Below, piece after piece: positions 1 through 64,000 of a stretch of DNA of 64,000 bases. Within the stretch, counting starts at the first letter, position 1, and each line of letters starts with the position of its first letter. The position numbers were made by a program, and so were the translations under genes. This DNA is from a bacterium (GTDB lineage: Bacteria; Actinomycetota; Acidimicrobiia; Acidimicrobiales; Bin134): positions 128,693 through 192,692 of the forward strand of contig JAPPAP010000032.1 of NCBI GenBank assembly GCA_026705465.1. The letters are read 5' to 3'. The notes under the pieces were generated by a model. The model ran no database searches, had not been told where the DNA came from, and was given only the letters and a program-made list of their open reading frames with translations.

Positions 1-796
1 CGGTCACGCCGGCCAGCCAATCAGCAAAGGCGTCGCGGCTTCGGGCAATGGGATCCCAGGCGGCGTAGAAAGCGTTGTCCCGATCGCTGTAGTCATGGGC
101 GTACGAAGGATGAGCCCCGCCAGGCACCACCGCCACTGCGTCCACTGCCCATGCCGGAAGCACTACACCACCGGTGCGGACTGCGAATTCGTCCACCACT
201 TCTTCCACGGTCACGATGCTGTGTCTGCTGGCCAGCACACACTCCTTCTGCACCCCGGTAATCCCCCAGTACATGACGTTGCCATCGCGGTCGGCCTGCT
301 GGGCGTGGATGACCCCCACATCGGGGTTGATTGCCGGCACTGCGGTGAGCTCCTCGCCTGTGAACGGGCAGGAGACCGCGGCGATGGTCTTGGTGTGGTC
401 GGCCAGGCTGGTGCCCACATACCCCCGCAGCACGCCGAAGGGCAACCCGGCCGCCCCAGCCCGCCACCGCTCAGCCAGCCCGGCGTGCGAGTGCTCTTCC
501 ACCTCGACGGGGCACGGGTACTGGTTCTCCACCGCGTCGCGCATCCGGTGCAGCGACCCGACGCCGGGGTTTCCTCCCCATCCGAAAATCAGCTTGCGGA
601 CACAGCCGGCCCCGATGAGCTGGTCATACACCAGATCGGGGGTCATGCGGACCACGGTCAGGTCCCGGCGACCCTGGCGGATGACCTCATGGCCGGCAGC
701 AAACGGGATCAGATGGGTGAATCCCTCGAGGGCGATGGTCTGGCCGTCCTCCACATAGCGGCTCACCGCCTCTTGGAGTGACAGGAATTCGCCCAT
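1..796 (-). CDS. CoA-transferase subunit A (partial, runs off left edge)
   Basis: Reading leftward from the ATG at 796 gives an open frame of 265 codons to the window edge, so the C-terminus is missing. The protein begins MGEFLSLQEAVSRYV, and later has a GGAHPSYAHDYSDRDNAFY stretch, both typical of the alpha subunit of family I CoA-transferases (glutaconate / 3-oxoacid type). These act as A/B heteromers; the catalytic Glu is normally on subunit B, which should lie further left. The gene starts 37 bp after the hydroquinone dioxygenase large subunit on the same strand. Hydroquinone cleavage feeds maleylacetate and 3-oxoadipate, so activation of 3-oxoadipate with CoA is the most economical role. 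That substrate is inference; the family call is firm. Confidence 0.85.
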   Translation of the reverse strand, partial: MGEFLSLQEAVSRYVEDGQTIALEGFTHLIPFAAGHEVIRQGRRDLTVVRMTPDLVYDQLIGAGCVRKLIFGWGGNPGVGSLHRMRDAVENQYPCPVEVEEHSHAGLAERWRAGAAGLPFGVLRGYVGTSLADHTKTIAAVSCPFTGEELTAVPAINPDVGVIHAQQADRDGNVMYWGITGVQKECVLASRHSIVTVEEVVDEFAVRTGGVVLPAWAVDAVAVVPGGAHPSYAHDYSDRDNAFYAAWDPIARSRDAFADWLAGVT

Positions 797-833
797 CGCC
801 GCCTAATGCCTTCTAAGTCGCTCGGATCCAGGC

Positions 834-1817
834 CTAGAAGTCCACCGGATGAACCGGCGCCTCACCGTTGGCGATCATCTCGGGGATACGGGGGGAGCCG
901 TTCTCCCACACCAGCAGCATCGAGCGCTTGGGGGCATAACCCTGGTGGCGGATATCAGCGGGCATGGCAGCTACATCACCTGCCCTCATGACAACCCGGG
1001 CCCGCTTGGCCCCGGTGTCGCGGTCCTCTACGTCCCACTGGATCTCGTCACTGAGCTGCACAAACCACTCCACCCGATCGTTGCCGTGGATCACCGGCAA
1101 GATGAACTCCTCCGTAGTCGGGCAATACAGGCTTTCCTTGCAGGCCGACACCACCGATGGGTTCCAGGTGACATCAGAGCGAGAGAGATAGGCGAACAGG
1201 TTGAATGAGCACACTTGATCCTCGTAGCCGGGTTCGGCTGAAATCACCGGCTCGTCTTGGGGGACATCGGCAAATCCCCGGTTGATGGGGAATCCGGACT
1301 CATCGGAGCGGATGGGCTCATCGCCGGGCACGCCCACCATGCGCTGGGCCACCACCCGCTTGCGGGTCACCGCCATGTCGTTTTCACCCCGGCTGGGACC
1401 ATACGCGCTGCCTGTCTCCATGGGGGCAGCAAACGGGTCGTAGCCCTCGTTGGTCCAGTCCGACAGCATGGCTGTAAAGCAGGACATCAACTCGTCGTGG
1501 TCGAAGTTCTCGTTGTAGTCCACCTCGGCCCGGCGATAAGCCTCGTTGAATCGACCAGCGAACATGTCCACATTGCCGTAGTGGTTCATCGTGCCGATCA
1601 CCGCGTCGAAGTTGACTATGCCGTAGAAGAAGCCCCAGGCCACGTCCCGCTGCACGCAGCGGAGCCATTGGCCAATGTCCATTTGGTGGCTGCCGGTGGG
1701 CCAGGTGATGGTGGCGAAGTACTCGTCGCGGCTGAAGGTGAAGCCTCCAATGGAAAAATCCTTGTAGCCGCTTGCGTTGGGACCTGTCTCAGTCATAGTC
1801 GTCTCGATCATGGTCAT
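834..1817 (-). CDS. hapD: hydroquinone 1,2-dioxygenase large subunit (HapD/PnpD-like)
   Basis: A 327-residue protein of the Fe(II)-dependent two-subunit hydroquinone dioxygenase family, which opens hydroquinone to 4-hydroxymuconic semialdehyde. As I recall, the PnpD structure coordinates metal through His256, Asn258, Glu262 and His303. This protein has His244, Asn246, Glu250 (in IHGNDRVEWF) and His291 (in ADIRHQGY), the same spacing with a constant 12-residue offset. The ATG at 1817 has GAGGAG about 7 nt upstream. It lies 13 bp after the small-subunit gene in the same operon. The organic substrate could be a substituted hydroquinone; the ring-cleaving family is well supported. Confidence 0.92.
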   Translation of the reverse strand: MTMIETTMTETGPNASGYKDFSIGGFTFSRDEYFATITWPTGSHQMDIGQWLRCVQRDVAWGFFYGIVNFDAVIGTMNHYGNVDMFAGRFNEAYRRAEVDYNENFDHDELMSCFTAMLSDWTNEGYDPFAAPMETGSAYGPSRGENDMAVTRKRVVAQRMVGVPGDEPIRSDESGFPINRGFADVPQDEPVISAEPGYEDQVCSFNLFAYLSRSDVTWNPSVVSACKESLYCPTTEEFILPVIHGNDRVEWFVQLSDEIQWDVEDRDTGAKRARVVMRAGDVAAMPADIRHQGYAPKRSMLLVWENGSPRIPEMIANGEAPVHPVDF

Positions 1818-1830
1818 TGCTGTGCTCCTC

Positions 1831-2343
1831 TCAGACCGTCTGGCAGATATCGGCCCAGCGATACACCGTGTCGGGGCCTTCGATGGTTTGCAGCAGCACG
1901 ACGGCCACCCCGTCGCTGTGTAGTCGGTAGGCCTTGCCCGCGGGCAACAGCGTCATGTGGCCCCGACCGGCCTGGACTCGCCCCATGGGCTTTCCCGCCG
2001 GTGTTCCTTCAAGCCCGATGGACCCAGAGGCATCGTCACTCACCAATTGCTCATCGGGGTCGAGCAGTTCGACCTCCAGCGACCCGTCCATGACCAAGGC
2101 AAACTCGTCGTGCGGTGTGGCCCGCCATCCGCTGGTGCCCTCGGCCCGGATCACCTCAAGCACGTATTCGAGGTTCTTGGCCACTGCCACCTTCTCATAG
2201 GGCTTGGCCCCCGTCGCTACCTCGAACATATTGGAGAAGGCATAGTGCTTGGGATTGTCGTTGATGACCTCGACCCCACCCTTTTCGTACTGGCCCAATG
2301 AGCCAAATGCCGTGGAGTACTGCCCACCCAACTGGTCTTGCAT
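1831..2343 (-). CDS. hapC: hydroquinone 1,2-dioxygenase small subunit (HapC/PnpC-like)
   Basis: A 170-residue protein starting MQDQLGGQYSTAFGSLG. The open frame reaches 2475, but the ATG at 2343 is preferred because it follows AGGAAGGGG, gives the usual size of about 165 residues for the small subunit, and keeps the upstream operator outside the gene. Segments such as VEVINDNPKHYAFSN and LQTIEGPDTVYRWADICQT are what I recall of HapC-type subunits. It pairs with the large subunit 13 bp downstream. It is the first gene of a leftward operon transcribed away from an IclR regulator across a 140-bp control region. Confidence 0.88.
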   Translation of the reverse strand: MQDQLGGQYSTAFGSLGQYEKGGVEVINDNPKHYAFSNMFEVATGAKPYEKVAVAKNLEYVLEVIRAEGTSGWRATPHDEFALVMDGSLEVELLDPDEQLVSDDASGSIGLEGTPAGKPMGRVQAGRGHMTLLPAGKAYRLHSDGVAVVLLQTIEGPDTVYRWADICQTV

Positions 2344-2412
2344 CCGAGTCCCCCTTCCTCGCGCATCACGGCATGTCTTGATTCCATCCATACCGCAAAC
2401 TATGTTGGCATT

Positions 2413-2450
2413 ATGTTCGCTATTCGAACATATGTTCGTATTAAGAACAA
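2413..2450. promoter_or_regulatory. probable IclR-family operator, four half-sites
   Basis: Between hapC and the iclR gene lies ATGTTCG (2413-2419), five bases, CGAACAT (2425-2431), abutting ATGTTCG (2432-2438), five bases, and a degenerate AGAACAA (2444-2450). The whole array is symmetric about 2431/2432 with a perfect 14-bp palindrome at its centre. Relatives such as PcaU and PcaR bind clusters of repeated half-sites made of a palindrome plus extra repeats. The position between divergent genes suits one regulator controlling both promoters. Binding is inferred, the symmetry is seen. Confidence 0.75.
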
Positions 2451-2483
2451 TATGGCAACCAGTCCCCGGGGTCAAGTGAGGAC

Positions 2484-3239
2484 ATGAGCGAATTCGTGCA
2501 ATCTCTCGCCCGGGGCATTGCCGTCGTCCGATCCTTCTCCGCCGACGCTCCCCGACAGACCCTCTCCGACGTTGCCCGCAGCACCGGGCTCACCCGAGCA
2601 ACGGCCCGACGGCTCCTACTCACCCTGGAGGACCTGGGCTATGTTCGCAGCAACGGCCGCTACTTCGAGCTCACCGCCCGAATCCTCGACATCGGCTACT
2701 CCTACGTGGCGTCGCTCAACCTCAACGACATCGCGCAGCCTTTCCTGGAATCCTTCAGCGAGGTGGTTCGCGAATCGTCGTCGGTGTCGGTGCTCGACGA
2801 CACCGACATCGTGTACATCGCCCGGGTGCCCACTAAGCGCATCATGACCGTGGCCATCGGCTTGGGGTCGCGGTTTCCAGCATTCCAAACCTCGATGGGG
2901 AGGGTGCTACTGGCCGAGCAGGACGACGACGAAGTGCTCGAGCTTTTTCGCCGCAGCGATCGGTCTCAGACCACCGAGTACACGGTGACCAGTGGCAAGG
3001 CACTGCTCGAGCAACTGCATAAGGTGCGCCAGCTGGGGTGGTCGTTGGTGGATCAGGAACTAGAGATTGGCGTGCGCTCGTTGGCAGCCCCCCTGCGTGA
3101 TGCCGCGGGGACCGCAATCGCGGCCATGAACGTATCCACCCATGTCGGACGCACCAGCTTGGACGAGCTCACCGCAGAGTTCCTGCCCCGTCTTTTGGAT
3201 ACCGCCGCCAGCATCAGTCGGGCCATATCCATGCGATGA
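2484..3239 (+). CDS. IclR-family transcriptional regulator (PcaR/PcaU-like)
   Basis: A 251-residue protein with an N-terminal winged helix-turn-helix (about residues 8-65, containing TLSDVARSTGLTRATARRLL) and a C-terminal IclR effector-binding domain (about 80-245). The wording GYSYVASLNLNDIAQPFLE resembles the PcaR/PcaU/PobR branch that regulates aromatic catabolism. The ATG at 2484 follows GTGAGGAC. It is divergent from hapC-hapD, with a symmetric half-site array between them, so it most likely controls the hydroquinone operon in response to an aromatic or pathway intermediate. The effector is unknown. Confidence 0.9.
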   Translation: MSEFVQSLARGIAVVRSFSADAPRQTLSDVARSTGLTRATARRLLLTLEDLGYVRSNGRYFELTARILDIGYSYVASLNLNDIAQPFLESFSEVVRESSSVSVLDDTDIVYIARVPTKRIMTVAIGLGSRFPAFQTSMGRVLLAEQDDDEVLELFRRSDRSQTTEYTVTSGKALLEQLHKVRQLGWSLVDQELEIGVRSLAAPLRDAAGTAIAAMNVSTHVGRTSLDELTAEFLPRLLDTAASISRAISMR

Positions 3240-3278
3240 TTGCCACTGCGGCAGCCACTGGAGATGGCAGGTTGGTCA

Positions 3279-4583
3279 ATGGCATCTGAAGCTCTGAGCG
3301 GCGACGCAGTGGCCGAGCGGGTCATCCGTTTGGGCCGGTCGTTGCAGGCCGGTGGTGCGACGGTGGCCGTGGTAGAGATCATCGACGCGGTTCGAGCTGC
3401 TTCAGCCATCGACCTAGGACGGCGGTCGGAGTTGCGGGTGGCCCTTCGAGCCACAATGGTCAAGAGTCCCCGCCACCACGAATTGTTCGACGCCGCTTTC
3501 GACCGCCACTTTCCCCCTCACCCGGCCGAGTCACGGCCATCCGGCATCCCCCTTGGGTTGGCAGATGCCGCCAGCCTGACCATCGCTGCCGGTGATCTGC
3601 GGGCTCTAGCCGTCAACTTGGTGGACCAACATGCCGGACTGGACGGCAACCTGCGCACCGAGGGCCACCACCTGCAACGGGCCTACAGGGGAGCTGATCT
3701 GGCCCGCATGATGAGCGATGCTCGCCGGGCCGATCCCTCTCTGTCGTCGGCTGAATTGCGAGCTCGGATCGACCAACTCAAGCGTCTCATGGCCGCTGAA
3801 GTGAGGGCTCGTCTCGGGCCGCCCGACGAGGACTTCTTGGCTGGACCCACCGAGGACATCGAATTCCTCAATGCATCGCGGGCTGAGTTGGATCGGGTCC
3901 GCGAGGCAGTGCGTCCTCTGGCACGAGTGATGGCAGCACGACTGACCCGCAAACGGCGGTCTCACAGTGAAGGAAGGGTCAACATCCGTCGCACCACCCG
4001 TCAGTCACTGGGAACGGGCGGTGTGCCATTCAACCTTGCGTTTCGCCGACCCCGACCCCATCGCCCTGAGTTGCTGGTGCTGTGCGACATCAGCGGCTCG
4101 GTGGCCGAATTCTCCCTGTTCACCCTCACGCTCATGTCGGCCCTTTCCGCTGAATTGGCCCAAGCTCGGTCGTTTGTGTTCGTGGATCGGACCGATGAGA
4201 TCACCGACCTACTGAACCGAACCGATCACAGCATCGAACCGTGGCAGATCATGCGAAACACCAACGTGATCGCTGACGATGGCCATTCCGACTACGGCGC
4301 AGTGCTCCAGCAGTTCCACGACGAGGTGGTCGAATCGAACAGAGGACCCGCTCCAACACTGCTCATCACCGGCGATGCCCGGACCAACTACCGTGACGCC
4401 CGCCCCGGCGCTCTTGAAGCCATCGCCCGCCGCTGTCGCCGAATCTATTGGCTCAACCCCGAACCTCGAGCGCAGTGGGACACCGAGGATTCAGAGATGT
4501 CGACCTACGCCCCCTACTGCCACGAGGTGTTCGAAGTCCGAAACCTCCGACAGCTCATCTCCTGCGTAGAAGATCTGCTCTAG
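3279..4583 (+). CDS. VWA domain protein, CoxE-like
   Basis: A protein of about 434 residues whose C-terminal half is a von Willebrand A domain: the MIDAS motif DISGS begins at residue 270, followed by FVFVDRTDEITDLL and a TLLITGDARTN strand. The N-terminal half is an alpha-helical region as in CoxE-type VWA proteins, which often work with MoxR AAA+ ATPases in maturing enzymes; no MoxR is nearby. The start is uncertain: ATGs lie at 3264 and 3279, and 3279 has the better-spaced GGCAGG. The frame also opens at a TTG at 3240, directly after iclR. Function here is unknown. Confidence 0.82.
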   Translation: MASEALSGDAVAERVIRLGRSLQAGGATVAVVEIIDAVRAASAIDLGRRSELRVALRATMVKSPRHHELFDAAFDRHFPPHPAESRPSGIPLGLADAASLTIAAGDLRALAVNLVDQHAGLDGNLRTEGHHLQRAYRGADLARMMSDARRADPSLSSAELRARIDQLKRLMAAEVRARLGPPDEDFLAGPTEDIEFLNASRAELDRVREAVRPLARVMAARLTRKRRSHSEGRVNIRRTTRQSLGTGGVPFNLAFRRPRPHRPELLVLCDISGSVAEFSLFTLTLMSALSAELAQARSFVFVDRTDEITDLLNRTDHSIEPWQIMRNTNVIADDGHSDYGAVLQQFHDEVVESNRGPAPTLLITGDARTNYRDARPGALEAIARRCRRIYWLNPEPRAQWDTEDSEMSTYAPYCHEVFEVRNLRQLISCVEDLL

Positions 4584-4588
4584 CGAAC

Positions 4589-4891
4589 TCATGAGCACGG
4601 TGGCTGGATGTGGGCCTCCACCCGGTTAGCAGCCTCGTCGATCCAGCCTTTGGAGTTGGCGTAGGCCAGCATTCCGTCGAATTGGGCCTGCCACTCGACG
4701 TCGGCAGCGTCGCCGGCCAGTTCTTGCACGAAGGCGATGTCGATCCACAGGTGGTTGTCCCGCTCCGAGGCTGAGGCCTGGCCGTCGAAGGCGGCTACCG
4801 CGGCGGCCACGTCCCCGTCGATTGCCACATGGAACTCCCGGAAGTTGCCCGAGTCTTCGAGGGTGATCGTGTCGGCAATAGCGATGAACAT
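4589..4891 (-). CDS. small hypothetical protein
   Basis: A 100-residue acidic protein starting MFIAIADTITLEDSGNF. The frame extends to 4936, but the ATG at 4891 is favoured because it sits 4 bp after the stop of the upstream MFS gene (4896), a spacing typical of translational coupling. It has no signal peptide, membrane segment or cysteine pair; a Trp-containing C-terminal helix (AYANSKGWIDEAANRV) is the clearest feature. I do not recognise the family. Co-transcription with the MFS exporter is the only functional hint. Confidence 0.6.
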   Translation of the reverse strand: MFIAIADTITLEDSGNFREFHVAIDGDVAAAVAAFDGQASASERDNHLWIDIAFVQELAGDAADVEWQAQFDGMLAYANSKGWIDEAANRVEAHIQPPCS

Positions 4892-4895
4892 GCCC

Positions 4896-6287
4896 TCAGC
4901 TTGACGCTTGGCGGTGGCGGGTGTCGATCCGAGCACTGAACGGCAGCGATAGCAATGCAGTGACCACCACCATGCCCATGAGCAGGTCGATGGCTTCAGA
5001 TGCCGACGCAGCGGTGGTGGCGAAGGTGAGGCCGAGGGCCACGCCTATGGTGGTGGAAACCCGCTGAGCGGTGAAGTTTATGCCGGTGGCCAGGGAGTGC
5101 TGGTGGGGCGGCACGTCGTGGACCGCGGCAGCAATTAGAGACGGGAAGACCATGCCGGTGGCCACCCCAATCACGGCCATGCCGATGACGAACGCCACCA
5201 CATTGGGCTCTTCTCCCAACACCACCCAGAGCGCCATGGTGGTACCGACGTAGATCGCGGTGCCGGGGAGAATAAACATGCGATGGCCGGTGCGATGGGC
5301 GATTCGGCCAATGAGCACGCCGACCAGTCCGGCGAATAGCGCCAGAGGCGCAATGGCAAACCCGCCCTCAATGGGTGTCCACCCCCAAGATCGGATGATG
5401 ATCACGGTGAAACCGAAGAACATCCCGAACCATGACGACGCGAAGATCAGCATGGCCAGATTGCTCCGGCGGACGTTGGGAATGCGGAACATTCGCAGCT
5501 CCACCAGCGGATTGGGGTGATACAGCGACCTCTGCACGAACACCCCGAACACGGCCAATCCCCCGATGATGCTGCCGGTCACTTTCCAGTCGAGCCAGCC
5601 CCACGGGTCGCTCTGCACGATGCCCAGCGTGACCAGGGCGGTTGCGGCCGCCACCAACACGCCTCCCACCGGATCGGGCAGAGCTCGGTCCTCGGCGCTG
5701 CGCGACTCACCGTAGACCAGCGGCACCGCCACCAACACGAAGAGACAGAACGGGACGTTCAGCCAGAACATCCACTCCCATCCCTGCCACTCAATCATCA
5801 GGCCGCCCACCGGGGGGCCGATTGCCGATGACGTGCCGCCTGCCACCGCCCAGATGCCGATGGCCAGCGGCATCCGATTGGCCGGCATCGTGGCCAACAG
5901 GAGCGCCACCGCAGCGGTGTTGATGACCGAGGAGGCCACTGCTAGCACCGCCCTTGCCCCGATCAACACTCCCACGGAGGGGGCCAGCCCGCCCACCACC
6001 GAACCGGCCAAGAAGAGCGAGGTGCCGAACAGGAGCATCCGCCGACGACCCACCCGGTCGGCCAGGGCGCCAGCGGGCACCAAGGTGGCCGCCCCGACGA
6101 TGGTGAAGATATTGGTCACCCAAGACAGGGTCGGGTCGGAAGTGCCGGGGAACGCTTCGCCGAGGGCCGGATATCCCACTGTCATGATCGACAGACCGAT
6201 GCCGGTAAGTGAGGCGGCAGTGATCAGCGCGGTCAGCCCTACCGCCGGATGGCGCGTGATCGGTTGGGGAGCCGCTGCTGCGGTCAC
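4896..6287 (-). CDS. MFS drug/solute exporter, DHA2-like
   Basis: A 463-residue multi-pass membrane protein of the major facilitator superfamily. It has the loop 2-3 motif GALADRVGRRRMLLFG (motif A) and SSAIGPPVGG (antiporter motif C), which place it with proton-driven exporters of the EmrB/QacA type. About 14 hydrophobic segments can be counted. It starts at a GTG (6287) and is transcribed leftward into the small hypothetical gene. The substrate is not predictable. It is divergent from the crotonase gene at 6363. Confidence 0.9.
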   Translation of the reverse strand: MTAAAAPQPITRHPAVGLTALITAASLTGIGLSIMTVGYPALGEAFPGTSDPTLSWVTNIFTIVGAATLVPAGALADRVGRRRMLLFGTSLFLAGSVVGGLAPSVGVLIGARAVLAVASSVINTAAVALLLATMPANRMPLAIGIWAVAGGTSSAIGPPVGGLMIEWQGWEWMFWLNVPFCLFVLVAVPLVYGESRSAEDRALPDPVGGVLVAAATALVTLGIVQSDPWGWLDWKVTGSIIGGLAVFGVFVQRSLYHPNPLVELRMFRIPNVRRSNLAMLIFASSWFGMFFGFTVIIIRSWGWTPIEGGFAIAPLALFAGLVGVLIGRIAHRTGHRMFILPGTAIYVGTTMALWVVLGEEPNVVAFVIGMAVIGVATGMVFPSLIAAAVHDVPPHQHSLATGINFTAQRVSTTIGVALGLTFATTAASASEAIDLLMGMVVVTALLSLPFSARIDTRHRQASS

Positions 6288-6362
6288 CTAGCGTTTGTGG
6301 GCAGGAAGTTCGGCGATGATTTCCTGGGCACGAACGGCCACGCTAGACGAGGAGCCGACAAG

Positions 6363-7211
6363 ATGAGCAGCAACGACGAGAGTGGCACCGTCACCGAAGT
6401 CCTCGGCGGCGACATCTTGGCGGCCCAAGACGGCGGGGTGCTTACCCTCACCCTGAACCGGCCCGACGCCCACAACGCCATCACCCCCGACCAGCGGAAC
6501 TTCCTGGCTGACGAATTCGCCCGCATCAGCGAAGACCTGTCGGTGCGGGCGGTGATCTTCACTGCGGTGGGGAAGGGCTTTTGCACCGGGGCCGACCTGC
6601 GGGTGGCCCGGCCCGACCAGGTACGGCCCCCCGGAGCCCCCGACCGGGCCATCATGGAGGTGGCTCGAGGTATCAAGGTCGGAGCCCAGAAGCTGATATC
6701 GGCCATCTTGGACTGCGAGAAGCCGGTGATCGCCGCCGTCAACGGCACCGCTGCGGGCATGGGAGTACACATGGCGGTGGCCTGCGATCTGGTGGTTGCC
6801 GCCGACGGGGTCCGCTTCATCGAAGTATTCGTGCGCCGGGGCCTGGTGCCCGACGCCGGCGGCGTGTACCTGCTGCCCCGCTTGATCGGACCGCAGAAGG
6901 CCAAGGAGCTGATGTTCTTCGGCGACGACGTGAGCGCCGCCGACGCAGCGGCCATGGGCCTGATCAATCGGGTGGTACCTCCAGAGGAGCTGATGCCCAC
7001 CGCCCGGGCCTGGGCCGACCGGCTGGCCGCCCAGCCCACTAAGAGCCTGACCATGAGCAAACTGCTGGTGAACCGCAGCTTCGAGACCAGCCGCCAGACC
7101 ATGTTCGAGATGGAGTCTTGGGCCCAGGAAATCCTCATGGCCGGCGAGGACGCCGACGAAGGAGTCAACGCATTCAAGGAGCGCCGCGAACCTGACTGGA
7201 AGGGCTGGTAA
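6363..7211 (+). CDS. enoyl-CoA hydratase/isomerase, PaaG-like
   Basis: A 282-residue crotonase-fold protein. The ATG at 6363 is used because GGAG lies 8 nt upstream; the open frame itself extends back into the MFS gene. Oxyanion-hole motifs are clear: GKGFCTGADL and AAVNGTAAGMG. At the catalytic region it reads GLVPDAGGVYLLPRLIG, with the Asp of PaaG-type isomerases (LIPDCGG in E. coli PaaG), and by my alignment it lacks the first Glu of classical hydratases while keeping the second (KAKELMFFG). It is therefore more likely an isomerase-type crotonase than a plain hydratase. It converges on the acyl-CoA dehydrogenase pair. Confidence 0.88.
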   Translation: MSSNDESGTVTEVLGGDILAAQDGGVLTLTLNRPDAHNAITPDQRNFLADEFARISEDLSVRAVIFTAVGKGFCTGADLRVARPDQVRPPGAPDRAIMEVARGIKVGAQKLISAILDCEKPVIAAVNGTAAGMGVHMAVACDLVVAADGVRFIEVFVRRGLVPDAGGVYLLPRLIGPQKAKELMFFGDDVSAADAAAMGLINRVVPPEELMPTARAWADRLAAQPTKSLTMSKLLVNRSFETSRQTMFEMESWAQEILMAGEDADEGVNAFKERREPDWKGW

Positions 7212-7214
7212 CAG

Positions 7215-8345
7215 CTACCCAGCCAAGGCACGGCCGATGGCCGCCAGCTGGCGGCTGCCGCCGCCAAAGGTGTTCTCCAGCTGCTTGACCCACAGGAAGT
7301 AGCGGTGGACGGGATAGTCGACGTCGGCCCCCATCCCCCCATGCAGATGCTGGGTGGCGTGCACCACCCGCTGGCCGGCATCGGCTGACCACCACTTAGC
7401 CACCGCAGCGGCGTCAGCGACCTCCTCGGGTGAGCGTCCTTCGTCGATCAGCCAGGCAGCCTGGAGCAGCGTGACCCGCATGCAGTCGGTATCGATGTAG
7501 CAGTCGGCCGCTCGCATGGCGACCCCTTGATTGGTGGACAGGGGGCGCCCGAATTGCTCGCGCTGCGAGGTGTAGGCCGCGGCCATGGCGGTGGCCTCCT
7601 CACAGCACCCCAGCGCCACTGCGGCCGCCGCCACTTGGGCCCGAGCCAGCGTCCACTCCACCATCGACCGACCGTCGGCCCCGCCCAGCGCCGCATCTTC
7701 GCCCACGACCACCGACCGCAAGGTCAGTTCGCCATGGATCTCCCGGCTGGTGGTCTCGCTGAGCGCCACCCCTACCCCGTCGGCGTCGAGGTCGACGACA
7801 AACACGGCCAACTCGTCGTCTCCACCCACCACTCGGGCCGGCACGACTACGGCATCGGCTACCCCGGCGGCGGGAACCGCTGGCTTCGACCCGTTCAACT
7901 CCCAGCTCCCATCGAGAAGGCGGGCTGCGCTCACCGACGGAAACAGGGCGTCGTCAGCCCCCCACTCCGACAGCGCCCCGGTGAGCACTGCCTGTCCAGA
8001 GACCACCGCCCTCAACCAGCGGTCCCGCAGCGGCTGGGTTCCGAACTCGGCGATGGGCATGGCGCCCAGCACCAGCGTGGGCCAAAGGGGTACCGGGGCC
8101 ACCCGCCGGCCCTGTTCCCGCAACACCAGAGCGGTCTCCACCATGCCGAGGCCGAGTCCCCCGTGCTCCTCGCCGATCGCCACCCCCAGCAGGTCGGAAC
8201 CGGCCAGCGCGGTCCACAGCTCCCGGTCGAACCGCTCATCGGTGCGCTCCACCTCGGCCACCCGGTCGGCGTCCGCAGAGCCGCTGAACACCTGCTCGGC
8301 CAGCGAGGCCACTGCCTCTTGCGACTCGTTGAAATCGAAGTTCAT
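7215..8345 (-). CDS. acyl-CoA dehydrogenase, second subunit type
   Basis: A 376-residue acyl-CoA dehydrogenase of the divergent FadE kind that forms heterotetramers with a more canonical partner. It starts MNFDFNESQEAVASL, has QREQFGRPLSTNQGV in the helical domain and ends with HLHGGMGADVDYPVHRYF, the usual FAD-contact region. The gene lies 37 bp after the partner dehydrogenase (8383-9570) on the same strand. Actinobacterial pairs such as FadE28/FadE29 act on CoA esters of sterol side chains or cyclic acids. The substrate here cannot be read from sequence. Confidence 0.88.
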   Translation of the reverse strand: MNFDFNESQEAVASLAEQVFSGSADADRVAEVERTDERFDRELWTALAGSDLLGVAIGEEHGGLGLGMVETALVLREQGRRVAPVPLWPTLVLGAMPIAEFGTQPLRDRWLRAVVSGQAVLTGALSEWGADDALFPSVSAARLLDGSWELNGSKPAVPAAGVADAVVVPARVVGGDDELAVFVVDLDADGVGVALSETTSREIHGELTLRSVVVGEDAALGGADGRSMVEWTLARAQVAAAAVALGCCEEATAMAAAYTSQREQFGRPLSTNQGVAMRAADCYIDTDCMRVTLLQAAWLIDEGRSPEEVADAAAVAKWWSADAGQRVVHATQHLHGGMGADVDYPVHRYFLWVKQLENTFGGGSRQLAAIGRALAG

Positions 8346-8382
8346 GGAGAGCCACTCCCCTGCGAATCGCCCAGCATGGAGT

Positions 8383-9570
8383 TCATCGCCGACCGCCCCT
8401 GGTCATCTTCAACCCGGTCCAAGCCACGATCTCCCGCTGGACCTCGTTCACGCCTCCGCCGAAGGTGTTGATCTGGGCGGTGCGAGCGGCGGCCTCCACC
8501 CGACCCGCTAGCAGCGCACGCGGGCTGCCTTCCCGGACGTGGGCCCCCGCTCCCAGCACTCCCAGCAGCAGGTGGTAGATGTCGCTTACCGCCTCGGTGC
8601 CGTACACCTTGACCGCCGACGCCCGAGCCGGGGCCAGCGAGTCGGCGGCCACCGCGGCAGCCATCTGCCAGTTGAGCAGCTTCATGGCCTCCAGCTTGGC
8701 GTGGCACCGGGCCAGGTCCATTTGCACCCATCCCTGGTCCAATACGGTTGCTTCACCCCCGTCAGCAGCCGGAGTGTCGCCCGCCCAGGCCAGCACCTCC
8801 TCGTAGAGCTGGAACGACAGCGCCCCCACCGCGGCCAGCCCCACCCGCTCATGATTGAGCTGGCTGGTGATCAGCTTCCACCCCTCGTTTTCGGCCCCCA
8901 CCAGGTTGGCGGCCGGCACCCGAACCTCGTCGTAGTAAGTAGCGGTGGTGGTGGAGTTGCCCACGGTAACGATGGGCGTAAAGGAAAACCCGGGGCTGTC
9001 GGTGGGAACGATGATGATGGAGATGCCCTTGTGCTTGGGGGCATCGGGATTGGTCCGGCAGGCCAGCCAGATGCAGTCGGCCTCGTTGGCCCCAGAGGTG
9101 AATATTTTCTGGCCGTTGATCACCCACTCGTCGCCATCTCGAACGGCCCGGGTGGTGAGCGAAGCCAAGTCGGTGCCCGCTCCCGGTTCGCTGTAGCCGA
9201 TGGCGAACTCGATGTCGCCGCTCAAAATGCCGGGCAGGTAGGCCGCCTTGTGCTCTTCGGAGCCGTGGGCCATGAGCGTCGGCCCCACGGTGTTGAGGGT
9301 CACAAACGGCATGGGGCAGCCCGACCGCTGGGCTTCGTCGAAGAAGATGAACTGGTCGATGGCCGACCGCCCCTGGCCGCCATAGGCCTTGGGCCAGCCG
9401 ATACCCAGCATGCCGTCCCGCCCCAGTTGGCGGAAGATCTCCCGCCGAACCGGGCTGGTCTCATGAGCGCCAATGAGGGCTACGCGGACCTCGTCGGTCA
9501 TCAGGCCCGTGAAGTACTGCCTCAGCTCAGCGCTCAGGGCACGCTGTTCGTCTGTGTAGTCGAGATACAC
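8383..9570 (-). CDS. acyl-CoA dehydrogenase, first subunit type
   Basis: A 395-residue acyl-CoA dehydrogenase beginning MYLDYTDEQRALSAELR, a wording typical of the FadE29/FadE17 branch. The FAD/substrate motif GYSEPGAGTDLASLTT and the C-terminal INTFGGGVNEVQREIVAW are present. It starts at GTG (9570) and is first in a two-gene unit with 7215-8345. The tandem arrangement, with both members about 380-395 residues and divergent from each other, suggests an alpha2beta2 enzyme. Electron transfer to ETF is expected from the family. Confidence 0.9.
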   Translation of the reverse strand: MYLDYTDEQRALSAELRQYFTGLMTDEVRVALIGAHETSPVRREIFRQLGRDGMLGIGWPKAYGGQGRSAIDQFIFFDEAQRSGCPMPFVTLNTVGPTLMAHGSEEHKAAYLPGILSGDIEFAIGYSEPGAGTDLASLTTRAVRDGDEWVINGQKIFTSGANEADCIWLACRTNPDAPKHKGISIIIVPTDSPGFSFTPIVTVGNSTTTATYYDEVRVPAANLVGAENEGWKLITSQLNHERVGLAAVGALSFQLYEEVLAWAGDTPAADGGEATVLDQGWVQMDLARCHAKLEAMKLLNWQMAAAVAADSLAPARASAVKVYGTEAVSDIYHLLLGVLGAGAHVREGSPRALLAGRVEAAARTAQINTFGGGVNEVQREIVAWTGLKMTRGGRR

Positions 9571-9633
9571 CGAGCCGCGACGCTACCAACGCCGATGGTG
9601 CGGCACCGTTTTGGAAGGGTCAGACGCAGTGAA

Positions 9634-10005
<372 letters not shown>

Positions 10006-10089
10006 CTATCAGGTCAATACAAAATAGGCAACAACTGCCAAAAACTTGAGAAATCTCGTGTTATTGTGCTTTATGCATCAATACATTGG

Positions 10090-10101
10090 TACAATCTCTC
10101 C
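10090..10101 (+). promoter_or_regulatory. candidate -10 element for a leaderless GntR mRNA
   Basis: TACAAT at 10090-10095 lies six bases before the GntR gene ATG at 10102, so transcription would begin at or next to the start codon. There is no Shine-Dalgarno-like stretch in the 20 bases upstream of the ATG, which fits a leaderless transcript, a common arrangement in actinomycetes. No convincing -35 at normal spacing is seen (TTGTGC at 10064 is 20 bp away). Confidence 0.45.
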
Positions 10102-10497
10102 ATGCGGATCTGGATAGATGAGAGCGCCAGGATCCCCCCCTATGAGCAGCTGCGGGCCCAGCTCCGGTTGATGGTGTCGTCGGGCCGGCTCAAGCCCCGT
10201 GAGCGGCTTCCGGCCATCCGAGCACTGGCCGCAGAACTGGGCTTGGCGCCGGGCACGGTGGCCCGGGCCTATCGGGAGTTGGAGTGGGAGGGAATCGTGG
10301 AAGGCCGAGGTCGGGCGGGCACATTCGTGGTCGACGAGCCCCCAGTGGCGTTCTCCGTGGTGGAGCGCCAGCTGGCCGATGCCGCCGAGGTGTTCGCCGC
10401 TGAGGCCGATCGGCTGGGGTTGGGCCAACAAGCCGCTCTGTCGGCCTTGGAGACAGCCTTCGCTTCCCGTTCCAATTTCGAAATGGAAGCCGACTAA
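10102..10497 (+). CDS. GntR-family regulator, YtrA type
   Basis: A 131-residue protein with an N-terminal GntR winged helix (about residues 12-75: IPPYEQLRAQLRLMVSSG, LPAIRALAAELGLAPGTVARAY, GRGRAGTFV) and only a short helical tail, as in the YtrA subfamily. The frame extends to a GTG at 10066, but MRIWIDESARIPPYEQ at 10102 matches the usual start. YtrA-type genes often regulate an adjacent ABC exporter; here the neighbours are P-II (divergent) and a class II aldolase (convergent, 3 bp apart), so the target is unclear. Confidence 0.85.
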   Translation: MRIWIDESARIPPYEQLRAQLRLMVSSGRLKPRERLPAIRALAAELGLAPGTVARAYRELEWEGIVEGRGRAGTFVVDEPPVAFSVVERQLADAAEVFAAEADRLGLGQQAALSALETAFASRSNFEMEAD

Positions 10498-10500
10498 CGC

Positions 10501-11283
10501 TCAGCCCAACACCACTGAGGGGTCGGGCACCAGATCTCGGGCCAGCCACTGGAACATCCGCCAGCCATTGTCTGCTGAGTACAGCGAAGCCTCCACTTCT
10601 TTGGCCGCTTCCTCGCTGATGGGCTTGGCATCGGGGGCCTTTACATGCACCTCGGCCACCCGCTCGGCGGCCACGAACCATCCGACGGCCTCTCCAGGCG
10701 AGCGGCCACCGGTGAGCAGGCCGTGGTTGCGGAGGATGCACACCCGGCTGCTGCCCATGGCCTGGGCAATGGACTCGCCGCCGGCGACGTCGTTTACCTC
10801 GAGATTCTCACCGTCGTAGAGAGATTGGTCGAACACGAACCCGCACGATTCCTGGCTGATGGCCCGAAACGGCTCGACATTGGCCGACCACGGCGTGCCG
10901 TAGGGAGTGTGGGTGTGGGCGGCCGACGCCAGATCGGGGCGGGCCTTCAGGATCGGCCAGTGGATGTAGTAGGCCGCGAAGTTCACGCCCATGTCCAGGG
11001 GACCGTCAACGCCCTCGCCGTCGGGACCCACCAGGGTGAGGTTGTCGATGGTGGCATCGCCGAAGCGGATGCCGTAGCCCAGCACCCAAAAGTGGTCGGT
11101 GAGGATCGGGTCGCGAGCGGTGATATGGCCATCGCCGGTCTGCCCCCAGCGCATAGCGGCAAAGATGCGGTAGCCGATGGCCGCCTCCCACTTCCGCAGC
11201 AAGCGCAAATCCTCGAGGTCGCTGATCTCAGGTGGAGAGCCGTCGTAGGTGACCTCGGGATAGCGGTCCAGCGCCAGGGCCAT
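10501..11283 (-). CDS. class II aldolase/adducin family protein
   Basis: A 260-residue protein of the class II aldolase/adducin fold. Zinc-binding histidines are visible in SAAHTHTPYGTPWSA and ILRNHGLLTGG, and GHITARDP matches the phosphate-binding strand. The family includes fuculose/ribulose phosphate aldolases and epimerases, but many members in actinobacteria belong to other catabolic routes. The frame opens at a TTG (11289); the ATG two codons later (11283) is the likely start. Neighbours give no clear pathway. Confidence 0.85.
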   Translation of the reverse strand: MALALDRYPEVTYDGSPPEISDLEDLRLLRKWEAAIGYRIFAAMRWGQTGDGHITARDPILTDHFWVLGYGIRFGDATIDNLTLVGPDGEGVDGPLDMGVNFAAYYIHWPILKARPDLASAAHTHTPYGTPWSANVEPFRAISQESCGFVFDQSLYDGENLEVNDVAGGESIAQAMGSSRVCILRNHGLLTGGRSPGEAVGWFVAAERVAEVHVKAPDAKPISEEAAKEVEASLYSADNGWRMFQWLARDLVPDPSVVLG

Positions 11284-11327
11284 GGCCAAAGCCTACCCTG
11301 AGATGCCCGCGCTCTAAACCTCAACCT

Positions 11328-12284
11328 TCAAGACAACAGTTCGTCCAAAGAGCCAGTGTATGGTGTGACGTCTTCTGGGGGTGGTGCGGTGATATTGATC
11401 AGCGCGCCATGATCAAAATAGCGGATCTCAAGAGACATCTCCAGATCCTCGAATACCTCTCTCATCTCACGCACAGTTGGGTCAATAGTTTCTATAACCT
11501 CATATAAATTCCTAATGACCACAATCTCATGCAAAACATAGCCTTCCTCGCTAATCCAAACGTCGAATTCAAATTCAAGCGTTTCAAAGCTAGAGAGTAC
11601 CTCGTCACTGTTGGCACTTTGCGATGTAAGATCTGAGGCTATAGAATCAATCATCTCTTGTTGTTCCTCAGCATCAAGAGCCGCCAGCATTTGTCCAAAA
11701 GTAGATACTCCACGAATACGAGTGGCGGTTACACCCTCGACCTTCTCTCCTAGCGAAATGGTTGCATCCTTATCAACCCCCAACAGATAATTCAATTGTT
11801 CCTTTGGATCAAAGCTCTCAAAATAGTCCAACTCATCTTCAGTGACTTGATCTTTAGCAATACTGACCCATGGAGTATTGGCAAATTTCCCCATTTCTTC
11901 TTCAGGCATCGTGATGTAAAGGAGATCGCCCACCTGTCGCATTTCAAATACGTATTCGACTAGATCGGGCGGGGGGGCCTCGCCATCAATGGTGGCCTCT
12001 GATAGATCAAACTCAATCGAATTGTCTCCGTTGGCAGCTTGTACGATGGTTATGGGTTGGACAATATCGCCAATGAAGGGCATGCCAGTTATCTTTAATA
12101 CATAGTCAGCCCGGAAAGATTGCAGAGTTTCTGTTTGCTCCACCGCCGATAGCACTAGATCCACCGGGTTGACCGCCTCGGGGTCCTCGACAGTGATCAC
12201 GACGCTGCTGTCGCTGACGTCGCCTTCACCGCACCCCGCGATCACAAGTCCAATGCCAAGCAGCATGAGCAACAACCGCTTCAC
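11328..12284 (-). CDS. lipoprotein, LppX/LprG-like fold predicted (paralogue 1)
   Basis: A 318-residue secreted lipoprotein starting at GTG (12284). The signal peptide MKRLLLMLLGIGLVIAGC ends in a lipobox with Cys18. The mature part contains TLQSFRADYVLKITGMPF, followed by alternating hydrophobic beta strands, and resembles LppX/LprG or LolA-type lipid-binding lipoproteins. Its C-terminal INITAPPPEDVTPYTGSL has a counterpart in the next gene (PPPEEQVTPYLGSF), so the two are paralogues. The DNA is visibly poorer in GC than its neighbours. Ligand unknown; the fold call is by resemblance only. Confidence 0.72.
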   Translation of the reverse strand: MKRLLLMLLGIGLVIAGCGEGDVSDSSVVITVEDPEAVNPVDLVLSAVEQTETLQSFRADYVLKITGMPFIGDIVQPITIVQAANGDNSIEFDLSEATIDGEAPPPDLVEYVFEMRQVGDLLYITMPEEEMGKFANTPWVSIAKDQVTEDELDYFESFDPKEQLNYLLGVDKDATISLGEKVEGVTATRIRGVSTFGQMLAALDAEEQQEMIDSIASDLTSQSANSDEVLSSFETLEFEFDVWISEEGYVLHEIVVIRNLYEVIETIDPTVREMREVFEDLEMSLEIRYFDHGALINITAPPPEDVTPYTGSLDELLS

Positions 12285-12359
12285 AGCCAGCCTCCTCGTC
12301 CCTTTACACTACAGGTTCGTTTTCGAAGATCAAATTGCTGCGCTGGGAGTCTCATCGTA

Positions 12360-13472
12360 CTAACGCAAGCCTAGTACCAAACTCGAAAATGACCCAAGAT
12401 AGGGTGTCACTTGTTCTTCCGGCGGTGGCTCAATTGATTTCAGATGGCCATGTTCACCAAAAAGTGCAGTATAAGTTACAACGAAATTGTCAATTAAATC
12501 CAGTATGCTTTCATTAGAAACTTCAATTTCAAAGTCTTCCGGAAATAGGATACCGTTCCAATTCTTATAATCTATATGCACCGAAAGTACCTCATTATTG
12601 CGCCCTAGATTAGCACTTGCCCAAATTTCCAACGTGTCATACGTCTCTCTTGAGCAACAGGAATCTATTCCGGCAGATAACAAAGCCTGTTCTAATGAGC
12701 TATAGAATGCGTCTTGTTCTGCTTCGCTAACCGTTGCCAGAACTTCTTCCAGAGTTGATCGAAATCTAATGGAGTGGGACACATCGTCTGTCAAATCTTG
12801 CAAATGGTACGATAAATTTTGAGGCGCAGCCGCATTGAAATGGCCGAACAATACACCCAGGTTGACATTGTTGACACCATCTATCCGTACTTCAGACAAG
12901 TCAACCGAGTCAAGTTTAGCCCAACTACTTCCAACACTCTCCTGCATTTCAATTTCATTTTGCGGCAAGGAAACATATAGAGATCCACCCACGAAGCGAT
13001 CAATGTACACCAAACCTTCCAGTGAACCCTCTACAGAGCCTGAGCTGTCGAATCCAATGGGTTCAGAATAGGATGGAGGTTGACGATCAAAAGACACAAA
13101 GGGTTCGAACACGATTAAAGTGCTATCGCCATTTGTTGCTTGCAGCATCCCTATGCGAGTAAACGCATCTTCAATTTGGAGCCTCTCTTCTGTCAAATTA
13201 TGAAGAGCAGTGGTCGCTCTGACTTCAAAATAAGCCCTGAAGGACTTGGCTGTCTTCGGATACTCCACAAGCATTTGCAGCAAAGCTGCTGTGCTAGGCG
13301 TTTCAGCGCTGGGCGAAGGCTCAGGATCCTCAACACCACCCTCCTCCGAGACCCCCAAAGCAACAGCGCTGGGCGAAGGCTCAGGATCTTCAACAACCGC
13401 AACACCACCATTGCCACCGCAGCCCACCATCAAAATGCCGATGCTGAGGAGTCCGACTGAAAGCCGCTTCAT
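12360..13472 (-). CDS. lipoprotein with EDPEPSPSA repeats (paralogue 2)
   Basis: A 370-residue lipoprotein starting at the ATG at 13472 (MKRLSVGLLSIGILMVGC, lipobox Cys18). The open frame runs on to 14216 but only because it is antisense to the nitroreductase gene. After the lipobox comes a low-complexity linker with VEDPEPSPSA twice. The folded part contains AKSFRAYFEVRATT and ends with EPPPEEQVTPYLGSFSS, paralleling the downstream lipoprotein, 75 bp away. The DNA is AT-rich compared with the rest of the window. Function is unknown; a paired cell-envelope role is plausible. Confidence 0.72.
   Translation of the reverse strand: MKRLSVGLLSIGILMVGCGGNGGVAVVEDPEPSPSAVALGVSEEGGVEDPEPSPSAETPSTAALLQMLVEYPKTAKSFRAYFEVRATTALHNLTEERLQIEDAFTRIGMLQATNGDSTLIVFEPFVSFDRQPPSYSEPIGFDSSGSVEGSLEGLVYIDRFVGGSLYVSLPQNEIEMQESVGSSWAKLDSVDLSEVRIDGVNNVNLGVLFGHFNAAAPQNLSYHLQDLTDDVSHSIRFRSTLEEVLATVSEAEQDAFYSSLEQALLSAGIDSCCSRETYDTLEIWASANLGRNNEVLSVHIDYKNWNGILFPEDFEIEVSNESILDLIDNFVVTYTALFGEHGHLKSIEPPPEEQVTPYLGSFSSLVLGLR
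13304..13394. repeat. 60-bp-period direct repeat in lipoprotein linker
   Basis: Two copies of about 31 bp with one mismatch (AGCGCTGGGCGAAGGCTCAG followed by GATCCTCAAC or GATCTTCAAC) start at 13305 and 13365, exactly 60 bp apart. They encode the two EDPEPSPSA units of the lipoprotein linker. Confidence 0.8.
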
Positions 13473-13553
13473 TCCTGGCCCCCTCATCTCCTTCACCGTA
13501 CAACTCCGGTCTACGAAAGGGTGAGCGCCCCACTGACTGGCTAGAACTGTGGC

Positions 13554-14210
13554 ATGACCAATCTGAATCTGAGCGCCGATGAGGTGCTCACCACCACCCG
13601 AGCGGTGCGCCGGCGCCTGGATACCTCCCGGCCGGTAGCGCCGGAGTTGATCACCGAGTGCCTGGAGATCGCGGTGCAGGCCCCCACCGGATCGAACCGG
13701 CAGAACTGGCGGTTCATGGTGGTCACCGAGCCGGATCTGATCGCTGCGCTGGCCGACCTGTATCGCCGGGCCGGCGAGGTGGCCGGCGACTACCTGGGCG
13801 TGCTCCCCCGTCTGGTGCCTCCCGACAGCACCCAGATGGAGGCGACCAACGAGAAGATGTACGCCTCCACCGGGCACCTGTTCGAGCACCTCCACCAGGT
13901 GCCGGGAATGCTGATCCCATGCTTGGCCGGTCGAGTGTGGGACCAGCCTCCGGTAACGGTGGCCTCTCATGTGGGATCGGTGATCCAGGCGGCGTGGTCG
14001 TTCATGCTGGCCGCCCGGGAGCGGGGCATCGGCACGGTGTGGACCACCATCCATCTCTGTTACGAGCAAGAAGCAGCCGAGCTGCTGGGCATCCCCTACG
14101 ACGAGGTGATGCAGTTGGCCCTCATCCCCTTCGCCCACACCGTCGGCACCGACTTCCGCCCCGCCCGTCGGGAGCCTCTGGAGTTGGTCACTCGCTGGAA
14201 CCACTGGTAG
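13554..14210 (+). CDS. nitroreductase family flavoprotein
   Basis: A 218-residue FMN-dependent nitroreductase-fold protein. The FMN-phosphate motif TTRAVRRRLDTSRPV lies at the N-terminus, followed by AVQAPTGSNRQNWRFMVV, and LAARERGIGTVWTTIH towards the C-terminus. It is divergent from the lipoprotein pair with an 81-bp gap and is followed 22 bp later by a PPOX-family gene, so the two probably form an operon. Substrate unknown; members reduce quinones, nitroaromatics or act in cofactor-linked dehydrogenations. Confidence 0.88.
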   Translation: MTNLNLSADEVLTTTRAVRRRLDTSRPVAPELITECLEIAVQAPTGSNRQNWRFMVVTEPDLIAALADLYRRAGEVAGDYLGVLPRLVPPDSTQMEATNEKMYASTGHLFEHLHQVPGMLIPCLAGRVWDQPPVTVASHVGSVIQAAWSFMLAARERGIGTVWTTIHLCYEQEAAELLGIPYDEVMQLALIPFAHTVGTDFRPARREPLELVTRWNHW

Positions 14211-14232
14211 AGCCACCCCGTAGGCTGCCGAT

Positions 14233-14640
14233 ATGGATCCCGCCCAGGCTTTGGACTACGTCCGGGAGAACACCAATGCGGTGTTAGCTACCGCAAGAGG
14301 AGACGGCACTCCCCAGATGTCCCCGGTAACCCTGGCGGTGGTGGACAACACCGTGGTGATGAGCACTCGCGAGACGGCCTACAAGACCAAGAACCTGCGG
14401 CGCGACCCCCGAAGCTGGCTGTGCGTGTTTCCCCGCAATTTCTTCGGTGACTGGGTGCAGATCGAGTGCCAAGCCGAGATCATCTCCGGCCCCGAAGCGA
14501 TAGAGCCTCTGGTCGAGTACTACCGCACTCTGCGAGGCGAGCACCCCGACTGGGACGAGTACCGCCAAGCCATGGTCACCGACCAGCGCTGCCTGGTGAA
14601 GTTTCACATCCTCCGCGCCGGCCCCGACCGCTCGGGGTAG
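14233..14640 (+). CDS. PPOX-class (probably F420-dependent) oxidoreductase
   Basis: A 135-residue split-barrel flavin/F420-binding protein. NAVLATARGDGTPQMSPVTLAV is the family N-terminal strand pair, followed by STRETAYKTKNLRRDPR with the phosphate-binding basic residues, and YYRTLRGEHPDWDEYRQAM at the C-terminus, as in Rv1155-like proteins. F420 use is inferred from the subfamily and from the abundance of luciferase-like enzymes in this window. It follows the nitroreductase on the same strand. Confidence 0.85.
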   Translation: MDPAQALDYVRENTNAVLATARGDGTPQMSPVTLAVVDNTVVMSTRETAYKTKNLRRDPRSWLCVFPRNFFGDWVQIECQAEIISGPEAIEPLVEYYRTLRGEHPDWDEYRQAMVTDQRCLVKFHILRAGPDRSG

Positions 14641-14644
14641 CCAG

Positions 14645-15781
14645 CTATGCCGATACCGCGGCCTTCTCTTTGGCGCGGAAGTGGGGAATCACGTGGTGGC
14701 CGAATTGGCGGATGGTTTCGAGCATGACCTCTTGGGGGATGGTGCCCATTTGGATCATGCACATGATCTCGTCGCAGCCGACGGCCTCCAGCTCGCTCAC
14801 GTAGCGGATGGCGTCTTCGTAGTCGCCGTAGGCGTGCTCGACATTGAAGGTGCTGGTGGCATTGGGGCTGAGTGGGATGTTCATCTCGCTGATCTTGGCG
14901 TGGACGTTGCCCACCGCCTCATCGATGGCCGCGGCGGTGTCCTCGTCTTCTGATCCGGCCCGGGGCGGGGGTGTGCCCAAGTTCCAGTGCATGATGGCCT
15001 CGGCGAAGAATCGCTGACCTCGGGCTCCGATGCGGAACGCCTCGTCCCGGTCGTCGAGGATCGTGGTGGGGCACAGCGCCGAGAACCAGTCGTTGGGATG
15101 GTCGCTCACGAACCGCTCCCCGGTTCGGGTGGCGATGGCCTCGTCGTAGGTCTCCTTCATCAACCGGATCTCGTCGGCCCCGGCGAACCCCAGCACCAGT
15201 GCTCCGATGCCCAACTCTGCGGCCAGCTTCACCGTGTCCACCTTGGTGCAGGCTAGATACAACGGCGGGTGGGGATCCTGAACCGGACGGGGCAGGATCG
15301 GATGAGGCGAGATGTCCAGCAGGCCGTCCCACTCGAACTCCTCGTCCCGCCAGCAGTTGGAGATGATCCGCAGCGACTCTTCCACCTGGGCGTAGGTGTC
15401 CTCGGGCTTGACGCCGAACGCTGACATCTCCTGGAGGGTCGCTCCCCGGCCCGCGCCCACGTCCAGCCGCCCGCCCGACAGCACATCCAGCATGGCAATG
15501 CGCTCGGCCGCCCGCAGGGGGTGGTTGTAACCAAACGGCATGCACACCACCCCGTGGCCGATTCGAATTCGGGATGTCCTGGCTGCGACCCAGGTCAAGA
15601 AGATCTCGGGGGCGCTCATGTGGGCGTACCACTTCAGGCAGTGGTGCTCCACCGCCCACACCCGGTCGAAGCCGACCTCCTCGGCCAACACCGCCTGCTC
15701 CACACAATCGCGGATGACCTGCTGCTCGGTCTCGCGTGACGGATCGGCCATCTGGGCTTCGAAAATCATCGAGAATTTCAC
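14645..15781 (-). CDS. LLM-class flavin/F420-dependent oxidoreductase
   Basis: A 378-residue luciferase-like monooxygenase-fold protein beginning at GTG (MKFSMIFEAQMADPS). Hallmarks are DRVWAVEHHCLKWYAHMSAP, RIRIGHGVVCMPFGYNHPLRAAE and LDVLSGGRLDVGAGRG. The wording around EHH resembles the bacterial alkanal/alkane monooxygenase side of the family, so FMNH2 is as possible as F420. It is divergent from the acyl-CoA dehydrogenase at 15894 with a 112-bp gap that must hold both promoters. Confidence 0.88.
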   Translation of the reverse strand: MKFSMIFEAQMADPSRETEQQVIRDCVEQAVLAEEVGFDRVWAVEHHCLKWYAHMSAPEIFLTWVAARTSRIRIGHGVVCMPFGYNHPLRAAERIAMLDVLSGGRLDVGAGRGATLQEMSAFGVKPEDTYAQVEESLRIISNCWRDEEFEWDGLLDISPHPILPRPVQDPHPPLYLACTKVDTVKLAAELGIGALVLGFAGADEIRLMKETYDEAIATRTGERFVSDHPNDWFSALCPTTILDDRDEAFRIGARGQRFFAEAIMHWNLGTPPPRAGSEDEDTAAAIDEAVGNVHAKISEMNIPLSPNATSTFNVEHAYGDYEDAIRYVSELEAVGCDEIMCMIQMGTIPQEVMLETIRQFGHHVIPHFRAKEKAAVSA

Positions 15782-15893
15782 GCCGCCATTGAAGCATCCC
15801 CGCCCGGCTCAGCCCGAATGCTGGGAAACACTGCCGATCGCCCTGCTGTCCGGTATGGGTTGCCGGGAACCCTCTGGCTACCATCAACGCGGC

Positions 15894-17117
15894 ATGGATT
15901 TTGACGAGACACCCCAGGAAGCCGCTTTCCGGGCCAAGTGCAGCGAGTGGCTGGACGCCAACGTTCCCGCTGACGGCGGCGGCCCCCGTGATCAAACAGC
16001 CATCACCATCTCCGACCCCGATGTCGAGATGGCCTATGTGAACCGGTGCAAGGCCTGGCAGCGCACGAAGTACGACGGCGGCTGGGGCTCCATCACTTGG
16101 CCCACCGAGTACGGAGGCCGGGGTCTGGGCGGCATCCAGGAGGGCATCTTCAAGGAGGAGGAGGCCAAGCGGGTGTCAGCCACCGGGGTGTTCGCGGTGG
16201 GCATCGGCATGGCCGGCCCTACCATCATCGCCCACGGCACCGATGCCCAAAAGGAGCGGTTCCTCCCGGCGATGCTCAAGGGCGAGGAGGTGTGGTGCCA
16301 GCTGTTCTCCGAGCCGGTAGCGGGGTCAGACCTGGGCGGACTGCGGACCACCGCAGTGCGCGACGGCGACGAGTGGGTAGTCAACGGCCAGAAGGTGTGG
16401 ACTTCGGGCGCCCAGTACAGCGACTGGGGCATCCTGTTGACCCGCACCGACCCCGACCAGCCCAAACACCGGGGTATCACCTATTTCCTGGTGGACATGA
16501 ACACCCCCGGCATCGAGGTTCGCCCGCTGGTGCAGATCACCGGCGCGGCCCACTTCAACGAGGTGTTCTTGTCGGATGTGCGCATCCCCCACGAGAACAT
16601 CCTCGGCGGGGTCAACACCGGCTGGGGACCGATTATGACCACCCTGTCCAACGAGCGGGCCCTGATCGGGGGATCCAATGCCCGGACCCGCTTCAAGGAG
16701 TTGGTGAAGCTGGCCCAGCAGACCGGTACCGACCGCGATCCGGTGATACGCCAAGAACTGGCCAAGACCTACATCCGAATGGAAATCCTCAAGTATCAGG
16801 GGTACCGGGTGCGGACCGCGGCCAGCCGGGGAGAGCTGCCCGGCCCCGAGAGCTCCACCATGAAGCTGGCCATCTCCCTGCACTTCGGAGAGATGGGCGA
16901 CCTGGTGATGGCCATGAACGGTGCGGCCGGGATGCTCCACGGGGACAGCGCCCGTGACGAGGGGCGCTGGCAATACGAGTTCTTGGGTCAGTGGGCTTCG
17001 CGCATCGGCGGCGGCACCGACAACATCCAGCGCAACACCATCGGTGAGAAGGTGCTGGGCCTGCCCCCCGACATCCGGGTGGACAAAGGCGTCCCCTTTA
17101 GGGAGATACCGAGCTAA
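15894..17117 (+). CDS. acyl-CoA dehydrogenase
   Basis: A 407-residue acyl-CoA dehydrogenase starting MDFDETPQEAAFRAKCSEWL at 15894; the longer frame from 15540 runs antisense through the LLM gene and is rejected. Motifs: QLFSEPVAGSDLGGLRTT (flavin/substrate region), NGQKVWTSGAQYSDWGILL and the C-terminal GGGTDNIQRNTIGEKVLGLP. It converges on the SDR gene (17121) with a 3-bp gap. It is unpaired, unlike the set at 7215-9570. Confidence 0.9.
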   Translation: MDFDETPQEAAFRAKCSEWLDANVPADGGGPRDQTAITISDPDVEMAYVNRCKAWQRTKYDGGWGSITWPTEYGGRGLGGIQEGIFKEEEAKRVSATGVFAVGIGMAGPTIIAHGTDAQKERFLPAMLKGEEVWCQLFSEPVAGSDLGGLRTTAVRDGDEWVVNGQKVWTSGAQYSDWGILLTRTDPDQPKHRGITYFLVDMNTPGIEVRPLVQITGAAHFNEVFLSDVRIPHENILGGVNTGWGPIMTTLSNERALIGGSNARTRFKELVKLAQQTGTDRDPVIRQELAKTYIRMEILKYQGYRVRTAASRGELPGPESSTMKLAISLHFGEMGDLVMAMNGAAGMLHGDSARDEGRWQYEFLGQWASRIGGGTDNIQRNTIGEKVLGLPPDIRVDKGVPFREIPS

Positions 17118-17120
17118 TAC

Positions 17121-18020
17121 TCAGCTCGCGCCATACACAGGAGCCGGATCCGGCGAACCGGCAATGGAAGTGTGCACTGCTTCACCAATTTCCGCAGCAG
17201 CGTATTTTCGACCGACATCGACGACGTGCCCATGCTGCCACCCGTCGCACACGTTGAGCGCCCCGCCGGCAATCTCGAACACCCGGCCCGTCACATCGCA
17301 GGCGTCCGACCCCAGCCACACAACCAGAGGTGAGGCGTTGGCTGGGTCCTTTTCGTCCCAGCCTTCGGGAGCCTCTTCCTCGTACATGATTCCGGCGGTC
17401 ATGCGGGTGCGAGCGTCGGGAGCAATGGCGTTCACCGCCACCCCGTAGCGGCCCCACTCGGCCGCCTGCTGAATGGTTAGCGCCGCCACCCCGGCTTTGG
17501 CCGCGGCGTAGTTGCCCTGGCCGATCGATCCCAACAGTCCGGCGCCGGAACTGGTGTTGATGAGCCGCCCCCGCACATCCTCACCGGCCTTGGAGCGATC
17601 CCGCCAGTGGGCAACCGCGTGGCGGGCCGGAGCGAAATGGCCTTTGAGGTGGACCCGCATGATGGCGTCCCACTCCGGCTCGCTCATGTTGGCCAGCATC
17701 CGGTCGCGCAGGAAGCCGGCGTTGCACACCAGTGTGTCAATGGAGCCCCACGTATCGATGGCCTGGGCGATCATTGCCTCGGCCTGATCCCAGTCGGCCA
17801 CATCGGCGGCGTTGGCCTCGGCGGTGCCTCCCAGAGCCCGGATCTCGGCCACCACTTCTTGGGCTGGCTCTGACGCACCCCCCGAGCCGTCGCGGTCCAC
17901 CCCCAGGTCGTTGACCAGCACTCTGGCCCCCTCAGCGGCGAACCCCAGGGCGTGGGCTCGGCCCAGTCCACGGGCCGCTCCAGTGATCACCACCGCTCGG
18001 CCGTCGGCGATGCCGGCCAT
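17121..18020 (-). CDS. short-chain dehydrogenase, 3-hydroxyacyl-CoA type
   Basis: A 299-residue classical SDR. Cofactor motif TGAARGLGRAHALGFAAEG at residues 13-31, then LVNDLGVDRDGSGG, CNAG, and the active site INTSSGAGLLGSIGQGNYAAAK (Ser, Tyr, Lys). The early LVNDLGVDRDG segment is typical of the dehydrogenase domain of peroxisomal multifunctional enzyme type 2 and its bacterial relatives, which oxidise (3R)-hydroxyacyl-CoA. It starts 2 bp after the thiolase-like gene upstream, so it belongs to the 17121-21236 operon. Confidence 0.88.
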   Translation of the reverse strand: MAGIADGRAVVITGAARGLGRAHALGFAAEGARVLVNDLGVDRDGSGGASEPAQEVVAEIRALGGTAEANAADVADWDQAEAMIAQAIDTWGSIDTLVCNAGFLRDRMLANMSEPEWDAIMRVHLKGHFAPARHAVAHWRDRSKAGEDVRGRLINTSSGAGLLGSIGQGNYAAAKAGVAALTIQQAAEWGRYGVAVNAIAPDARTRMTAGIMYEEEAPEGWDEKDPANASPLVVWLGSDACDVTGRVFEIAGGALNVCDGWQHGHVVDVGRKYAAAEIGEAVHTSIAGSPDPAPVYGAS

Positions 18021-18022
18021 CG

Positions 18023-19180
18023 TCAGAAGACCGGGTTCAGCTCAGACGACACCATCCACATGGCGTAGTACTGGGCGGCGCCGCCGTAGGCGTGGCCGAT
18101 GGAGATTTTGGCCCCCGGCACCTGGTATTCGCCGGCGGTCCCCCGCACCTGATTGGCCGCCTCCAAACAGCGGATCATGCCCGACGCCCCGATGGGGTTG
18201 GACGACAAAACGCCTCCCGACATGTTCACCGGGAACGATCCCCCCAGCTCGGTGTCACCGGCATCGGTCATCTTCCACCCCTCGCCCTCTTCGGCGATGG
18301 AATGCCCCTCCAGCCACATGGGCTCATACCACGAGAACGGCACGTACAGCTCGGCGCAGTCGATCTGCTCCCGGGGGTTGGTGATGCCCACCTTGCGATA
18401 CAGGGCCTCGGAGCACTCCACCCCGGCTTGAGGCCGCACCGTGTCCCGCCCGGGGAACTGGCCGAACTCGGTCCGCTTGGCGTGGGAGATGACCCACGCC
18501 GGCGGGCGGCCCGACTTCTTGGCGATGTCGTCGTTGCCCAGCACCATGGCCGCAGCCCCGTCCGAAGAGGGGCACGACTCCAGGAAGTGGAGCGGATCCC
18601 ACAACATCGGCGACTCCCTTACCTTCTCGATGGAGATGTCGGGCAAGTGCAGGTGGGCGTACTCGTTCTTGAGGGCGTTGAGCCGATCTTTCACCGCCAC
18701 CATCCACCCGATGTGCTCGGGGGCCTTGGAGCGGGCGATGTAGTTGCGGATCCACGGGGCGAACGTGCCGCCCGCACCCTGACCGCCGCTCTTGCCGCCC
18801 GACAGCGCCCAGGTGGCGTTGCCCTCCGACTGCTTCTCGTAGGCGACGGTCAACACGGTGTCGTACATGCCCGACTCCACCAGGTTCACCGCCGAGATGG
18901 AGGTGGACGCCCCCACCGACCCGGCGGTGTGCACCCGGTGAATGGGCTTGCCGATGGCCCCCAGTGCGTCGCACAGGCTCAGCAGCGGCATCATCACGCC
19001 TTCGAGGGCGTCGGGGGCCTTGCCGATCACGATGGCGTCGATGTCGTCAAAGGTGGCTCCGGCGTCCTCCAAAGCCCGCAGCACGGCCTCTCGAACCAAG
19101 CCGTCCAGGGTCACGTCGTCGCGGCGCCGCTTGTACTTGGTCTGACCGATACCCAGTACAGCGCAGGGTCGGGCTGCCAT
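18023..19180 (-). CDS. thiolase-fold protein lacking catalytic Cys/His (Ltp2-like), copy 1
   Basis: A 385-residue thiolase-superfamily (SCP-x/lipid-transfer) protein. Where thiolases have the nucleophile in an NxxCASG-like motif this reads VHTAGSVGASTS, with Gly at the Cys position; the HPxG histidine is replaced by Asn in SSNPIGASGMIRCLEAA. A GHAYGGAAQYYAMW segment closes the protein. It should not catalyse Claisen cleavage in the normal way. Ltp2-type aldolases of steroid side-chain degradation, which work with a DUF35 partner, are the closest precedent. Its ATG overlaps the stop of the second thiolase-like gene by one base. Confidence 0.85.
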   Translation of the reverse strand: MAARPCAVLGIGQTKYKRRRDDVTLDGLVREAVLRALEDAGATFDDIDAIVIGKAPDALEGVMMPLLSLCDALGAIGKPIHRVHTAGSVGASTSISAVNLVESGMYDTVLTVAYEKQSEGNATWALSGGKSGGQGAGGTFAPWIRNYIARSKAPEHIGWMVAVKDRLNALKNEYAHLHLPDISIEKVRESPMLWDPLHFLESCPSSDGAAAMVLGNDDIAKKSGRPPAWVISHAKRTEFGQFPGRDTVRPQAGVECSEALYRKVGITNPREQIDCAELYVPFSWYEPMWLEGHSIAEEGEGWKMTDAGDTELGGSFPVNMSGGVLSSNPIGASGMIRCLEAANQVRGTAGEYQVPGAKISIGHAYGGAAQYYAMWMVSSELNPVF

Positions 19181-20247
19181 CAGCTGTCTCCTTCCAAAAC
19201 GCAGAGCAGGTTCTGTTGCAGAGCGGGTCCGCTGGAGGCGTGGGCCACGCCCCGGCGGCCATCACCGTTGGCGATGGCCCGAGCCAGCTCGATCACCCGG
19301 GTGAGTCCGACCGCCATGAACGGGCTGCCGGTGAGCGGGCCGCCCGACGGGTTCACCGCGGTGTCGCCGTTGAGCCCGAGTGCATCGCGCAAGATGATCT
19401 CCTCAGGGCTGTAGGTCACGGTCAGCTCGGCGATGTCCACCGGCCCGTCGTGGAGGCCCACCCGCTCGGCGGCAATGCGTACCGACGGCGAGTCGGTCAG
19501 ATCTCGCAGGGTGGGGTGGTGCGACTCGATGCGATGGTCGATGGCCCGGATCCATACCGGGTTGTCGCACAGCTCCCGGGCTTTGTCGGCTCGGGCGATG
19601 ATCATGGCCCCGGCCCCGTCGCTGGTCGGCGGGCAGTCGAGGCGCCGCAGCGGCTGTTGCAGGTAAGGCTCGGCCAGCAAGTCGTCCACCGACAAGTCCC
19701 CGCTTAGCTGGGCGTAGGGGTTGTTCTTGGCATTGGCGTGGCTGCGGGCCACCACCTCGGCGAAGTCCCGCTCGGTGGCCTTGCCGGCGGCGATGAGGGC
19801 CTGGGCCTGGAACCCAGCTTGGGTGCGGGGGTCCAGCCCAATGGGGGCGTGGACGTAGGGGTCGGTCTGAAGCGAGAAGCCCTCCCGATAGCTGCCCGGC
19901 GTGCACTTGCCCGAGCCCGACACCAGCACCGTGTCGATGTCGCCCGACTGGAGCCGCACGAAGCCCTCGAACAGGGCCCAAGCGCCGTCCATCTCCACGT
20001 GGCTCTCGTACACCGGCGGCCACGCCCCCACCGCGTCGATGTTCATCACGAAGGCGAACGGCATCCCCGACAGGTAGTCGCAGCTGCCGGCGATGGTGAA
20101 GTCGATGTCGTGGCGGTCCATCCCCACCTGCTCGATCACCGAGTTCACGCACGGCATGATCATGGCCGGCTCGCTGTCGTTGAAATGGGCGTGGGATGGA
20201 GTTTGCGAGAACGCGACGATGGCCACGTCCTCGGCCAGGCTTACCAT
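19180..20247 (-). CDS. thiolase-fold protein lacking catalytic Cys/His, copy 2
   Basis: A 355-residue thiolase-fold protein starting MVSLAEDVAIVAFSQ at 20247; the frame upstream of that is antisense-like and overlaps DUF35. At the nucleophile position it has ESHVEMDGAWALFEG (no Cys) and the HPxG motif has become TGSPFMAVGL. Downstream HASSGPALQQN replaces the second-Cys region. Its start codon lies inside the end of the DUF35 gene and its stop overlaps the start of copy 1, so all three are tightly coupled. A heteromeric complex of the two thiolase-like chains with DUF35 is inferred. Confidence 0.85.
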   Translation of the reverse strand: MVSLAEDVAIVAFSQTPSHAHFNDSEPAMIMPCVNSVIEQVGMDRHDIDFTIAGSCDYLSGMPFAFVMNIDAVGAWPPVYESHVEMDGAWALFEGFVRLQSGDIDTVLVSGSGKCTPGSYREGFSLQTDPYVHAPIGLDPRTQAGFQAQALIAAGKATERDFAEVVARSHANAKNNPYAQLSGDLSVDDLLAEPYLQQPLRRLDCPPTSDGAGAMIIARADKARELCDNPVWIRAIDHRIESHHPTLRDLTDSPSVRIAAERVGLHDGPVDIAELTVTYSPEEIILRDALGLNGDTAVNPSGGPLTGSPFMAVGLTRVIELARAIANGDGRRGVAHASSGPALQQNLLCVLEGDS

Positions 20248-21236
20248 GAGTGCTCCTTGAGTTGGTCGGCGGGCACATCGGGTTCTCCGGTGGGCTCGAA
20301 CCGGGTGTACACCGACTCGGGAATGTTGCCGAAGCGGTTGTCGATGTCCTCCACCGACCGGTCTTCCGGGTCGCGCCAGATGCAGCGCATCCTCATCCCT
20401 ACCCGCATCTCTTCCACCGTCATGTCGCGGATGTCGATGCCGATCACCGGCTGGTCGGTTCCGTCGAACAGGATCGAGCATCGCACGTAGGGCTCGGTCT
20501 CGGTCTGGCCGTAATACTGCACCGGGTTCAGCTCGGTGAACGCCACCACGGTGCCCACGTCGGACACCACCACCTCGTCGGCTTCGCTCAACAGCACCCG
20601 GGACATGTTGTCGTAGCCCCGTCCAGGCACGTACACCTTGCCGGTGACCGGGCTGCGCTGGCCGATGATCTTGCCGTCCAGCAGCCCCTGGGCGAACCGG
20701 GCCCGGTGGGGGTACAGCGGCTCGTTGAGGCGCAGGCCGATGAGGTGCTCGGTGATGGTCACCGGCTCCTCGCCGGGCTCGATCACCTGGTCGGCAGCGT
20801 CGGCCTCAGGTACGAAGTACACATCGGCGATGGAGCCGTGGCGCTCCTCCCGGTACTGGGCCGTCACCCTCATGCCGGTGCTCATGGCCTCGGGATCGCC
20901 CCCGGTGTCCACCGCATGGACGAGGGCGGTGTCGGCCCCGTCCAGCTTGATAAAGGCAAAGCCGAACGGCCGGTCGAAGGGGTGCTTGGCCGAGGACTCG
21001 GCCACCCACGTCCAATTCACCACCTCCCCGCCGGGGCCCACCTCCACCAGGTCGGGCTCCAGAGTGGAGAAGGTGTCCGGATCGAACTCCATAGGCGGGC
21101 ACAGCACCCGGTCGCCGCACCGCTGGCCGAGAATGCGCCCGTCACGCAGGCCGGTCAGAAACGGACCGATGACCGGCCCGGTGGTGCGGGTATAGGGGTA
21201 CTCGAGGGTGTAATCGACGTCATGCAACTGGGGCAC
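20241..21236 (-). CDS. tandem DUF35 (Zn-ribbon/OB-fold) protein
   Basis: A protein of about 331 residues made of two DUF35-like units (about 1-165 and 165-331), each with the pattern GRILGQR / GKIIGQR followed by an OB-fold. The first keeps remnants of a zinc ribbon (QRCGDRVLCPPMEFDP, two Cys); the second (QRSPVTGKVYVPGRGYD) has none. DUF35 proteins bind acyl-CoA and partner with thiolase-fold enzymes, as ChsH2 does with Ltp2. The GTG at 21236 is chosen so the protein starts just before DVDYTLEYPYTRTTG; the frame opens at a TTG at 21278. It leads the operon 21236-17121. Confidence 0.82.
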   Translation of the reverse strand: MPQLHDVDYTLEYPYTRTTGPVIGPFLTGLRDGRILGQRCGDRVLCPPMEFDPDTFSTLEPDLVEVGPGGEVVNWTWVAESSAKHPFDRPFGFAFIKLDGADTALVHAVDTGGDPEAMSTGMRVTAQYREERHGSIADVYFVPEADAADQVIEPGEEPVTITEHLIGLRLNEPLYPHRARFAQGLLDGKIIGQRSPVTGKVYVPGRGYDNMSRVLLSEADEVVVSDVGTVVAFTELNPVQYYGQTETEPYVRCSILFDGTDQPVIGIDIRDMTVEEMRVGMRMRCIWRDPEDRSVEDIDNRFGNIPESVYTRFEPTGEPDVPADQLKEHSW

Positions 21237-21300
21237 GGCGGCAAGTTCACCACACGCCTGCTGTCGGCCCCAAAGCAAACCGGCCTATCGGCAACAGACG

Positions 21301-22428
21301 TCAGCTCAAAGAGTTGAAACAGTCGATCACGTCGGTGGTGTAGAGCTCGGGGGCTTCGAGGGAGGCGAAGTGGCCGCCGTGGGGCATCTCGGTCCAGCGG
21401 ACGATGTTGTACCAGTACTCCACCCAGTGACGGAGCGGGCTGGCGCCGTCGCCGGGGAACCGGGCATAGGCGGTGGGCACCTCCACCCGCCGGTCCGGGG
21501 CAGAGGATCCCCGGCCGCCGATGCGGGTCTCGTAGTACAGCCGGTTGGCCGAGGCAATGGTGCCGGTCACCCAGTAGACCATCACGTTGGTCAGCAGCTC
21601 GTCCTTGGTGAAGCTGGCCTCGATGTCATTGTCGGGGCCGATGTCGCTCCACACCAAGAACTTCTCAATGATCCAGGCAGCCAATCCGGCCGGGGAGTCG
21701 TTCAGCCCCACCGACAGCGACTGCGGGCGGGTGGCCTGCTGTTCTCGGTATCCCCGCTCCACCTGGTTGCGGGCCCGGCCCTCGGCCCGGTCGGCCAATT
21801 CCTCTTCTGTGAGATCGCGCACCGCTCCCGGCGGAGGTTGGGGTGCAATCACCAGGTTCAGGTGGATGCCAACCAAACGCTCGGGGGCTTGCAAGGCCAT
21901 TTGGGTTGTGACCATGGCTCCCCAGTCTCCGCCCTGGGCGCCAAACCGCTCGTAGCCCAAGCGGGTCATCAACTCCAGTGAGGCGGCGGCCATGCGCCGG
22001 GGCGTCCAGCCGGGCTCTGCGGTGGGACCGGAGAAGCCATAGCCGGGTAGCGAGGGGCACACCACGTGGAAGTGCTCCCGTAGCGGCTCGATCACCTTGG
22101 CGAACTCGGTGATGGAGCCGGGCCACCCGTGGTGGATGACCAGGGCCATGGCGTCGGGGTTGCGACACCGGGCGTGAATGAAGTGCAGCCTTTGGTTGTC
22201 GATGGTGGTGGTGTACTGGGGGAACTGGTTGAGCTGGGCTTCGACGGCCCGCCACTCGTAGTCGTGGCGCCAGTACCGGCACAGCTCTTTGAGATAGTCA
22301 AGATCGGTGCCCTCGTCCCACCCGGCCCCGGGCAGCGGGTCGAACCACCGGGTGGCGTCGAGGCGACGATGCAGGTCGTCGAGCACGGCATCAGGCACTT
22401 CGATGGCAAACGGCTCAACGGCGGTCAT
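21301..22428 (-). CDS. epoxide hydrolase (alpha/beta, EHN domain)
   Basis: A 375-residue alpha/beta hydrolase with the N-terminal EHN domain (about residues 1-110: FAIEVPDAVLDDLHRRLDATRW), oxyanion motif HHGWPGS, nucleophile Asp in GAQGGDWGAMV, lid Tyr residues, and a terminal GGHFASLE with the catalytic His. This is the microsomal-type epoxide hydrolase family, converting epoxides to diols. The ATG at 22428 has GGGAG upstream; the open frame extends to 22671 into the SDR gene. It follows that SDR by 16 bp. Confidence 0.9.
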   Translation of the reverse strand: MTAVEPFAIEVPDAVLDDLHRRLDATRWFDPLPGAGWDEGTDLDYLKELCRYWRHDYEWRAVEAQLNQFPQYTTTIDNQRLHFIHARCRNPDAMALVIHHGWPGSITEFAKVIEPLREHFHVVCPSLPGYGFSGPTAEPGWTPRRMAAASLELMTRLGYERFGAQGGDWGAMVTTQMALQAPERLVGIHLNLVIAPQPPPGAVRDLTEEELADRAEGRARNQVERGYREQQATRPQSLSVGLNDSPAGLAAWIIEKFLVWSDIGPDNDIEASFTKDELLTNVMVYWVTGTIASANRLYYETRIGGRGSSAPDRRVEVPTAYARFPGDGASPLRHWVEYWYNIVRWTEMPHGGHFASLEAPELYTTDVIDCFNSLS

Positions 22429-22444
22429 CGGTCGCTCCCTGCGG

Positions 22445-23299
22445 CTAGCCGGTGCGGTCGTGGAGGGGGCCAGCGGGCAAGCGGCCGTCGACGTCGGTGA
22501 AGCCGTAGGCGTCGGCCATCTCTCGGGCCGAGACGGCCTGGCCGGAGTGGCGGGATCGGTCGGCGTCGATGGCCAAAGCGGCCACCGCTCGGCCGGTGAA
22601 CCGGGGCGACTCGGCCGCTGACACGTCCAAGCTCGGCGGCAGTTCCACCCCGGACTCAACGGCCATGTCAATGCGCTCGGTGCGCACGAAACCAGGCCAC
22701 ACCGACACCATCGACACCCCGGTGTCCTGGAGCTCTCGGGCGCAGTCGGCGGTCATGCGGTCGAGGGCGCACTTGCCCACCCCATAGGCCACGTGCCAGG
22801 CGTACTCCGCCGCCCCCGAGGAGCTGATGTTGGCGATCAAGCCGTCGCCCTGGTCAATCATCACCGGGGCGGCCAGCACCGACGCCACGTATGCCGAGCG
22901 TGTGCCCACGTCCATCATGTCGTCCCAGTTGGAGATGGGCACTTCCCAGAAGGGCAGCATGGCGGTCAGCTCGTCGGGAATGGCAAAGGCGTTGTTCACC
23001 AACACGTCCAAGCGGCCGTGGTTGGACGCGATCTGGTCGAACACCGCTCGCACCGCGTCGTCGTCACGGTGGTCGCACGCCACCGCGGTGGCGGTACCCC
23101 CCGCGGCGGTGATCTCCTCTGCGGTGGCCCCTACCGTGCCGGGCAGCGGATGCTGGCCCGCGCCGGTGGTGCGGCCAGTGATATAGACCGCAGCTCCTGC
23201 GGCGGCCAGCTCCAGGGCACACCCCTTGCCGATGCCCCGGCTGGCCCCGGTGACCAGGGCCACCTTTCCGGCCAGGGGCGATCCGTCGAAAATGCTCAT
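22445..23299 (-). CDS. short-chain dehydrogenase (DHRS1-like)
   Basis: A 284-residue SDR: TGASRGIGKGCALELAAAG cofactor motif, ITGRTTGAGQHPLPGTV, NNAF, and active-site Ser (NISSSGA) with YGVGK. The insertion after the second strand and the long C-terminal tail resemble DHRS1-type dehydrogenases. Its ATG overlaps the stop of the cyclase-family gene by 4 nt (ATGA), and the epoxide hydrolase follows 16 bp later, so these three are one unit. Substrate unknown. Confidence 0.87.
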   Translation of the reverse strand: MSIFDGSPLAGKVALVTGASRGIGKGCALELAAAGAAVYITGRTTGAGQHPLPGTVGATAEEITAAGGTATAVACDHRDDDAVRAVFDQIASNHGRLDVLVNNAFAIPDELTAMLPFWEVPISNWDDMMDVGTRSAYVASVLAAPVMIDQGDGLIANISSSGAAEYAWHVAYGVGKCALDRMTADCARELQDTGVSMVSVWPGFVRTERIDMAVESGVELPPSLDVSAAESPRFTGRAVAALAIDADRSRHSGQAVSAREMADAYGFTDVDGRLPAGPLHDRTG

Positions 23300-24351
23300 G
23301 ATGATTCCTCCGGTGGGTTGGCGCTCGGTGGGTTAGCTATTGCCATGGGGGGCGACGAGCACGACGTGGAACCCACCGCTCGGAACGGGGAATGGCAGAA
23401 GACGAACCGGTCCACGCCAGCAGCGGCGATCTCCTCGCAACTCAGTGACTCCCCGAGGCGGATGCCCTCCTTCACCAGCATGAGCTGGTGGCCGACCGAC
23501 ATCCACCCCCCGGTGGCTTCAAAGTCGTGAACCCCCCACATCCAGCTGTCGGTGGACACTAGAGCGGGACGGTGGGAAGCCAGCCACTTGTTCTCGGCGA
23601 TCCACGGGCCGGGCGACCCAGCCAGGAACCGCTCGGGATCGTCCCGGGTGAGGCTGATCCACCCCGTGCGCAGGCAGAGAGCGTCGCCCGGCTCAGGATC
23701 GGGCAGGCCTTGGCGTTCGCAGGCGCCTTCGATCTGCTCGACGGTGATGCGGTGGCGGTCCATCAGGCGGGGCAATCCGGCCTGGTTCGTCTCTGCATCA
23801 CCGGTGGTGGCTGCTACCTGGGCAGCCACGTCGATCATCAAACCTCGGGTGAGCAGGGGCGCCCCCCACGAGGGAACGTCCATGGCGGTCACCCCCTCGG
23901 TGCGGGCTAGGTCAGCCCCCTGGTGGCCGTTGTAGAAGGTGCCGTCCACCGCGGCGTGGGTGAAGCCGTTGATTTTGGTACTCATGTTGAAGGTGTACGA
24001 CACCCGTTCCTCGGAATAGCCCAATTTCGAGGGCCCCAACGCCTGCGTACCGTGGATCACCTCGCCCTCGAACCCCTCACCGGGCTCGTACCCGGCGATG
24101 ACCAGCTTCTGCACGAACTCCCGGGAGCTATAGGCCGGATAGCCGGGCCAGATGCCGTCGCCCATCGAATAGGTGCGAATCGGCCTGGTCAGGTCCAACA
24201 TCCCCAAGGCGTCGGCTCGCTTCTGGTCGGTGACCTCGTTGTAGGTACCCAGCACATCGTCGGACCCATACCGGCTGGGGGCCCATGCCCCTGCTGCCGC
24301 TGCCTCTACGTCGAACTTCTCGTCGTCGAACATCACGTCGTCAAACTCCAC
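23296..24351 (-). CDS. cyclase family (kynurenine-formamidase-like) hydrolase
   Basis: A 351-residue protein of the Mn/Zn-dependent cyclase/kynurenine formamidase family. The metal-site pattern is seen as NGFTHAAVDGTFYNGHQGADLA, then LCLRTGWISL and a C-terminal FVFCHSPFRAVGST. Starts at GTG (24351). Members hydrolyse formamides, cyclic amides or act in ring opening of degradation intermediates. It heads the unit cyclase-SDR-epoxide hydrolase. The N-terminal WAPSRYGSDDVLGTYNEVT is family-typical. Confidence 0.85.
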   Translation of the reverse strand: MEFDDVMFDDEKFDVEAAAAGAWAPSRYGSDDVLGTYNEVTDQKRADALGMLDLTRPIRTYSMGDGIWPGYPAYSSREFVQKLVIAGYEPGEGFEGEVIHGTQALGPSKLGYSEERVSYTFNMSTKINGFTHAAVDGTFYNGHQGADLARTEGVTAMDVPSWGAPLLTRGLMIDVAAQVAATTGDAETNQAGLPRLMDRHRITVEQIEGACERQGLPDPEPGDALCLRTGWISLTRDDPERFLAGSPGPWIAENKWLASHRPALVSTDSWMWGVHDFEATGGWMSVGHQLMLVKEGIRLGESLSCEEIAAAGVDRFVFCHSPFRAVGSTSCSSPPMAIANPPSANPPEESS

Positions 24352-24404
24352 TGGCGCAGCCTAGCCACCATCGTGAAGTCCGCTCAGAAGCGTCGAAGGG
24401 GTGA

Positions 24405-25226
24405 TCAGGCAGGGGCGGACACCGTGAGTCGAGCCATCTCGCGGCGCTGGGGGTAGTGGTCGGCCACGGCGAAATGCTGGGTGCACCGCTCGTCCCACAA
24501 GATCACGTCGCCCTCGGTCCACTCGTAGCGGATGGTGTAGTTGGGCTGGGTGGCGTGTTCATAGAGGTAGTCGAGCACGGCGTCGCTTTCGGCCCGGTCG
24601 AAGCCCACCAAGTGGCTGGTGAAGTTCTTGTTGACATTGAGATAGCGGCGGCCGGTGTCGGGATGAACGGCAATGACCGGCCGCTCGGTTCCCGGAAACT
24701 GCTCCTTCGTGCGGTCGTACAACTCAACTCCGGCCTTGGACTTGAACGCCTGGCCCGGACCCATGTCGTGCCAGGCGGCAACCCTCTCTAGGCGATCCCG
24801 CAAGGTCTCCGACAGGCCTTCGTAAGCGGCGTACATGCTGGCAAACATGGTGTCTCCACCCCGGGCCGGCATCTCGATGGCCCGCAGAGTGCCCAGAATC
24901 GGAGGGTCGGGATCCCAGGTGACGTCGGTGTGCCATTTGTCCTGGAAGGGAGGACGCTCCTCGTCGTCGACGATGCGCTCTACCTTGGCCTCGATCGCCC
25001 CCGCCACCCGACCGATGGGATGGATATAGGGCCGCCCCCAAGGGGCCAGGAGTTCCATCTGATGAACGTCATCGATGGATTGACCAGGAAATACCAATAC
25101 CAGATGCTCCAACAGATGCTTGTACAGCTCGTCGCGCTCACCGTTGGCCAGCGGTTCCCGGAGGTCAATGTCAGTCACGCGGGCACCGAGTACTCCCCCG
25201 AACTGCTCCACCGACCATTCAGCCAT
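24405..25226 (-). CDS. TauD/TfdA-type Fe(II)/2-oxoglutarate dioxygenase
   Basis: A 273-residue dioxygenase of the TauD family. The iron triad is visible: His99 and Asp101 in KWHTDVTWDPDPP, and the distal His in CTQHFAVADHYPQRREM, followed by an Arg that would bind 2-oxoglutarate. The family hydroxylates sulfonates, phenoxyacetates and related acids, releasing sulfite or phenols by hemiacetal breakdown. The ATG at 25226 lies 8 bp after the GOLPH3-like gene. Substrate unknown. Confidence 0.88.
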   Translation of the reverse strand: MAEWSVEQFGGVLGARVTDIDLREPLANGERDELYKHLLEHLVLVFPGQSIDDVHQMELLAPWGRPYIHPIGRVAGAIEAKVERIVDDEERPPFQDKWHTDVTWDPDPPILGTLRAIEMPARGGDTMFASMYAAYEGLSETLRDRLERVAAWHDMGPGQAFKSKAGVELYDRTKEQFPGTERPVIAVHPDTGRRYLNVNKNFTSHLVGFDRAESDAVLDYLYEHATQPNYTIRYEWTEGDVILWDERCTQHFAVADHYPQRREMARLTVSAPA

Positions 25227-25234
25227 GGCTGTTC

Positions 25235-25906
25235 CTAGAAGAACCCGCGGCCTTGCACGGCTGCGTTGGCCAACCAGATCTCAAAGTCCTGGATTGACTG
25301 GGACATGGCCTGGCCGATGAGGTCCAGCTTGCGAACCTGCTCGATGCGGGCCGTGGCCTGCTCCAATTCCCGCTTGGAGAGCACCTCGTTGAAGATTCCA
25401 CAGGCGTGGGCCAAACAGATGATCACCACGTCTCGGGGGCTGGGGATCTCGTTGCTGAACAGCACCCCCATAATCCGCAGCTTCACCTCACGCTCAGCCT
25501 CACCGTCGACCATTGGGTAGCGGCGCGACCGGAACACCCACAAGAAGCGGTCGTCCTCACGCTCGAGGATGCCCCGCTCCACCAGCCGAGCCAACCCCTT
25601 TTCTCTGATCTCCGGCGCCTGACGGGCCATCTGCTCCACCCAGTGGCGGGCGTCCTTCTCCTGGCCTTCGGCCCCTTGCCCTTCGGCGATCATGGCCAAC
25701 GTGGGATCCAACAAGTCGTCGCCCACCGGGGTGCCATCGATCAGAATCAGGTGTTCGAGGTCGGTGTCGATCCGATTTTCCATGGCCAGCTCCATCAACA
25801 CCGCGCCAGCAATGGCCCGGTCCATGGACGACTGAGGCACGTTGACGAACTTCCCATCGTCGTCGCGCAACAACAGCAGGAGGATCTCTTCGACGAATCT
25901 CAACAT
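25235..25906 (-). CDS. GOLPH3/GPP34-domain protein
   Basis: A 223-residue protein matching the GPP34 (GOLPH3) family: EEILLLLLRDDDGKFVNVP, AGAVLMELAMENRIDTD, LVERGILEREDDRFLWVFRSRRYPMVD and an all-helical C-terminus. In eukaryotes GOLPH3 binds PI4P on Golgi membranes; the family is widespread in actinobacteria where its role is unknown. It precedes the TauD-type gene by 8 bp. The start region is partly duplicated 62 bp upstream. Confidence 0.8.
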   Translation of the reverse strand: MLRFVEEILLLLLRDDDGKFVNVPQSSMDRAIAGAVLMELAMENRIDTDLEHLILIDGTPVGDDLLDPTLAMIAEGQGAEGQEKDARHWVEQMARQAPEIREKGLARLVERGILEREDDRFLWVFRSRRYPMVDGEAEREVKLRIMGVLFSNEIPSPRDVVIICLAHACGIFNEVLSKRELEQATARIEQVRKLDLIGQAMSQSIQDFEIWLANAAVQGRGFF

Positions 25907-25970
25907 GGGAAACCCCTTTCAAGCCCTGCACAACGACCGCAGGACGTGCCTTCGACAAATCTCAACATGG
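25888..25970. repeat. direct repeat copying the GPP34 start region
   Basis: CTTCGACGAATCTCAACATGG (25888-25908, first 20 shown as CTTCGACGAATCTCAACATG) recurs with one change at 25950-25970, period 62 bp. The copy contains its own ATG on the minus strand (25968) and encodes MLRFVEG before reaching a stop that overlaps the real ATG. Confidence 0.8.
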
Positions 25971-25972
25971 CC

Positions 25973-26887
25973 CTAACGATAGGCGATGATTTCCTCGCCG
26001 TATTGTTGTAGAGCCTCGACAACTTGCGAACGGGCGTCGCCGGCAATTGGGGCCGAAATACCTGTCACCCCGATAGCAGCTTGGGCGGCAACGTTCTCCC
26101 GATGGCGGTCGGCATTCCAACCCGACGTGCCCACCGCCCCGACTTCCAGGTCCATGTACTTGATGTCGATGGGCTCGGTACGACCCACGGAGGCCGCATG
26201 ATCGTGGAGATAGGCGATCATCTCGGCCAGCTCGTCCAGCGTTTCCAGGTGGGCCGAGCGCCGGCGGGCGGCCAGTGCCGCCGGGTTGGGCATGGGCATC
26301 CACCCCTGGGCCTTCTCCGCCACCCGGCGGCGGGACAACTTGGAGTTGCCCCCGACCCACACCGGCACCGGCGACTGCACCGGCGTGGGTAGGCCGGTGC
26401 TGTCGGTGATGGTGAAGTTGAGCCCTTGGTAGTTCACCGTCTCTCCGGTCCAGATCAGCCGCATGACCTCGAGGCTCTCGTCGAACAGGGCATTGCGCTG
26501 GTCGAAGTCCACCCCCACTGCCTCGAACTCGGAGAGCAGATAGCCCACTCCAGCCCCGAGGATGACTCGACCGCTGCTGAGCCGGTCCAACGTGGCCACG
26601 GTTTTGGCCAAGATGGCCGGGTTGCGGTAGGGCAGCGGGGTCAGGTTGGTGAGCAGCCGCAGCCGCGTGGTAGCCCCGGCCGCCACCGCCAGGGCCACAA
26701 AGGGATCGAGGGCGTCGTGGCCCCCGCTAGCCAGCCAAGGGTCGCTGGGCAGCGGGTGCTCGGTCAGCGAGCAGGAGTCGAACCCGGCCGCCTCCGCGGC
26801 CCGGGCGAACTCCGCAATGGCCTCCGCAGCCAGGAACTCGGGGTTTTGCGGATGGGCCATCAGCGGAAGGCCGAAGCTGAATTTCAC
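25973..26887 (-). CDS. LLM-class F420-dependent oxidoreductase
   Basis: A 304-residue luciferase-like protein starting at GTG (26887). Motifs: FDSCSLTEHPLPSDPW, RLRLLTNLTPLPYRNPAILAKTVATLD, SSGRVILGAGVGYL and VPVWVGGNSKLSRRRVAEKAQGW. This wording is that of F420-dependent subfamilies of actinobacteria (TIGR03619-like). It lies on the same strand as the GPP34 and TauD genes, 66 bp upstream of the former. Substrate unknown. Confidence 0.86.
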   Translation of the reverse strand: MKFSFGLPLMAHPQNPEFLAAEAIAEFARAAEAAGFDSCSLTEHPLPSDPWLASGGHDALDPFVALAVAAGATTRLRLLTNLTPLPYRNPAILAKTVATLDRLSSGRVILGAGVGYLLSEFEAVGVDFDQRNALFDESLEVMRLIWTGETVNYQGLNFTITDSTGLPTPVQSPVPVWVGGNSKLSRRRVAEKAQGWMPMPNPAALAARRRSAHLETLDELAEMIAYLHDHAASVGRTEPIDIKYMDLEVGAVGTSGWNADRHRENVAAQAAIGVTGISAPIAGDARSQVVEALQQYGEEIIAYR

Positions 26888-26936
26888 GCGCTGCTCCCTT
26901 CAATCGCGCCAAGGTGCAGCACGATAACCGGCAGAG

Positions 26937-27032
26937 AGCACCGACAGCTCAATGAATCAATGTTGCGATAACCGACGGGCTCCCCGCCGATCACGGGACC
27001 GGCGGGGAGCACTGTCAGCTCATTGAATCAAT
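26937..27032. repeat. 26-bp imperfect direct repeats flanking a hairpin
   Basis: AGCACCGACAGCTCAATGAATCAATG (26937-26962) and AGCACTGTCAGCTCATTGAATCAATG (27007-27032) differ at three positions and lie 70 bp apart on either side of the GC-rich hairpin at 26979-27010. I cite them by position; the shared core is AGCTCAnTGAATCAATG. Confidence 0.75.
26979..27010 (-). terminator. hairpin at end of pyrimidine operon
   Basis: GCTCCCCGCCG (26979-26989) pairs perfectly with CGGCGGGGAGC (27000-27010) around a 10-nt loop. It lies 37 bp after the last operon gene. There is no T tract, so whether it terminates alone is uncertain. Confidence 0.6.
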
Positions 27033-27047
27033 GGTGTGCAAAGTTGG

Positions 27048-28262
27048 CTAGTTGCCGCCTTCTTTGACCTCGACGGTGCGGCGGGCGTAGTCGTTGCCGT
27101 ACACGTCGTGGCCCGCGGCTTCCAGGTTGGCAATCGCTTCCTCGGCGATGTCCCTACGGAACGCACCAGCATCGGGGGCAGCCTGGAGGATGCCCTGCGA
27201 GGTGGCCACGTCGATGGTCTGGTCATACAGACCTTGGTCCAGGATGCCTACTCCACCGGGTGACGGCCAGATGAGAGCGTTGATCTCGTTCATCATCCAC
27301 GCCTGGTGCGCCGGTCCGCCGAAGGGCGGAGAGGCGGCCACAACGATGTCGACGCACTGCTGGAAGTTGTCGCGGCAGTGGATCCAACCCCGCAGCGATG
27401 CCTCCACGAAGCGCACCGCTATGTCGCGGTATTCCGCATCGGTCTCCAGCTTGTCGGCGTCGGCCCAGATGGCGTCTTGCAGCATGGCTGTGCCCACGTC
27501 GTTCCAGTCGATAACCGACAGGTCTTCGGGTTGGAAAAGCTCGCCGGTGTCGGGATTGATGGTCTCGAGCACCTGGGCGTACTCGTTGTAGATCATCGCC
27601 TGGGCGGCGTCGATGTCGCCGTTGATGAGCGCAGTCATGTTGAAGTCCTGCTGAACCAGGGTGACGTCGGATTGCGGGTCGAGACCCACGCTGACGAGGC
27701 CGGCGAAGAGCTCGAACTCGTTGCCGAATCCCCAGTTCCCCACCAGCTTGCCCTCGAGGTCGGCCGGGCCGGTGATACCGGCTTCGACGAACGACACCTG
27801 CAAGGTACCGCTGCGTTGGAAGACCTGGGCAATGTTGGTGATGTTCAGGCCTTCCTCACGAGGCACGAGGCCCCGCGGCACCCACGAGATGGCGAAGTCG
27901 GCTGCTCCGGAGTCCAGGACCGTAGCCGGCACGATGTCGACAGCGCCGTCGATGATGGTCACGTCCAAGCCGACGTCCTCGTAGAACCCGAGGTCGCGAG
28001 CGGCGAAGTAGCCGGCGAACTGCGACTGCGGGACCCACTGGAGCTGAAGCGATACCTCAACCAGCTCCGCAGGCGCAGGAGCCTCGGTTGGCTCCGGCGC
28101 GGGGGCCTCCGTGGCCGGCGCGGGGGCCTCCGTGGCTGGCGCGGGCGCTGGCTCGCTTACGTCATCGTCGTCGTTGCCGCAGGACACGGCAACAAGGGCG
28201 AAGGCAAGCAACACCGCGAGCATGCTCCAGAGTGTTCGTTTGTGGATGGTTTGTCTTTTCAT
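27048..28262 (-). CDS. ABC transporter substrate-binding lipoprotein, NMT1/THI5-like
   Basis: A 404-residue lipoprotein: basic N-terminus, hydrophobic core and lipobox VAVSC, then an Asp run and an ATEAPAP-rich linker (about residues 36-66), then an NMT1/THI5-type periplasmic fold (LQLQWVPQSQFAGYFAARDLGFYEDVGLDV). This fold binds pyrimidine-like or related small ligands in thiamine-precursor, riboflavin and hydantoin/pyrimidine importers. It is last in an operon with two permeases and an ATPase and, further upstream, dihydropyrimidinase and beta-ureidopropionase, so a pyrimidine or its reduced or ureido derivative is the likely ligand. Confidence 0.88.
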   Translation of the reverse strand: MKRQTIHKRTLWSMLAVLLAFALVAVSCGNDDDDVSEPAPAPATEAPAPATEAPAPEPTEAPAPAELVEVSLQLQWVPQSQFAGYFAARDLGFYEDVGLDVTIIDGAVDIVPATVLDSGAADFAISWVPRGLVPREEGLNITNIAQVFQRSGTLQVSFVEAGITGPADLEGKLVGNWGFGNEFELFAGLVSVGLDPQSDVTLVQQDFNMTALINGDIDAAQAMIYNEYAQVLETINPDTGELFQPEDLSVIDWNDVGTAMLQDAIWADADKLETDAEYRDIAVRFVEASLRGWIHCRDNFQQCVDIVVAASPPFGGPAHQAWMMNEINALIWPSPGGVGILDQGLYDQTIDVATSQGILQAAPDAGAFRRDIAEEAIANLEAAGHDVYGNDYARRTVEVKEGGN

Positions 28263-28334
28263 GTAGCACCACTGATCCGCTGATCATTTCCTTTCATAGA
28301 GGCGGATTGCCGGTAAGCAACCCGCAGTTAGCGG

Positions 28335-29114
28335 TCATTTGTCGTCGCCGTGGTTTCGGATCAACGAGTGCCAAGGCATGGCCACTCGCTCAAGCACAAG
28401 CACGGCGAAATAAAGCACGGCCCCGATCATGGTGCCGGCCAGGACAGCGGCCCATGCCTCGTCGTAGCGGGTGAGGCCCGCCGACTGCGTGATCATCGGA
28501 CCCAGGGCGTCTTGTCGGCCGCCGAAGTACTCGGCGACGATCGCGGCGATTACCGCCAGCGATGTTGACAGCTTCAGCGCGGTGAAGAAGAACGGCAGGG
28601 CGTTGGGGATTCGCACCTCGCGGGTGATGCGCGACCGGCTGGCCGCATAAGACTCCATGAGCTCGACCTGGCTTCGGTCCACCTGGGTGAGACCCCTGGT
28701 GGTGTTGATGAAGATAGGGAAGAAAACCAGTGCCACCACGATGGCCTGGTTGGAACGAGGCGAGGTGAGCCCGAACCAGTTGTTGAAAATCGGCGCCAAC
28801 GCAATGATCGGAATGGCGTTGACCGCCACGGCCAGCGGCGTGATGGTCTCGTTGGCAGTCCGGAAACGGGTGACAAGCAAAGCTGCGATAATACCAAGTA
28901 CGATCCCGGCGATCAGCCCGGACACCACCACGAAGCCGGTGATGCGGGCCCCTTGATACACCTCATCCCAGTTGTCGATCAGCGCGCCGACGATCTCAGA
29001 GGGGGCGGGCAGCACGAATCCTTGGGGGTTGAACAGCGACAGGACGCCCTGCCACAAACCGAACAGCACCACGCCGGCCACGATGGGAGCGGAGAACCCC
29101 TTCAGCGCGTTCAT
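28335..29114 (-). CDS. ABC transporter permease (SsuC/ThiX type)
   Basis: A 259-residue membrane protein with about six transmembrane segments and the permease EAA-like loop LMESYAASRSRITREVRIPNALPFFFTALK. The family is that of nitrate/sulfonate/pyrimidine importers. Its ATG overlaps the ATPase stop by 4 nt. It is one of two different permeases in the operon; the pair would form a heterodimeric channel. Confidence 0.88.
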   Translation of the reverse strand: MNALKGFSAPIVAGVVLFGLWQGVLSLFNPQGFVLPAPSEIVGALIDNWDEVYQGARITGFVVVSGLIAGIVLGIIAALLVTRFRTANETITPLAVAVNAIPIIALAPIFNNWFGLTSPRSNQAIVVALVFFPIFINTTRGLTQVDRSQVELMESYAASRSRITREVRIPNALPFFFTALKLSTSLAVIAAIVAEYFGGRQDALGPMITQSAGLTRYDEAWAAVLAGTMIGAVLYFAVLVLERVAMPWHSLIRNHGDDK

Positions 29115-29878
29115 TCCTCTACCTTCCGAAGGGCGACGCGCACCTCGGTGACCTTGTTGAAAAATGCGGGGTCGTCGCGAGTGGCGGCGCTGCGGCCGCC
29201 GAGATCGACATCGATGATCGACGCGATCGTCCCGGGACGGGGCGACATCACCAGCACGCGGGTGGAGAGATACACCGCTTCAGGGATGGAGTGGGTGACG
29301 AAGACAACGGTGGTCCCGGTCTCCTTCCAAATCCGCAGCAGCTCGTCCTGCATGTGCTCGCGGGTCATCTCATCGAGGGCTCCGAACGGCTCGTCCATCA
29401 GCAGCAGCGACGGGCTGAAGGCCAGCGCCCTGGCGATGGCCACCCGCTGCTGCATCCCGCCCGACAACTCCGACGGGTGGTGCTTGGCGAAATCGCTGAG
29501 CTTGACCAGCTCCAACATCTCAGCGGCCCGACGCCGTCGGTTGCCTTTCGACCATCCCATCAGCTCGAGCGGGAGCTCGATGTTCTTGGTTACCGTGCGC
29601 CAGTCGAAGAGGCCGGCCGTTTGGAAGGCCATGCCATAGTCCCGGTCGAGGCGGGCCTGCTCCGCCGGCTTGGCGTTGACCTCCACCGATCCGGTGGATG
29701 GGGAGATCAACGACGCAATGAGCCGCAGCAGGGTGCTCTTTCCGCACCCGGACGGGCCGATGAGGGTGATGAACTCCCCAGGCTCGACGGCCAGATCGAT
29801 CTCAGCCAGCGCCTCCACCTGATTGCTTCTTCCAGGATTGAACACCTTGGTCGCCCCTTGGATGTCGATCACGTTCAT
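29111..29878 (-). CDS. ABC transporter ATPase (SsuB/TauB type)
   Basis: A 255-residue nucleotide-binding protein. Walker A GPSGCGKSTLLRLIA, Q-loop AFQTAGLFDWRTV, signature LSGGMQQRVAIARAL, Walker B LLLMDEPFGALDE and H-loop FVTHSIPEAVYLS are all present. It overlaps both permease genes by 4 nt (ATGA junctions), so the three are translated together. It powers the import system 27048-30852. Confidence 0.92.
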   Translation of the reverse strand: MNVIDIQGATKVFNPGRSNQVEALAEIDLAVEPGEFITLIGPSGCGKSTLLRLIASLISPSTGSVEVNAKPAEQARLDRDYGMAFQTAGLFDWRTVTKNIELPLELMGWSKGNRRRRAAEMLELVKLSDFAKHHPSELSGGMQQRVAIARALAFSPSLLLMDEPFGALDEMTREHMQDELLRIWKETGTTVVFVTHSIPEAVYLSTRVLVMSPRPGTIASIIDVDLGGRSAATRDDPAFFNKVTEVRVALRKVEE

Positions 29879-30852
29879 GCCGCCGCTCCCCTGCTATGGC
29901 GACCGACTACCAGCCGCTCCACCCCGGTCACCACCAAGAACACGAAGATTCCCAAGACTGCGGCCCCCAGCACGCTGGCAAACAAACGGTCAGGACCGGT
30001 CGTGTAGTTGAACGCCTCGCTCAAGATCCGCCGGCCAAGCCCGCCTGAGACCCCGGAGGAGATCTCACCCACGATGGCGCCCACGATGCTGGCCGTGGCC
30101 GCGATCTTGAGCGCGGCGAACAAGTACGGCAGCGAGGCGGGAAGCCGCAGACGCCACAGCGTCTGAGACCAATTGGCGGCATACGACTCCATCAGCTCTT
30201 GGTTCTCCGGTCGGGGCGACTGCAACCCTCGCAACCCGTTGACCGCCACTGGGAAGAACGTGAGGTAGGTGGCGATAATGGAGACCGACATCCAGTCCTG
30301 CCACTCCCACGGGAAGATGTCGAAGTTCTTGCGGCCCCAGATCACAATGATGGGCGCGATAGCGATCAGCGGGATGGTCTGGCTGGCGATTACGTACGGG
30401 AGCAGGCCTTGTTCGAGCCGGCGCCATTGCGCCAGGGCCAGGGCAATGGCCATGCCGATTACCAGGCCCACCATGAAGCCCGCAAAGGCCTCCCTGAGGG
30501 TGAAGAGGGCCTCGTCGAACAGGATCTTCACGTAGATCTGGTCCTGGCCCCCGGGGGTCTCCCCGAACTGGCCGAAGATCTCACTCACCGGGGGCATGTT
30601 CAGGTCGTCGGTGCGCGGCAGCACCGACCCCACCACCGCCCAATCGTGCTGGCGGTCGTCGATGGCCTGGCCGAACGCCTTGTAGCCGGTGTACAACCCG
30701 GCCAGCAGGGCCAAGAACAACGCGAAGGTCACCGTCTGGCGAACGATTCGCACCACGGCGTCGCGGCGCTCCTCCTGGGCCGCCTGCTGCTTGAGACGGT
30801 GCTCGCGAACCAGAGGATCGTCCGCCACGGCCCCAATGTCGATCTTCGCCAT
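29875..30852 (-). CDS. ABC transporter permease, longer variant
   Basis: A 325-residue permease of the same family as 28335-29114, but with an extra N-terminal region (about residues 1-50, charged, including QQAAQEERRDAVVRIVRQ) before the first membrane segment and a longer first external loop (PRTDDLNMPPVSEIFGQFGETPGGQD). EAA-like loop: LMESYAANWSQTLWRLRLPASLPYLFAALK. It follows the LLM gene by 28 bp. Confidence 0.87.
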   Translation of the reverse strand: MAKIDIGAVADDPLVREHRLKQQAAQEERRDAVVRIVRQTVTFALFLALLAGLYTGYKAFGQAIDDRQHDWAVVGSVLPRTDDLNMPPVSEIFGQFGETPGGQDQIYVKILFDEALFTLREAFAGFMVGLVIGMAIALALAQWRRLEQGLLPYVIASQTIPLIAIAPIIVIWGRKNFDIFPWEWQDWMSVSIIATYLTFFPVAVNGLRGLQSPRPENQELMESYAANWSQTLWRLRLPASLPYLFAALKIAATASIVGAIVGEISSGVSGGLGRRILSEAFNYTTGPDRLFASVLGAAVLGIFVFLVVTGVERLVVGRHSRGAAA

Positions 30853-30880
30853 TCTCGTTCGCCCCCAGCCTCTTTGGCTC

Positions 30881-31882
30881 TCAGCCGCTCATCGCCGGGA
30901 TGATCCGCTGGCCGTATGCGTTGAGGGTTTCGTCCTTTTGGTCGTGCATGAGATAGATGGCGAACTGGTCCACGCCGAGAGACTCAAGCTCCCGCAGCCG
31001 GGCCAGGTGGGCATCCTCGTCGCCGAGAATGCAGAAGCGGTCGATGATCTCGTCGGGAACGAAGTCAGTGTGCTCGTGACCCGCCTTGCCGTGCCCGCTG
31101 TAGTCGTATCCTTCTCGGCCCGCGATGTAATCGGTGAGCGCTTGGGGCACGCCCGCACCCTGGTCGCCGTATCGGCCCACCAAGTCGGCCACGTGATTGC
31201 CCACCATGCCACCAAACCATCGGCACTGCTCTCGCTGGTGCTCGATGTTGTCGCCTACATACGCAGGGGCGGCCACGCAGATGTACAGGCTGTCGGGGTC
31301 GCGACCCGCCTCCTCCGCGGCCTGGCGAACGGCGGCGATGGTCCATTCGGCAATCGCCGGATCGGCCAGCTGGAGAATAAACCCGTCCGACTCGCTACCG
31401 CATAGATGCAGCGCCTTGGGACCATATGCCGCCATCAGCACCTTGAGCTCCGACTCCCCGGCCCAGGGGAAGTGCTGCTGAGTGTCGTTGTAGAGGGTCT
31501 TGCGCCCTTCGGCCAGGTCCTTGATCACCCGCATGGCCTCGCTCAAGGTGGTGAGGCTGCGCGGTTTGTGGCCGATGACCCGCATGGCGGAGTCGCCCCG
31601 GCCGATGCCGCACACAGTGCGGTTGCCGAACATGTCGTTCAGGGTGGCGAATAGCGACGCGGTGACCGTCCAATCCCGAGTGCCGGGGTTGGTGACCATT
31701 GGCCCGACGATCATGCGATTGGTGGCCGAGAGCATCTGGCTGTAGATCACATAAGGCTCTTGCCACAAGACGTGGCTGTCGAAAGTCCAGCCGTAGTTGA
31801 AGCCGAGCGTCTCGGCTTGTTTGGCCAGTTCGACCACCCTCCATGCCGGAGGATCGGTCTGAAGAACAACTCCGAAGTCCAT
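30881..31882 (-). CDS. LLM flavin oxidoreductase of the pyrimidine cluster (CPS_4043-like)
   Basis: A 333-residue luciferase-like protein: MDFGVVLQTDPPAWRVVELA, GWTFDSHVLWQEPYVIYSQML, VGPMVTNPGTRDWTVTASLFATLND, CGIGRGDSAMRVIG, GFILQLADPAIAEWTI. This wording matches what I recall as the CPS_4043 (TIGR03842) family of putative F420-dependent enzymes, of unknown reaction. GAGGAGGT lies just upstream of the ATG. It sits between the transporter and malonate-semialdehyde dehydrogenase in the pyrimidine operon, which lacks a dihydropyrimidine dehydrogenase, so it is a candidate for the missing redox step. That role is inference. Confidence 0.85.
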   Translation of the reverse strand: MDFGVVLQTDPPAWRVVELAKQAETLGFNYGWTFDSHVLWQEPYVIYSQMLSATNRMIVGPMVTNPGTRDWTVTASLFATLNDMFGNRTVCGIGRGDSAMRVIGHKPRSLTTLSEAMRVIKDLAEGRKTLYNDTQQHFPWAGESELKVLMAAYGPKALHLCGSESDGFILQLADPAIAEWTIAAVRQAAEEAGRDPDSLYICVAAPAYVGDNIEHQREQCRWFGGMVGNHVADLVGRYGDQGAGVPQALTDYIAGREGYDYSGHGKAGHEHTDFVPDEIIDRFCILGDEDAHLARLRELESLGVDQFAIYLMHDQKDETLNAYGQRIIPAMSG

Positions 31883-31918
31883 CGCTACCTCCTCATCCGA
31901 TGGCGCGGGCCAAAGTCC

Positions 31919-33406
31919 TCACTCATTGGTCGGAAAGCCCAGGTCAACGCGGCTAGTCGCCGGGTCGGGCCACCGAGCAGTCATAACTTTGGGCCGGGTA
32001 TAAAAGCGGATTCCCTCCGGTCCGTACATCGTGGTGTCGCCAAACAAGGAGTCCTTCCAGCCGCCGAATGAGTGGTAGCCCACCGGCACCGGGATCGGGA
32101 CGTTGATACCCACCATGCCCGCGTCGGCTTCCTCTTGGAACTGACGGGCCGCACCACCGTCGCGGGTGAAGATCGCCGCGCCATTGCCCCATGGGTTGTC
32201 GGCAATGAGCCGAACCGCTTCGGCATAGGTGTCGCACCGCACCACGCTCAAGACCGGGCCGAAGATTTCATCTCGATAGGCGTCCATGTCGGCGGTGACG
32301 CGGTCCAGCAGCGACACTCCCAGGAAGAAGCCATCGGTGTCGAACCGGGTGTTGCGGCCGTCGACCACCACCGTTGCCCCCTGCTCGGCGGCCGAGCCGA
32401 CGTAGCCCGCCACCCGATCACGATGCTCCCTGGTTATCAACGGACCCATGTCGGAAGCCGGATCAGTGCCGTCGCCGATGACCAGCTTCTCCATGCGCAC
32501 CTTGATGGCCTCCACCAGCGGGTCGGCGGCATCACCCACCGCGGCGACCACCGAGATTGCCATGCAGCGCTCCCCAGCCGAGCCGTAGGCCGCCGATACC
32601 GCCGAGTCGGCCGCCAACTCGATGTCGGCATCAGGCAGGACCACCATGTGGTTCTTGGCCCCGCCCAGGGCTTGCACCCGCTTCCCATGCGAAGTGCCGG
32701 TGGTGTATACGTACCGGGCAATGGGGGTGGAGCCCACAAAGCTGACCGCCTTGACATCGGGATGCTCCAGCAGCCGGTCGACGGCTGTTTTGTCACCGTT
32801 CACCAGGTTGAGCACGCCAGGCGGGAAGCCGGCCTCCTGAAACAGCTCAGCCATGAACATCGGGGCTGACGGGTCGCGCTCAGAGGGCTTGAGCACGAAT
32901 GTGTTGCCGCAGGCGATCGCATTGGGCGCCATCCACATGGGGACCATGGCCGGGAAGTTGAACGGCGTGATCCCGGCCACCACGCCGAGCGGACGGCGCA
33001 CCGAGTAGACGTCGATGCCGGTGGACGCCATCTCGTTGTGGCTTCCCTTGAGATGCTCGGCCAAACCGCAGGCGTACTCGATGTTGTCGATGGCCCGGGC
33101 CACTTCGCCCATGGCATCAGCGTGAACCTTTCCGTGCTCGGAGGTAAGGCGCCTGGCGATCTCCTCAGCGTTGTCCACCACCAAATTCCGGAAGGCGAAC
33201 ATCAGGGTGGTTCGTCGGGCAACCGATACATTGCCCCACTCTTCGAACGCGGCCTGGGCCGAAGCCACCGCGGTGTCCACTTCGGCGGATGACGCCAGCG
33301 AGAGCTGGCCAGTCTGCTCTCCGGTGGCCGGGTTGAAGACCCGCGATGTTCGGCCTGACCCGCCAGCAACGTGCTGACCGTCGATTAAATGATGGATTTG
33401 CTGCAT
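31919..33406 (-). CDS. mmsA: (methyl)malonate-semialdehyde dehydrogenase, CoA-acylating
   Basis: A 495-residue aldehyde dehydrogenase of the CoA-acylating MmsA/IolA type. Start motif IHHLIDGQHVAGGSGRTSRVFNPATGEQ, catalytic Cys in GSAGERCMAISVV, and FNFPAMVPMWMAPNAIACGNTFVLKPSERDPS. It converts malonate semialdehyde (from beta-alanine) or methylmalonate semialdehyde (from thymine) to acetyl- or propionyl-CoA. GGAGGGGGA precedes the ATG. In this operon it is the terminal step of reductive pyrimidine breakdown. Confidence 0.92.
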   Translation of the reverse strand: MQQIHHLIDGQHVAGGSGRTSRVFNPATGEQTGQLSLASSAEVDTAVASAQAAFEEWGNVSVARRTTLMFAFRNLVVDNAEEIARRLTSEHGKVHADAMGEVARAIDNIEYACGLAEHLKGSHNEMASTGIDVYSVRRPLGVVAGITPFNFPAMVPMWMAPNAIACGNTFVLKPSERDPSAPMFMAELFQEAGFPPGVLNLVNGDKTAVDRLLEHPDVKAVSFVGSTPIARYVYTTGTSHGKRVQALGGAKNHMVVLPDADIELAADSAVSAAYGSAGERCMAISVVAAVGDAADPLVEAIKVRMEKLVIGDGTDPASDMGPLITREHRDRVAGYVGSAAEQGATVVVDGRNTRFDTDGFFLGVSLLDRVTADMDAYRDEIFGPVLSVVRCDTYAEAVRLIADNPWGNGAAIFTRDGGAARQFQEEADAGMVGINVPIPVPVGYHSFGGWKDSLFGDTTMYGPEGIRFYTRPKVMTARWPDPATSRVDLGFPTNE

Positions 33407-33428
33407 TCCCCCTCCGGTAATCCAGGTT

Positions 33429-34838
33429 CTAAATCAGGTAGGAGCTGAGACCGCGGCGCAGGTATTGCCCGTGGCCCATGGAGCCCAGGTACTGGTTGTC
33501 GTCGACGATGACCCGGCCCCTCGACAGCACGGTGTCGACATGGCCGCTGACCTCGATGCCCTCATAGGCGGAGTGGTCGATGTTCATGTGGTGGTTCTCC
33601 ACGCTGATGGTCCAGGTTGCCTGGGGGTCGTAGATCACCACGTCGGCATCGGAACCGGGCTGGATGATGCCCTTGCGGGGGTACAGGCCCATCATTCGGG
33701 CCGGGGTGGTCGAGCACAGCTCCACCCAGCGGGGCAGGGTGATCTCCCCGGAGGCCACCCCCTGGAAGATCAGGTCCATCCGGTGCTCGACGCCCCCGAT
33801 GCCGTTGGGTATGGCCCGGAAGTCGCCGACGCCCAACTCCTTCTGCTCCTTCATGCAGAACGGGCAGTGGTCGGTGGCGACCACGGCGAGGTCGTTGGTG
33901 CGCAGCCCCTTCCACAGCTCGTCTTGGTGGTGGTCGTGGTGGGACCGGATCGGGGTTGAGCACACATAGGCCGCGCCGTCCCAGCCCTGGTCAAGGTGCT
34001 CTTCGAGGCTGAAGTACAGGTATTGGGGGCAAGTCTCGGCGAACACGTTGCCGCCGTTGTTGCGGGCGATGGCCACCTGCTCCAGCGCCTGCTTAGCCGA
34101 CAAGTGGACGATGTAGAGGGGGGCGGCACCCACTTTGGCCAGCTGAATAGCCCGATGGGTGGCCTCCGACTCGAACTCGGCTCGCCGCACGTACCCGTGG
34201 TTCACCGGGTCGGTCTCGCCCCGCTCGAAGGCCTGCTCGGCCAGCACGTCGATGGCGATGCCGTTTTCGGCGTGCATCATCATGAGCCCGCCGTTTCCAG
34301 CGCACTGCTGCATGGCCCGCAGGATCTGACCGTCGTCGCTGTAGAACACGCCGGGGTAGGCCATAAAGAGCTTGAAGCTGGTGACCCCTTCGTTGACCAG
34401 CAGGTCCATTTCCTTGAGGGCGGCGTCGGTGACGTCGCCGATGATCATGTGAAAGCCGTAGTCGATGGCGCACCGGCCTTCGGCCTGTGCCATGCGGGCG
34501 TCGAAGCACTCGCGCACGTCGAGCCCATAGCTCTGGGTGGCGAAGTCCACGATGGTGGTAGTGCCGCCCCAAGCGGCAGCGCGCGTACCAGTCTCGAAGT
34601 CGTCCGACGCAATGGTGCCCCCGAACGGCAGCTCCATATGGGTGTGCACATCCACACCGCCGGGCACCACCAGCTTGCCGCTGGCATCGATCACCCGATC
34701 AGCCCCACCCTCAGCCGACACGGCGAGGTCGGACCCGGGTTGCAGCACCGCGACGATGACCTCGCCGTCGATCAAAACCTCGGCCGGATCAGCCCCCGTC
34801 GAGCTCACCACCGTTCCGTTCTTGATGAGCGTGGTCAT
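33429..34838 (-). CDS. hydA: dihydropyrimidinase / hydantoinase
   Basis: A 469-residue cyclic amidohydrolase. Metal ligands His65 and His67 in GVDVHTHMELPFGG, the carboxylated Lys156 in GVTSFKLFMAYPG, then HAEN and ATDHCPF with further His/Asp ligands. It opens dihydrouracil or dihydrothymine to N-carbamoyl-beta-alanine or its methyl homologue. Flanked by the aminotransferase, ureidopropionase and semialdehyde dehydrogenase of the same pathway, so dihydropyrimidinase is preferred to generic hydantoinase. Confidence 0.93.
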   Translation of the reverse strand: MTTLIKNGTVVSSTGADPAEVLIDGEVIVAVLQPGSDLAVSAEGGADRVIDASGKLVVPGGVDVHTHMELPFGGTIASDDFETGTRAAAWGGTTTIVDFATQSYGLDVRECFDARMAQAEGRCAIDYGFHMIIGDVTDAALKEMDLLVNEGVTSFKLFMAYPGVFYSDDGQILRAMQQCAGNGGLMMMHAENGIAIDVLAEQAFERGETDPVNHGYVRRAEFESEATHRAIQLAKVGAAPLYIVHLSAKQALEQVAIARNNGGNVFAETCPQYLYFSLEEHLDQGWDGAAYVCSTPIRSHHDHHQDELWKGLRTNDLAVVATDHCPFCMKEQKELGVGDFRAIPNGIGGVEHRMDLIFQGVASGEITLPRWVELCSTTPARMMGLYPRKGIIQPGSDADVVIYDPQATWTISVENHHMNIDHSAYEGIEVSGHVDTVLSRGRVIVDDNQYLGSMGHGQYLRRGLSSYLI

Positions 34839-34882
34839 GGTCTCTGCCCCCCTACTTCTCCTCGATGAAAGTTGTCATTGCG

Positions 34883-36181
34883 TCATACCTGCCTGTCGAT
34901 CTCCTCAATCGTCTCCAAGATGGCGGTCACGCCCTCGTCGATCTCCTCCTCGGTCACGTCCAGCATGGGGGTGATCCGCAGGGCGTTTCCGTAGAGGCCT
35001 CCCTTGCCCACCAGCAGCCCCCGCCGCTTGCAGCCCTCCAGCAGTTCGCCGGCCCGATTGGCGTCGGGCTGAATGGAACCCGGTTCTACGATCTCAATGG
35101 CCTGCATAAGGCCCTTGCCCCGCAGCTCGATGATCCAAGGCGTCTTCTCGGCCACTGGCCGCAGGGCGTCGGCCAGCCGCTTTCCCATGCGCCGGGCGTT
35201 GCCCTGGAGATCGTTCTCTTGCACGTATCTCAACGTGGCCAACCCCGCCGCGGTCGACAACGGGTTCCCGCCAAATGTGGAGAAGCTCAGGGCTGAGATC
35301 GTGTCCATAATCTCGGCTCGGGCCACGATGCCGGCCAGCGTGATCCCGTTGCCCACGCCCTTGGCGAAGGTGAGCATGTCGGGGACGATGTCGTGGGCCT
35401 GGTAGCCCCAGAAGTGCTCGCCAGTGCGCCCCCAGCCGGTTTGCACTTCATCGGTCACGAACAGGATTCCCCGATTGGCCAGCACCTTGTGCATCGACCC
35501 GAAGAAACCGTCCGGCGGGGTGGCGAACCCGCCGACCCCCTGGATGGGCTCGGCGATGAGACAGGCCGCTTCCCCGGTCGTCATCATGTCGATGACCTGC
35601 CGGAGGTCGTCGGTGCAGGCCTCGGTGAACTCGTCGTCGTCCAGGTGCCGGAAGGGGCTGCGCAGCTGATACGCCCCGTGGACGAAGTGCACCGCCAGCC
35701 CCGACAGCGCGGTCGACGACCACGACGAGTGCGAGGTGATGGCCTGTGCGGTGAACGAGCGGCCGTGGTAGCTGTTGCGCATGGCCAGCACCTCGTTGGA
35801 CTTGCGGTAGCTGGTGGCCAGGAGAATGGCGGTGTCGTTGGCCTCGCTCCCCGACGTGGTGAAGAACACCCGGGCGTCGGGGATGCCGCTGATGGCCGCG
35901 ATCTCCTCGGCCAACTCGATCATCGGCTCGCAGAGATACAGCGTAGAGGTGTGCAGAACCTTGGTGGCCTGCTCCTGGATGGCCGTGGTGACCGCAGGGT
36001 TGTTGTGCCCCACCATGGTGGTGAGCACACCGCCGAAGAAGTCGAGGTACCGGTTGCCCTCGACATCCCACACATAGCTCCCCTGGCCTTGCTCGATGCT
36101 GATGGGCTCGGCGTAGAGCGGCTTGACGTAGGAGGGCAGAATCGCCCGATAGCGCTGATGCAGGTCGGCATTCGTGGTCAC
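34883..36181 (-). CDS. class III aminotransferase (beta-alanine type)
   Basis: A 432-residue PLP-dependent class III omega-aminotransferase resembling AGXT2: GQGSYVWDVEGNRYLDFFGGVLTTMVGHNNP, FFTTSGSEANDTA, LFVTDEVQTGWGRTG and the Schiff-base Lys in LTFAKGVGNGI. Pathway context makes beta-alanine (and 3-aminoisobutyrate) with pyruvate or glyoxylate the expected substrates. It begins at GTG (36181). The start region is tandemly duplicated just upstream. Confidence 0.9.
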   Translation of the reverse strand: MTTNADLHQRYRAILPSYVKPLYAEPISIEQGQGSYVWDVEGNRYLDFFGGVLTTMVGHNNPAVTTAIQEQATKVLHTSTLYLCEPMIELAEEIAAISGIPDARVFFTTSGSEANDTAILLATSYRKSNEVLAMRNSYHGRSFTAQAITSHSSWSSTALSGLAVHFVHGAYQLRSPFRHLDDDEFTEACTDDLRQVIDMMTTGEAACLIAEPIQGVGGFATPPDGFFGSMHKVLANRGILFVTDEVQTGWGRTGEHFWGYQAHDIVPDMLTFAKGVGNGITLAGIVARAEIMDTISALSFSTFGGNPLSTAAGLATLRYVQENDLQGNARRMGKRLADALRPVAEKTPWIIELRGKGLMQAIEIVEPGSIQPDANRAGELLEGCKRRGLLVGKGGLYGNALRITPMLDVTEEEIDEGVTAILETIEEIDRQV

Positions 36182-36234
36182 GACAGCTGACTCATGTGCA
36201 AATCGGCGTTGGTGGTCACAGCGGCTGACTTATG
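36158..36234. repeat. 38-bp tandem duplication over the aminotransferase start
   Basis: Segments 36158-36196 and 36196-36234 match at 30 of 39 positions. On the minus strand the upstream copy reads GTG then codons for TTNADLH, as in the real gene, but with synonymous changes at five codons. It then runs to a TGA that overlaps the true GTG. Confidence 0.8.
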
Positions 36235-37072
36235 CCTCGGTGAGGGGCCCGTACATGTCGGGGCGGCGATCGCGGTAGAAGGCCCAGAGGGAGCGGATCT
36301 CGTCGATCATGGCCAAGTCCAGGTCGCGGATCACCAGTTCTTCTTCTTGGTCCGATGCCGGATCTTCCACGAACTGGCCCCGCGGGTTGGCGAAGTAAGA
36401 CGTGCCGTAGAAGTCGTTGTCGCCCAGCGACTCCACACCCACTCGGTTGATGGCCCCGACGAAGTACATGTTGGCCGCGGCCGACGCCGTCTGCTCGAGC
36501 TTCCACAGATACGCCGACAGACCCCGGCTGGTGGCCGAGGGGTTGAACACCATTTGGGCTCCATTGATACCCAGGGCGCGCCACCCCTCAGGGAAGTGGC
36601 GGTCGTAGCAGATATAGACCCCGACTCGACCAACAGCGGTGTCAAACACCGGATAGCCGAGGTTGCCGGGGCGGAAGTAGAACTTCTCCCAGAAGCCCTT
36701 CACCTGGGGGATATGGGTCTTGCGATACTTGCCCAGGTAGGAGCCGTCGGCGTCGATGACCGCCGCGGTGTTGTACAAGAACCCCGGCTGTTCCTCCTCA
36801 TACATAGGCAGCACCAGAACCATGCCATGCTTGGCCGCAATCTCCTGGAACCGCTTGGTTGTGGGCCCGTCGGGGATGGCTTCGGCGTAGCTGTAGTAGT
36901 CGGCGTCCTGCACCTGGCAGAAATAGGGGCCGTTGAAAAGCTCTTGGAAGCACATGACCTGAGTTCCGGCCGCGGCAGCCTCGGCCACGTATTTCTCGTG
37001 CTGTTCGACCATGGACTCCTGATCACCGGTCCACGCGGCTTGCACAATTGCGGCCCTGACGACACTGGACAT
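36230..37072 (-). CDS. beta-ureidopropionase / nitrilase-superfamily amidase
   Basis: A 280-residue nitrilase-superfamily enzyme with the full triad: Glu44 (CFQELFNGPYF), Lys118 (KYRKTHIP) and Cys155 (YICYDRHFPEGWR). The wording GKYRKTHIPQVKGFWEKFYFRPGN is that of beta-ureidopropionase and N-carbamoylputrescine amidase relatives. In this operon it would cleave N-carbamoyl-beta-alanine to beta-alanine, CO2 and ammonia. It is the first gene of the leftward operon ending at 27048. Confidence 0.9.
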   Translation of the reverse strand: MSSVVRAAIVQAAWTGDQESMVEQHEKYVAEAAAAGTQVMCFQELFNGPYFCQVQDADYYSYAEAIPDGPTTKRFQEIAAKHGMVLVLPMYEEEQPGFLYNTAAVIDADGSYLGKYRKTHIPQVKGFWEKFYFRPGNLGYPVFDTAVGRVGVYICYDRHFPEGWRALGINGAQMVFNPSATSRGLSAYLWKLEQTASAAANMYFVGAINRVGVESLGDNDFYGTSYFANPRGQFVEDPASDQEEELVIRDLDLAMIDEIRSLWAFYRDRRPDMYGPLTEA

Positions 37073-37237
37073 GGGGCGCCTCCCAAGCTCATTACTACGG
37101 CGCTTTGAGGGGTTAAATGCCCACCAGCGCTGACTTAAGGAATAAACCTCCGATTATTGCCGATGCAGACCCCCTTCCGCCAGAGCCTCTTGCTCTACCT
37201 GGGGTTTTCGATGGAGTTCCCAATCGGGGAAACTCGA
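37073..37237. other. non-coding gap, probable promoter region of the pyrimidine operon
   Basis: This 165-bp gap between the Rieske gene stop and the ureidopropionase start holds no credible ORF. It must include the promoter for the 10-kb leftward operon if that operon is independent of the Rieske gene upstream. I see no clear hairpin or operator in it. Confidence 0.4.
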
Positions 37238-38509
37238 TTAATCCAGGGCCAGCACCCGGTCGAGCTCAGTGTGCATATTCACAAGTCGGCAGTCGAAGTC
37301 GCCCAACACCAGTTCGTCGATGCCGTCGGAGGCCATCCCGGCTTGGACCCGGCCGATTCCGTCGAGATCTTGGTTCACCACTTCGGCAATGACCGTCCCC
37401 TCGGGGAAGTGGATCATCTCCGGGAGCGTGCCCGACCCCGCCCGATCGCCGAGCCGGTGGAACAGCCAGAAGTCGAAGTGCGACTGTCCAACGTGGTCGC
37501 CGGGGCGAGCCCGGAAGATGGTGAACATGTCGCTGTGTACGTTCAGCACCACGTTGGGAAACACCAGATAGTGGTAGTCGTCGAGGATCTGCTCGTCGGT
37601 GTAGTGGCTGAAGTCCACTCCCTCGGCCGCCGCTCGGCCTCGCACGATGTCTACCGCCCAGTCCCGGGCGCTTTGACCGGCGAGCTCCACCTCGTCGTCG
37701 GGCTGGAGGCCCAGCATGGTGCTGTAGTTGTCCACGAAGGCCCGGGCCACCTCGTCTTGATCGGCGTCGGGGAAGCGGGGTGAGCCGATCCCCAGGGGGA
37801 TCTTCATCATGGAGTGGCCCCTGTCCCACAGCTCATAGGTGGTGTTGAGCGCATCCATGAAGCCCCGCAGGCCGGGATGCAGGCCTTCCAGGTGGTAGGC
37901 CTCATTGAAGGCGTCCACCGTGGTCTTCCAATTGCCGCCTAGCGGAATGGTCCAGCAGGCCGTCAGGGAACGCTCCCCCAGATTGAACGGGGCCAGTGTG
38001 TCGGGCACCGGATCGAGGAACTCATCGAGGTCAGGGCCGTCGGGCGATGGGTTGATGAACACCATCTGATGCCAAGTGCCCAATCGCACCGGGGCCAGAG
38101 ACAGGTTCTCGTTGGCGACCACCCCGAAGTGCTTGCGGTACACGATCTCCTTCAGAGAGCCGTCCAGGCCGTAGCACCAGTCGTGAAACCCGCAGCGGAG
38201 TTCATCGGCGTTTCCCTTGCCCTCGCACAGCTGGAATCCCCGATGGCGACAGGCGTTGTGAAACGCCCGCAGCTCTCCGTCGTGGCCCCGCACCACCAGA
38301 TAGCTCTGGTCGCCCATGCGGTACTCAAACCAGTCGCCGGGTTCGGCCACATCGCTAGTCAAACAAGCCAGCTGCCAGGTCGACGGCCACAACCGCTGGC
38401 GCTCCAGCTCGGCATATTCCTCTTCCAGGTAGCGGCCTTTGGGCAACCGAGACGGGATGCCATCGCCGTTGCCTTGGCGAATCTGGTAGCGGTCCAAGTC
38501 GATACCCAT
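37238..38509 (-). CDS. Rieske non-heme iron oxygenase, alpha subunit
   Basis: A 423-residue ring-hydroxylating-type oxygenase. Rieske ligands Cys87-x-His89 (NACRHRGF) and Cys106-x2-His109 (CGFHDWCYG); mononuclear iron ligands His206 and His211 in FNEAYHLEGLH with the linking Asp199. The family hydroxylates or demethylates aromatic and N-methyl compounds using a reductase; none is encoded here. It lies upstream of the pyrimidine operon and 13 bp downstream of an amidohydrolase on the same strand. Substrate unknown. Confidence 0.92.
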   Translation of the reverse strand: MGIDLDRYQIRQGNGDGIPSRLPKGRYLEEEYAELERQRLWPSTWQLACLTSDVAEPGDWFEYRMGDQSYLVVRGHDGELRAFHNACRHRGFQLCEGKGNADELRCGFHDWCYGLDGSLKEIVYRKHFGVVANENLSLAPVRLGTWHQMVFINPSPDGPDLDEFLDPVPDTLAPFNLGERSLTACWTIPLGGNWKTTVDAFNEAYHLEGLHPGLRGFMDALNTTYELWDRGHSMMKIPLGIGSPRFPDADQDEVARAFVDNYSTMLGLQPDDEVELAGQSARDWAVDIVRGRAAAEGVDFSHYTDEQILDDYHYLVFPNVVLNVHSDMFTIFRARPGDHVGQSHFDFWLFHRLGDRAGSGTLPEMIHFPEGTVIAEVVNQDLDGIGRVQAGMASDGIDELVLGDFDCRLVNMHTELDRVLALD

Positions 38510-38522
38510 GGCCAGTGGAGTG

Positions 38523-40268
38523 CTATCGGGCGCCGCGCACCAGCCGACCCGGGCGGGCCCCGGTGTCGTTGCCGCGGCTGCGGGTCACCTCGCCGGCCAC
38601 CACAGTGGCCACATAGCCGTCTGCCCGCTGGTCGAGGCGGCGGCCACCGGCGGGGAGGTCATGGACCACCCGGGGAGAGCGCAGGGTCAGCGCCTGATGG
38701 TCGATCACATTGGCATCGGCCCGTTTGCCCACTTCAAGCGTTCCCCGGTCGCCCAGCCCGTAGAGGGTGGCGGTGTCGTGAGTCTGCTTCTTCACCACCC
38801 ACTCCAGGGAGAGCTGCTCGCCCCGGGTGCGGTCCCTGGTCCAGTGGGTGAGCATGAAGGTGGGAATCGAGGCGTCGCAGATCATGCCGCAATGGGCCCC
38901 GCCGTCCGACAACCCCGACACACCGGCGGGATGCAGCAGCTGCTCTCGGATGACGTCGTGGTTCTCCTCCACGTAGTTGAACATGGGCAGCATCATCAGA
39001 GAGTGCCCGTCTTCTTCCAGGTAGAGGTCGTAAAGCATCTCGAATGGGTCCACCCCTCGTTGGGTGGCCATGGCGGTCACCGTCCGGTCGTTGGTGGGCT
39101 CATAGTCGGGCGGATCGCCGATCACATACAGCTTGTGGATCATCGACGCCACCATGCTGGGCATCTGGTCGAACAGCACCGTCGGGTCGGGGGGCAGATC
39201 ATCCTCGGCCAAGATTGCGGCCCTAACCGACGGCTTGCGCAGCTCGGCCACCAGTTCGTCGAAAGGCAGATGGGCCAGCGACGCAAAGGTGGGCCGCTTG
39301 GCAAAGGCGTGGTTGGTTTGAAGGCCAATGAGCATTCCGAACGGGCGACCCGCGATCTGGGGGTACACCCGGGCACCTTCGTCAACCGCCCGCAGCGACT
39401 GGTCCATCATCTCGCGCCACAAGTCAGGAGCAGCCTCAAGCTGCAATAGGGCAAAAGACACCGGCACGTTGAAGCGGGCCGACAGGCGCCGCATCCAGTC
39501 CATCTCCTTGGGCGGGGCCACCAAATCGAGGCCCGCGGCACCGGCGGGGGCCAGTTCGAACACCCCGGATCCGGCATCGGCCAGCGCTTGGCCCAAGCCG
39601 AACAGTTCGTCTTCGGCGGCGAAGGTGCCCGGCACCGGCTCGCCGTCGATAGCCCGATGGCCGAGAGTGCGGGATGTGGATACTCCCAGCGCGCCAGCCT
39701 CGATGGCCTCGCGAACGATGGCGTACATGGCCTCGATGTCTTCGGGGTTGGCCGGCTCATTCTTCGCCCCCCGCTCCCCCATCACGTAGCCCCGCACCGC
39801 GCCGTGGGCCACCTGGGTGGCCACATCGATCGACAGACGGCGCTCGTCCAGAACGTCGAGGTACTCGGGGAAGCTTTCCCACCCCCAGGTAATGCCCTCG
39901 GCCAGGGCGGTGCCGGGGATGTCCTCCACGCCCTCCATGAGCTGGATGAGCCAGTCCTCTTTGCCGGGCGCCACCGGAGCGAAGCCAACCCCGCAGTTGC
40001 CCATCACCACGGTGGTCACACCGTGGTTGGACGACGGCTGGAGCATGTCGTCCCAAGTGACCTGGCCGTCGTAGTGGGTGTGGCAGTCCACGAACCCGGG
40101 GGTCACCAGCAGCCCGGTGGCGTCTATGGTCTCAGCCGCCTCGGGGGCGGGACCGCCGCTGCGGTCCACTACCGCCACCTTGCCGTCCTTGACTCCAATG
40201 TGGCCGGTAAACCGATCGGCACCGGTGCCGTCCACGATCGTGCCATTGGCGATGACCAGATCCAGCAT
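38523..40268 (-). CDS. D-aminoacylase-like amidohydrolase, copy 1
   Basis: A 581-residue amidohydrolase of the N-acyl-D-amino-acid deacylase / dihydroorotase-like group: LVIANGTIVDGTGADRFTGHIGVKDG, metal motif VDCHTHYDGQVTWDDML, SDGGAHCGMICDAS and the C-terminal beta-sandwich with ANVIDHQALTLRSPRVVHDLPAGGRR. Strongly similar across its length to the next upstream gene (40305-42032), so a tandem duplication. Neighbour of a Rieske oxygenase. The acylated substrate is unknown. Confidence 0.88.
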   Translation of the reverse strand: MLDLVIANGTIVDGTGADRFTGHIGVKDGKVAVVDRSGGPAPEAAETIDATGLLVTPGFVDCHTHYDGQVTWDDMLQPSSNHGVTTVVMGNCGVGFAPVAPGKEDWLIQLMEGVEDIPGTALAEGITWGWESFPEYLDVLDERRLSIDVATQVAHGAVRGYVMGERGAKNEPANPEDIEAMYAIVREAIEAGALGVSTSRTLGHRAIDGEPVPGTFAAEDELFGLGQALADAGSGVFELAPAGAAGLDLVAPPKEMDWMRRLSARFNVPVSFALLQLEAAPDLWREMMDQSLRAVDEGARVYPQIAGRPFGMLIGLQTNHAFAKRPTFASLAHLPFDELVAELRKPSVRAAILAEDDLPPDPTVLFDQMPSMVASMIHKLYVIGDPPDYEPTNDRTVTAMATQRGVDPFEMLYDLYLEEDGHSLMMLPMFNYVEENHDVIREQLLHPAGVSGLSDGGAHCGMICDASIPTFMLTHWTRDRTRGEQLSLEWVVKKQTHDTATLYGLGDRGTLEVGKRADANVIDHQALTLRSPRVVHDLPAGGRRLDQRADGYVATVVAGEVTRSRGNDTGARPGRLVRGAR

Positions 40269-40304
40269 GGTCTTACCTCACTGTCTTGCTGTTGGCGTTT
40301 CTTT

Positions 40305-42032
40305 CTAGGCGCCCGCCCGAAGCAGCTTGCCGGGGCGGGCCCCGGTGTCCTCACCGTTGCGGCGAATGACCTCCCCGCTGACCAGGGTGGCCACGTATCC
40401 GGTCGCCCTTTGATCGAAGCGACGACCCCCTGCGGGCAAATCGGCCACCAGCTTGGGCGGGTGCAACGTGAGCCGCTCGTGGTCGATGATGTTCAGGTCG
40501 GCCTTCATGCCCGGCTCCACCGTTCCCCGGTCGGTGAGGCCGAACAGCCGGGCGGTGTCGCGCGACTGCTTTTGCACCACATACTCCAAGGGGAGCTTCT
40601 CGCCCCGCTGGCGGTCGCGGGCCCAGAAGGTGAGCAGCCAAGTGGGCATGGAGGCGTCGCAGATCGCCCCGCAGTGGGCCCCGCCGTCGGACAGCCCTGA
40701 CACCCCGGATGGGTGGAGGAACATCTCTCGGACCGCGTCGGCGTTGCCGTGGCTGTAGTTGAGGAACGGGAACAGCAGCAGCGCCCGGCCGTCGTCTCCC
40801 AACAGCAGGTCGTACAGCAAGTCCTCGGTTTCCCGGCCTTGGGCCTCGGCAATGGCGGCCACCGACCGCTCGGGGCCGGGCTCGTAGTCGGGGGGATCGC
40901 CCAGCACGTAGATCCGATGGAGCTGGGTGCCCATGTACTCGGCGAACTGGTTGGTGAACGAGCTCTCCTCCGACAGGATCGCTGCTTTGCGCTCAGGACG
41001 GCGCAGCTCGGCCACCAGCTCATCCAGGGGCAGCTCGGCAATCTCGGCGAAGCTGGGCCGGCTGCTGAAGGCGTGGTTGGTCTGAAGCCCGATCAGGATG
41101 CCGTTGCAGCGGGGAGCCACCTGGGGATGGAGCTGGGCTCCCTCGGCCACTGCATCGGCCGACAGGTCCATGATCTCCCGCCACAGCTCGGGGGCAGCGT
41201 CCACCTGCACCAGGGCGAAGGTAACCGGACGGCCGGTGGCAGCCGACAGGCGGCGCATCCAGTCGACCTCCTTGTGGGGAGCGGCCAAGTCCTCGCCGAC
41301 CACTCCGGCGGGGGCCAGCTCGTACAGGCCGTGGCCCACCTCGGTCAGCGCCTCGCCGATGCCGAACAGCTCGTCTTCAGCCGCATAGGTGCCGGGTACC
41401 GGTTCGCCGTCGATGGCCATGTGGGCGATGGTGCGAGACGTGGAGAAGCCAAAGGCCCCGGCTCGCAGCGCCTCGGCCACAATCTCCCGCATCTTGGCGA
41501 TGTCCTCAGGGGTGGCCAGCTCGTTCTTTGCCCCGCGTTCCCCCATCACATAGGCCCGCACCGCGCCATGGGGCACTTGGCAGCCGATGTCAAGTGACAG
41601 GGGCTTGCGCTCCAAGGCGTCGAGGTACTCGGGGAATGTCTCCCACTCCCAGGTGATCCCCTCCGACAGAGCGGCACCGGGAATATCCTCTACACCCTCC
41701 ATGAGCTGGATGAGCCACTCCTCGGTGCCGGGACGCACCGGGGCGAAGCCCACCCCGCAATTGCCCATCATCACCGTGGTCACGCCGTGGTGAGCAGAGG
41801 GCTCCAGAATCGGATCCCAGGTAACTTGGCCGTCGTAGTGGGTGTGGCAGTCGACAAATCCGGGAGTCACCAGCAGTCCGGCAGCGTCGATAACCTCGCT
41901 GCCCTCCAGATCGGGGCTCCCACCGGGGTACACCCCCGCGATTCGGTCCCCATCGATGGCCACATCCCCGGTGAACGGCTCACCCCCGGTGCCGTCCACA
42001 ATCAATCCGCCCTTGATCACCAGGTCGTGCAT
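40305..42032 (-). CDS. D-aminoacylase-like amidohydrolase, copy 2
   Basis: A 575-residue paralogue of 38523-40268 with the same landmarks: LVIKGGLIVDGTGGEPFTGDVAIDGD, VDCHTHYDGQVTWDPIL, ATSRTI-like strand FGFSTSRTIAHMAIDGEPVPGT, SDGGAHCGAICDAS. Copies differ mostly in surface segments and in the lengths of two loops. It starts 98 bp from the divergent selenoprotein arsC gene. Specificities may differ, giving two activities towards related N-acyl or cyclic ureido substrates. Confidence 0.88.
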   Translation of the reverse strand: MHDLVIKGGLIVDGTGGEPFTGDVAIDGDRIAGVYPGGSPDLEGSEVIDAAGLLVTPGFVDCHTHYDGQVTWDPILEPSAHHGVTTVMMGNCGVGFAPVRPGTEEWLIQLMEGVEDIPGAALSEGITWEWETFPEYLDALERKPLSLDIGCQVPHGAVRAYVMGERGAKNELATPEDIAKMREIVAEALRAGAFGFSTSRTIAHMAIDGEPVPGTYAAEDELFGIGEALTEVGHGLYELAPAGVVGEDLAAPHKEVDWMRRLSAATGRPVTFALVQVDAAPELWREIMDLSADAVAEGAQLHPQVAPRCNGILIGLQTNHAFSSRPSFAEIAELPLDELVAELRRPERKAAILSEESSFTNQFAEYMGTQLHRIYVLGDPPDYEPGPERSVAAIAEAQGRETEDLLYDLLLGDDGRALLLFPFLNYSHGNADAVREMFLHPSGVSGLSDGGAHCGAICDASMPTWLLTFWARDRQRGEKLPLEYVVQKQSRDTARLFGLTDRGTVEPGMKADLNIIDHERLTLHPPKLVADLPAGGRRFDQRATGYVATLVSGEVIRRNGEDTGARPGKLLRAGA

Positions 42033-42130
42033 ACAGCCATGCTAGAGGGTGATGTGTTCAACCGCCGATCCGCGCCTCCAACAAATCGGTCAGAACAGAA
42101 GCAATCCCAGGACTGAGATAACGTCGGGGG

Positions 42131-42481
42131 ATGGCTGAGATCGTCGTGTATCACAACCCCGGTTGAGGCAAGTCCCGGGGCGCGCTCGAGATCCTCGAGT
42201 CGCGCGGCGTCGAGTTCGACGTCGTCCAATATCTCAAGAATCCGCTAAGCCGAGACGACTTGGAGCGCTTCTTGGAGATGCTGCCCAACGAACCGGCCGA
42301 GCTGGTTCGAGAAGACGGCCACTTCAAGGATCTCGGGCTGAATATCAACGACTATCAGAGCACTGACGCCGTGGTCGACCTACTGATGGAGCATCCCAAG
42401 CTGATGCAACGGCCGATCGTCGTCCGGGGTGATCAAGCCGTCATTGCCCGCCCCTCGGAATTGGTTGAAGAGCTGTTGTGA
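42131..42481 (+). CDS. arsC: ArsC-family arsenate reductase with in-frame TGA at Cys12 (predicted selenoprotein)
   Basis: Reading from the ATG at 42131 gives MAEIVVYHNPG, then TGA at 42164-42166 as codon 12, then GKSRGALEILESRG and an uninterrupted frame to TGA at 42479-42481 (116 residues). E. coli plasmid R773 ArsC reads YHNPACGTSR with catalytic Cys12, so the TGA sits exactly on the nucleophile. Arg60 (AELVR), Arg94 (MQRPIVV) and Arg107 (IARPSELV), the arsenate-binding residues, fall at identical numbers. A strong hairpin follows the TGA. I infer selenocysteine. Without recoding only a truncated product of 11 residues would form. It could also be a nonsense mutation or a Spx/YffB-like relative. 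Confidence 0.85.
42181..42204 (+). promoter_or_regulatory. candidate bacterial SECIS hairpin
   Basis: CGCGCTCGAG (42181-42190) pairs with CTCGAG-T-CGCG (42194-42204) through ten base pairs with one bulged T, leaving apical ATC (or GATCC if the closing pair opens, which puts G first in the loop). The loop begins 24 nt after the TGA at 42164-42166, inside the 16-37 nt window described for bacterial SECIS elements. It lies inside the coding region, as bacterial SECIS elements do. Confidence 0.65.
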
Positions 42482-43311
42482 GGCTTTGGTGGACCGGAGG
42501 ATCCGAAGGGGTGGATCGGGCGGAAGCCGAATCGATTCGCGCCATGCATCGATCCGATGTCGCATCTGCCACATCCCCCCGATCCAAGCCACTCAAGCAG
42601 CCACATGGCACCGAGGAGTTCCCCGAGGGCGCGACCATCGTGGCCGGGCCCGACGGAAAGCCTTACCCCGTGGCCGCGGTGTGGCGGCGGGCGCTGGCCC
42701 GGATAATCGATGCGGTCACCGTGTTCTTCATCCAGTGGATGCTCACCGTCATCCAGTTGCTGTGGTTCATGGACGACGTGTCCAATCGGTGGCAACCCGA
42801 GCCGTGGGGCCGGGCCACCGCCGCCATCCTGGGCTACATCTTCTTCCACTTCATGTACACGATGGTGTTCCTGCGCTGGAACGAGGGCCAGACCCCGGCC
42901 ATGGACCTCATGAAGCTGCGAGCGGTACGTACCAAAGACGGGAGCCACCTCGGTTTGGGCCGGTGCGGTGCCCGATGGCTGGTGGGCGGGGTGTCGTGGC
43001 TCGTCCCCCCCGTAGTGCTTGGCGGGATCATTGTGAATGCGGCCACCTACCTGACAGTCCCCTTCGAGCGCCGCCGCCGCACAGTGTCGGACTGGGTGGC
43101 CGGAACCACGGTCATCGCCTATGACCGCGACAAAGAAGATCCCGACGGGGAGCTCGAGGAAGTGCTGGATGAGTTCGGCCAGCCGATGTCGGTTCGGGAG
43201 CAGATCCGACGCAAGTACGGTCTCTTCGGGGGCCTGACCGGGATGGGAAGGCGGCTCGGCGACCGGTATCGGGATGACGGCAGATCACCGCGGGATTCCC
43301 AGAGGCATTGA
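42478..43311 (+). CDS. RDD-family membrane protein
   Basis: A 277-residue protein with the RDD pattern AVWRRALARIIDAVTVFFIQW, further membrane segments around RATAAILGYIFFHFMYTMVF and LVGGVSWLVPPVVLGGIIVNAA, and LGRCGARWLVGG as the conserved basic helix. The C-terminus (from about 215) is cytoplasmic and charged. The GTG at 42478 overlaps the arsC stop by 4 nt (GTGA), arguing for coupling; an ATG at 42544 is an alternative start. RDD proteins are often transport-related; coupling suggests a link to arsenic or selenium handling, but that is inference. Confidence 0.8.
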   Translation: MRLWWTGGSEGVDRAEAESIRAMHRSDVASATSPRSKPLKQPHGTEEFPEGATIVAGPDGKPYPVAAVWRRALARIIDAVTVFFIQWMLTVIQLLWFMDDVSNRWQPEPWGRATAAILGYIFFHFMYTMVFLRWNEGQTPAMDLMKLRAVRTKDGSHLGLGRCGARWLVGGVSWLVPPVVLGGIIVNAATYLTVPFERRRRTVSDWVAGTTVIAYDRDKEDPDGELEEVLDEFGQPMSVREQIRRKYGLFGGLTGMGRRLGDRYRDDGRSPRDSQRH

Positions 43312-43419
43312 GATTCGCGTACCATGTCGGCCACATCTAGATCAGCCCAAAGACAACGGGGGGAACGGCAGTCTTGAATACGGCGACTTCAAGTCAGCTC
43401 GGAGCATCGGGGGAACATC

Positions 43420-44490
43420 GTGGCAGCTGAACGACCACTGCTGGAGGTGGAGAACCTCCGCACCTATTTCGACACGCCACGCGGGATTCTGAAGGCAGTC
43501 GACGGGGTGAGCTTCACCCTGGACAAGGGCGAGACCATCGGCATCGTGGGTGAGTCGGGCTCGGGCAAGTCGGTGCTGGTGCGCTCGATCATGAACATCT
43601 TGACCAGCAACGCCATCGTGCCGGACGGCTCCGAGGTGTTCTTCGACGGGAAGGACACCCGCAACCTGAGCCGAAGCGAGGCCAAGCACTTCTGGGGTAC
43701 TCAGATGGCGATGATCTTCCAAGACCCGATGACCTCGCTGAACCCGGTCAAGAAGGTGGGCATCCAGATCACTGAATCCATCCGCTACCACCTCGGCGCT
43801 TCCAAGCAGGAAGCCATGGATCGGGCCCTGGAGCTGATGGTGCAGGTGGGCATCCCCGAGCCCCGCAAGCGGCTCAAGGAGTACCCGCACCAGTTATCAG
43901 GCGGGATGCGCCAGCGTGTGACCATCGCCATCGCCTTGGCCTGCAATCCCAAACTGCTGATCGCTGACGAGCCCACCACCGCGCTGGACGTGACCGTGCA
44001 GAAGCAGATCCTCGACCTGCTGGCATCGCTCCAAGAGGAGCTGGGCATGGCCATGATCCTCATCACCCACGACTTGGGCGTGGTGGCCGGCCGAGCCCGG
44101 CGCATCGGCGTGATGTACGCCGGAAAGATGGTGGAGACCGCCGACACCACCACGCTGTTCCACCACATGAACCACCCCTACACCGAGGCGCTGTTCAAGT
44201 CGATCCCTCGGGTGGAGCACCAGAGCCACACCCGGCTGGACGCCATCAGCGGTCGCCCGCCCGACATGGTGCTCGATCTGGTGGGATGCCGGTTCGCCCC
44301 CCGGTGCCGATATGCCCAGGAGCAGTGCACCACCGAAGAACCGGAGCTGTTCGACACCGGCCAATTCGGCCACAGACAAGCCTGCTTCTATCCGGTGGGA
44401 TCGCCGGAGAACGCAGAAGCGCTGGCCGCCAACCAGGCTACTGGGATCACCGCGGCCGGCCTCGACCTGACCGCCGCCGCGGTCTCCTAG
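43420..44490 (+). CDS. oligopeptide/dipeptide ABC transporter ATPase (OppD/DppD)
   Basis: A 356-residue ATPase: Walker [16 protein letters not shown], signature [15 protein letters not shown], Walker [14 protein letters not shown] and the C-terminal oligo-HPY region with Cys-rich [15 protein letters not shown] typical of OppD/DppD. Starts at GTG. Pairs with the next gene (OppF). No cognate permease or binding protein is adjacent. Confidence 0.9.
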
Positions 44491-44523
44491 TCCGGCGATC
44501 GCAATCTCGAGGAGGACTCACGA

Positions 44524-45552
44524 ATGGCTGGAACTGGCAAAGTCCATATGAGGGGCGATGAAGCCCTAGTCACCGTCGAAGACCTGGTGATGGAGTTCCC
44601 CGCCGGACGCCGGGCCGTGGTACACGCCGTGTCGGGGATCAGCTTTGACATCCTCGAAGGGGAGACCCTGGGCCTGGTGGGCGAGTCGGGCTGCGGCAAG
44701 TCCACCACCGGACGGGCCATGATGCAGTTGCCCCCGCCCACGGCGGGATCGGTGCGCTTCGACGGCGTGGAGATGACCGAACTGTCCAAAGAGGACCTGC
44801 GTCGCACCCGCACCCGCATGCAGATGATCTTCCAAGACCCGATTTCGTCGCTGAACCCCCGGCGCAAGGTGAAGGACATCGTGGCCGAGGGCCTGTCCAT
44901 CTGGCACAACGATGCCGGAGAAATGGCCGTCCAAAAGGTGAACGAGGTGCTCGACGCGGTGGGACTCGACCCCGAGGTGGTGTCCGACCGCCGCCCCCAC
45001 CAGTTCTCCGGGGGTCAGTGCCAGCGCATCTGCATCGCCCGGGCCCTCGTGCTCGACCCCAAGGTGATCATTTGCGACGAACCAGTCTCCGCGCTGGACG
45101 TGTCGGTGCAGGCCCAGATCCTGAACCTGCTGGAGGAGATGAAGGAGCGCTACGGGCTGACCCTGGTGTTCATCGCCCACGACCTAGCCGTGGTCAAGAA
45201 CGTGTCCGACCGGGTAGTAGTGATGTATCTGGGCAAGGTGTGCGAGGTGGCCGGGCCCGACACCCTCTACGCCCATCCCGCCCACCCCTACACCGACGTT
45301 CTGCTGGCCTCCATCCCCGAGCCCGACCCCGACCACCCGGTGTCGGATCGCCAGATCGAGGGCGAGCTTCCGTCTCCCATCAACCCTCCTTCAGGCTGCC
45401 GGTTCCGCACCCGCTGCGAAAAGGTGCAGGATCTGTGCTCGGAAGAGGAGCCCGAGCTGCGCGAGATCGCGACCGACCACTACGTGGCCTGTCACTTCCC
45501 CAACGAGGTCCCGGTCAGCGTCAACGGCAACGGCAGCAGCGACGACAGCTAG
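44524..45552 (+). CDS. oligopeptide/dipeptide ABC transporter ATPase (OppF/DppF)
   Basis: A 342-residue ATPase: Walker A GESGCGKSTTGRAMM, signature FSGGQCQRICIARAL, Walker B VIICDEPVSALDV, and the Opp C-terminal segment PSGCRFRTRCEKVQDLC. AGGAGG lies upstream of the ATG at 44524, 33 bp after the OppD-like gene. The pair should energise a peptide-type permease encoded elsewhere, or one shared with another system. Confidence 0.9.
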   Translation: MAGTGKVHMRGDEALVTVEDLVMEFPAGRRAVVHAVSGISFDILEGETLGLVGESGCGKSTTGRAMMQLPPPTAGSVRFDGVEMTELSKEDLRRTRTRMQMIFQDPISSLNPRRKVKDIVAEGLSIWHNDAGEMAVQKVNEVLDAVGLDPEVVSDRRPHQFSGGQCQRICIARALVLDPKVIICDEPVSALDVSVQAQILNLLEEMKERYGLTLVFIAHDLAVVKNVSDRVVVMYLGKVCEVAGPDTLYAHPAHPYTDVLLASIPEPDPDHPVSDRQIEGELPSPINPPSGCRFRTRCEKVQDLCSEEEPELREIATDHYVACHFPNEVPVSVNGNGSSDDS

Positions 45553-45585
45553 CCGCTTTGGCCCAACTCAGAGTTGGTAGCGGCT
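45551..45585 (+). terminator. hairpin after OppF-like gene
   Basis: AGCCGCT (45551-45557) pairs with AGCGGCT (45579-45585), and inside it CCAAC (45563-45567) pairs with GTTGG (45573-45577). It begins at the OppF stop codon. No T run follows. Confidence 0.55.
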
Positions 45586-45622
45586 CGAATCACACGGCCA
45601 CCCGAATTCAGAGTTGGTAGCG
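45568..45622. repeat. 15-bp direct repeat copying the GNAT gene end
   Basis: TCAGAGTTGGTAGCG occurs at 45568-45582 and 45608-45622 (period 40). On the minus strand both encode RYQL followed by a stop; the right copy is the true end of the GNAT gene. Confidence 0.75.
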
Positions 45623-46039
45623 ATACACGTTGGTGTCGCGCACCTCGAAGCCGAGGCTCAGATAAAGACGGTTGGCTGCTTCTCTCGACGGGCGAGAGGT
45701 CAAGTCCACGGTCACCGCGCCGGTTTCGCGGGCCAGTTCTATTGCAGCCTCGTTGAGCGCTCGGCCCACGCCTTGGCCCCGTGACTGCTCGTCGACCACC
45801 ACATCTTCGATGATGGCCCGCAGCCCGGTGGGGATGCGCACCAGCACCAAGGTGAGGCTGCCCACAATGGCGCTGTTGGATCGGGCCACTAGCAGCCGGG
45901 TGGCATCGGAGGTGGCCACGGCTTCCAGCGCCTCGGCCGACGGCGGCGGGTTCGACGACGAGAGCTGGGGGGTGAGGCGCTCGAACGCCTCTACCAGCTC
46001 GGCAGTGACCTCGGTGGCCTCGGTGATCTCAACCGCCAT
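45608..46039 (-). CDS. GNAT-family acetyltransferase
   Basis: A 143-residue GNAT protein with the acetyl-CoA pyrophosphate motif EQSRGQGVGRALNEAAIELA and the strand AVTVDLTSRPSREAANRLYLSLGFEVRDTNVYRYQL. Starts at ATG (46039), convergent with the OppF gene and divergent from the PAC2 gene. Substrate unknown; the short single-domain form suggests a small-molecule or protein N-acetyltransferase. Confidence 0.87.
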   Translation of the reverse strand: MAVEITEATEVTAELVEAFERLTPQLSSSNPPPSAEALEAVATSDATRLLVARSNSAIVGSLTLVLVRIPTGLRAIIEDVVVDEQSRGQGVGRALNEAAIELARETGAVTVDLTSRPSREAANRLYLSLGFEVRDTNVYRYQL

Positions 46040-46097
46040 GGAGCGAGACTACCGGCGCGAGATGGGGTTCCTCCGAGCGGGGCGATAGGTTGGGCGA

Positions 46098-46988
46098 GTG
46101 ACGATGATCACCTGGGTGGACGAATCTCCTCGCAACCGGCCGGCCTTCGTGGCCGCCTTCACTGGTTGGAACGATGCCGGAGATGCCGCCTCGGGAGCGC
46201 TGGCTTGGTTGGCCAGCCGCTGGGAGACCACCGAGGTGGCCAAGCTGGATCCCGAGCCGTTCTATGACTTCGCCGATACCCGACCTCGCCTGCACCTTGA
46301 AGACGATGGTTCCCGCTCGCTGATCTGGCCCAGCAACGACTTGATCGCGGCCACCATCACCGGTGCCGAGACGCCCGACGGCAGCGAGACCGAGCTCGCC
46401 CTCTTGGTGGGCACCGAGCCACAACTCAAGTGGCGAACCTTCTCCCGCCAGATCGTAGACATGGCCCAGCGGCTCGAAAGCCCGCTGGTGGTCACCCTGG
46501 GGGCGCTGTTGGCCGATGTCCCCCACACCCGGCCCACCCCCATCTACGGAAGCAGCGACGACCCGAAGATGGCTTCCCAGTTGGGTCTCACCCCCTCTAG
46601 CTACGAAGGCCCCACCGGCATCGTGGGTGTGCTCCACAACGCCTGTGCCACCGCCGGACTGCAAACCGCCTCGCTGTGGGCCGCGGTACCGGGGTACGCC
46701 TCGGAGATCCCCTCGCCCAAGGCTTCCCTCGCCCTGGTGAGGAGACTGGGAACCCTGTTGGACATCTCTCCCGACACTTCAGAGCTGGAGGAGATGGCCG
46801 ACAGCTACGAACGCCATGTGTCCGACCTAGCCGAGCAAGCCGACGAGACCTCCGACTACATCACCCAGCTCGAGCAGGCCTACGACCAGGAAGCCGAGGA
46901 GAACGGCGAGATGGAGGAGATGCGCTCCACCGACCCCGGTGAGTTCGTCGACCAGATCGAGCAGTTCCTCCGCGACCAGCCCAGCTAG
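46098..46988 (+). CDS. PAC2 family protein
   Basis: A 296-residue protein of the PAC2 (proteasome assembly chaperone 2-like) family: FVAAFTGWNDAGDAASGALAWL, LLVGTEPQLKWRTFSRQIVDMA, VVTLGALLADVPHTRP and AAVPGYASEIPSPKASLALVRRL. The C-terminal 60 residues are acidic and predicted coiled coil. Actinobacteria carry proteasomes and PAC2 proteins are common in them, but a role in proteasome assembly has not been shown for these. Starts at GTG. Confidence 0.88.
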   Translation: MTMITWVDESPRNRPAFVAAFTGWNDAGDAASGALAWLASRWETTEVAKLDPEPFYDFADTRPRLHLEDDGSRSLIWPSNDLIAATITGAETPDGSETELALLVGTEPQLKWRTFSRQIVDMAQRLESPLVVTLGALLADVPHTRPTPIYGSSDDPKMASQLGLTPSSYEGPTGIVGVLHNACATAGLQTASLWAAVPGYASEIPSPKASLALVRRLGTLLDISPDTSELEEMADSYERHVSDLAEQADETSDYITQLEQAYDQEAEENGEMEEMRSTDPGEFVDQIEQFLRDQPS

Positions 46989-47032
46989 TCCAGTCCTTGG
47001 CCTGATCCCGGTAGCCGGGGCTGGTCCAAGAG

Positions 47033-47731
47033 TCAACCGGGATGGCCGTCAGTGCGCCAGGGTGGGGTGCGGGGGCGGTCGAAGAGGAACTCGACCGGTT
47101 CGCCGCGGATGGCGGCAAAGGAATGGGACAGCCACCAGTCGCTGCCGTGGACGCCGTCGGGCAGGTTGTCGGGGCTGAAGAATCCGACATCGCTGCACTC
47201 CAGGGGATGGGGATCGAGTTGGCCGCCGACAGCCCGGCACAGAAAGACCATCGAGTACATCGGCACGGTGGTGAACCCCCGGCGCAGACCGTCGTGGATG
47301 GCGATAGGCCGGTCCACCTCGCACACGATGCCGGTCTCCTCCAGCACCTCCTTCACCACCACCTCTGAGGGGGAGTAGCCCACGTCGGCCCATCCGGTGG
47401 GATACAGCCACACCCCGGAGTCGGCCCGCTGCACCAGCAGGATCTCTCCGTCGTCGTTGCCCACCACGGCGCCCACCGCCACTTTGGGGGTCACGTAGCC
47501 GGGAACACCGTCGCCCACCGACTTCATCCACTCGTCCACGAAGTTGTCCGGCGTCCAGCCCGAGCTCAGCGTGGCGGCCATGTCGGCGGCCACGTGCAGC
47601 ACCTCCTCGAAACGCTCCTGCTCGTACTTGTTGTCGGTGAAAGCCAAGCCAGTGCGGGCGATCCCGGCCAGGGCCTCTGACCACCGCCGCAGGTCGTCCT
47701 CCCCTACTACCGGCCGGCCGTCAGAGGTCAT
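47033..47731 (-). CDS. NUDIX hydrolase with N-terminal NUDIX-associated domain
   Basis: A 232-residue protein. An N-terminal helical domain of about 65 residues (ARTGLAFTDNKYEQERFEEVLHVAADM) precedes a NUDIX fold with the box GWADVGYSPSEVVVKEVLEETGI; the first Glu of the classical box is Tyr, as in this ADP-ribose/nucleotide-sugar-type subfamily. Probably a pyrophosphatase for an NDP-linked substrate. It is upstream of and convergent with the PAC2 gene. Confidence 0.85.
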   Translation of the reverse strand: MTSDGRPVVGEDDLRRWSEALAGIARTGLAFTDNKYEQERFEEVLHVAADMAATLSSGWTPDNFVDEWMKSVGDGVPGYVTPKVAVGAVVGNDDGEILLVQRADSGVWLYPTGWADVGYSPSEVVVKEVLEETGIVCEVDRPIAIHDGLRRGFTTVPMYSMVFLCRAVGGQLDPHPLECSDVGFFSPDNLPDGVHGSDWWLSHSFAAIRGEPVEFLFDRPRTPPWRTDGHPG

Positions 47732-47765
47732 GGCCGCTCAACGACAGAAGGGGCAACCATCATCG

Positions 47766-47817
47766 TCAAGCGTTGCAGGTCGGAACCGGACAGCATCTTG
47801 GTCAGGCATTGCAGGAG
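47766..47817. repeat. imperfect direct repeat at the end of glnD
   Basis: TCAAGCGTTGCAGG (47766-47779) repeats TCAGGCATTGCAGG (47802-47815), period 36. On the minus strand both encode CNA followed by TGA, with synonymous third-base changes; the right copy is the true end of glnD. Confidence 0.65.
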
Positions 47818-50138
47818 TCGATGGCGTGTTGGAGGGCGAGGTTGATTTCATGTTGGTGGTCGGGATTGGTCACCTTCTCGCCCTCGCCGTTTCGGACGTA
47901 GTAGGCGTGGACGACATCGCCGCCCAAGTCCTGCACCTTGGCGCTGAGGATGTCCAAGTCGAGCTGGGACAACGCGCTGGTGACCCGGCTCAGCAGCCCC
48001 ATGCGGGCCTGGGCCGCCAATTCGATAATGGTGGCGGTGGACGAGGATTCATTGTCCACCGTGACCTTGGGGGCGATCACTGGACGGGGGGTGAAGTCCG
48101 GCTCGACCTCATACGTGCTGATTCGCTCAGCCAACCGGGCCTCGATGGCCAGCCGTCCGGCCAAGGCCCGCTCCACGTAGGCCGTGACCTGGGGCCAGTC
48201 GATCTCCAAACCCAGCGTGCTCTCCACCTGGAACCGCTCCAGCGCCATCCCGTACTCGGAATGGGCCGCGGCCAACAGCACCCGGAGTCCGCTCAGCGCC
48301 AGTGCCCCGGCCACTCGGGAGAACATGCCGTGCTGGTCGGGAGCGATTACCAGCAGCGTGTCGCCCTCACCCAGCACCAGGCGCTCGCCTGCCTCCATCA
48401 TCTGCCGATGCTCGGGGGTGGGGAACCTCGACGTGATCTCGTCGATATCTCCGCCCTCCATCACGTGGGCACATCTGGCCACCAACTCGCGTACCAGACT
48501 GGCCTTCCACGAGCTCCACGCCGAAGGGCCGGTGGCCACCGAGTCGGCTTCGGTGAGCGCTCCCAGTAAGCGCAGGGTTTCCACCGAGCGGGCCTGGCGG
48601 GCCACTTCGGCAATGGTGTCGGGATCTTCCAAGTCGCGCCGGGTGGCCACGTCGGGCAACAACAGGTGGTGCTCCACCAGGGCCACCAGCACGTCTACGT
48701 CGGTGGGCGGGTACCCCATCCGGTGGGCGATGTCGGCCACCAGCTCCATTCCCACCTCGGTGTGGTCGCCGGGGTAGCCCTTGCCGATGTCGTGGAGCAG
48801 GGCCCCCACCACCAACAGGTCGGGGCGGTCTACCCGGTCGACCAGATCGGCGGCTAAGGCCGCGGCCTCGCACAAGTGCCGGTCCACGGTGAACTGGTGG
48901 TAGGCGTTGCGCTGGGGGCGGCTGCGATTGGGGGCCCACTCGGGCAGAATGCGAACGAAGAGGTCCATCTGATCCAGCGCCTCGATCACCGGCGGGGCGG
49001 CGCCACCGGTCAACAGGAGGTCCACAAACATCTTGCGGGCCTCATCGGGCCACTGCTCGGGCATGGGGGGCATCTGGGCTTGGAGCCGCTCCAAGCTGGG
49101 GCGGTCCATACGCAGCCCGTGGGATGCAGCCGCCCGGGCCAACCGCAGCGCATTGCAGGGATCAGCGGCATCGGCATCGTCGGCCAGCACCGCCCTGCCC
49201 TCGTGGGTCACCACGCCAGCATCCAGGGCAATGTTGTTGCGGCTGGTGCGGCGGCGCAGCCTCCGGCGCCACTCGGGGGGCAGCTCGGAGTCCCGCAGCC
49301 ACGCCCAGATCTCATCGCTGCGCCAGGCGATCGACCGGGCCGAGCTGGCGATGGCGGCCATCAGCTCGTCGGCATCCTCATAGTCCAATGCCGCGGCCAC
49401 GCCGTCCTGTTCTTGGAGCAGAAGCTGGTCTCCGGGGCGGTCGGTGGTTCGGTGCAACTCCACTCGTGCCGCCAGGATCACCTCGTAATCGGCCCACAGC
49501 TTGCGGCTGTCGGTTTCGTCCATCTCGAACACAGCCTCTTCGGCCCAGCGCAACGCGTGGACGTCTCGCAGTCCACCCCGGCCCTGTTTGAGGTCGGGCT
49601 CCAGCTTGTACGCCACCTCCCCGCTGCGCCGATGGCGCTCGGCCACCCCCTGGGCCAGCAAGGGGAGCCACCGCCGAGCGCTGCGCTGCCATTGGGCCGC
49701 GTTGTCGGCAGTCAGATCGCTGGACAGCTCGGCATCACCAGCAATATGACGGGCGTCCAGCAGCGATGTGGCCGTATCCAGGTCGGTCTTGGCCAATTCC
49801 CGGGTCTCCCGCGGCGTCCGCACCGAATGGCCGAGCTTCAGCCCCTCGTCCCAGATCGGATACCACAACCGGGTGGCGATGTCGCCGATGTCGGGGCGGT
49901 CGCGGTGCAACAGCAACAGGTCGATGTCGCTATAGGGACACAGCTCGGCCCGGCCGTACCCGCCCACCGCCACCAGCGCAATGCCCTCGTGGTCGGCTAC
50001 CTCATCGGCGAAGATGCCCTGGAGCCACTCGTCAACCCGCCGGGCCAGCGCGCGGCACAGAACCGTCCCCACCTTGCTGCGATCAGCCAGCAGCTCATCG
50101 CGGCGCAGTGCGCTCGTTCTCGCCTCGCCTATCGCCAC
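47802..50138 (-). CDS. glnD: [protein-PII] uridylyltransferase / adenylyltransferase
   Basis: A 778-residue GlnD. Nucleotidyltransferase domain near residues 55-80 (ALVAVGGYGRAELCPYSDIDLLLLHR), a GlnD-type helical domain, an HD hydrolase domain (LLVVGALLHDIGKGYPGDHTEVG) and two C-terminal ACT domains (LVIAPDQHGMFSRVAGAL and IIELAAQARMGLLSRVTSAL). It modifies and demodifies P-II in response to glutamine; in actinobacteria the group is usually AMP. P-II with Tyr51 is encoded at 9634. Starts at GTG (50138). Confidence 0.95.
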   Translation of the reverse strand: MAIGEARTSALRRDELLADRSKVGTVLCRALARRVDEWLQGIFADEVADHEGIALVAVGGYGRAELCPYSDIDLLLLHRDRPDIGDIATRLWYPIWDEGLKLGHSVRTPRETRELAKTDLDTATSLLDARHIAGDAELSSDLTADNAAQWQRSARRWLPLLAQGVAERHRRSGEVAYKLEPDLKQGRGGLRDVHALRWAEEAVFEMDETDSRKLWADYEVILAARVELHRTTDRPGDQLLLQEQDGVAAALDYEDADELMAAIASSARSIAWRSDEIWAWLRDSELPPEWRRRLRRRTSRNNIALDAGVVTHEGRAVLADDADAADPCNALRLARAAASHGLRMDRPSLERLQAQMPPMPEQWPDEARKMFVDLLLTGGAAPPVIEALDQMDLFVRILPEWAPNRSRPQRNAYHQFTVDRHLCEAAALAADLVDRVDRPDLLVVGALLHDIGKGYPGDHTEVGMELVADIAHRMGYPPTDVDVLVALVEHHLLLPDVATRRDLEDPDTIAEVARQARSVETLRLLGALTEADSVATGPSAWSSWKASLVRELVARCAHVMEGGDIDEITSRFPTPEHRQMMEAGERLVLGEGDTLLVIAPDQHGMFSRVAGALALSGLRVLLAAAHSEYGMALERFQVESTLGLEIDWPQVTAYVERALAGRLAIEARLAERISTYEVEPDFTPRPVIAPKVTVDNESSSTATIIELAAQARMGLLSRVTSALSQLDLDILSAKVQDLGGDVVHAYYVRNGEGEKVTNPDHQHEINLALQHAIDSCNA

Positions 50139-50195
50139 TACTCGTCGAGGCTAGTTGTCCTTCGCTCCAATAGCGACGTAACCCCGTACGGACCA

Positions 50196-50933
50196 CTAAG
50201 ACCCCATCAGCGTGCCCAGATACAGGCTGACCACCTTGGGATCGTCGAGAAGCTCTCGACCGGTGCCGGTGTAGGCGTTGGTCCCCTGATCCAGCACGTA
50301 GCCCCGATCGCAGATCTCCAGACATCGTCGGGCGTTCTGCTCCACCATGATCAGCGAAACCCCGTGGTCAGCGATGCGGGTGACCTGTTCGAACACCTGG
50401 TCTTGGTACGCGGGGGAAAGCCCGGCTGAAGGCTCGTCCAGCAGCACCACTTGGGGATCCATCATCAGCGCTCTCCCGATGGCCACCATCTGGCGCTGCC
50501 CTCCCGACAGCCCGTCGGCCCGCTGGTCCCGGCGATCGGCCAGCAGGGGGAACAGCTCGGCTACCGCCTCGAATCGCTGGTGGAACGTGCTGGGCTTCTG
50601 AAACGCCCCCATCTCTAGGTTCTCCTGGATGGTCAGCCGAGGGAACACGTTGTCGGTCTGGGGCACAAAGCCGATACCCCGGGCCACCAGCTCATGGGGG
50701 CGCAGGCCGGTGATGTCCTCGTTGGCCATGCGGACAGTCCCGGAGCGGATGTCCACCAGACCGAACACTGCTTTCAGCAGGGTGGACTTGCCCGCCCCAT
50801 TGGGGCCGATGATCCCGATGACCTCGCCGGGATGCAGGTCCAATGAGCAGCCGTTCAAGATGTCGACTCCGGGCAAGTACCCGGCCACGACGTCGCCAAC
50901 CTGGATCAGAGGGGATGGGCTGTCCACGATCAT
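50196..50933 (-). CDS. livF: branched-chain amino acid-type ABC ATPase LivF
   Basis: A 245-residue ATPase: Walker A GPNGAGKSTLLKAVFG, signature LSGGQRQMVAIGRAL, Walker B VVLLDEPSAGLSP. The open frame reaches 50996, but the ATG at 50933 overlaps the LivG stop as ATGA and precedes the standard LivF N-terminus. Last gene of the livHMGF operon. Confidence 0.92.
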   Translation of the reverse strand: MIVDSPSPLIQVGDVVAGYLPGVDILNGCSLDLHPGEVIGIIGPNGAGKSTLLKAVFGLVDIRSGTVRMANEDITGLRPHELVARGIGFVPQTDNVFPRLTIQENLEMGAFQKPSTFHQRFEAVAELFPLLADRRDQRADGLSGGQRQMVAIGRALMMDPQVVLLDEPSAGLSPAYQDQVFEQVTRIADHGVSLIMVEQNARRCLEICDRGYVLDQGTNAYTGTGRELLDDPKVVSLYLGTLMGS

Positions 50934-51796
50934 CCCCCTGCTCGACGCCGGCCCAGATAGGCGTCGATGACTTCGTCGTCGTGGATGACCTTCCACGGCG
51001 GGCCTTCGGCGATGATCCTGCCCTGGGCCAGCACCACCACCCAGTCGCTGATGCCGGTCACCACGTCCATGGCGTGCTCGATGAACACCACCGTCAAGCC
51101 CTCGAAGGCCAGCTGGGTGATGTGGTGCATCAAAGACTGGGCCAGGGCGGGGTTCACGCCGGCCATGGGCTCGTCAAGCATGATCATCACCGGGTCGGCC
51201 ATAAGCGCCCGAGCCACCTCCAAGAGCTTTCGCTGGCCCCCTGACAGCGTGCCGGCCAGTTCGTCGCGCATGTGGGCCAGGTTGAACCGATCCAGCAACT
51301 CCTCGGCAAGCTCGATGTTGGCCTCCTCCTGGTTTTGCCAGCGCGACCGGAACGGGGCCGCCGACAATCGCTCCCCCACCTGGCTGGGAGCCCCGAGAAG
51401 CACGTTGTCGAGCACGGTCAGCTTGGCCAGTGACTTGGTGAGCTGAAAGGTGCGAATCATGCCTTTGCGAGCCAGCTGGTCGGGCGACGGCGAGGACACC
51501 GGCTGTCCGTCGAACGACCAGCGCCCGGTGTCGGCCCGGTCGAAACCGGTCAGCAGATTGAACAGGGTGGTCTTGCCGGCACCGTTGGGGCCGATGAGGG
51601 CGGTGACCACCCCTCGTTCCACTTCCAAATGGTCGACGTCTACCGCCCGCAGACCCCCGAAGCTCCGGGTGAGTTCGTCTACCACCAGGATCGGGTGGGG
51701 TTTGGGCACGCCCGCCACCGGGGGCACGGTCAGGATCGGCTCGATCGCTGTGTCGGCGGACGCCGATTCCGGCCGCGGCATCACGTCATCGGGCAT
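50930..51796 (-). CDS. livG: branched-chain amino acid-type ABC ATPase LivG
   Basis: A 288-residue ATPase with a 35-residue N-terminal extension, Walker A GPNGAGKTTLFNLLTG, signature LSGGQRKLLEVARAL, Walker B IMLDEPMAGVNP and the LivG-type C-terminus (WKVIHDDEVIDAYLGRR). Overlaps LivM by 11 nt and LivF by 4 nt. Confidence 0.92.
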   Translation of the reverse strand: MPDDVMPRPESASADTAIEPILTVPPVAGVPKPHPILVVDELTRSFGGLRAVDVDHLEVERGVVTALIGPNGAGKTTLFNLLTGFDRADTGRWSFDGQPVSSPSPDQLARKGMIRTFQLTKSLAKLTVLDNVLLGAPSQVGERLSAAPFRSRWQNQEEANIELAEELLDRFNLAHMRDELAGTLSGGQRKLLEVARALMADPVMIMLDEPMAGVNPALAQSLMHHITQLAFEGLTVVFIEHAMDVVTGISDWVVVLAQGRIIAEGPPWKVIHDDEVIDAYLGRRRAGG

Positions 51797-52793
51797 CTAA
51801 CTGCATTTCTATGCGATTGCCGGTTATCCCCTGAGGGCGGAACAGCATAAGCAGAACCAAGGTCAAGCCCACCATGGCCACGCTGATGACTCCCTCAGAG
51901 CCGCTCAAGAAGTCGGCCACCGCGTCCGGCAGCCACGCCTCGGCAGTCAGCTGGCGAAGGAACGACTCAATCCACTCCCGCAGAAACCAGAACAAAATAG
52001 CGCCGAGCACCGGCCCCAAATAGGTGGCAGCACCGCCCAACAGCAGCGCGGTGTAGGCGAAGAAGGTGACCTGGGGGCGGAATCCGTTGGGATCGGCACC
52101 CGAGGTCTTGATGGCATCCACTACCCCGCCCATACCGCCGATCACGCCGCCGATGATCAGCGCCTGCATCTTGTAGGAGAACACGTTCTTGCCCAGGCTC
52201 CGGGCCGCATCCTCGTCTTCCCGGATCGACTTCAGCACCCGCCCCCACGGACTGCGCACGATCAAGAACACCACCAGGCTGACCAGCGCCACCAGCACCC
52301 AGCCCACGGTGATGACCCACATCTGCTGGCCGGTGAACTCGAACGTGCCGACGCCGTAGCGGTCGTGGGGCCCGTCGGGATAGGGGTTCAGGTCGTAGAA
52401 CGCCCCGGCATCAAAGCTCACGCTGAGCGGCCCTCCAGTGAGGCCGATGGCGTCGGTGGAGCCGATGAGGATACGGATGATCTCGGCGGCGGCAATGGTG
52501 ACAATGGCGAACATCACCGCATGCAGGCGCAAGGTGGGAAAGCCGAGGGCCACTGCCAACGCCACCGACAGAACCAGGCCCACCAGGATGCCCACCCACA
52601 GCGACCAGCCGAAGGTGGCCACCGAGACGCTGGTGCCGTAGGCCCCCAGCAGCAAGAACCCGACTTGGCCGAAGTTCAACAGGCCGGTGAAGCCGAAATG
52701 GACGTTCAGACCGATGGCGGCCAGGGCCAGGATCACCGCCTCGGGCCCAAATGCGGCTCGGGCCGCGTTGCCAAAGATGATGTCGAAGTCCAC
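51786..52793 (-). CDS. livM: branched-chain amino acid-type ABC permease LivM
   Basis: A 335-residue membrane protein: GLNVHFGFTGLLNFGQVGFLLLGAYGT, AEIIRILIGSTDAIGLTGG and the EAA-like loop SIREDEDAARSLGKNVFSYKMQAL. Starts at GTG immediately after the LivH TAG stop. Forms the channel with LivH. Confidence 0.92.
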   Translation of the reverse strand: MDFDIIFGNAARAAFGPEAVILALAAIGLNVHFGFTGLLNFGQVGFLLLGAYGTSVSVATFGWSLWVGILVGLVLSVALAVALGFPTLRLHAVMFAIVTIAAAEIIRILIGSTDAIGLTGGPLSVSFDAGAFYDLNPYPDGPHDRYGVGTFEFTGQQMWVITVGWVLVALVSLVVFLIVRSPWGRVLKSIREDEDAARSLGKNVFSYKMQALIIGGVIGGMGGVVDAIKTSGADPNGFRPQVTFFAYTALLLGGAATYLGPVLGAILFWFLREWIESFLRQLTAEAWLPDAVADFLSGSEGVISVAMVGLTLVLLMLFRPQGITGNRIEMQLDAR

Positions 52794-54077
52794 CTAGCCC
52801 ACCCGTGCCTTGATCCCGAACAGGCCTTGGGGCCGGAACAGCAGCACCAGGATGAGCGCGGCCAACGGCACCACAAACTTCAACTCGGGCGAGATCCACA
52901 GGGTGCTCACCTCAGTGGACATGCCGATGATGAGCGACCCGGCCAGGGCGCCGAACGCCGTGCCCAGCCCGCCGAGCTCCACCCCGGCGAAGATCAACAA
53001 CAAGAGCTGGAAACCCAAGAACGGATCGATATCGGTGTCGAGGCCTTGGAACACCCCGCCGAGTCCGGCCAAGGCCGCCCCCATGGCCCACACCATCAAC
53101 ACCACCCGGTTCACGTTGATGCCCGATGCCTCGGCCAGGCTGGCGTTGTCCGACACCGCCCGGGTGGCCTTGCCGAAACGGGTCCACTGGAGCATCATCC
53201 CCACGGCCAGCAAGAGGACAATGATCACCGCCACGGTCACCAATTCCCGAGGGGTCACCGCCCAGGGTCCGAACTCCCATCGCTCCTGCACTTGAAAGTC
53301 GGTGTAGGGCAGGGGCTCAGCACCGAAGAACAGCTGGATCACCTGGCGTCCCAGCAGCGACAGGCCGATGGTCACCACCACTAGCTGGAAAATGCCCAGT
53401 CGTCGGTGCCGCAGCGGACGGAACAGCCCCGTTTCCAACCCCGCCCCCAGCATTCCGCACACGATCATGGTGACGATGGCGGCCACAATCAGATTCAGCT
53501 CGCCCCACGAGCTGTTGAAGTACCAGGCGATGACCGCACCAAAGGTCACTAACTCCCCGTGGGCGAAGTTGACCAAGCCGGTGGTCCCGTAGATGAGCGA
53601 CAGGCCGATGGCACTCATGGCGATGATCAGGCCAAATTTCAGGCCGTTGAACACCGTTTGCGCCGCCCGCTCCCCGAATGGAGTGCCCTTGGGGGCTTCG
53701 CCCACTGCGAATACCACCGCTCGGGAGGCACCCTCGGTCACAGCCACCTCGACGGTGGATTCGAACCCCTCCCTCAGCCCGATCCCCTCGGGCAAGGTGC
53801 TCTCGTCGAGGGTGACCCGGTACGCGCCAGCACCGGGGACTGTCACTGACCATTGGCCTTCGGAGTCGGTGACTGCCTGGCCGACCTTTGTGCCGGATTG
53901 GTCGGCCACGGTGATCTCAACCCCGGCGAAGAACTGGTCAAAGCCCACTCGAAGGGTGCCCTCCAGCACCGATGGCTGAGAGCTGTCGGCGTCGCCTCCC
54001 GACTGGGCCATGGAAGGGGCGACCCAAGCCAGCACCAGACAGAGCACAAGACCAGCGAGCGCGAGAAGCCTCCGCAT
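52794..54077 (-). CDS. livH: LivH permease with N-terminal secreted domain (fusion)
   Basis: A 427-residue protein. Residues 1-24 are a signal peptide (LLALAGLVLCLVLAWVAPSMAQ). Residues about 35-125 form a predicted beta-sandwich resembling carboxypeptidase-regulatory/Cna-B domains (LRVGFDQFFAGVEITVADQSG, TDSEGQWSVTVPGAGAYRVTLDE). From about 140 a normal LivH permease follows (GLKFGLIIAMSAIGLSLIYGTTGLVNFAHGELVTFGA). Canonical LivH is about 290-310 residues and lacks the front part. The domain would lie outside the membrane, possibly docking substrate-binding lipoproteins such as those at 56865-61487; that is inference. Divergent from larE. Confidence 0.9.
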   Translation of the reverse strand: MRRLLALAGLVLCLVLAWVAPSMAQSGGDADSSQPSVLEGTLRVGFDQFFAGVEITVADQSGTKVGQAVTDSEGQWSVTVPGAGAYRVTLDESTLPEGIGLREGFESTVEVAVTEGASRAVVFAVGEAPKGTPFGERAAQTVFNGLKFGLIIAMSAIGLSLIYGTTGLVNFAHGELVTFGAVIAWYFNSSWGELNLIVAAIVTMIVCGMLGAGLETGLFRPLRHRRLGIFQLVVVTIGLSLLGRQVIQLFFGAEPLPYTDFQVQERWEFGPWAVTPRELVTVAVIIVLLLAVGMMLQWTRFGKATRAVSDNASLAEASGINVNRVVLMVWAMGAALAGLGGVFQGLDTDIDPFLGFQLLLLIFAGVELGGLGTAFGALAGSLIIGMSTEVSTLWISPELKFVVPLAALILVLLFRPQGLFGIKARVG

Positions 54078-54166
54078 CTGCTTTCACGCTACTGCCCGGT
54101 ACAGGATGCCTAGTGGAGCCGTCAACGGCGATCGAATATTCCTGCTCCCCGTTTCACGAGCAGCCA

Positions 54167-55000
54167 GTGAGCGACCAAAATGGGGGCGTGGGGGACTGGG
54201 AGCGGTTGCGGAGCGATCTGGCCGAGATGGACAGCGTGATGGTTGCTTTCAGCGGCGGCGTCGACTCCTCCTTCTTGGCCTGGGTGGCTCACGACGTGTT
54301 GGGCGACCGTGCCCACGCCGTGACCGCGGTATCGCCGTCATTGGCGAAGGCTGAGCGTGAGGACTGCGCGTCGCTGGCCGCCGAGTGGGGCCTGCGGTGG
54401 AGCGAAGTACACACCGACGAAATGGAACACGCCGCCTACGTGGCCAATGACGGCGACCGGTGCTACTGGTGCAAGGACGCGCTCATGGATGCGGTAGCCC
54501 CACTGGCTGAGGCCACGTCGTCGACAGTGGCGCTAGGAGTGAACACCGACGACTTGGGCGACCACCGCCCGGGCCAGCGGGCCGCGGCGGAACGGGGTGC
54601 GGTGTTTCCCCTGGTGGACGCCGAATTTTCCAAGGCCGATGTTCGAGAGTGGTCGCAGCGGCTGGGGTTGCGCACCTGGGACAAGCCGGCTGCCCCCTGC
54701 CTGGCTTCCCGGATCCCCTATGGCACCCCGGTGACCATGGGGGCACTGGCCTCAGTGGGAGACGCCGAGGCTGCCCTCAGGAGGCTGGGATTCGCAGAAC
54801 TGCGAGTTCGCCACTACGGCGACCTGGCCCGGATCGAAGTGCCCGAAGAGCGCTTGGCCGATGTGGTTGCCCAGCGGGCTGCGGTGGTGGAGGCGGTGCG
54901 CCAGGCCGGCTACCGGTATGCCACGCTCGACCTTGACGGCTTCCGCTCCGGCAATCTGAACGACGTGCTCGATATCGGCCCGTCGTCTTCGCGTCCTTGA
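54167..55000 (+). CDS. larE: ATP-dependent sacrificial sulfur transferase LarE
   Basis: A 277-residue PP-loop ATPase: VMVAFSGGVDSSFLAWVAHDVLG, DRCYWCKDALMD, NTDDLGDHRPGQRAA and the sulfur-donor Cys in PAAPCLASRIPYGTPV. LarE adenylates and sulfurates the nickel-pincer precursor of lactate racemase, sacrificing its own cysteine sulfur. The GTG at 54167 fits the family; the frame extends back to 53972. No larB or larC is in the window. Divergent from livH with an 89-bp gap. Confidence 0.9.
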   Translation: MSDQNGGVGDWERLRSDLAEMDSVMVAFSGGVDSSFLAWVAHDVLGDRAHAVTAVSPSLAKAEREDCASLAAEWGLRWSEVHTDEMEHAAYVANDGDRCYWCKDALMDAVAPLAEATSSTVALGVNTDDLGDHRPGQRAAAERGAVFPLVDAEFSKADVREWSQRLGLRTWDKPAAPCLASRIPYGTPVTMGALASVGDAEAALRRLGFAELRVRHYGDLARIEVPEERLADVVAQRAAVVEAVRQAGYRYATLDLDGFRSGNLNDVLDIGPSSSRP

Positions 55001-55041
55001 CCGACCCCGAGCTGCGGGCCGCCGAGTTGTAGGACGCTGCG

Positions 55042-55518
55042 ATGGAAGAGGCCGACTTGGAGGACACCGAATTAGGGGCCGCCGAGCAGCAACTTGCCGA
55101 GTGTGCTCGGGAACTTGCGGAGGGGATCAAGGCGGCCTTGCCCGAGTGGGTGGTATCGGCGGTGGAGAGCCGGTTGACTAACCCAAGCCCCGAGGTCCGA
55201 GAGGCGGCCGAGGCCGCCGGTGTGGCTGCGGCATCAGAGATCGGCAGCGAGGTGGCCCAGCTGTTGGCCGCCGACATCGACGACCAGCCCGAGAATCCCC
55301 TGGCCGCTCTGCGCCGAGCCGTGCGCTATCCCACGGAGGTGTTGACCGCCGCTGGCGTTACCCCGGTGGAGCGGGATGACTTCGCCATCGAACGGTTTCC
55401 CGAGGACATCTACAACCTGACTCCTGCGTCGTTTGCCGACATCCACCCCGACCTCCAGATTCCCGGACTGGAGTGGGGGGCGGCCAAGGCGTTCGTACAC
55501 CGCCGCCGCCGTAAATGA
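55042..55518 (+). CDS. hypothetical actinobacterial protein
   Basis: A 158-residue acidic protein, mostly helical, of a family I recall only as uncharacterised in actinobacteria: CARELAEGIKAALPEWVVSAVESRL, DIDDQPENPLAALRRAVRYPTEVLTAAGV, ERFPEDIYNLTPASFADIHPDLQIPGLEWGAAKAFVH. The ATG at 55042 has weak ribosome-binding context. Upstream in the same frame lies TTG at 54997, overlapping the larE stop, and then a TAG at 55030, so the native N-terminus may have been cut off. Confidence 0.7.
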   Translation: MEEADLEDTELGAAEQQLAECARELAEGIKAALPEWVVSAVESRLTNPSPEVREAAEAAGVAAASEIGSEVAQLLAADIDDQPENPLAALRRAVRYPTEVLTAAGVTPVERDDFAIERFPEDIYNLTPASFADIHPDLQIPGLEWGAAKAFVHRRRRK

Positions 55519-55615
55519 CTGGATGAGGACGGTTCGGAGCCGGAACGGCTCAACCTGACATACTGGCGGTGCCGCAGGGCAAACGTGAATTAGTTGTCAA
55601 CTATCGGAGGGTGTG

Positions 55616-56830
55616 ATGGATCTCGCTATCGGTGACGCGGGCAGTACCGCATGGGTACTCGTATGTGCTGCGCTGGTCTTGTTCATGGTGCCGGGCCTGG
55701 CCTTGTTCTACGGGGGCATGGTCGGCCAGAAGAACGTGCTCAACATGATGAACATGAACCTGTATTGCCTGGGCATCGTTCCCATCCTGTGGGCGGTGGT
55801 CGGTTTCGGGTTTGCCTCCGGCGATTGGGACTTCCCGCTGTTCGGAAACTTCGACGCCGCCTGGCTGAACGGTATTGATGATTTTGAGAGCAAGCGGGAG
55901 TTCGTGTTCGGCATGACCTTTGCTGCCATCACTCCTGCGCTCATCTCGGGCGCAGTGGCCGGCCGGATGAAGTTCTCCGCCTGGGCCATCTTCGTGCCGT
56001 TGTGGTCGTTCATCGTGTACTCGCCGGTCGTTTACTGGATCTACGGCGGCGAGGGCTGGATCCTCCAGCTCCCGGCCCACGACTTCGCCGGCGGTACCGC
56101 CATCCACATCAACGCCGGTGCGGCGGCCCTGGCCCTGGTTCTGGTTCTCGGCCCCCGCAAGGGCTGGCCCCGCGACGTGGACTTCCCCCACAACCTGCCG
56201 CTGGTGCTGCTGGGCGCTGGCATTCTGTGGTTCGGCTGGTTCGGCTTCAACGCTGGATCAGCCTTGGAAGCCGGTCCCGGTGCTTCCCATGCCTTCTTGA
56301 CCACGTTCTTGGCCGCGGCCGCCGGGCTGTGCTCGTGGATGCTGGCCGAGACCATCAAAGACGGCAAGCCCACCGCATTGGGCATGGCCTCGGGCATCGT
56401 GGCCGCGCTGGTGGCCATCACCCCGGCGGCCGGATTCGTGGGGGCCATGTCCTCCATCGTGATCGGCGCCGCGGCCGGAGTGCTGTGCTTCCTGGCCATC
56501 GGGCTCAAGCTGCGCTACAAGTACGACGACAGCCTTGACGTAGTGGGCATCCACATGTTCGGCGGCATCATCGGCGGCGTGCTGATCGGGTTCTTTGCCG
56601 ACTCCGGCATCTACGAGGGTGCCGACTTCATCGACGGTGTCTTCTTCGGCGGCGGCGAACTGCTCGGCAACCAGATCATCTCCATCGTGGCGGTGATGGC
56701 CTACAGCTTCGTGGCCACCTACATCATCGCTTTGGTGCTCCACCGCACCATGGGGATCCGGGCATCTGCCGACGACGAGAGCGTCGGCCTCGACCAGTCA
56801 CTCCATGCCGAGACGGCCTACAACAACTAA
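55616..56830 (+). CDS. amt: ammonium transporter (Amt)
   Basis: A 404-residue Amt protein of 11 membrane segments. Start region WVLVCAALVLFMVPGLALFYGGMV; channel histidines in GGTAIHINAGAAALA and VVGIHMFGGIIGG; AGFVGAMSSIVIGAAAGVLC. The ATG at 55616 follows GGAGGG; a GTG at 55613 is also possible. Usually linked to a P-II gene; here the P-II gene is 46 kb away. Ends in a strong hairpin shared with the convergent binding-protein gene. Confidence 0.95.
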   Translation: MDLAIGDAGSTAWVLVCAALVLFMVPGLALFYGGMVGQKNVLNMMNMNLYCLGIVPILWAVVGFGFASGDWDFPLFGNFDAAWLNGIDDFESKREFVFGMTFAAITPALISGAVAGRMKFSAWAIFVPLWSFIVYSPVVYWIYGGEGWILQLPAHDFAGGTAIHINAGAAALALVLVLGPRKGWPRDVDFPHNLPLVLLGAGILWFGWFGFNAGSALEAGPGASHAFLTTFLAAAAGLCSWMLAETIKDGKPTALGMASGIVAALVAITPAAGFVGAMSSIVIGAAAGVLCFLAIGLKLRYKYDDSLDVVGIHMFGGIIGGVLIGFFADSGIYEGADFIDGVFFGGGELLGNQIISIVAVMAYSFVATYIIALVLHRTMGIRASADDESVGLDQSLHAETAYNN

Positions 56831-56842
56831 AACATTCCTCAC

Positions 56843-56878
56843 CTGAACTGGGCTGGGCTTCGGCTCAGCCCAGTTCAG
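56843..56878. terminator. bidirectional hairpin with UUCG tetraloop
   Basis: CTGAACTGGGCTG (56843-56855) pairs perfectly with CAGCCCAGTTCAG (56866-56878); inside, GGC and GCT extend it to a TTCG tetraloop, giving about 16 pairs. It lies between the convergent amt and the binding-protein gene and covers the latter's stop codon. Confidence 0.8.
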
Positions 56879-58211
56879 CCAAGTCGACATCCTGACTGCC
56901 GGTGACGGTCAACTCACCGTCGATGAACTCGGCGATGATGTAGCGGCCAAACGTGGGATCGCCCACATCGTCGAGCTCCAGTGGGCCGGAGACGCCGTCG
57001 AAGTCGATGTCGGTGCCCTCGGCTATCAGACCAGCGCATTCGGCGTAGGAGAAGCACTTCTGGCCGCTCCGGGTCACCGACTGAACCTGGCCGATGATGG
57101 CGGGTCCGTCGGTGGAACCAGCGGCCAGCGCGGCCAAGGCCAAAACCACTACACAATCGTAGGCTTGGCCCCCGTAGGCCACGTCGCCGCCGGTTCGCTC
57201 AATCAGGCGCCCGCTGAACTCATCGCCGCCCCCCGCCGTCAGGGCCACGAAACCATCGAGCACATAGGGGTTGGATGGGTCCACCGTGTCAGCCAGGTTC
57301 CGGTCGTAGATGCCGTCGGTGCCGTACATGACCCCGGGTGGGATACCAGCTTCAAGCATTCCTCGGATGATCTGCGCACCCTCGGAAAACGTGACCAATA
57401 CCACCGCGTCAGCCCCCATGTCTTCGATCGTCGCCACCGTGGCGTCGTAACTGGTGGCATCCTCGTCGTAGGAGATGATCTGGTAGGCCACTCCCAACTC
57501 GGTGAGGCTCTTCGCCAGCAGGCTTGACAGGGCGTTCCCCCAATCGTCGGCCCGGGCTGGGATGGCCACGTTGGTTGCTCCATCGGCGGCGACAATGTTG
57601 GCCAAGATCGGCGCCACCGCCTGGTCGGGCGGCACCGTCCGGAAATAGAAGGCTGCGTTGTCCTGGGTGGAGAACGACGGCGAGGTGTTCGACGGGGAGC
57701 ACTGGGGGATCTGGGCGTCATAGAGGGTCTGGATGAACGACTGTGAAACTCCTGACGCCGCCGCACCCACAATCACATGGGCCCCCTCCCCCAGCAGCCG
57801 GTTGACCGCCTCCGGGGCGACGTCGGGATCGGTAGCGGTGTCGCCGGTCAAGAGCCGCACATTCCCGCCCGCAGCCTGAATGTCCTCAATCGCCAAACCG
57901 ATGCCCTCGATCATCGGCGAGTTCAGGAAGGCCAACGAGCCGGTTTCGGGCATCACTTGCCCGATCACCAGGTCGAATTCCGCTGACGCCGGGTCCACCG
58001 GCTCCGCGGTTTGAGCCGGGGCGGCGGTCTGCACCGGTTCTGCGGTCTGCACCGGTTCTGCGGTCTGCGCCGGTTCTGCGGTCTGCGCCGGTTCTGCGGT
58101 CTGCACCGGGTCCACCGGTTGGCCGACATCGCCACCGTCGTCGTCGTTGCCACACCCCGCCGCAATCAGCGCGGCTAGTGCGATGACCAAGATCAATCGT
58201 CTCCGTCGCAT
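56865..58211 (-). CDS. LivK-like branched-chain-type substrate-binding lipoprotein 1
   Basis: A 448-residue lipoprotein starting MRRRRLILVIALAALIAAGC at 58211 (GAGGAA about 8 nt upstream; the frame extends to 58280). After the lipobox comes a QTAEP repeat linker, then a type I periplasmic-binding fold: FDLVIGQVMPETGSLAFLNSPMIEGIGLAIEDIQAAGGNV, NRLLGEGAHVIVGAAASGVSQSFIQ. This is the Leu/Ile/Val-binding family, likely serving LivFGMH. It is one of three tandem paralogues. Confidence 0.9.
   Translation of the reverse strand: MRRRRLILVIALAALIAAGCGNDDDGGDVGQPVDPVQTAEPAQTAEPAQTAEPVQTAEPVQTAAPAQTAEPVDPASAEFDLVIGQVMPETGSLAFLNSPMIEGIGLAIEDIQAAGGNVRLLTGDTATDPDVAPEAVNRLLGEGAHVIVGAAASGVSQSFIQTLYDAQIPQCSPSNTSPSFSTQDNAAFYFRTVPPDQAVAPILANIVAADGATNVAIPARADDWGNALSSLLAKSLTELGVAYQIISYDEDATSYDATVATIEDMGADAVVLVTFSEGAQIIRGMLEAGIPPGVMYGTDGIYDRNLADTVDPSNPYVLDGFVALTAGGGDEFSGRLIERTGGDVAYGGQAYDCVVVLALAALAAGSTDGPAIIGQVQSVTRSGQKCFSYAECAGLIAEGTDIDFDGVSGPLELDDVGDPTFGRYIIAEFIDGELTVTGSQDVDLAELG
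58003..58116. repeat. 18-bp tandem repeats in lipoprotein linker
   Basis: Six to seven units of 18 bp (GCGGTCTGCRCCGGTTCT on the plus strand) encode the hexapeptide QTAEP[AV]. Copies differ only at one or two bases; outer units are more diverged. Confidence 0.85.
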
Positions 58212-58254
58212 AAGAAGATTCCTCATTTCTGGCTGGCTCGACACACCACTTAAC

Positions 58255-59481
58255 TCAGCCCATTTCAGCCAGGTCCACATCGTGGCTGGCGATAACGGTG
58301 AGCACGCCGTAGTTCAACTCGGCGACGAAGTACCGGCCGACGGTCGGATCGCCGACCCCGTCCAGTTCCAATGGACCAGAGGCACCGACGTAGTCGATGT
58401 CCACTCCATCGACGACCAATAGGGCGCACTCCTTATAGGAGAAGCACTGCCGACCTCCCTTGGTCACTCCTGGCACCTCCTCGATAATGGCCGACCCGCT
58501 GTTGGAGTTGGCGGCTAGGGCGGCCAGCATAGACAACACCACACAGTCGTATGCCTGACCTCCCCAGACCACATTGCCGTCGGTAAGCCCGCTAATGCGG
58601 CCGTTGAATGAGGGATCGCCCCCAGCAGCAACCAGCAAGAATCCGTTGAGCACCTCGGGGTTGGATGGATTCACCACATGGGCCAGGTTGTGATCGTAAA
58701 TTCCGTCGGTGCCGTACATCGTGTTGGCCGACATGCCTGCCTCAACAAGCCCGCGGATGATCTCAGCGCCTTCGGAAAAGGTCACGAACACCACAGCGTC
58801 GGCCCCTGTGCTCTGTATCGCGGCAACAACAGGATCGAAGCTGGTGGTATCTGCGTCATAGAAGATGATCTCAGCGCTCACTCCCAACTCGCCCAGGCTA
58901 TTGACAAGCAGGTTGGATAAGGCATTGCCCCAGTCATCGTCTCGAGCCGGAATGGCGACGTGGGTCGCCCCATCCGCCGCCACAAGCGTGGCCACGATCG
59001 GCGAAACCGCCTCGTCGGGGGGCACGGTCCGGAAGAAGAAGGCGGCGTTGTCTTGGGTGGAGAACGAAGGGGATGTGTTGGATGCCGCGCACTGGGGGAT
59101 CTGGGCTTCGTACAGCGTCTGAATAAACGACTGCGACGCTTGTGACGACCCTGCCCCCAATATTACGTGGACCCCCTCGCCCAACAGACGGTTGACTGCC
59201 TCAGAAGCCGCGTCGGGGTCGGTGCCGTAATCTCCTCTCAACAGCCGCACATTCCCGCCCGCGGCTTGAATGTCCTGCACCGCCAAGTCGATGCTGGCTA
59301 CCACCGGAGAAACTGAAGATGTCTCCGGGTCGCCTTCGGGCCACACTGAGCCGATGACCAGTTCGAGGTCTCTTCTGTCAGGCTGAGCTGCATTCCCGTC
59401 ATCACTGCTGCTACCGCATGCTGTTGCTGCCAGGGCCAATGCTGCACCCACCGCAGCCATCCCAAACCACCTCGCTTTCAT
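58255..59481 (-). CDS. LivK-like substrate-binding lipoprotein 2
   Basis: A 408-residue paralogue. Signal peptide and lipobox MKARWFGMAAVGAALALAATAC, a short linker without QTAEP repeats, then LELVIGSVWPEGDPETSSVSPVVASIDLAVQDIQAAGGNV and NRLLGEGVHVILGAGSSQASQSFIQTLYEAQIPQCAASNTSP. It starts 12 bp after hemQ, in the same direction. The ligand pocket differs from copy 1 in the ETSSVSP segment. Confidence 0.9.
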   Translation of the reverse strand: MKARWFGMAAVGAALALAATACGSSSDDGNAAQPDRRDLELVIGSVWPEGDPETSSVSPVVASIDLAVQDIQAAGGNVRLLRGDYGTDPDAASEAVNRLLGEGVHVILGAGSSQASQSFIQTLYEAQIPQCAASNTSPSFSTQDNAAFFFRTVPPDEAVSPIVATLVAADGATHVAIPARDDDWGNALSNLLVNSLGELGVSAEIIFYDADTTSFDPVVAAIQSTGADAVVFVTFSEGAEIIRGLVEAGMSANTMYGTDGIYDHNLAHVVNPSNPEVLNGFLLVAAGGDPSFNGRISGLTDGNVVWGGQAYDCVVLSMLAALAANSNSGSAIIEEVPGVTKGGRQCFSYKECALLVVDGVDIDYVGASGPLELDGVGDPTVGRYFVAELNYGVLTVIASHDVDLAEMG

Positions 59482-59493
59482 GGCAAGACCTCG

Positions 59494-60192
59494 CTACATG
59501 AGTTGGCGGAGCAGGAGGTCGATGGGCGCCACCATGCCGGTGTAGAAGGGGCCGAACTCGGCGTAGCGGGCCGACGCCTCGTCGTAGCGCATGGTGTACA
59601 CCACCTCTTTGAGGTCGTCGGGGTGCTCGCAGAACAGGGTTACTCCCCACTCGTAGTCGTCGATGCCGGTGGAGCCGGTGATGAGCTGGAGCACCCGGCC
59701 GGCGAACGTGCGGCCGGTGGCCCCGTGCTCATACATGAGCTCTCGTCGGCGCTCAAAGGGCAGCTCGTACCAATTCTGCTCGGGGTTGCGGCGCTTGGAC
59801 ATGGGATAGAAGCACCACGCCGGCTTGCCCTCGGGGGGGAGCTGGGGATACAGCCGAGCCTGCTTGGTCTCCTCGGGCAGCCCGGCGGCGTACTCCGACA
59901 GCTCAGTAAGCGACACGTAGGAGTCAACGATGTCGAGCCCCGCTTGTTTCAGATCTGTCTGGAAATCCCGCAATTCCCACAGATCAGCGTGCAAGGCCAT
60001 GAACGCGATATCGGCCTTGTGGCCAAGCACGGCCACCGTCACCACTTGGACACCCATGCGCTCGGCGTTCTTGACCGCCCGCTTGATGTCCCGCTTCTGC
60101 TGAGAATGGTCGCCTTCCGGGCTGAGCTTGCCGAACAGGTGGAGGACACCGATCCCGATCGACGGCTCCACCGGTGCCGGGGACTCACTCAT
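59494..60192 (-). CDS. hemQ: coproheme decarboxylase (HemQ/ChdC)
   Basis: A 232-residue chlorite-dismutase-fold protein of the HemQ branch. FYPMSKRRNPEQNWYELPFERRRELMYEHGATGRTFAGRV contains the catalytic Tyr142 and the proximal heme ligand His156. HemQ decarboxylates coproheme to heme b in actinobacteria and firmicutes. It is inserted between binding-protein paralogues 2 and 3, 15 bp after the stop of copy 3 and 12 bp before copy 2; no other heme genes are adjacent. Confidence 0.93.
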   Translation of the reverse strand: MSESPAPVEPSIGIGVLHLFGKLSPEGDHSQQKRDIKRAVKNAERMGVQVVTVAVLGHKADIAFMALHADLWELRDFQTDLKQAGLDIVDSYVSLTELSEYAAGLPEETKQARLYPQLPPEGKPAWCFYPMSKRRNPEQNWYELPFERRRELMYEHGATGRTFAGRVLQLITGSTGIDDYEWGVTLFCEHPDDLKEVVYTMRYDEASARYAEFGPFYTGMVAPIDLLLRQLM

Positions 60193-60207
60193 GGGCCGAT
60201 GGTTCGG

Positions 60208-61487
60208 TCATTGGTCGATGGTGACATCTACCGTCTCGATCACTTCCAACTCGCCGTTGCGGACCTCGGCGAGCACATAGCGGCCCACGGTGGTGTCGCC
60301 GACATCGTCCATTTCCAATGGGCCAGACACGCCGTCGTAGTCTATGTCGATTCCCTGGACCACCAACTCGGCGCACTCTCCATAAGAGCGGCACTTCTGA
60401 CCGCTGCGGGTTATCTCGGGCACCGCGGCGATGATCGTTGGGCCGTCTACTCCACCAGCAGTAAGCGCAGCCAGCGCCAGAATCACCGCGCAGTCGTAGG
60501 CCTGCCCCCCGTAGATGGCGTTGCCCCCCGTCTTTTCGAACACCCGCTGGTTGAATTCCTCGCTACCTGACGGACTCTGCACCCGCAGCCCGTCGACAAC
60601 CGTCGGGTCGGTGGGATTCACCCGTTCGGGCATACTGAAGTCGAACTGCCCGGCGGTGAGATGGATGGCCCAGCTGGGCACGCCCATCTCGATAAGCCGA
60701 CGGGTGATGGCGATACCCTCCTCGAAGGCAATGAGACCGACGGCATCCACCCCCATGTCCAGAATCTGGGCCACGGTGGCGTCGAAGCTGGGGGCTCCGG
60801 GGTCGAAGGTCACAGTCTGCGAGGTCACGCCCAACTCGGCCAGGTCGTCGGCCAACAGCCGGGCTAGCGAGGCGCCGTAGTCGTCGGCCCGATTGGCGAT
60901 AGCCACATTGGTAGCCCCCCGGGAGGCCATGCTGTTGGCCATCACCTGGGACTCGCCTATTGCGACGGTGACTGTGCGGAAATAGAAGTCGGCATTGGCC
61001 TGGGTCGAGAACGACGGCGACGTGTTGGACGCCGCGCACTGCGGGATCTGGGCATCGGACAAGGTCTGGATAAACGACTGCGACACCCCCGATGCGCCGG
61101 CCCCGATTATCACATGGGCCCCCTCGCCCAGCAGGCGGTTCACTGTCTCAGGGGCCACGTCCGGATCGGTGGCCGAATCGCCGGCGAGCAACTTGACGTT
61201 GCCCCCTGGGCATTGATGTCGGCCACCGCCAACTCGACCCCGGCAATCAGCGCGCCGCCGAGCGAAGCGGCCAGCGATCCGGTTTCGGGCAGCACTCGCC
61301 CGATCACCAGTTCCGGGGCGGCCGCCGGTGGCGGGACCACCGGCGCAGCAGTCGGCTCGATGGTCGAAGTCGAGGCCGAGGGGGTAGCCGTGGGTCCGCC
61401 CTGGCTGTCGTCACCGCCCCCACAGGCGGCAGCAACGAGGGCGACGGCCGCGATCGAGGCCGCGATTCCCCGTCGAATCCCGACCAT
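60208..61487 (-). pseudogene. LivK-like substrate-binding lipoprotein 3, frameshifted
   Basis: A third paralogue broken into two frames. The first frame (ATG 61487) gives the lipobox MVGIRRGIAASIAAVALVAAAC and LVIGRVLPETGSLAASLGGALIAGVELAVADINAQG; it then goes out of frame at the C5 run at 61202-61206 (G5 on the coding strand). One more G restores GGNVKLLAGDSATDPDVAPETVNRLLGEG, matching copy 1, and the rest reads through to 60208. So a single-base deletion in a homopolymer, or an assembly error, separates the signal peptide from the binding domain. Everything else looks intact. Confidence 0.85.
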
Positions 61488-61492
61488 CCCAA

Positions 61493-61792
61493 TCAGTCGC
61501 CGAAACCGTTCACCAGCACGGCGAAGTGACGACTGGTGGCGTCGTGGCGCTTGCCCACCACTGCCTGGTAGGCCTCAGATTCCCACACCTCGCGGGCTTT
61601 CTCCTTCGAGTCGAACTTGATCACCACCGTCTGGTGTCCAGCGGTGTCGCCCTCGACCACCTCCGACTCGGTGTCGAACGCCACCAACTCGGCACCGTCT
61701 CCGATGCCCAGAGCGCCCGCGGCACCCTGCATGTACTCCCCGTACAGCTCGGGGTTGTCGACCTGGTAATTGACGATGATGTATGCAGCCAT
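61493..61792 (-). CDS. DUF1330 family protein
   Basis: A 99-residue ferredoxin-like alpha/beta protein: AAYIIVNYQVDNPELYGEYM, TVVIKFDSKEKAREVWESEAYQAVVGKRHDAT. This is the DUF1330 family, often a small monooxygenase-like or stress-linked protein of unknown role. It lies 5 bp upstream of the frameshifted binding-protein gene and heads that leftward unit. Confidence 0.88.
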   Translation of the reverse strand: MAAYIIVNYQVDNPELYGEYMQGAAGALGIGDGAELVAFDTESEVVEGDTAGHQTVVIKFDSKEKAREVWESEAYQAVVGKRHDATSRHFAVLVNGFGD

Positions 61793-61926
61793 GGCTTTTG
61801 CCTATCAGGTGACCCGGACCCATACCAAGGAGACGAAGCCCACGCGTGCCTTCGCCGGACGGCGATGGCACAAAAATCACTATTCGACCAAATATCCTTA
61901 ACAATTCGACCACGAGAGGCAACTCG

Positions 61927-63237
61927 ATGACCCTCCCCAAAAGCTCTTCCCGACAACGTTGGATCCCTTTCCGGTGGGCCGCGGCCTTGGCAGCAGTGAT
62001 GATGTTGGCGGTGGCCTGCGGTTCATCGGATGAGCAGGAGACCGCGCCGGCACCGTCTCCCACCCCCACCCCCGCCGCGACCATCGCACCTCCAGAGCCG
62101 ACTGCGACCCCCACCGCTATCCCCGAAGTGACCGAGGCACCTGATGAGCCCACTCCACAAGCAACTGCCACTGGCTTTGCCCGAGCGCTGTCGCTGGAGG
62201 ATGCGGTGGGACAGCTTTTCCTGATCGGCATCCCCGGGCCACAGCTCGAAACCGAAACGGCTGATGCGCTCGACCGGATCAAGCCCGGCGGCGTGATTCT
62301 CTTCGACTACGACGGACCCAGCGGGGGGGAGGTGCCCCGCAACATCGTCTCGCCCGAGCAACTCAGACAGCTTGTCACCGACCTGCAATCACGGCCCTCC
62401 ATCCCCTATTTCGTGGCCATAGACGCCGAGGGCGGGTTTGTGAACCGGCTGAAGGAGAAATACGGGTTCACCGTGGCTGTCCCATCGGCTCAGACCCTCG
62501 GACAGGGAGCGCCCTCCGATACCGCCGCAATCATCGCGGCACTGGCTGCTGAGATGAACGAGATGGGCATCAACTGGAACCTCGCCCCGGTGGTGGATGT
62601 CAACGTCTTCCCCGAGAGCCCGGCCATCGGGTACTGGGAGCGCTCGTTCAGCGCCGATCCCGCAGTGGTGGCCGATCATGCCGAGGCATTCATCGGCGCC
62701 CTTCAACAAGGCCAGGTGATACCGACGTTGAAGCACTTCCCTGGCCATGGCAGTGCCGTCGGCGACACCCATCTCGGGGTCACCGACGTGACCGCCAGTT
62801 ACATTGCAGAGGACGAGCTCGCCCCCTATCGGGAGCTAATCGACGGCGGCTACGACGACGTGGTGATGACCGCCCACATCGTCAACCGCAACCTAGACGC
62901 CACCGCCACCCCTGCCACGCTGTCCGCCCCGATCATGACCGACCTGCTCCGAGGCGACTTGGGCTTCGAGGGTGTCGTGATCTCCGATGACATGCAGATG
63001 GGGGCCATCGTCGAGGAATACACCATGGAGCACGCGGTGATCGCCGCCATCAATGCCGGCGTGGACGTGATCCTGATGGCCAATCAGGCTGCTCCGTACG
63101 ACCCCGTTCAAATCGAGGGCATCAAGCAGGCCATCATCGATGCGGTACAGAACGGTGAGATTTCCGAAGACCGCATCTACCAATCCGTTGAGCGCATTCT
63201 TGCCCTCAAACGCAAATACGGGATCATCGAGCCCTAG
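61927..63237 (+). CDS. glycoside hydrolase family 3 lipoprotein (NagZ-like)
   Basis: A 436-residue secreted lipoprotein. Signal and lipobox FRWAAALAAVMMLAVAC, a Pro/Thr-rich linker (about residues 40-80), then a GH3 barrel: LEDAVGQLFLIGIPGP, AIDAEGGFVNRLKEKYGFT, TLKHFPGHGSAVGDTHLGV and the nucleophile Asp in VISDDMQMGAIVEEYT. NagZ-type beta-N-acetylhexosaminidases release GlcNAc in peptidoglycan recycling. GAGAGG precedes the ATG at 61927; the frame extends back to 61846. Confidence 0.92.
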   Translation: MTLPKSSSRQRWIPFRWAAALAAVMMLAVACGSSDEQETAPAPSPTPTPAATIAPPEPTATPTAIPEVTEAPDEPTPQATATGFARALSLEDAVGQLFLIGIPGPQLETETADALDRIKPGGVILFDYDGPSGGEVPRNIVSPEQLRQLVTDLQSRPSIPYFVAIDAEGGFVNRLKEKYGFTVAVPSAQTLGQGAPSDTAAIIAALAAEMNEMGINWNLAPVVDVNVFPESPAIGYWERSFSADPAVVADHAEAFIGALQQGQVIPTLKHFPGHGSAVGDTHLGVTDVTASYIAEDELAPYRELIDGGYDDVVMTAHIVNRNLDATATPATLSAPIMTDLLRGDLGFEGVVISDDMQMGAIVEEYTMEHAVIAAINAGVDVILMANQAAPYDPVQIEGIKQAIIDAVQNGEISEDRIYQSVERILALKRKYGIIEP

Positions 63238-63279
63238 GCGAACGAGCCACCGCACCCAAGCGGCGCCCGGAATCGGAGG

Positions 63280-64000
63280 TCAGCCCCGAGTAAGGAGAAA
63301 CGCGCCACCGGGATGGCCACCGCCGGTGCTGACCACCGCCACCTCGGCGTCGTCCACTTGTCGGCCCCCGCCGTGGCCTCGGAGCTGGGTCACCGCCTCG
63401 TGCAGGAATCCGTAGCCGTGCAGCCGCCCGGCCGAGAGTTGGCCCCCGTGGGGATTCAGAGGGATCTCCCCATCGCGGGCGATGCGAGTACCGCCCTCTA
63501 TAAACGCCGCCCCCTCCCCTTTGCCGCAAAAGCCCAGGCCCTCCAACCACGACAGGGCGTTGAAGCTGAAGCCGTCATACAACAGGGCCACATCCACATC
63601 GGCTGGCTTCAGGTTCGTGCGGCTCCACAGGTGGGCGGCAGGTCCGTTCACCATGGGCTCGTGCAAAAGCGTGCCCTGGTCCCACGACATCCGCTCCCGC
63701 ATCTGGGTGCCCACCGCCTCCACCAGCACCGGGCGGTGGGGGCCGTCGGCCGCGGCGTCCACCGCCGACACCACCAGCGCGGTGGAACCGTCGCAGGGCA
63801 CGTCGCAGTCGAACAGCCCGAAGGGCGTGGTGATCATGCGGGCATCCAAGTAATCGTCGATGGTCATGGGCTCCTGGTAGATGGCCACCGGATTGTGGGC
63901 CGCTCCCGCTCGCTCCGTCACCGGAATCCACCCCAGCTGCTCCCGGGTGGCGCCATAGCGGTGGAAGTAATGGCTGGCCATGAGCGCGATCCAGTTACCC
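63280..64000 (-). CDS. thiolase-fold protein (partial, runs off right edge)
   Basis: The frame is open from 63280 to the window edge (240 codons), so the N-terminus, including the nucleophile region, is missing; an internal ATG lies at 63981. The visible part is the C-terminal two-thirds of a thiolase-superfamily/SCP-x protein: FDCDVPCDGSTALVVSAVDAA, DVALLYDGFSFNALSWLEGLGFCG, NPHGGQLSAGRLHGYGFLHEAV. In the HPxG region it reads GRLHGYG, so the catalytic His is displaced as in other Ltp-like proteins. It ends 43 bp from the GH3 gene, convergently. Confidence 0.85.
   Translation of the reverse strand, partial: GNWIALMASHYFHRYGATREQLGWIPVTERAGAAHNPVAIYQEPMTIDDYLDARMITTPFGLFDCDVPCDGSTALVVSAVDAAADGPHRPVLVEAVGTQMRERMSWDQGTLLHEPMVNGPAAHLWSRTNLKPADVDVALLYDGFSFNALSWLEGLGFCGKGEGAAFIEGGTRIARDGEIPLNPHGGQLSAGRLHGYGFLHEAVTQLRGHGGGRQVDDAEVAVVSTGGGHPGGAFLLTRG

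Follow-up and report, generated by a model that had tools for sequence, protein, structure and literature searches.

A probable selenocysteine form of the arsenate reductase ArsC in Acidimicrobiales

An ArsC-type arsenate reductase gene in the window, the whole 64,000-nucleotide stretch of DNA analyzed in this study, is interrupted by a TGA codon at the position of the catalytic cysteine. Is the gene broken at this point, or is the codon read as selenocysteine (Sec), and would the product then reduce arsenate? Sec forms of ArsC have been predicted before in metagenomic surveys, as the sequence-only reading of this DNA had stated: Zhang and Gladyshev 2008 (PMC2398784) described "Arsenate reductase (ArsC) 1" (pfam03960, UxxS) from ocean metagenomes (GOS), with 77 Sec and 784 Cys sequences. 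Two reviews of 2022 and 2026 (PMC13188914, PMC9312934) list it under TIGR00014 or COG1393 with the UxxS motif and accession MBT3519430.1, and the later of them (2026) describes such selenoprotein families as largely uncharacterised. No bench test of the Sec ArsC 1 family was found in the literature searched; Acidimicrobiia selenoproteins had no paper of their own there, only incidental mentions.

The catalytic codon and its homologues

The Sec-ArsC coding sequence lies at 42131-42481 on the plus strand. Translation of window positions 42101-42520 gives a frame that starts with ATG at 42131, encodes 116 aa and contains one internal stop, the TGA at 42164-42166 (codon 12). The residues MAEIVVYHNPG precede this codon, GKSRGALEIL follow it, and the protein ends in VEELL before the terminal stop at 42479-42481, which is also TGA. 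With the internal TGA read as Cys, the protein passes the Pfam ArsC profile (PF03960; 50.6 bits, cut-off 24) and, narrowly, TIGR00014 arsC (108.1 bits, cut-off 106.05). The alignment with R773 ArsC (PDB 1jzw/1i9d) begins at residue 1 and is gap-free through Cys12, placing the TGA in the column of this catalytic residue within the motif NPG-U-GKS (UxxS). The arginines of the arsenate site carry identical numbers in both proteins, namely Arg60 (codon 42308-42310), Arg94 (42410-42412) and Arg107 (42449-42451), all on the plus strand. The earlier description of the frame, its single TGA and the three arginines is exact. Sec is the sole selenol or thiol of the protein, which has no Cys at all. The Spx/MgsR profile TIGR01617 scored 51.9 bits, under its cut-off of 75.05, and the NF041106 profile gave zero matches at E 0.001, with Ser replacing the Cys of its motif.

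Homologues were searched in 298 genomes of the order and found in 185 of them, and every match within the genus of the window has one TGA. A total of 128 homologues were parsed from the order search, named metagenome-assembled genomes (MAGs) and 60 further loci; some species are present twice (two collections), and the distinct proteins number 115, of which 74 are Sec. At the catalytic codon, 86 homologues have TGA, 35 TGC and 7 TGT, and no other codon occurs. Each of the 86 TGA proteins has one TGA only, always at the catalytic column. Sec/Cys pairs (86 TGA, 42 TGC/TGT) at exactly the codon 12 column are what the sequence-only reading had called decisive, and its argument that the TGA is not placed at random is borne out by the recurrence of this codon in independent MAGs. 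The conserved residues H8, N9, S15, R60, R94, P95, R107 and P108 are shared by Sec and Cys forms. Within the Sec proteins N9 is found in 86/86, H8 in 85/86 and Ser15 in 85/86; the three arginines are invariant in all 86 and in the 30 Cys homologues from the order. Cysteine is wholly absent from 84 of the 86 Sec proteins.

A stop codon in frame might denote a pseudogene, arisen through a nonsense mutation or a sequencing error in a Cys-type arsC, and TGA is an ordinary stop in this genome and also terminates the ArsC gene itself. However, the 86 loci with TGA at the same codon come from many assemblies and show no other lesion. Downstream of the TGA, dN/dS is about 0.1 (0.06-0.12 between the window and close congeners in the genus), which reveals purifying selection, and the close relatives are intact, with no decayed copies. 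These data and the presence of Sec machinery in the genome make a pseudogene extremely improbable. Translation could also start internally, giving a shortened product that lacks the catalytic residue and leaving the upstream piece as a leader peptide. Such a start is hardly credible, as the 11 codons upstream of the TGA are conserved at the amino-acid level, through N9 and H8 in the Sec proteins and with pN of 0.00-0.11 against pS of 0.14-0.48 among close congeners, and the Cys homologues have an undivided frame.

On the sequences compared here, Sec-ArsC is widely spread and conserved across one order, Acidimicrobiales. The named records are mainly Acidimicrobiia MAGs, including Candidatus Poriferisocius and the Sva0996 marine group, and the record names point to a sponge origin for several of them; the host is described as a sponge-associated or marine bacterium. 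Gammaproteobacteria/Pseudomonadales MAGs (L095-L100) encode Sec-ArsC proteins that are 66-69% identical to that of the window, nearer than many from Acidimicrobiia. In the tree these copies sit within an Acidimicrobiia clade (SH-aLRT 85-92), a placement that suggests transfer between the lineages. One genome (G139) possesses two different Sec-ArsC copies (L047, L161), which fall in separate clades.

Selenocysteine machinery and the putative SECIS hairpin

The genome of the window (3.11 Mb, 40 contigs, 96% complete) was searched for the Sec machinery, as had been proposed along with the Sec reading, and selA, selB and selD were all found. In the profile search selA scored 405.6 bits (C3:16210-17361), selB (271 bits, C3:17435-19129) is located directly after selA on contig C3, and selD (356 bits) lies on contig C19 (L022:1387-2544; G000:C19 about 53941-54885). 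At GAG-U-AGK the selD gene contains an in-frame TGA too, where other SelD proteins have a catalytic Cys or Sec. SelD appears to be a second selenoprotein of this genome, and a further gene with in-frame TGA, of the kind the earlier reading had advised looking for, is thereby at hand. A scan of the window for further genes joined across a TGA gave three joins (3239/3240, 31918/31919 and 60207/60208), which look like neighbouring genes.

A tRNA-Sec search of the genome gave only Ser, Leu, Trp, Thr and Tyr tRNAs at the loci inspected, which would mean absence of selC; this is overturned by the start of contig C3. Bases 1-52 of the contig (L073:1-52) equal, letter for letter, the 3' part of the tRNA-Sec of a congener, called by ARAGORN as tRNA-SeC with anticodon tca. 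Since C3 starts inside this congener-matching gene, selC is present on the same contig as selAB and is truncated by the contig edge, where the assembly has its 3' half and not the full-length gene. Across the genus, tRNA-Sec was found above cut-off in 17 of 22 genomes, and in three congeners about 2.6 kb separates selC from a contig end. A standard tRNA scan would return zero tRNA-Sec for the window's genome.

Among the genomes listed, selA is present in 88 of 90 with TGA-ArsC versus 26 of 56 with Cys-ArsC only (Fisher p 1.5e-13, relatedness uncorrected); the two TGA-ArsC genomes without selA are the draft assemblies G170 (83% complete) and G282 (93%). Cys forms nested in Sec clades were found in two families. 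The first, f7, contains the Cys form L174 from a genome without selA and the Sec relatives L175 and L170 from genomes with selA; the second, f20, has the Cys forms L126 and L163 without selA and the Sec relative L173 with it. The three Cys forms have the look of reversions from Sec to Cys accompanied by loss of the Sec trait. The Sec/Cys changes needed number 7 in one tree and 5 in a second one restricted to order members, with few branches well supported, and a tree-based independent-pairs test of Sec versus selA had only 2-5 pairs and no power. The co-occurrence of Sec genes with the TGA form also bears on reassignment of TGA throughout the genome, for example to Trp, or readthrough without Sec. 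Either is highly unlikely, given the Sec genes, an ArsC gene that itself ends on TGA, and only Cys at this site in the aligned homologues.

A putative bacterial SECIS hairpin lies at 42182-42203 (plus strand), with arms at 42182-42190 and 42194-42203 and the apical loop at 42191-42193, 25-27 nt past the UGA; across the genus, 95% of cells preserve it. In 26 distinct sequences of a sister clade, the loop GGUC stands 24-27 nt past the UGA on a stem of 7 bp. There 97.3% of cells are paired and 3 pairs have changed on both sides, a covariation reached by 0 of 500 shuffles, and slid structures fail. The identical-synonym rate of codons +5 to +11 is 0.81 in the sister clade versus 0.51 elsewhere, and 0.83 versus 0.71 in the window genus, against 0.54 versus 0.63 in the Cys-type control. 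Within the window genus the hairpin displays zero covariation, with too little divergence for informative changes; its single-sequence fold does not exceed shuffles in stability (z 0.02), and an Rfam search of 42000-42700 returned zero families. Because the loop stands at the same distance from the UGA as in the covarying sister-clade hairpin, the SECIS was assigned by position, and judging from this position and the sister clade the window's hairpin would be the SECIS element. We infer the insertion of Sec itself from the evidence above, and decoding of the UGA at codon 12 as Sec is almost certain.

Relation to known ArsC families

The window ArsC is a well-supported member of the previously predicted Sec ArsC 1 (UxxS) family, sharing with the published description (PMC2398784) the Pfam family, the NCBIfam equivalog, the UxxS motif and Sec at the catalytic position. 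The earlier accounts cite reads from metagenomes or individual accessions, whereas the carriers in this study are Acidimicrobiales genomes with Sec machinery, together with a related form in Gammaproteobacteria MAGs. New are the spread across the order, the related gammaproteobacterial copy and a setting in which no ars neighbours, Acr3 or ArsB were found. A family formerly known from short ocean reads can now be assigned to named lineages of hosts whose genomes decode Sec, and single bacterial families are seen to contain Sec/Cys pairs. The old question of why a cell should bear the cost of Sec instead of Cys thereby becomes testable, on an enzyme of 116 residues whose Cys counterpart is structurally well solved. 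Gene callers that treat TGA as a stop only would truncate or miss Sec-ArsC in many Acidimicrobiia genomes.

NF041106, or 'Arsenate reductase 2' (PMC2398784; UxxC), likewise belongs to the ArsC/Spx superfamily and has Sec at the N-terminal redox position. Its second motif position is Cys, whereas the window ArsC has Ser there and is Cys-free. The UAG-Sec ArsC of PMC4150793 was set aside, being an engineered Bacillus subtilis enzyme (Sec89) of a different family. The glutaredoxin-dependent ArsC of E. coli plasmid R773 is like the window protein in fold, in a collinear active site and in the three arsenate arginines, and both have one catalytic chalcogen and an external thiol. The window ArsC differs in having Sec for Cys12, in that mycothiol is expected over glutathione, and in its place outside an ars operon. 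The ArsC1 and ArsC2 of Corynebacterium depend on mycothiol/mycoredoxin and have the LMW-phosphatase fold; they represent actinobacterial arsenate reduction with a small thiol too, whereas fold and active site are unrelated.

Fold, proposed mechanism and substrate

The structure predicted by AlphaFold2 from a 19-sequence alignment has a pLDDT of 93.9, and its nearest PDB structures are ArsC enzymes, including 1i9d and the arsenate-bound 1jzw (TM 0.87). Most probably the gene product is a functional arsenate reductase of the glutaredoxin fold (R773-type) with UGA codon 12 decoded as Sec. In the proposed mechanism, the UGA would be read as Sec by SelB, Sec-tRNA-Sec and the SECIS hairpin just downstream. 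By analogy with R773 ArsC, the Sec12 selenolate would then attack arsenate held by Arg60, Arg94 and Arg107, and a low-molecular-weight thiol, for an actinobacterium most likely mycothiol, would attack the Se-As(V) adduct and reduce it to arsenite. A redoxin would resolve the resulting Se-S bond. With 84 of 86 Sec proteins cysteine-free, the thiol for resolution has to be supplied by a separate molecule. Mycothiol is probable in the host because of an MshC-like protein (440 bits, below the 485 cut-off); a second match to the MshC profile (305 bits) is probably a cysteinyl-tRNA synthetase. The TIGR02200 redoxin was not found in the genome.

Arsenate is, with some reserve, the physiological substrate that we favour for the predicted reductase. 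Association with an arsenite exporter is usual for R773-type ArsC and not obligatory. No ars genes near Sec-ArsC were recognised by eye in 15 loci, and Acr3 and ArsB were not found in the 96%-complete genome, so that another oxyanion or a mixed disulfide may be the substrate instead. Relatives within the ArsC fold, such as Spx and the YffB/nitrogenase-associated proteins, do not all reduce arsenate. The protein could accordingly be a Sec glutaredoxin-like oxidoreductase acting on a mixed disulfide of a small thiol or on another oxyanion, and be ArsC by descent only. The failure to find an exporter or ars neighbours speaks for this; the invariance of Arg60, Arg94 and Arg107 in 86/86 Sec proteins and the TIGR00014 equivalog cut-off, passed narrowly, speak against it, and we consider it the less probable reading, though one of real weight. 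More tentative still is a role other than detoxification, in which a Cys-free, selenol-only reductase of the ArsC fold would act on other oxyanions or small-thiol adducts without an arsenite exporter; such a role may possibly extend over the Acidimicrobiales and the Gammaproteobacteria MAGs, presumed sponge symbionts.

The order of genes at the locus in the genus, with names given by eye, is a divergent amidohydrolase gene, Sec-ArsC and the gene of an RDD-type membrane protein. In the window, two adjacent and similar amidohydrolase-like genes are found on the minus strand (38523-40268 and 40305-42032), both with GFVDCHTHYDGQVTWD, and this pair next to Sec-ArsC is probably a tandem duplication.
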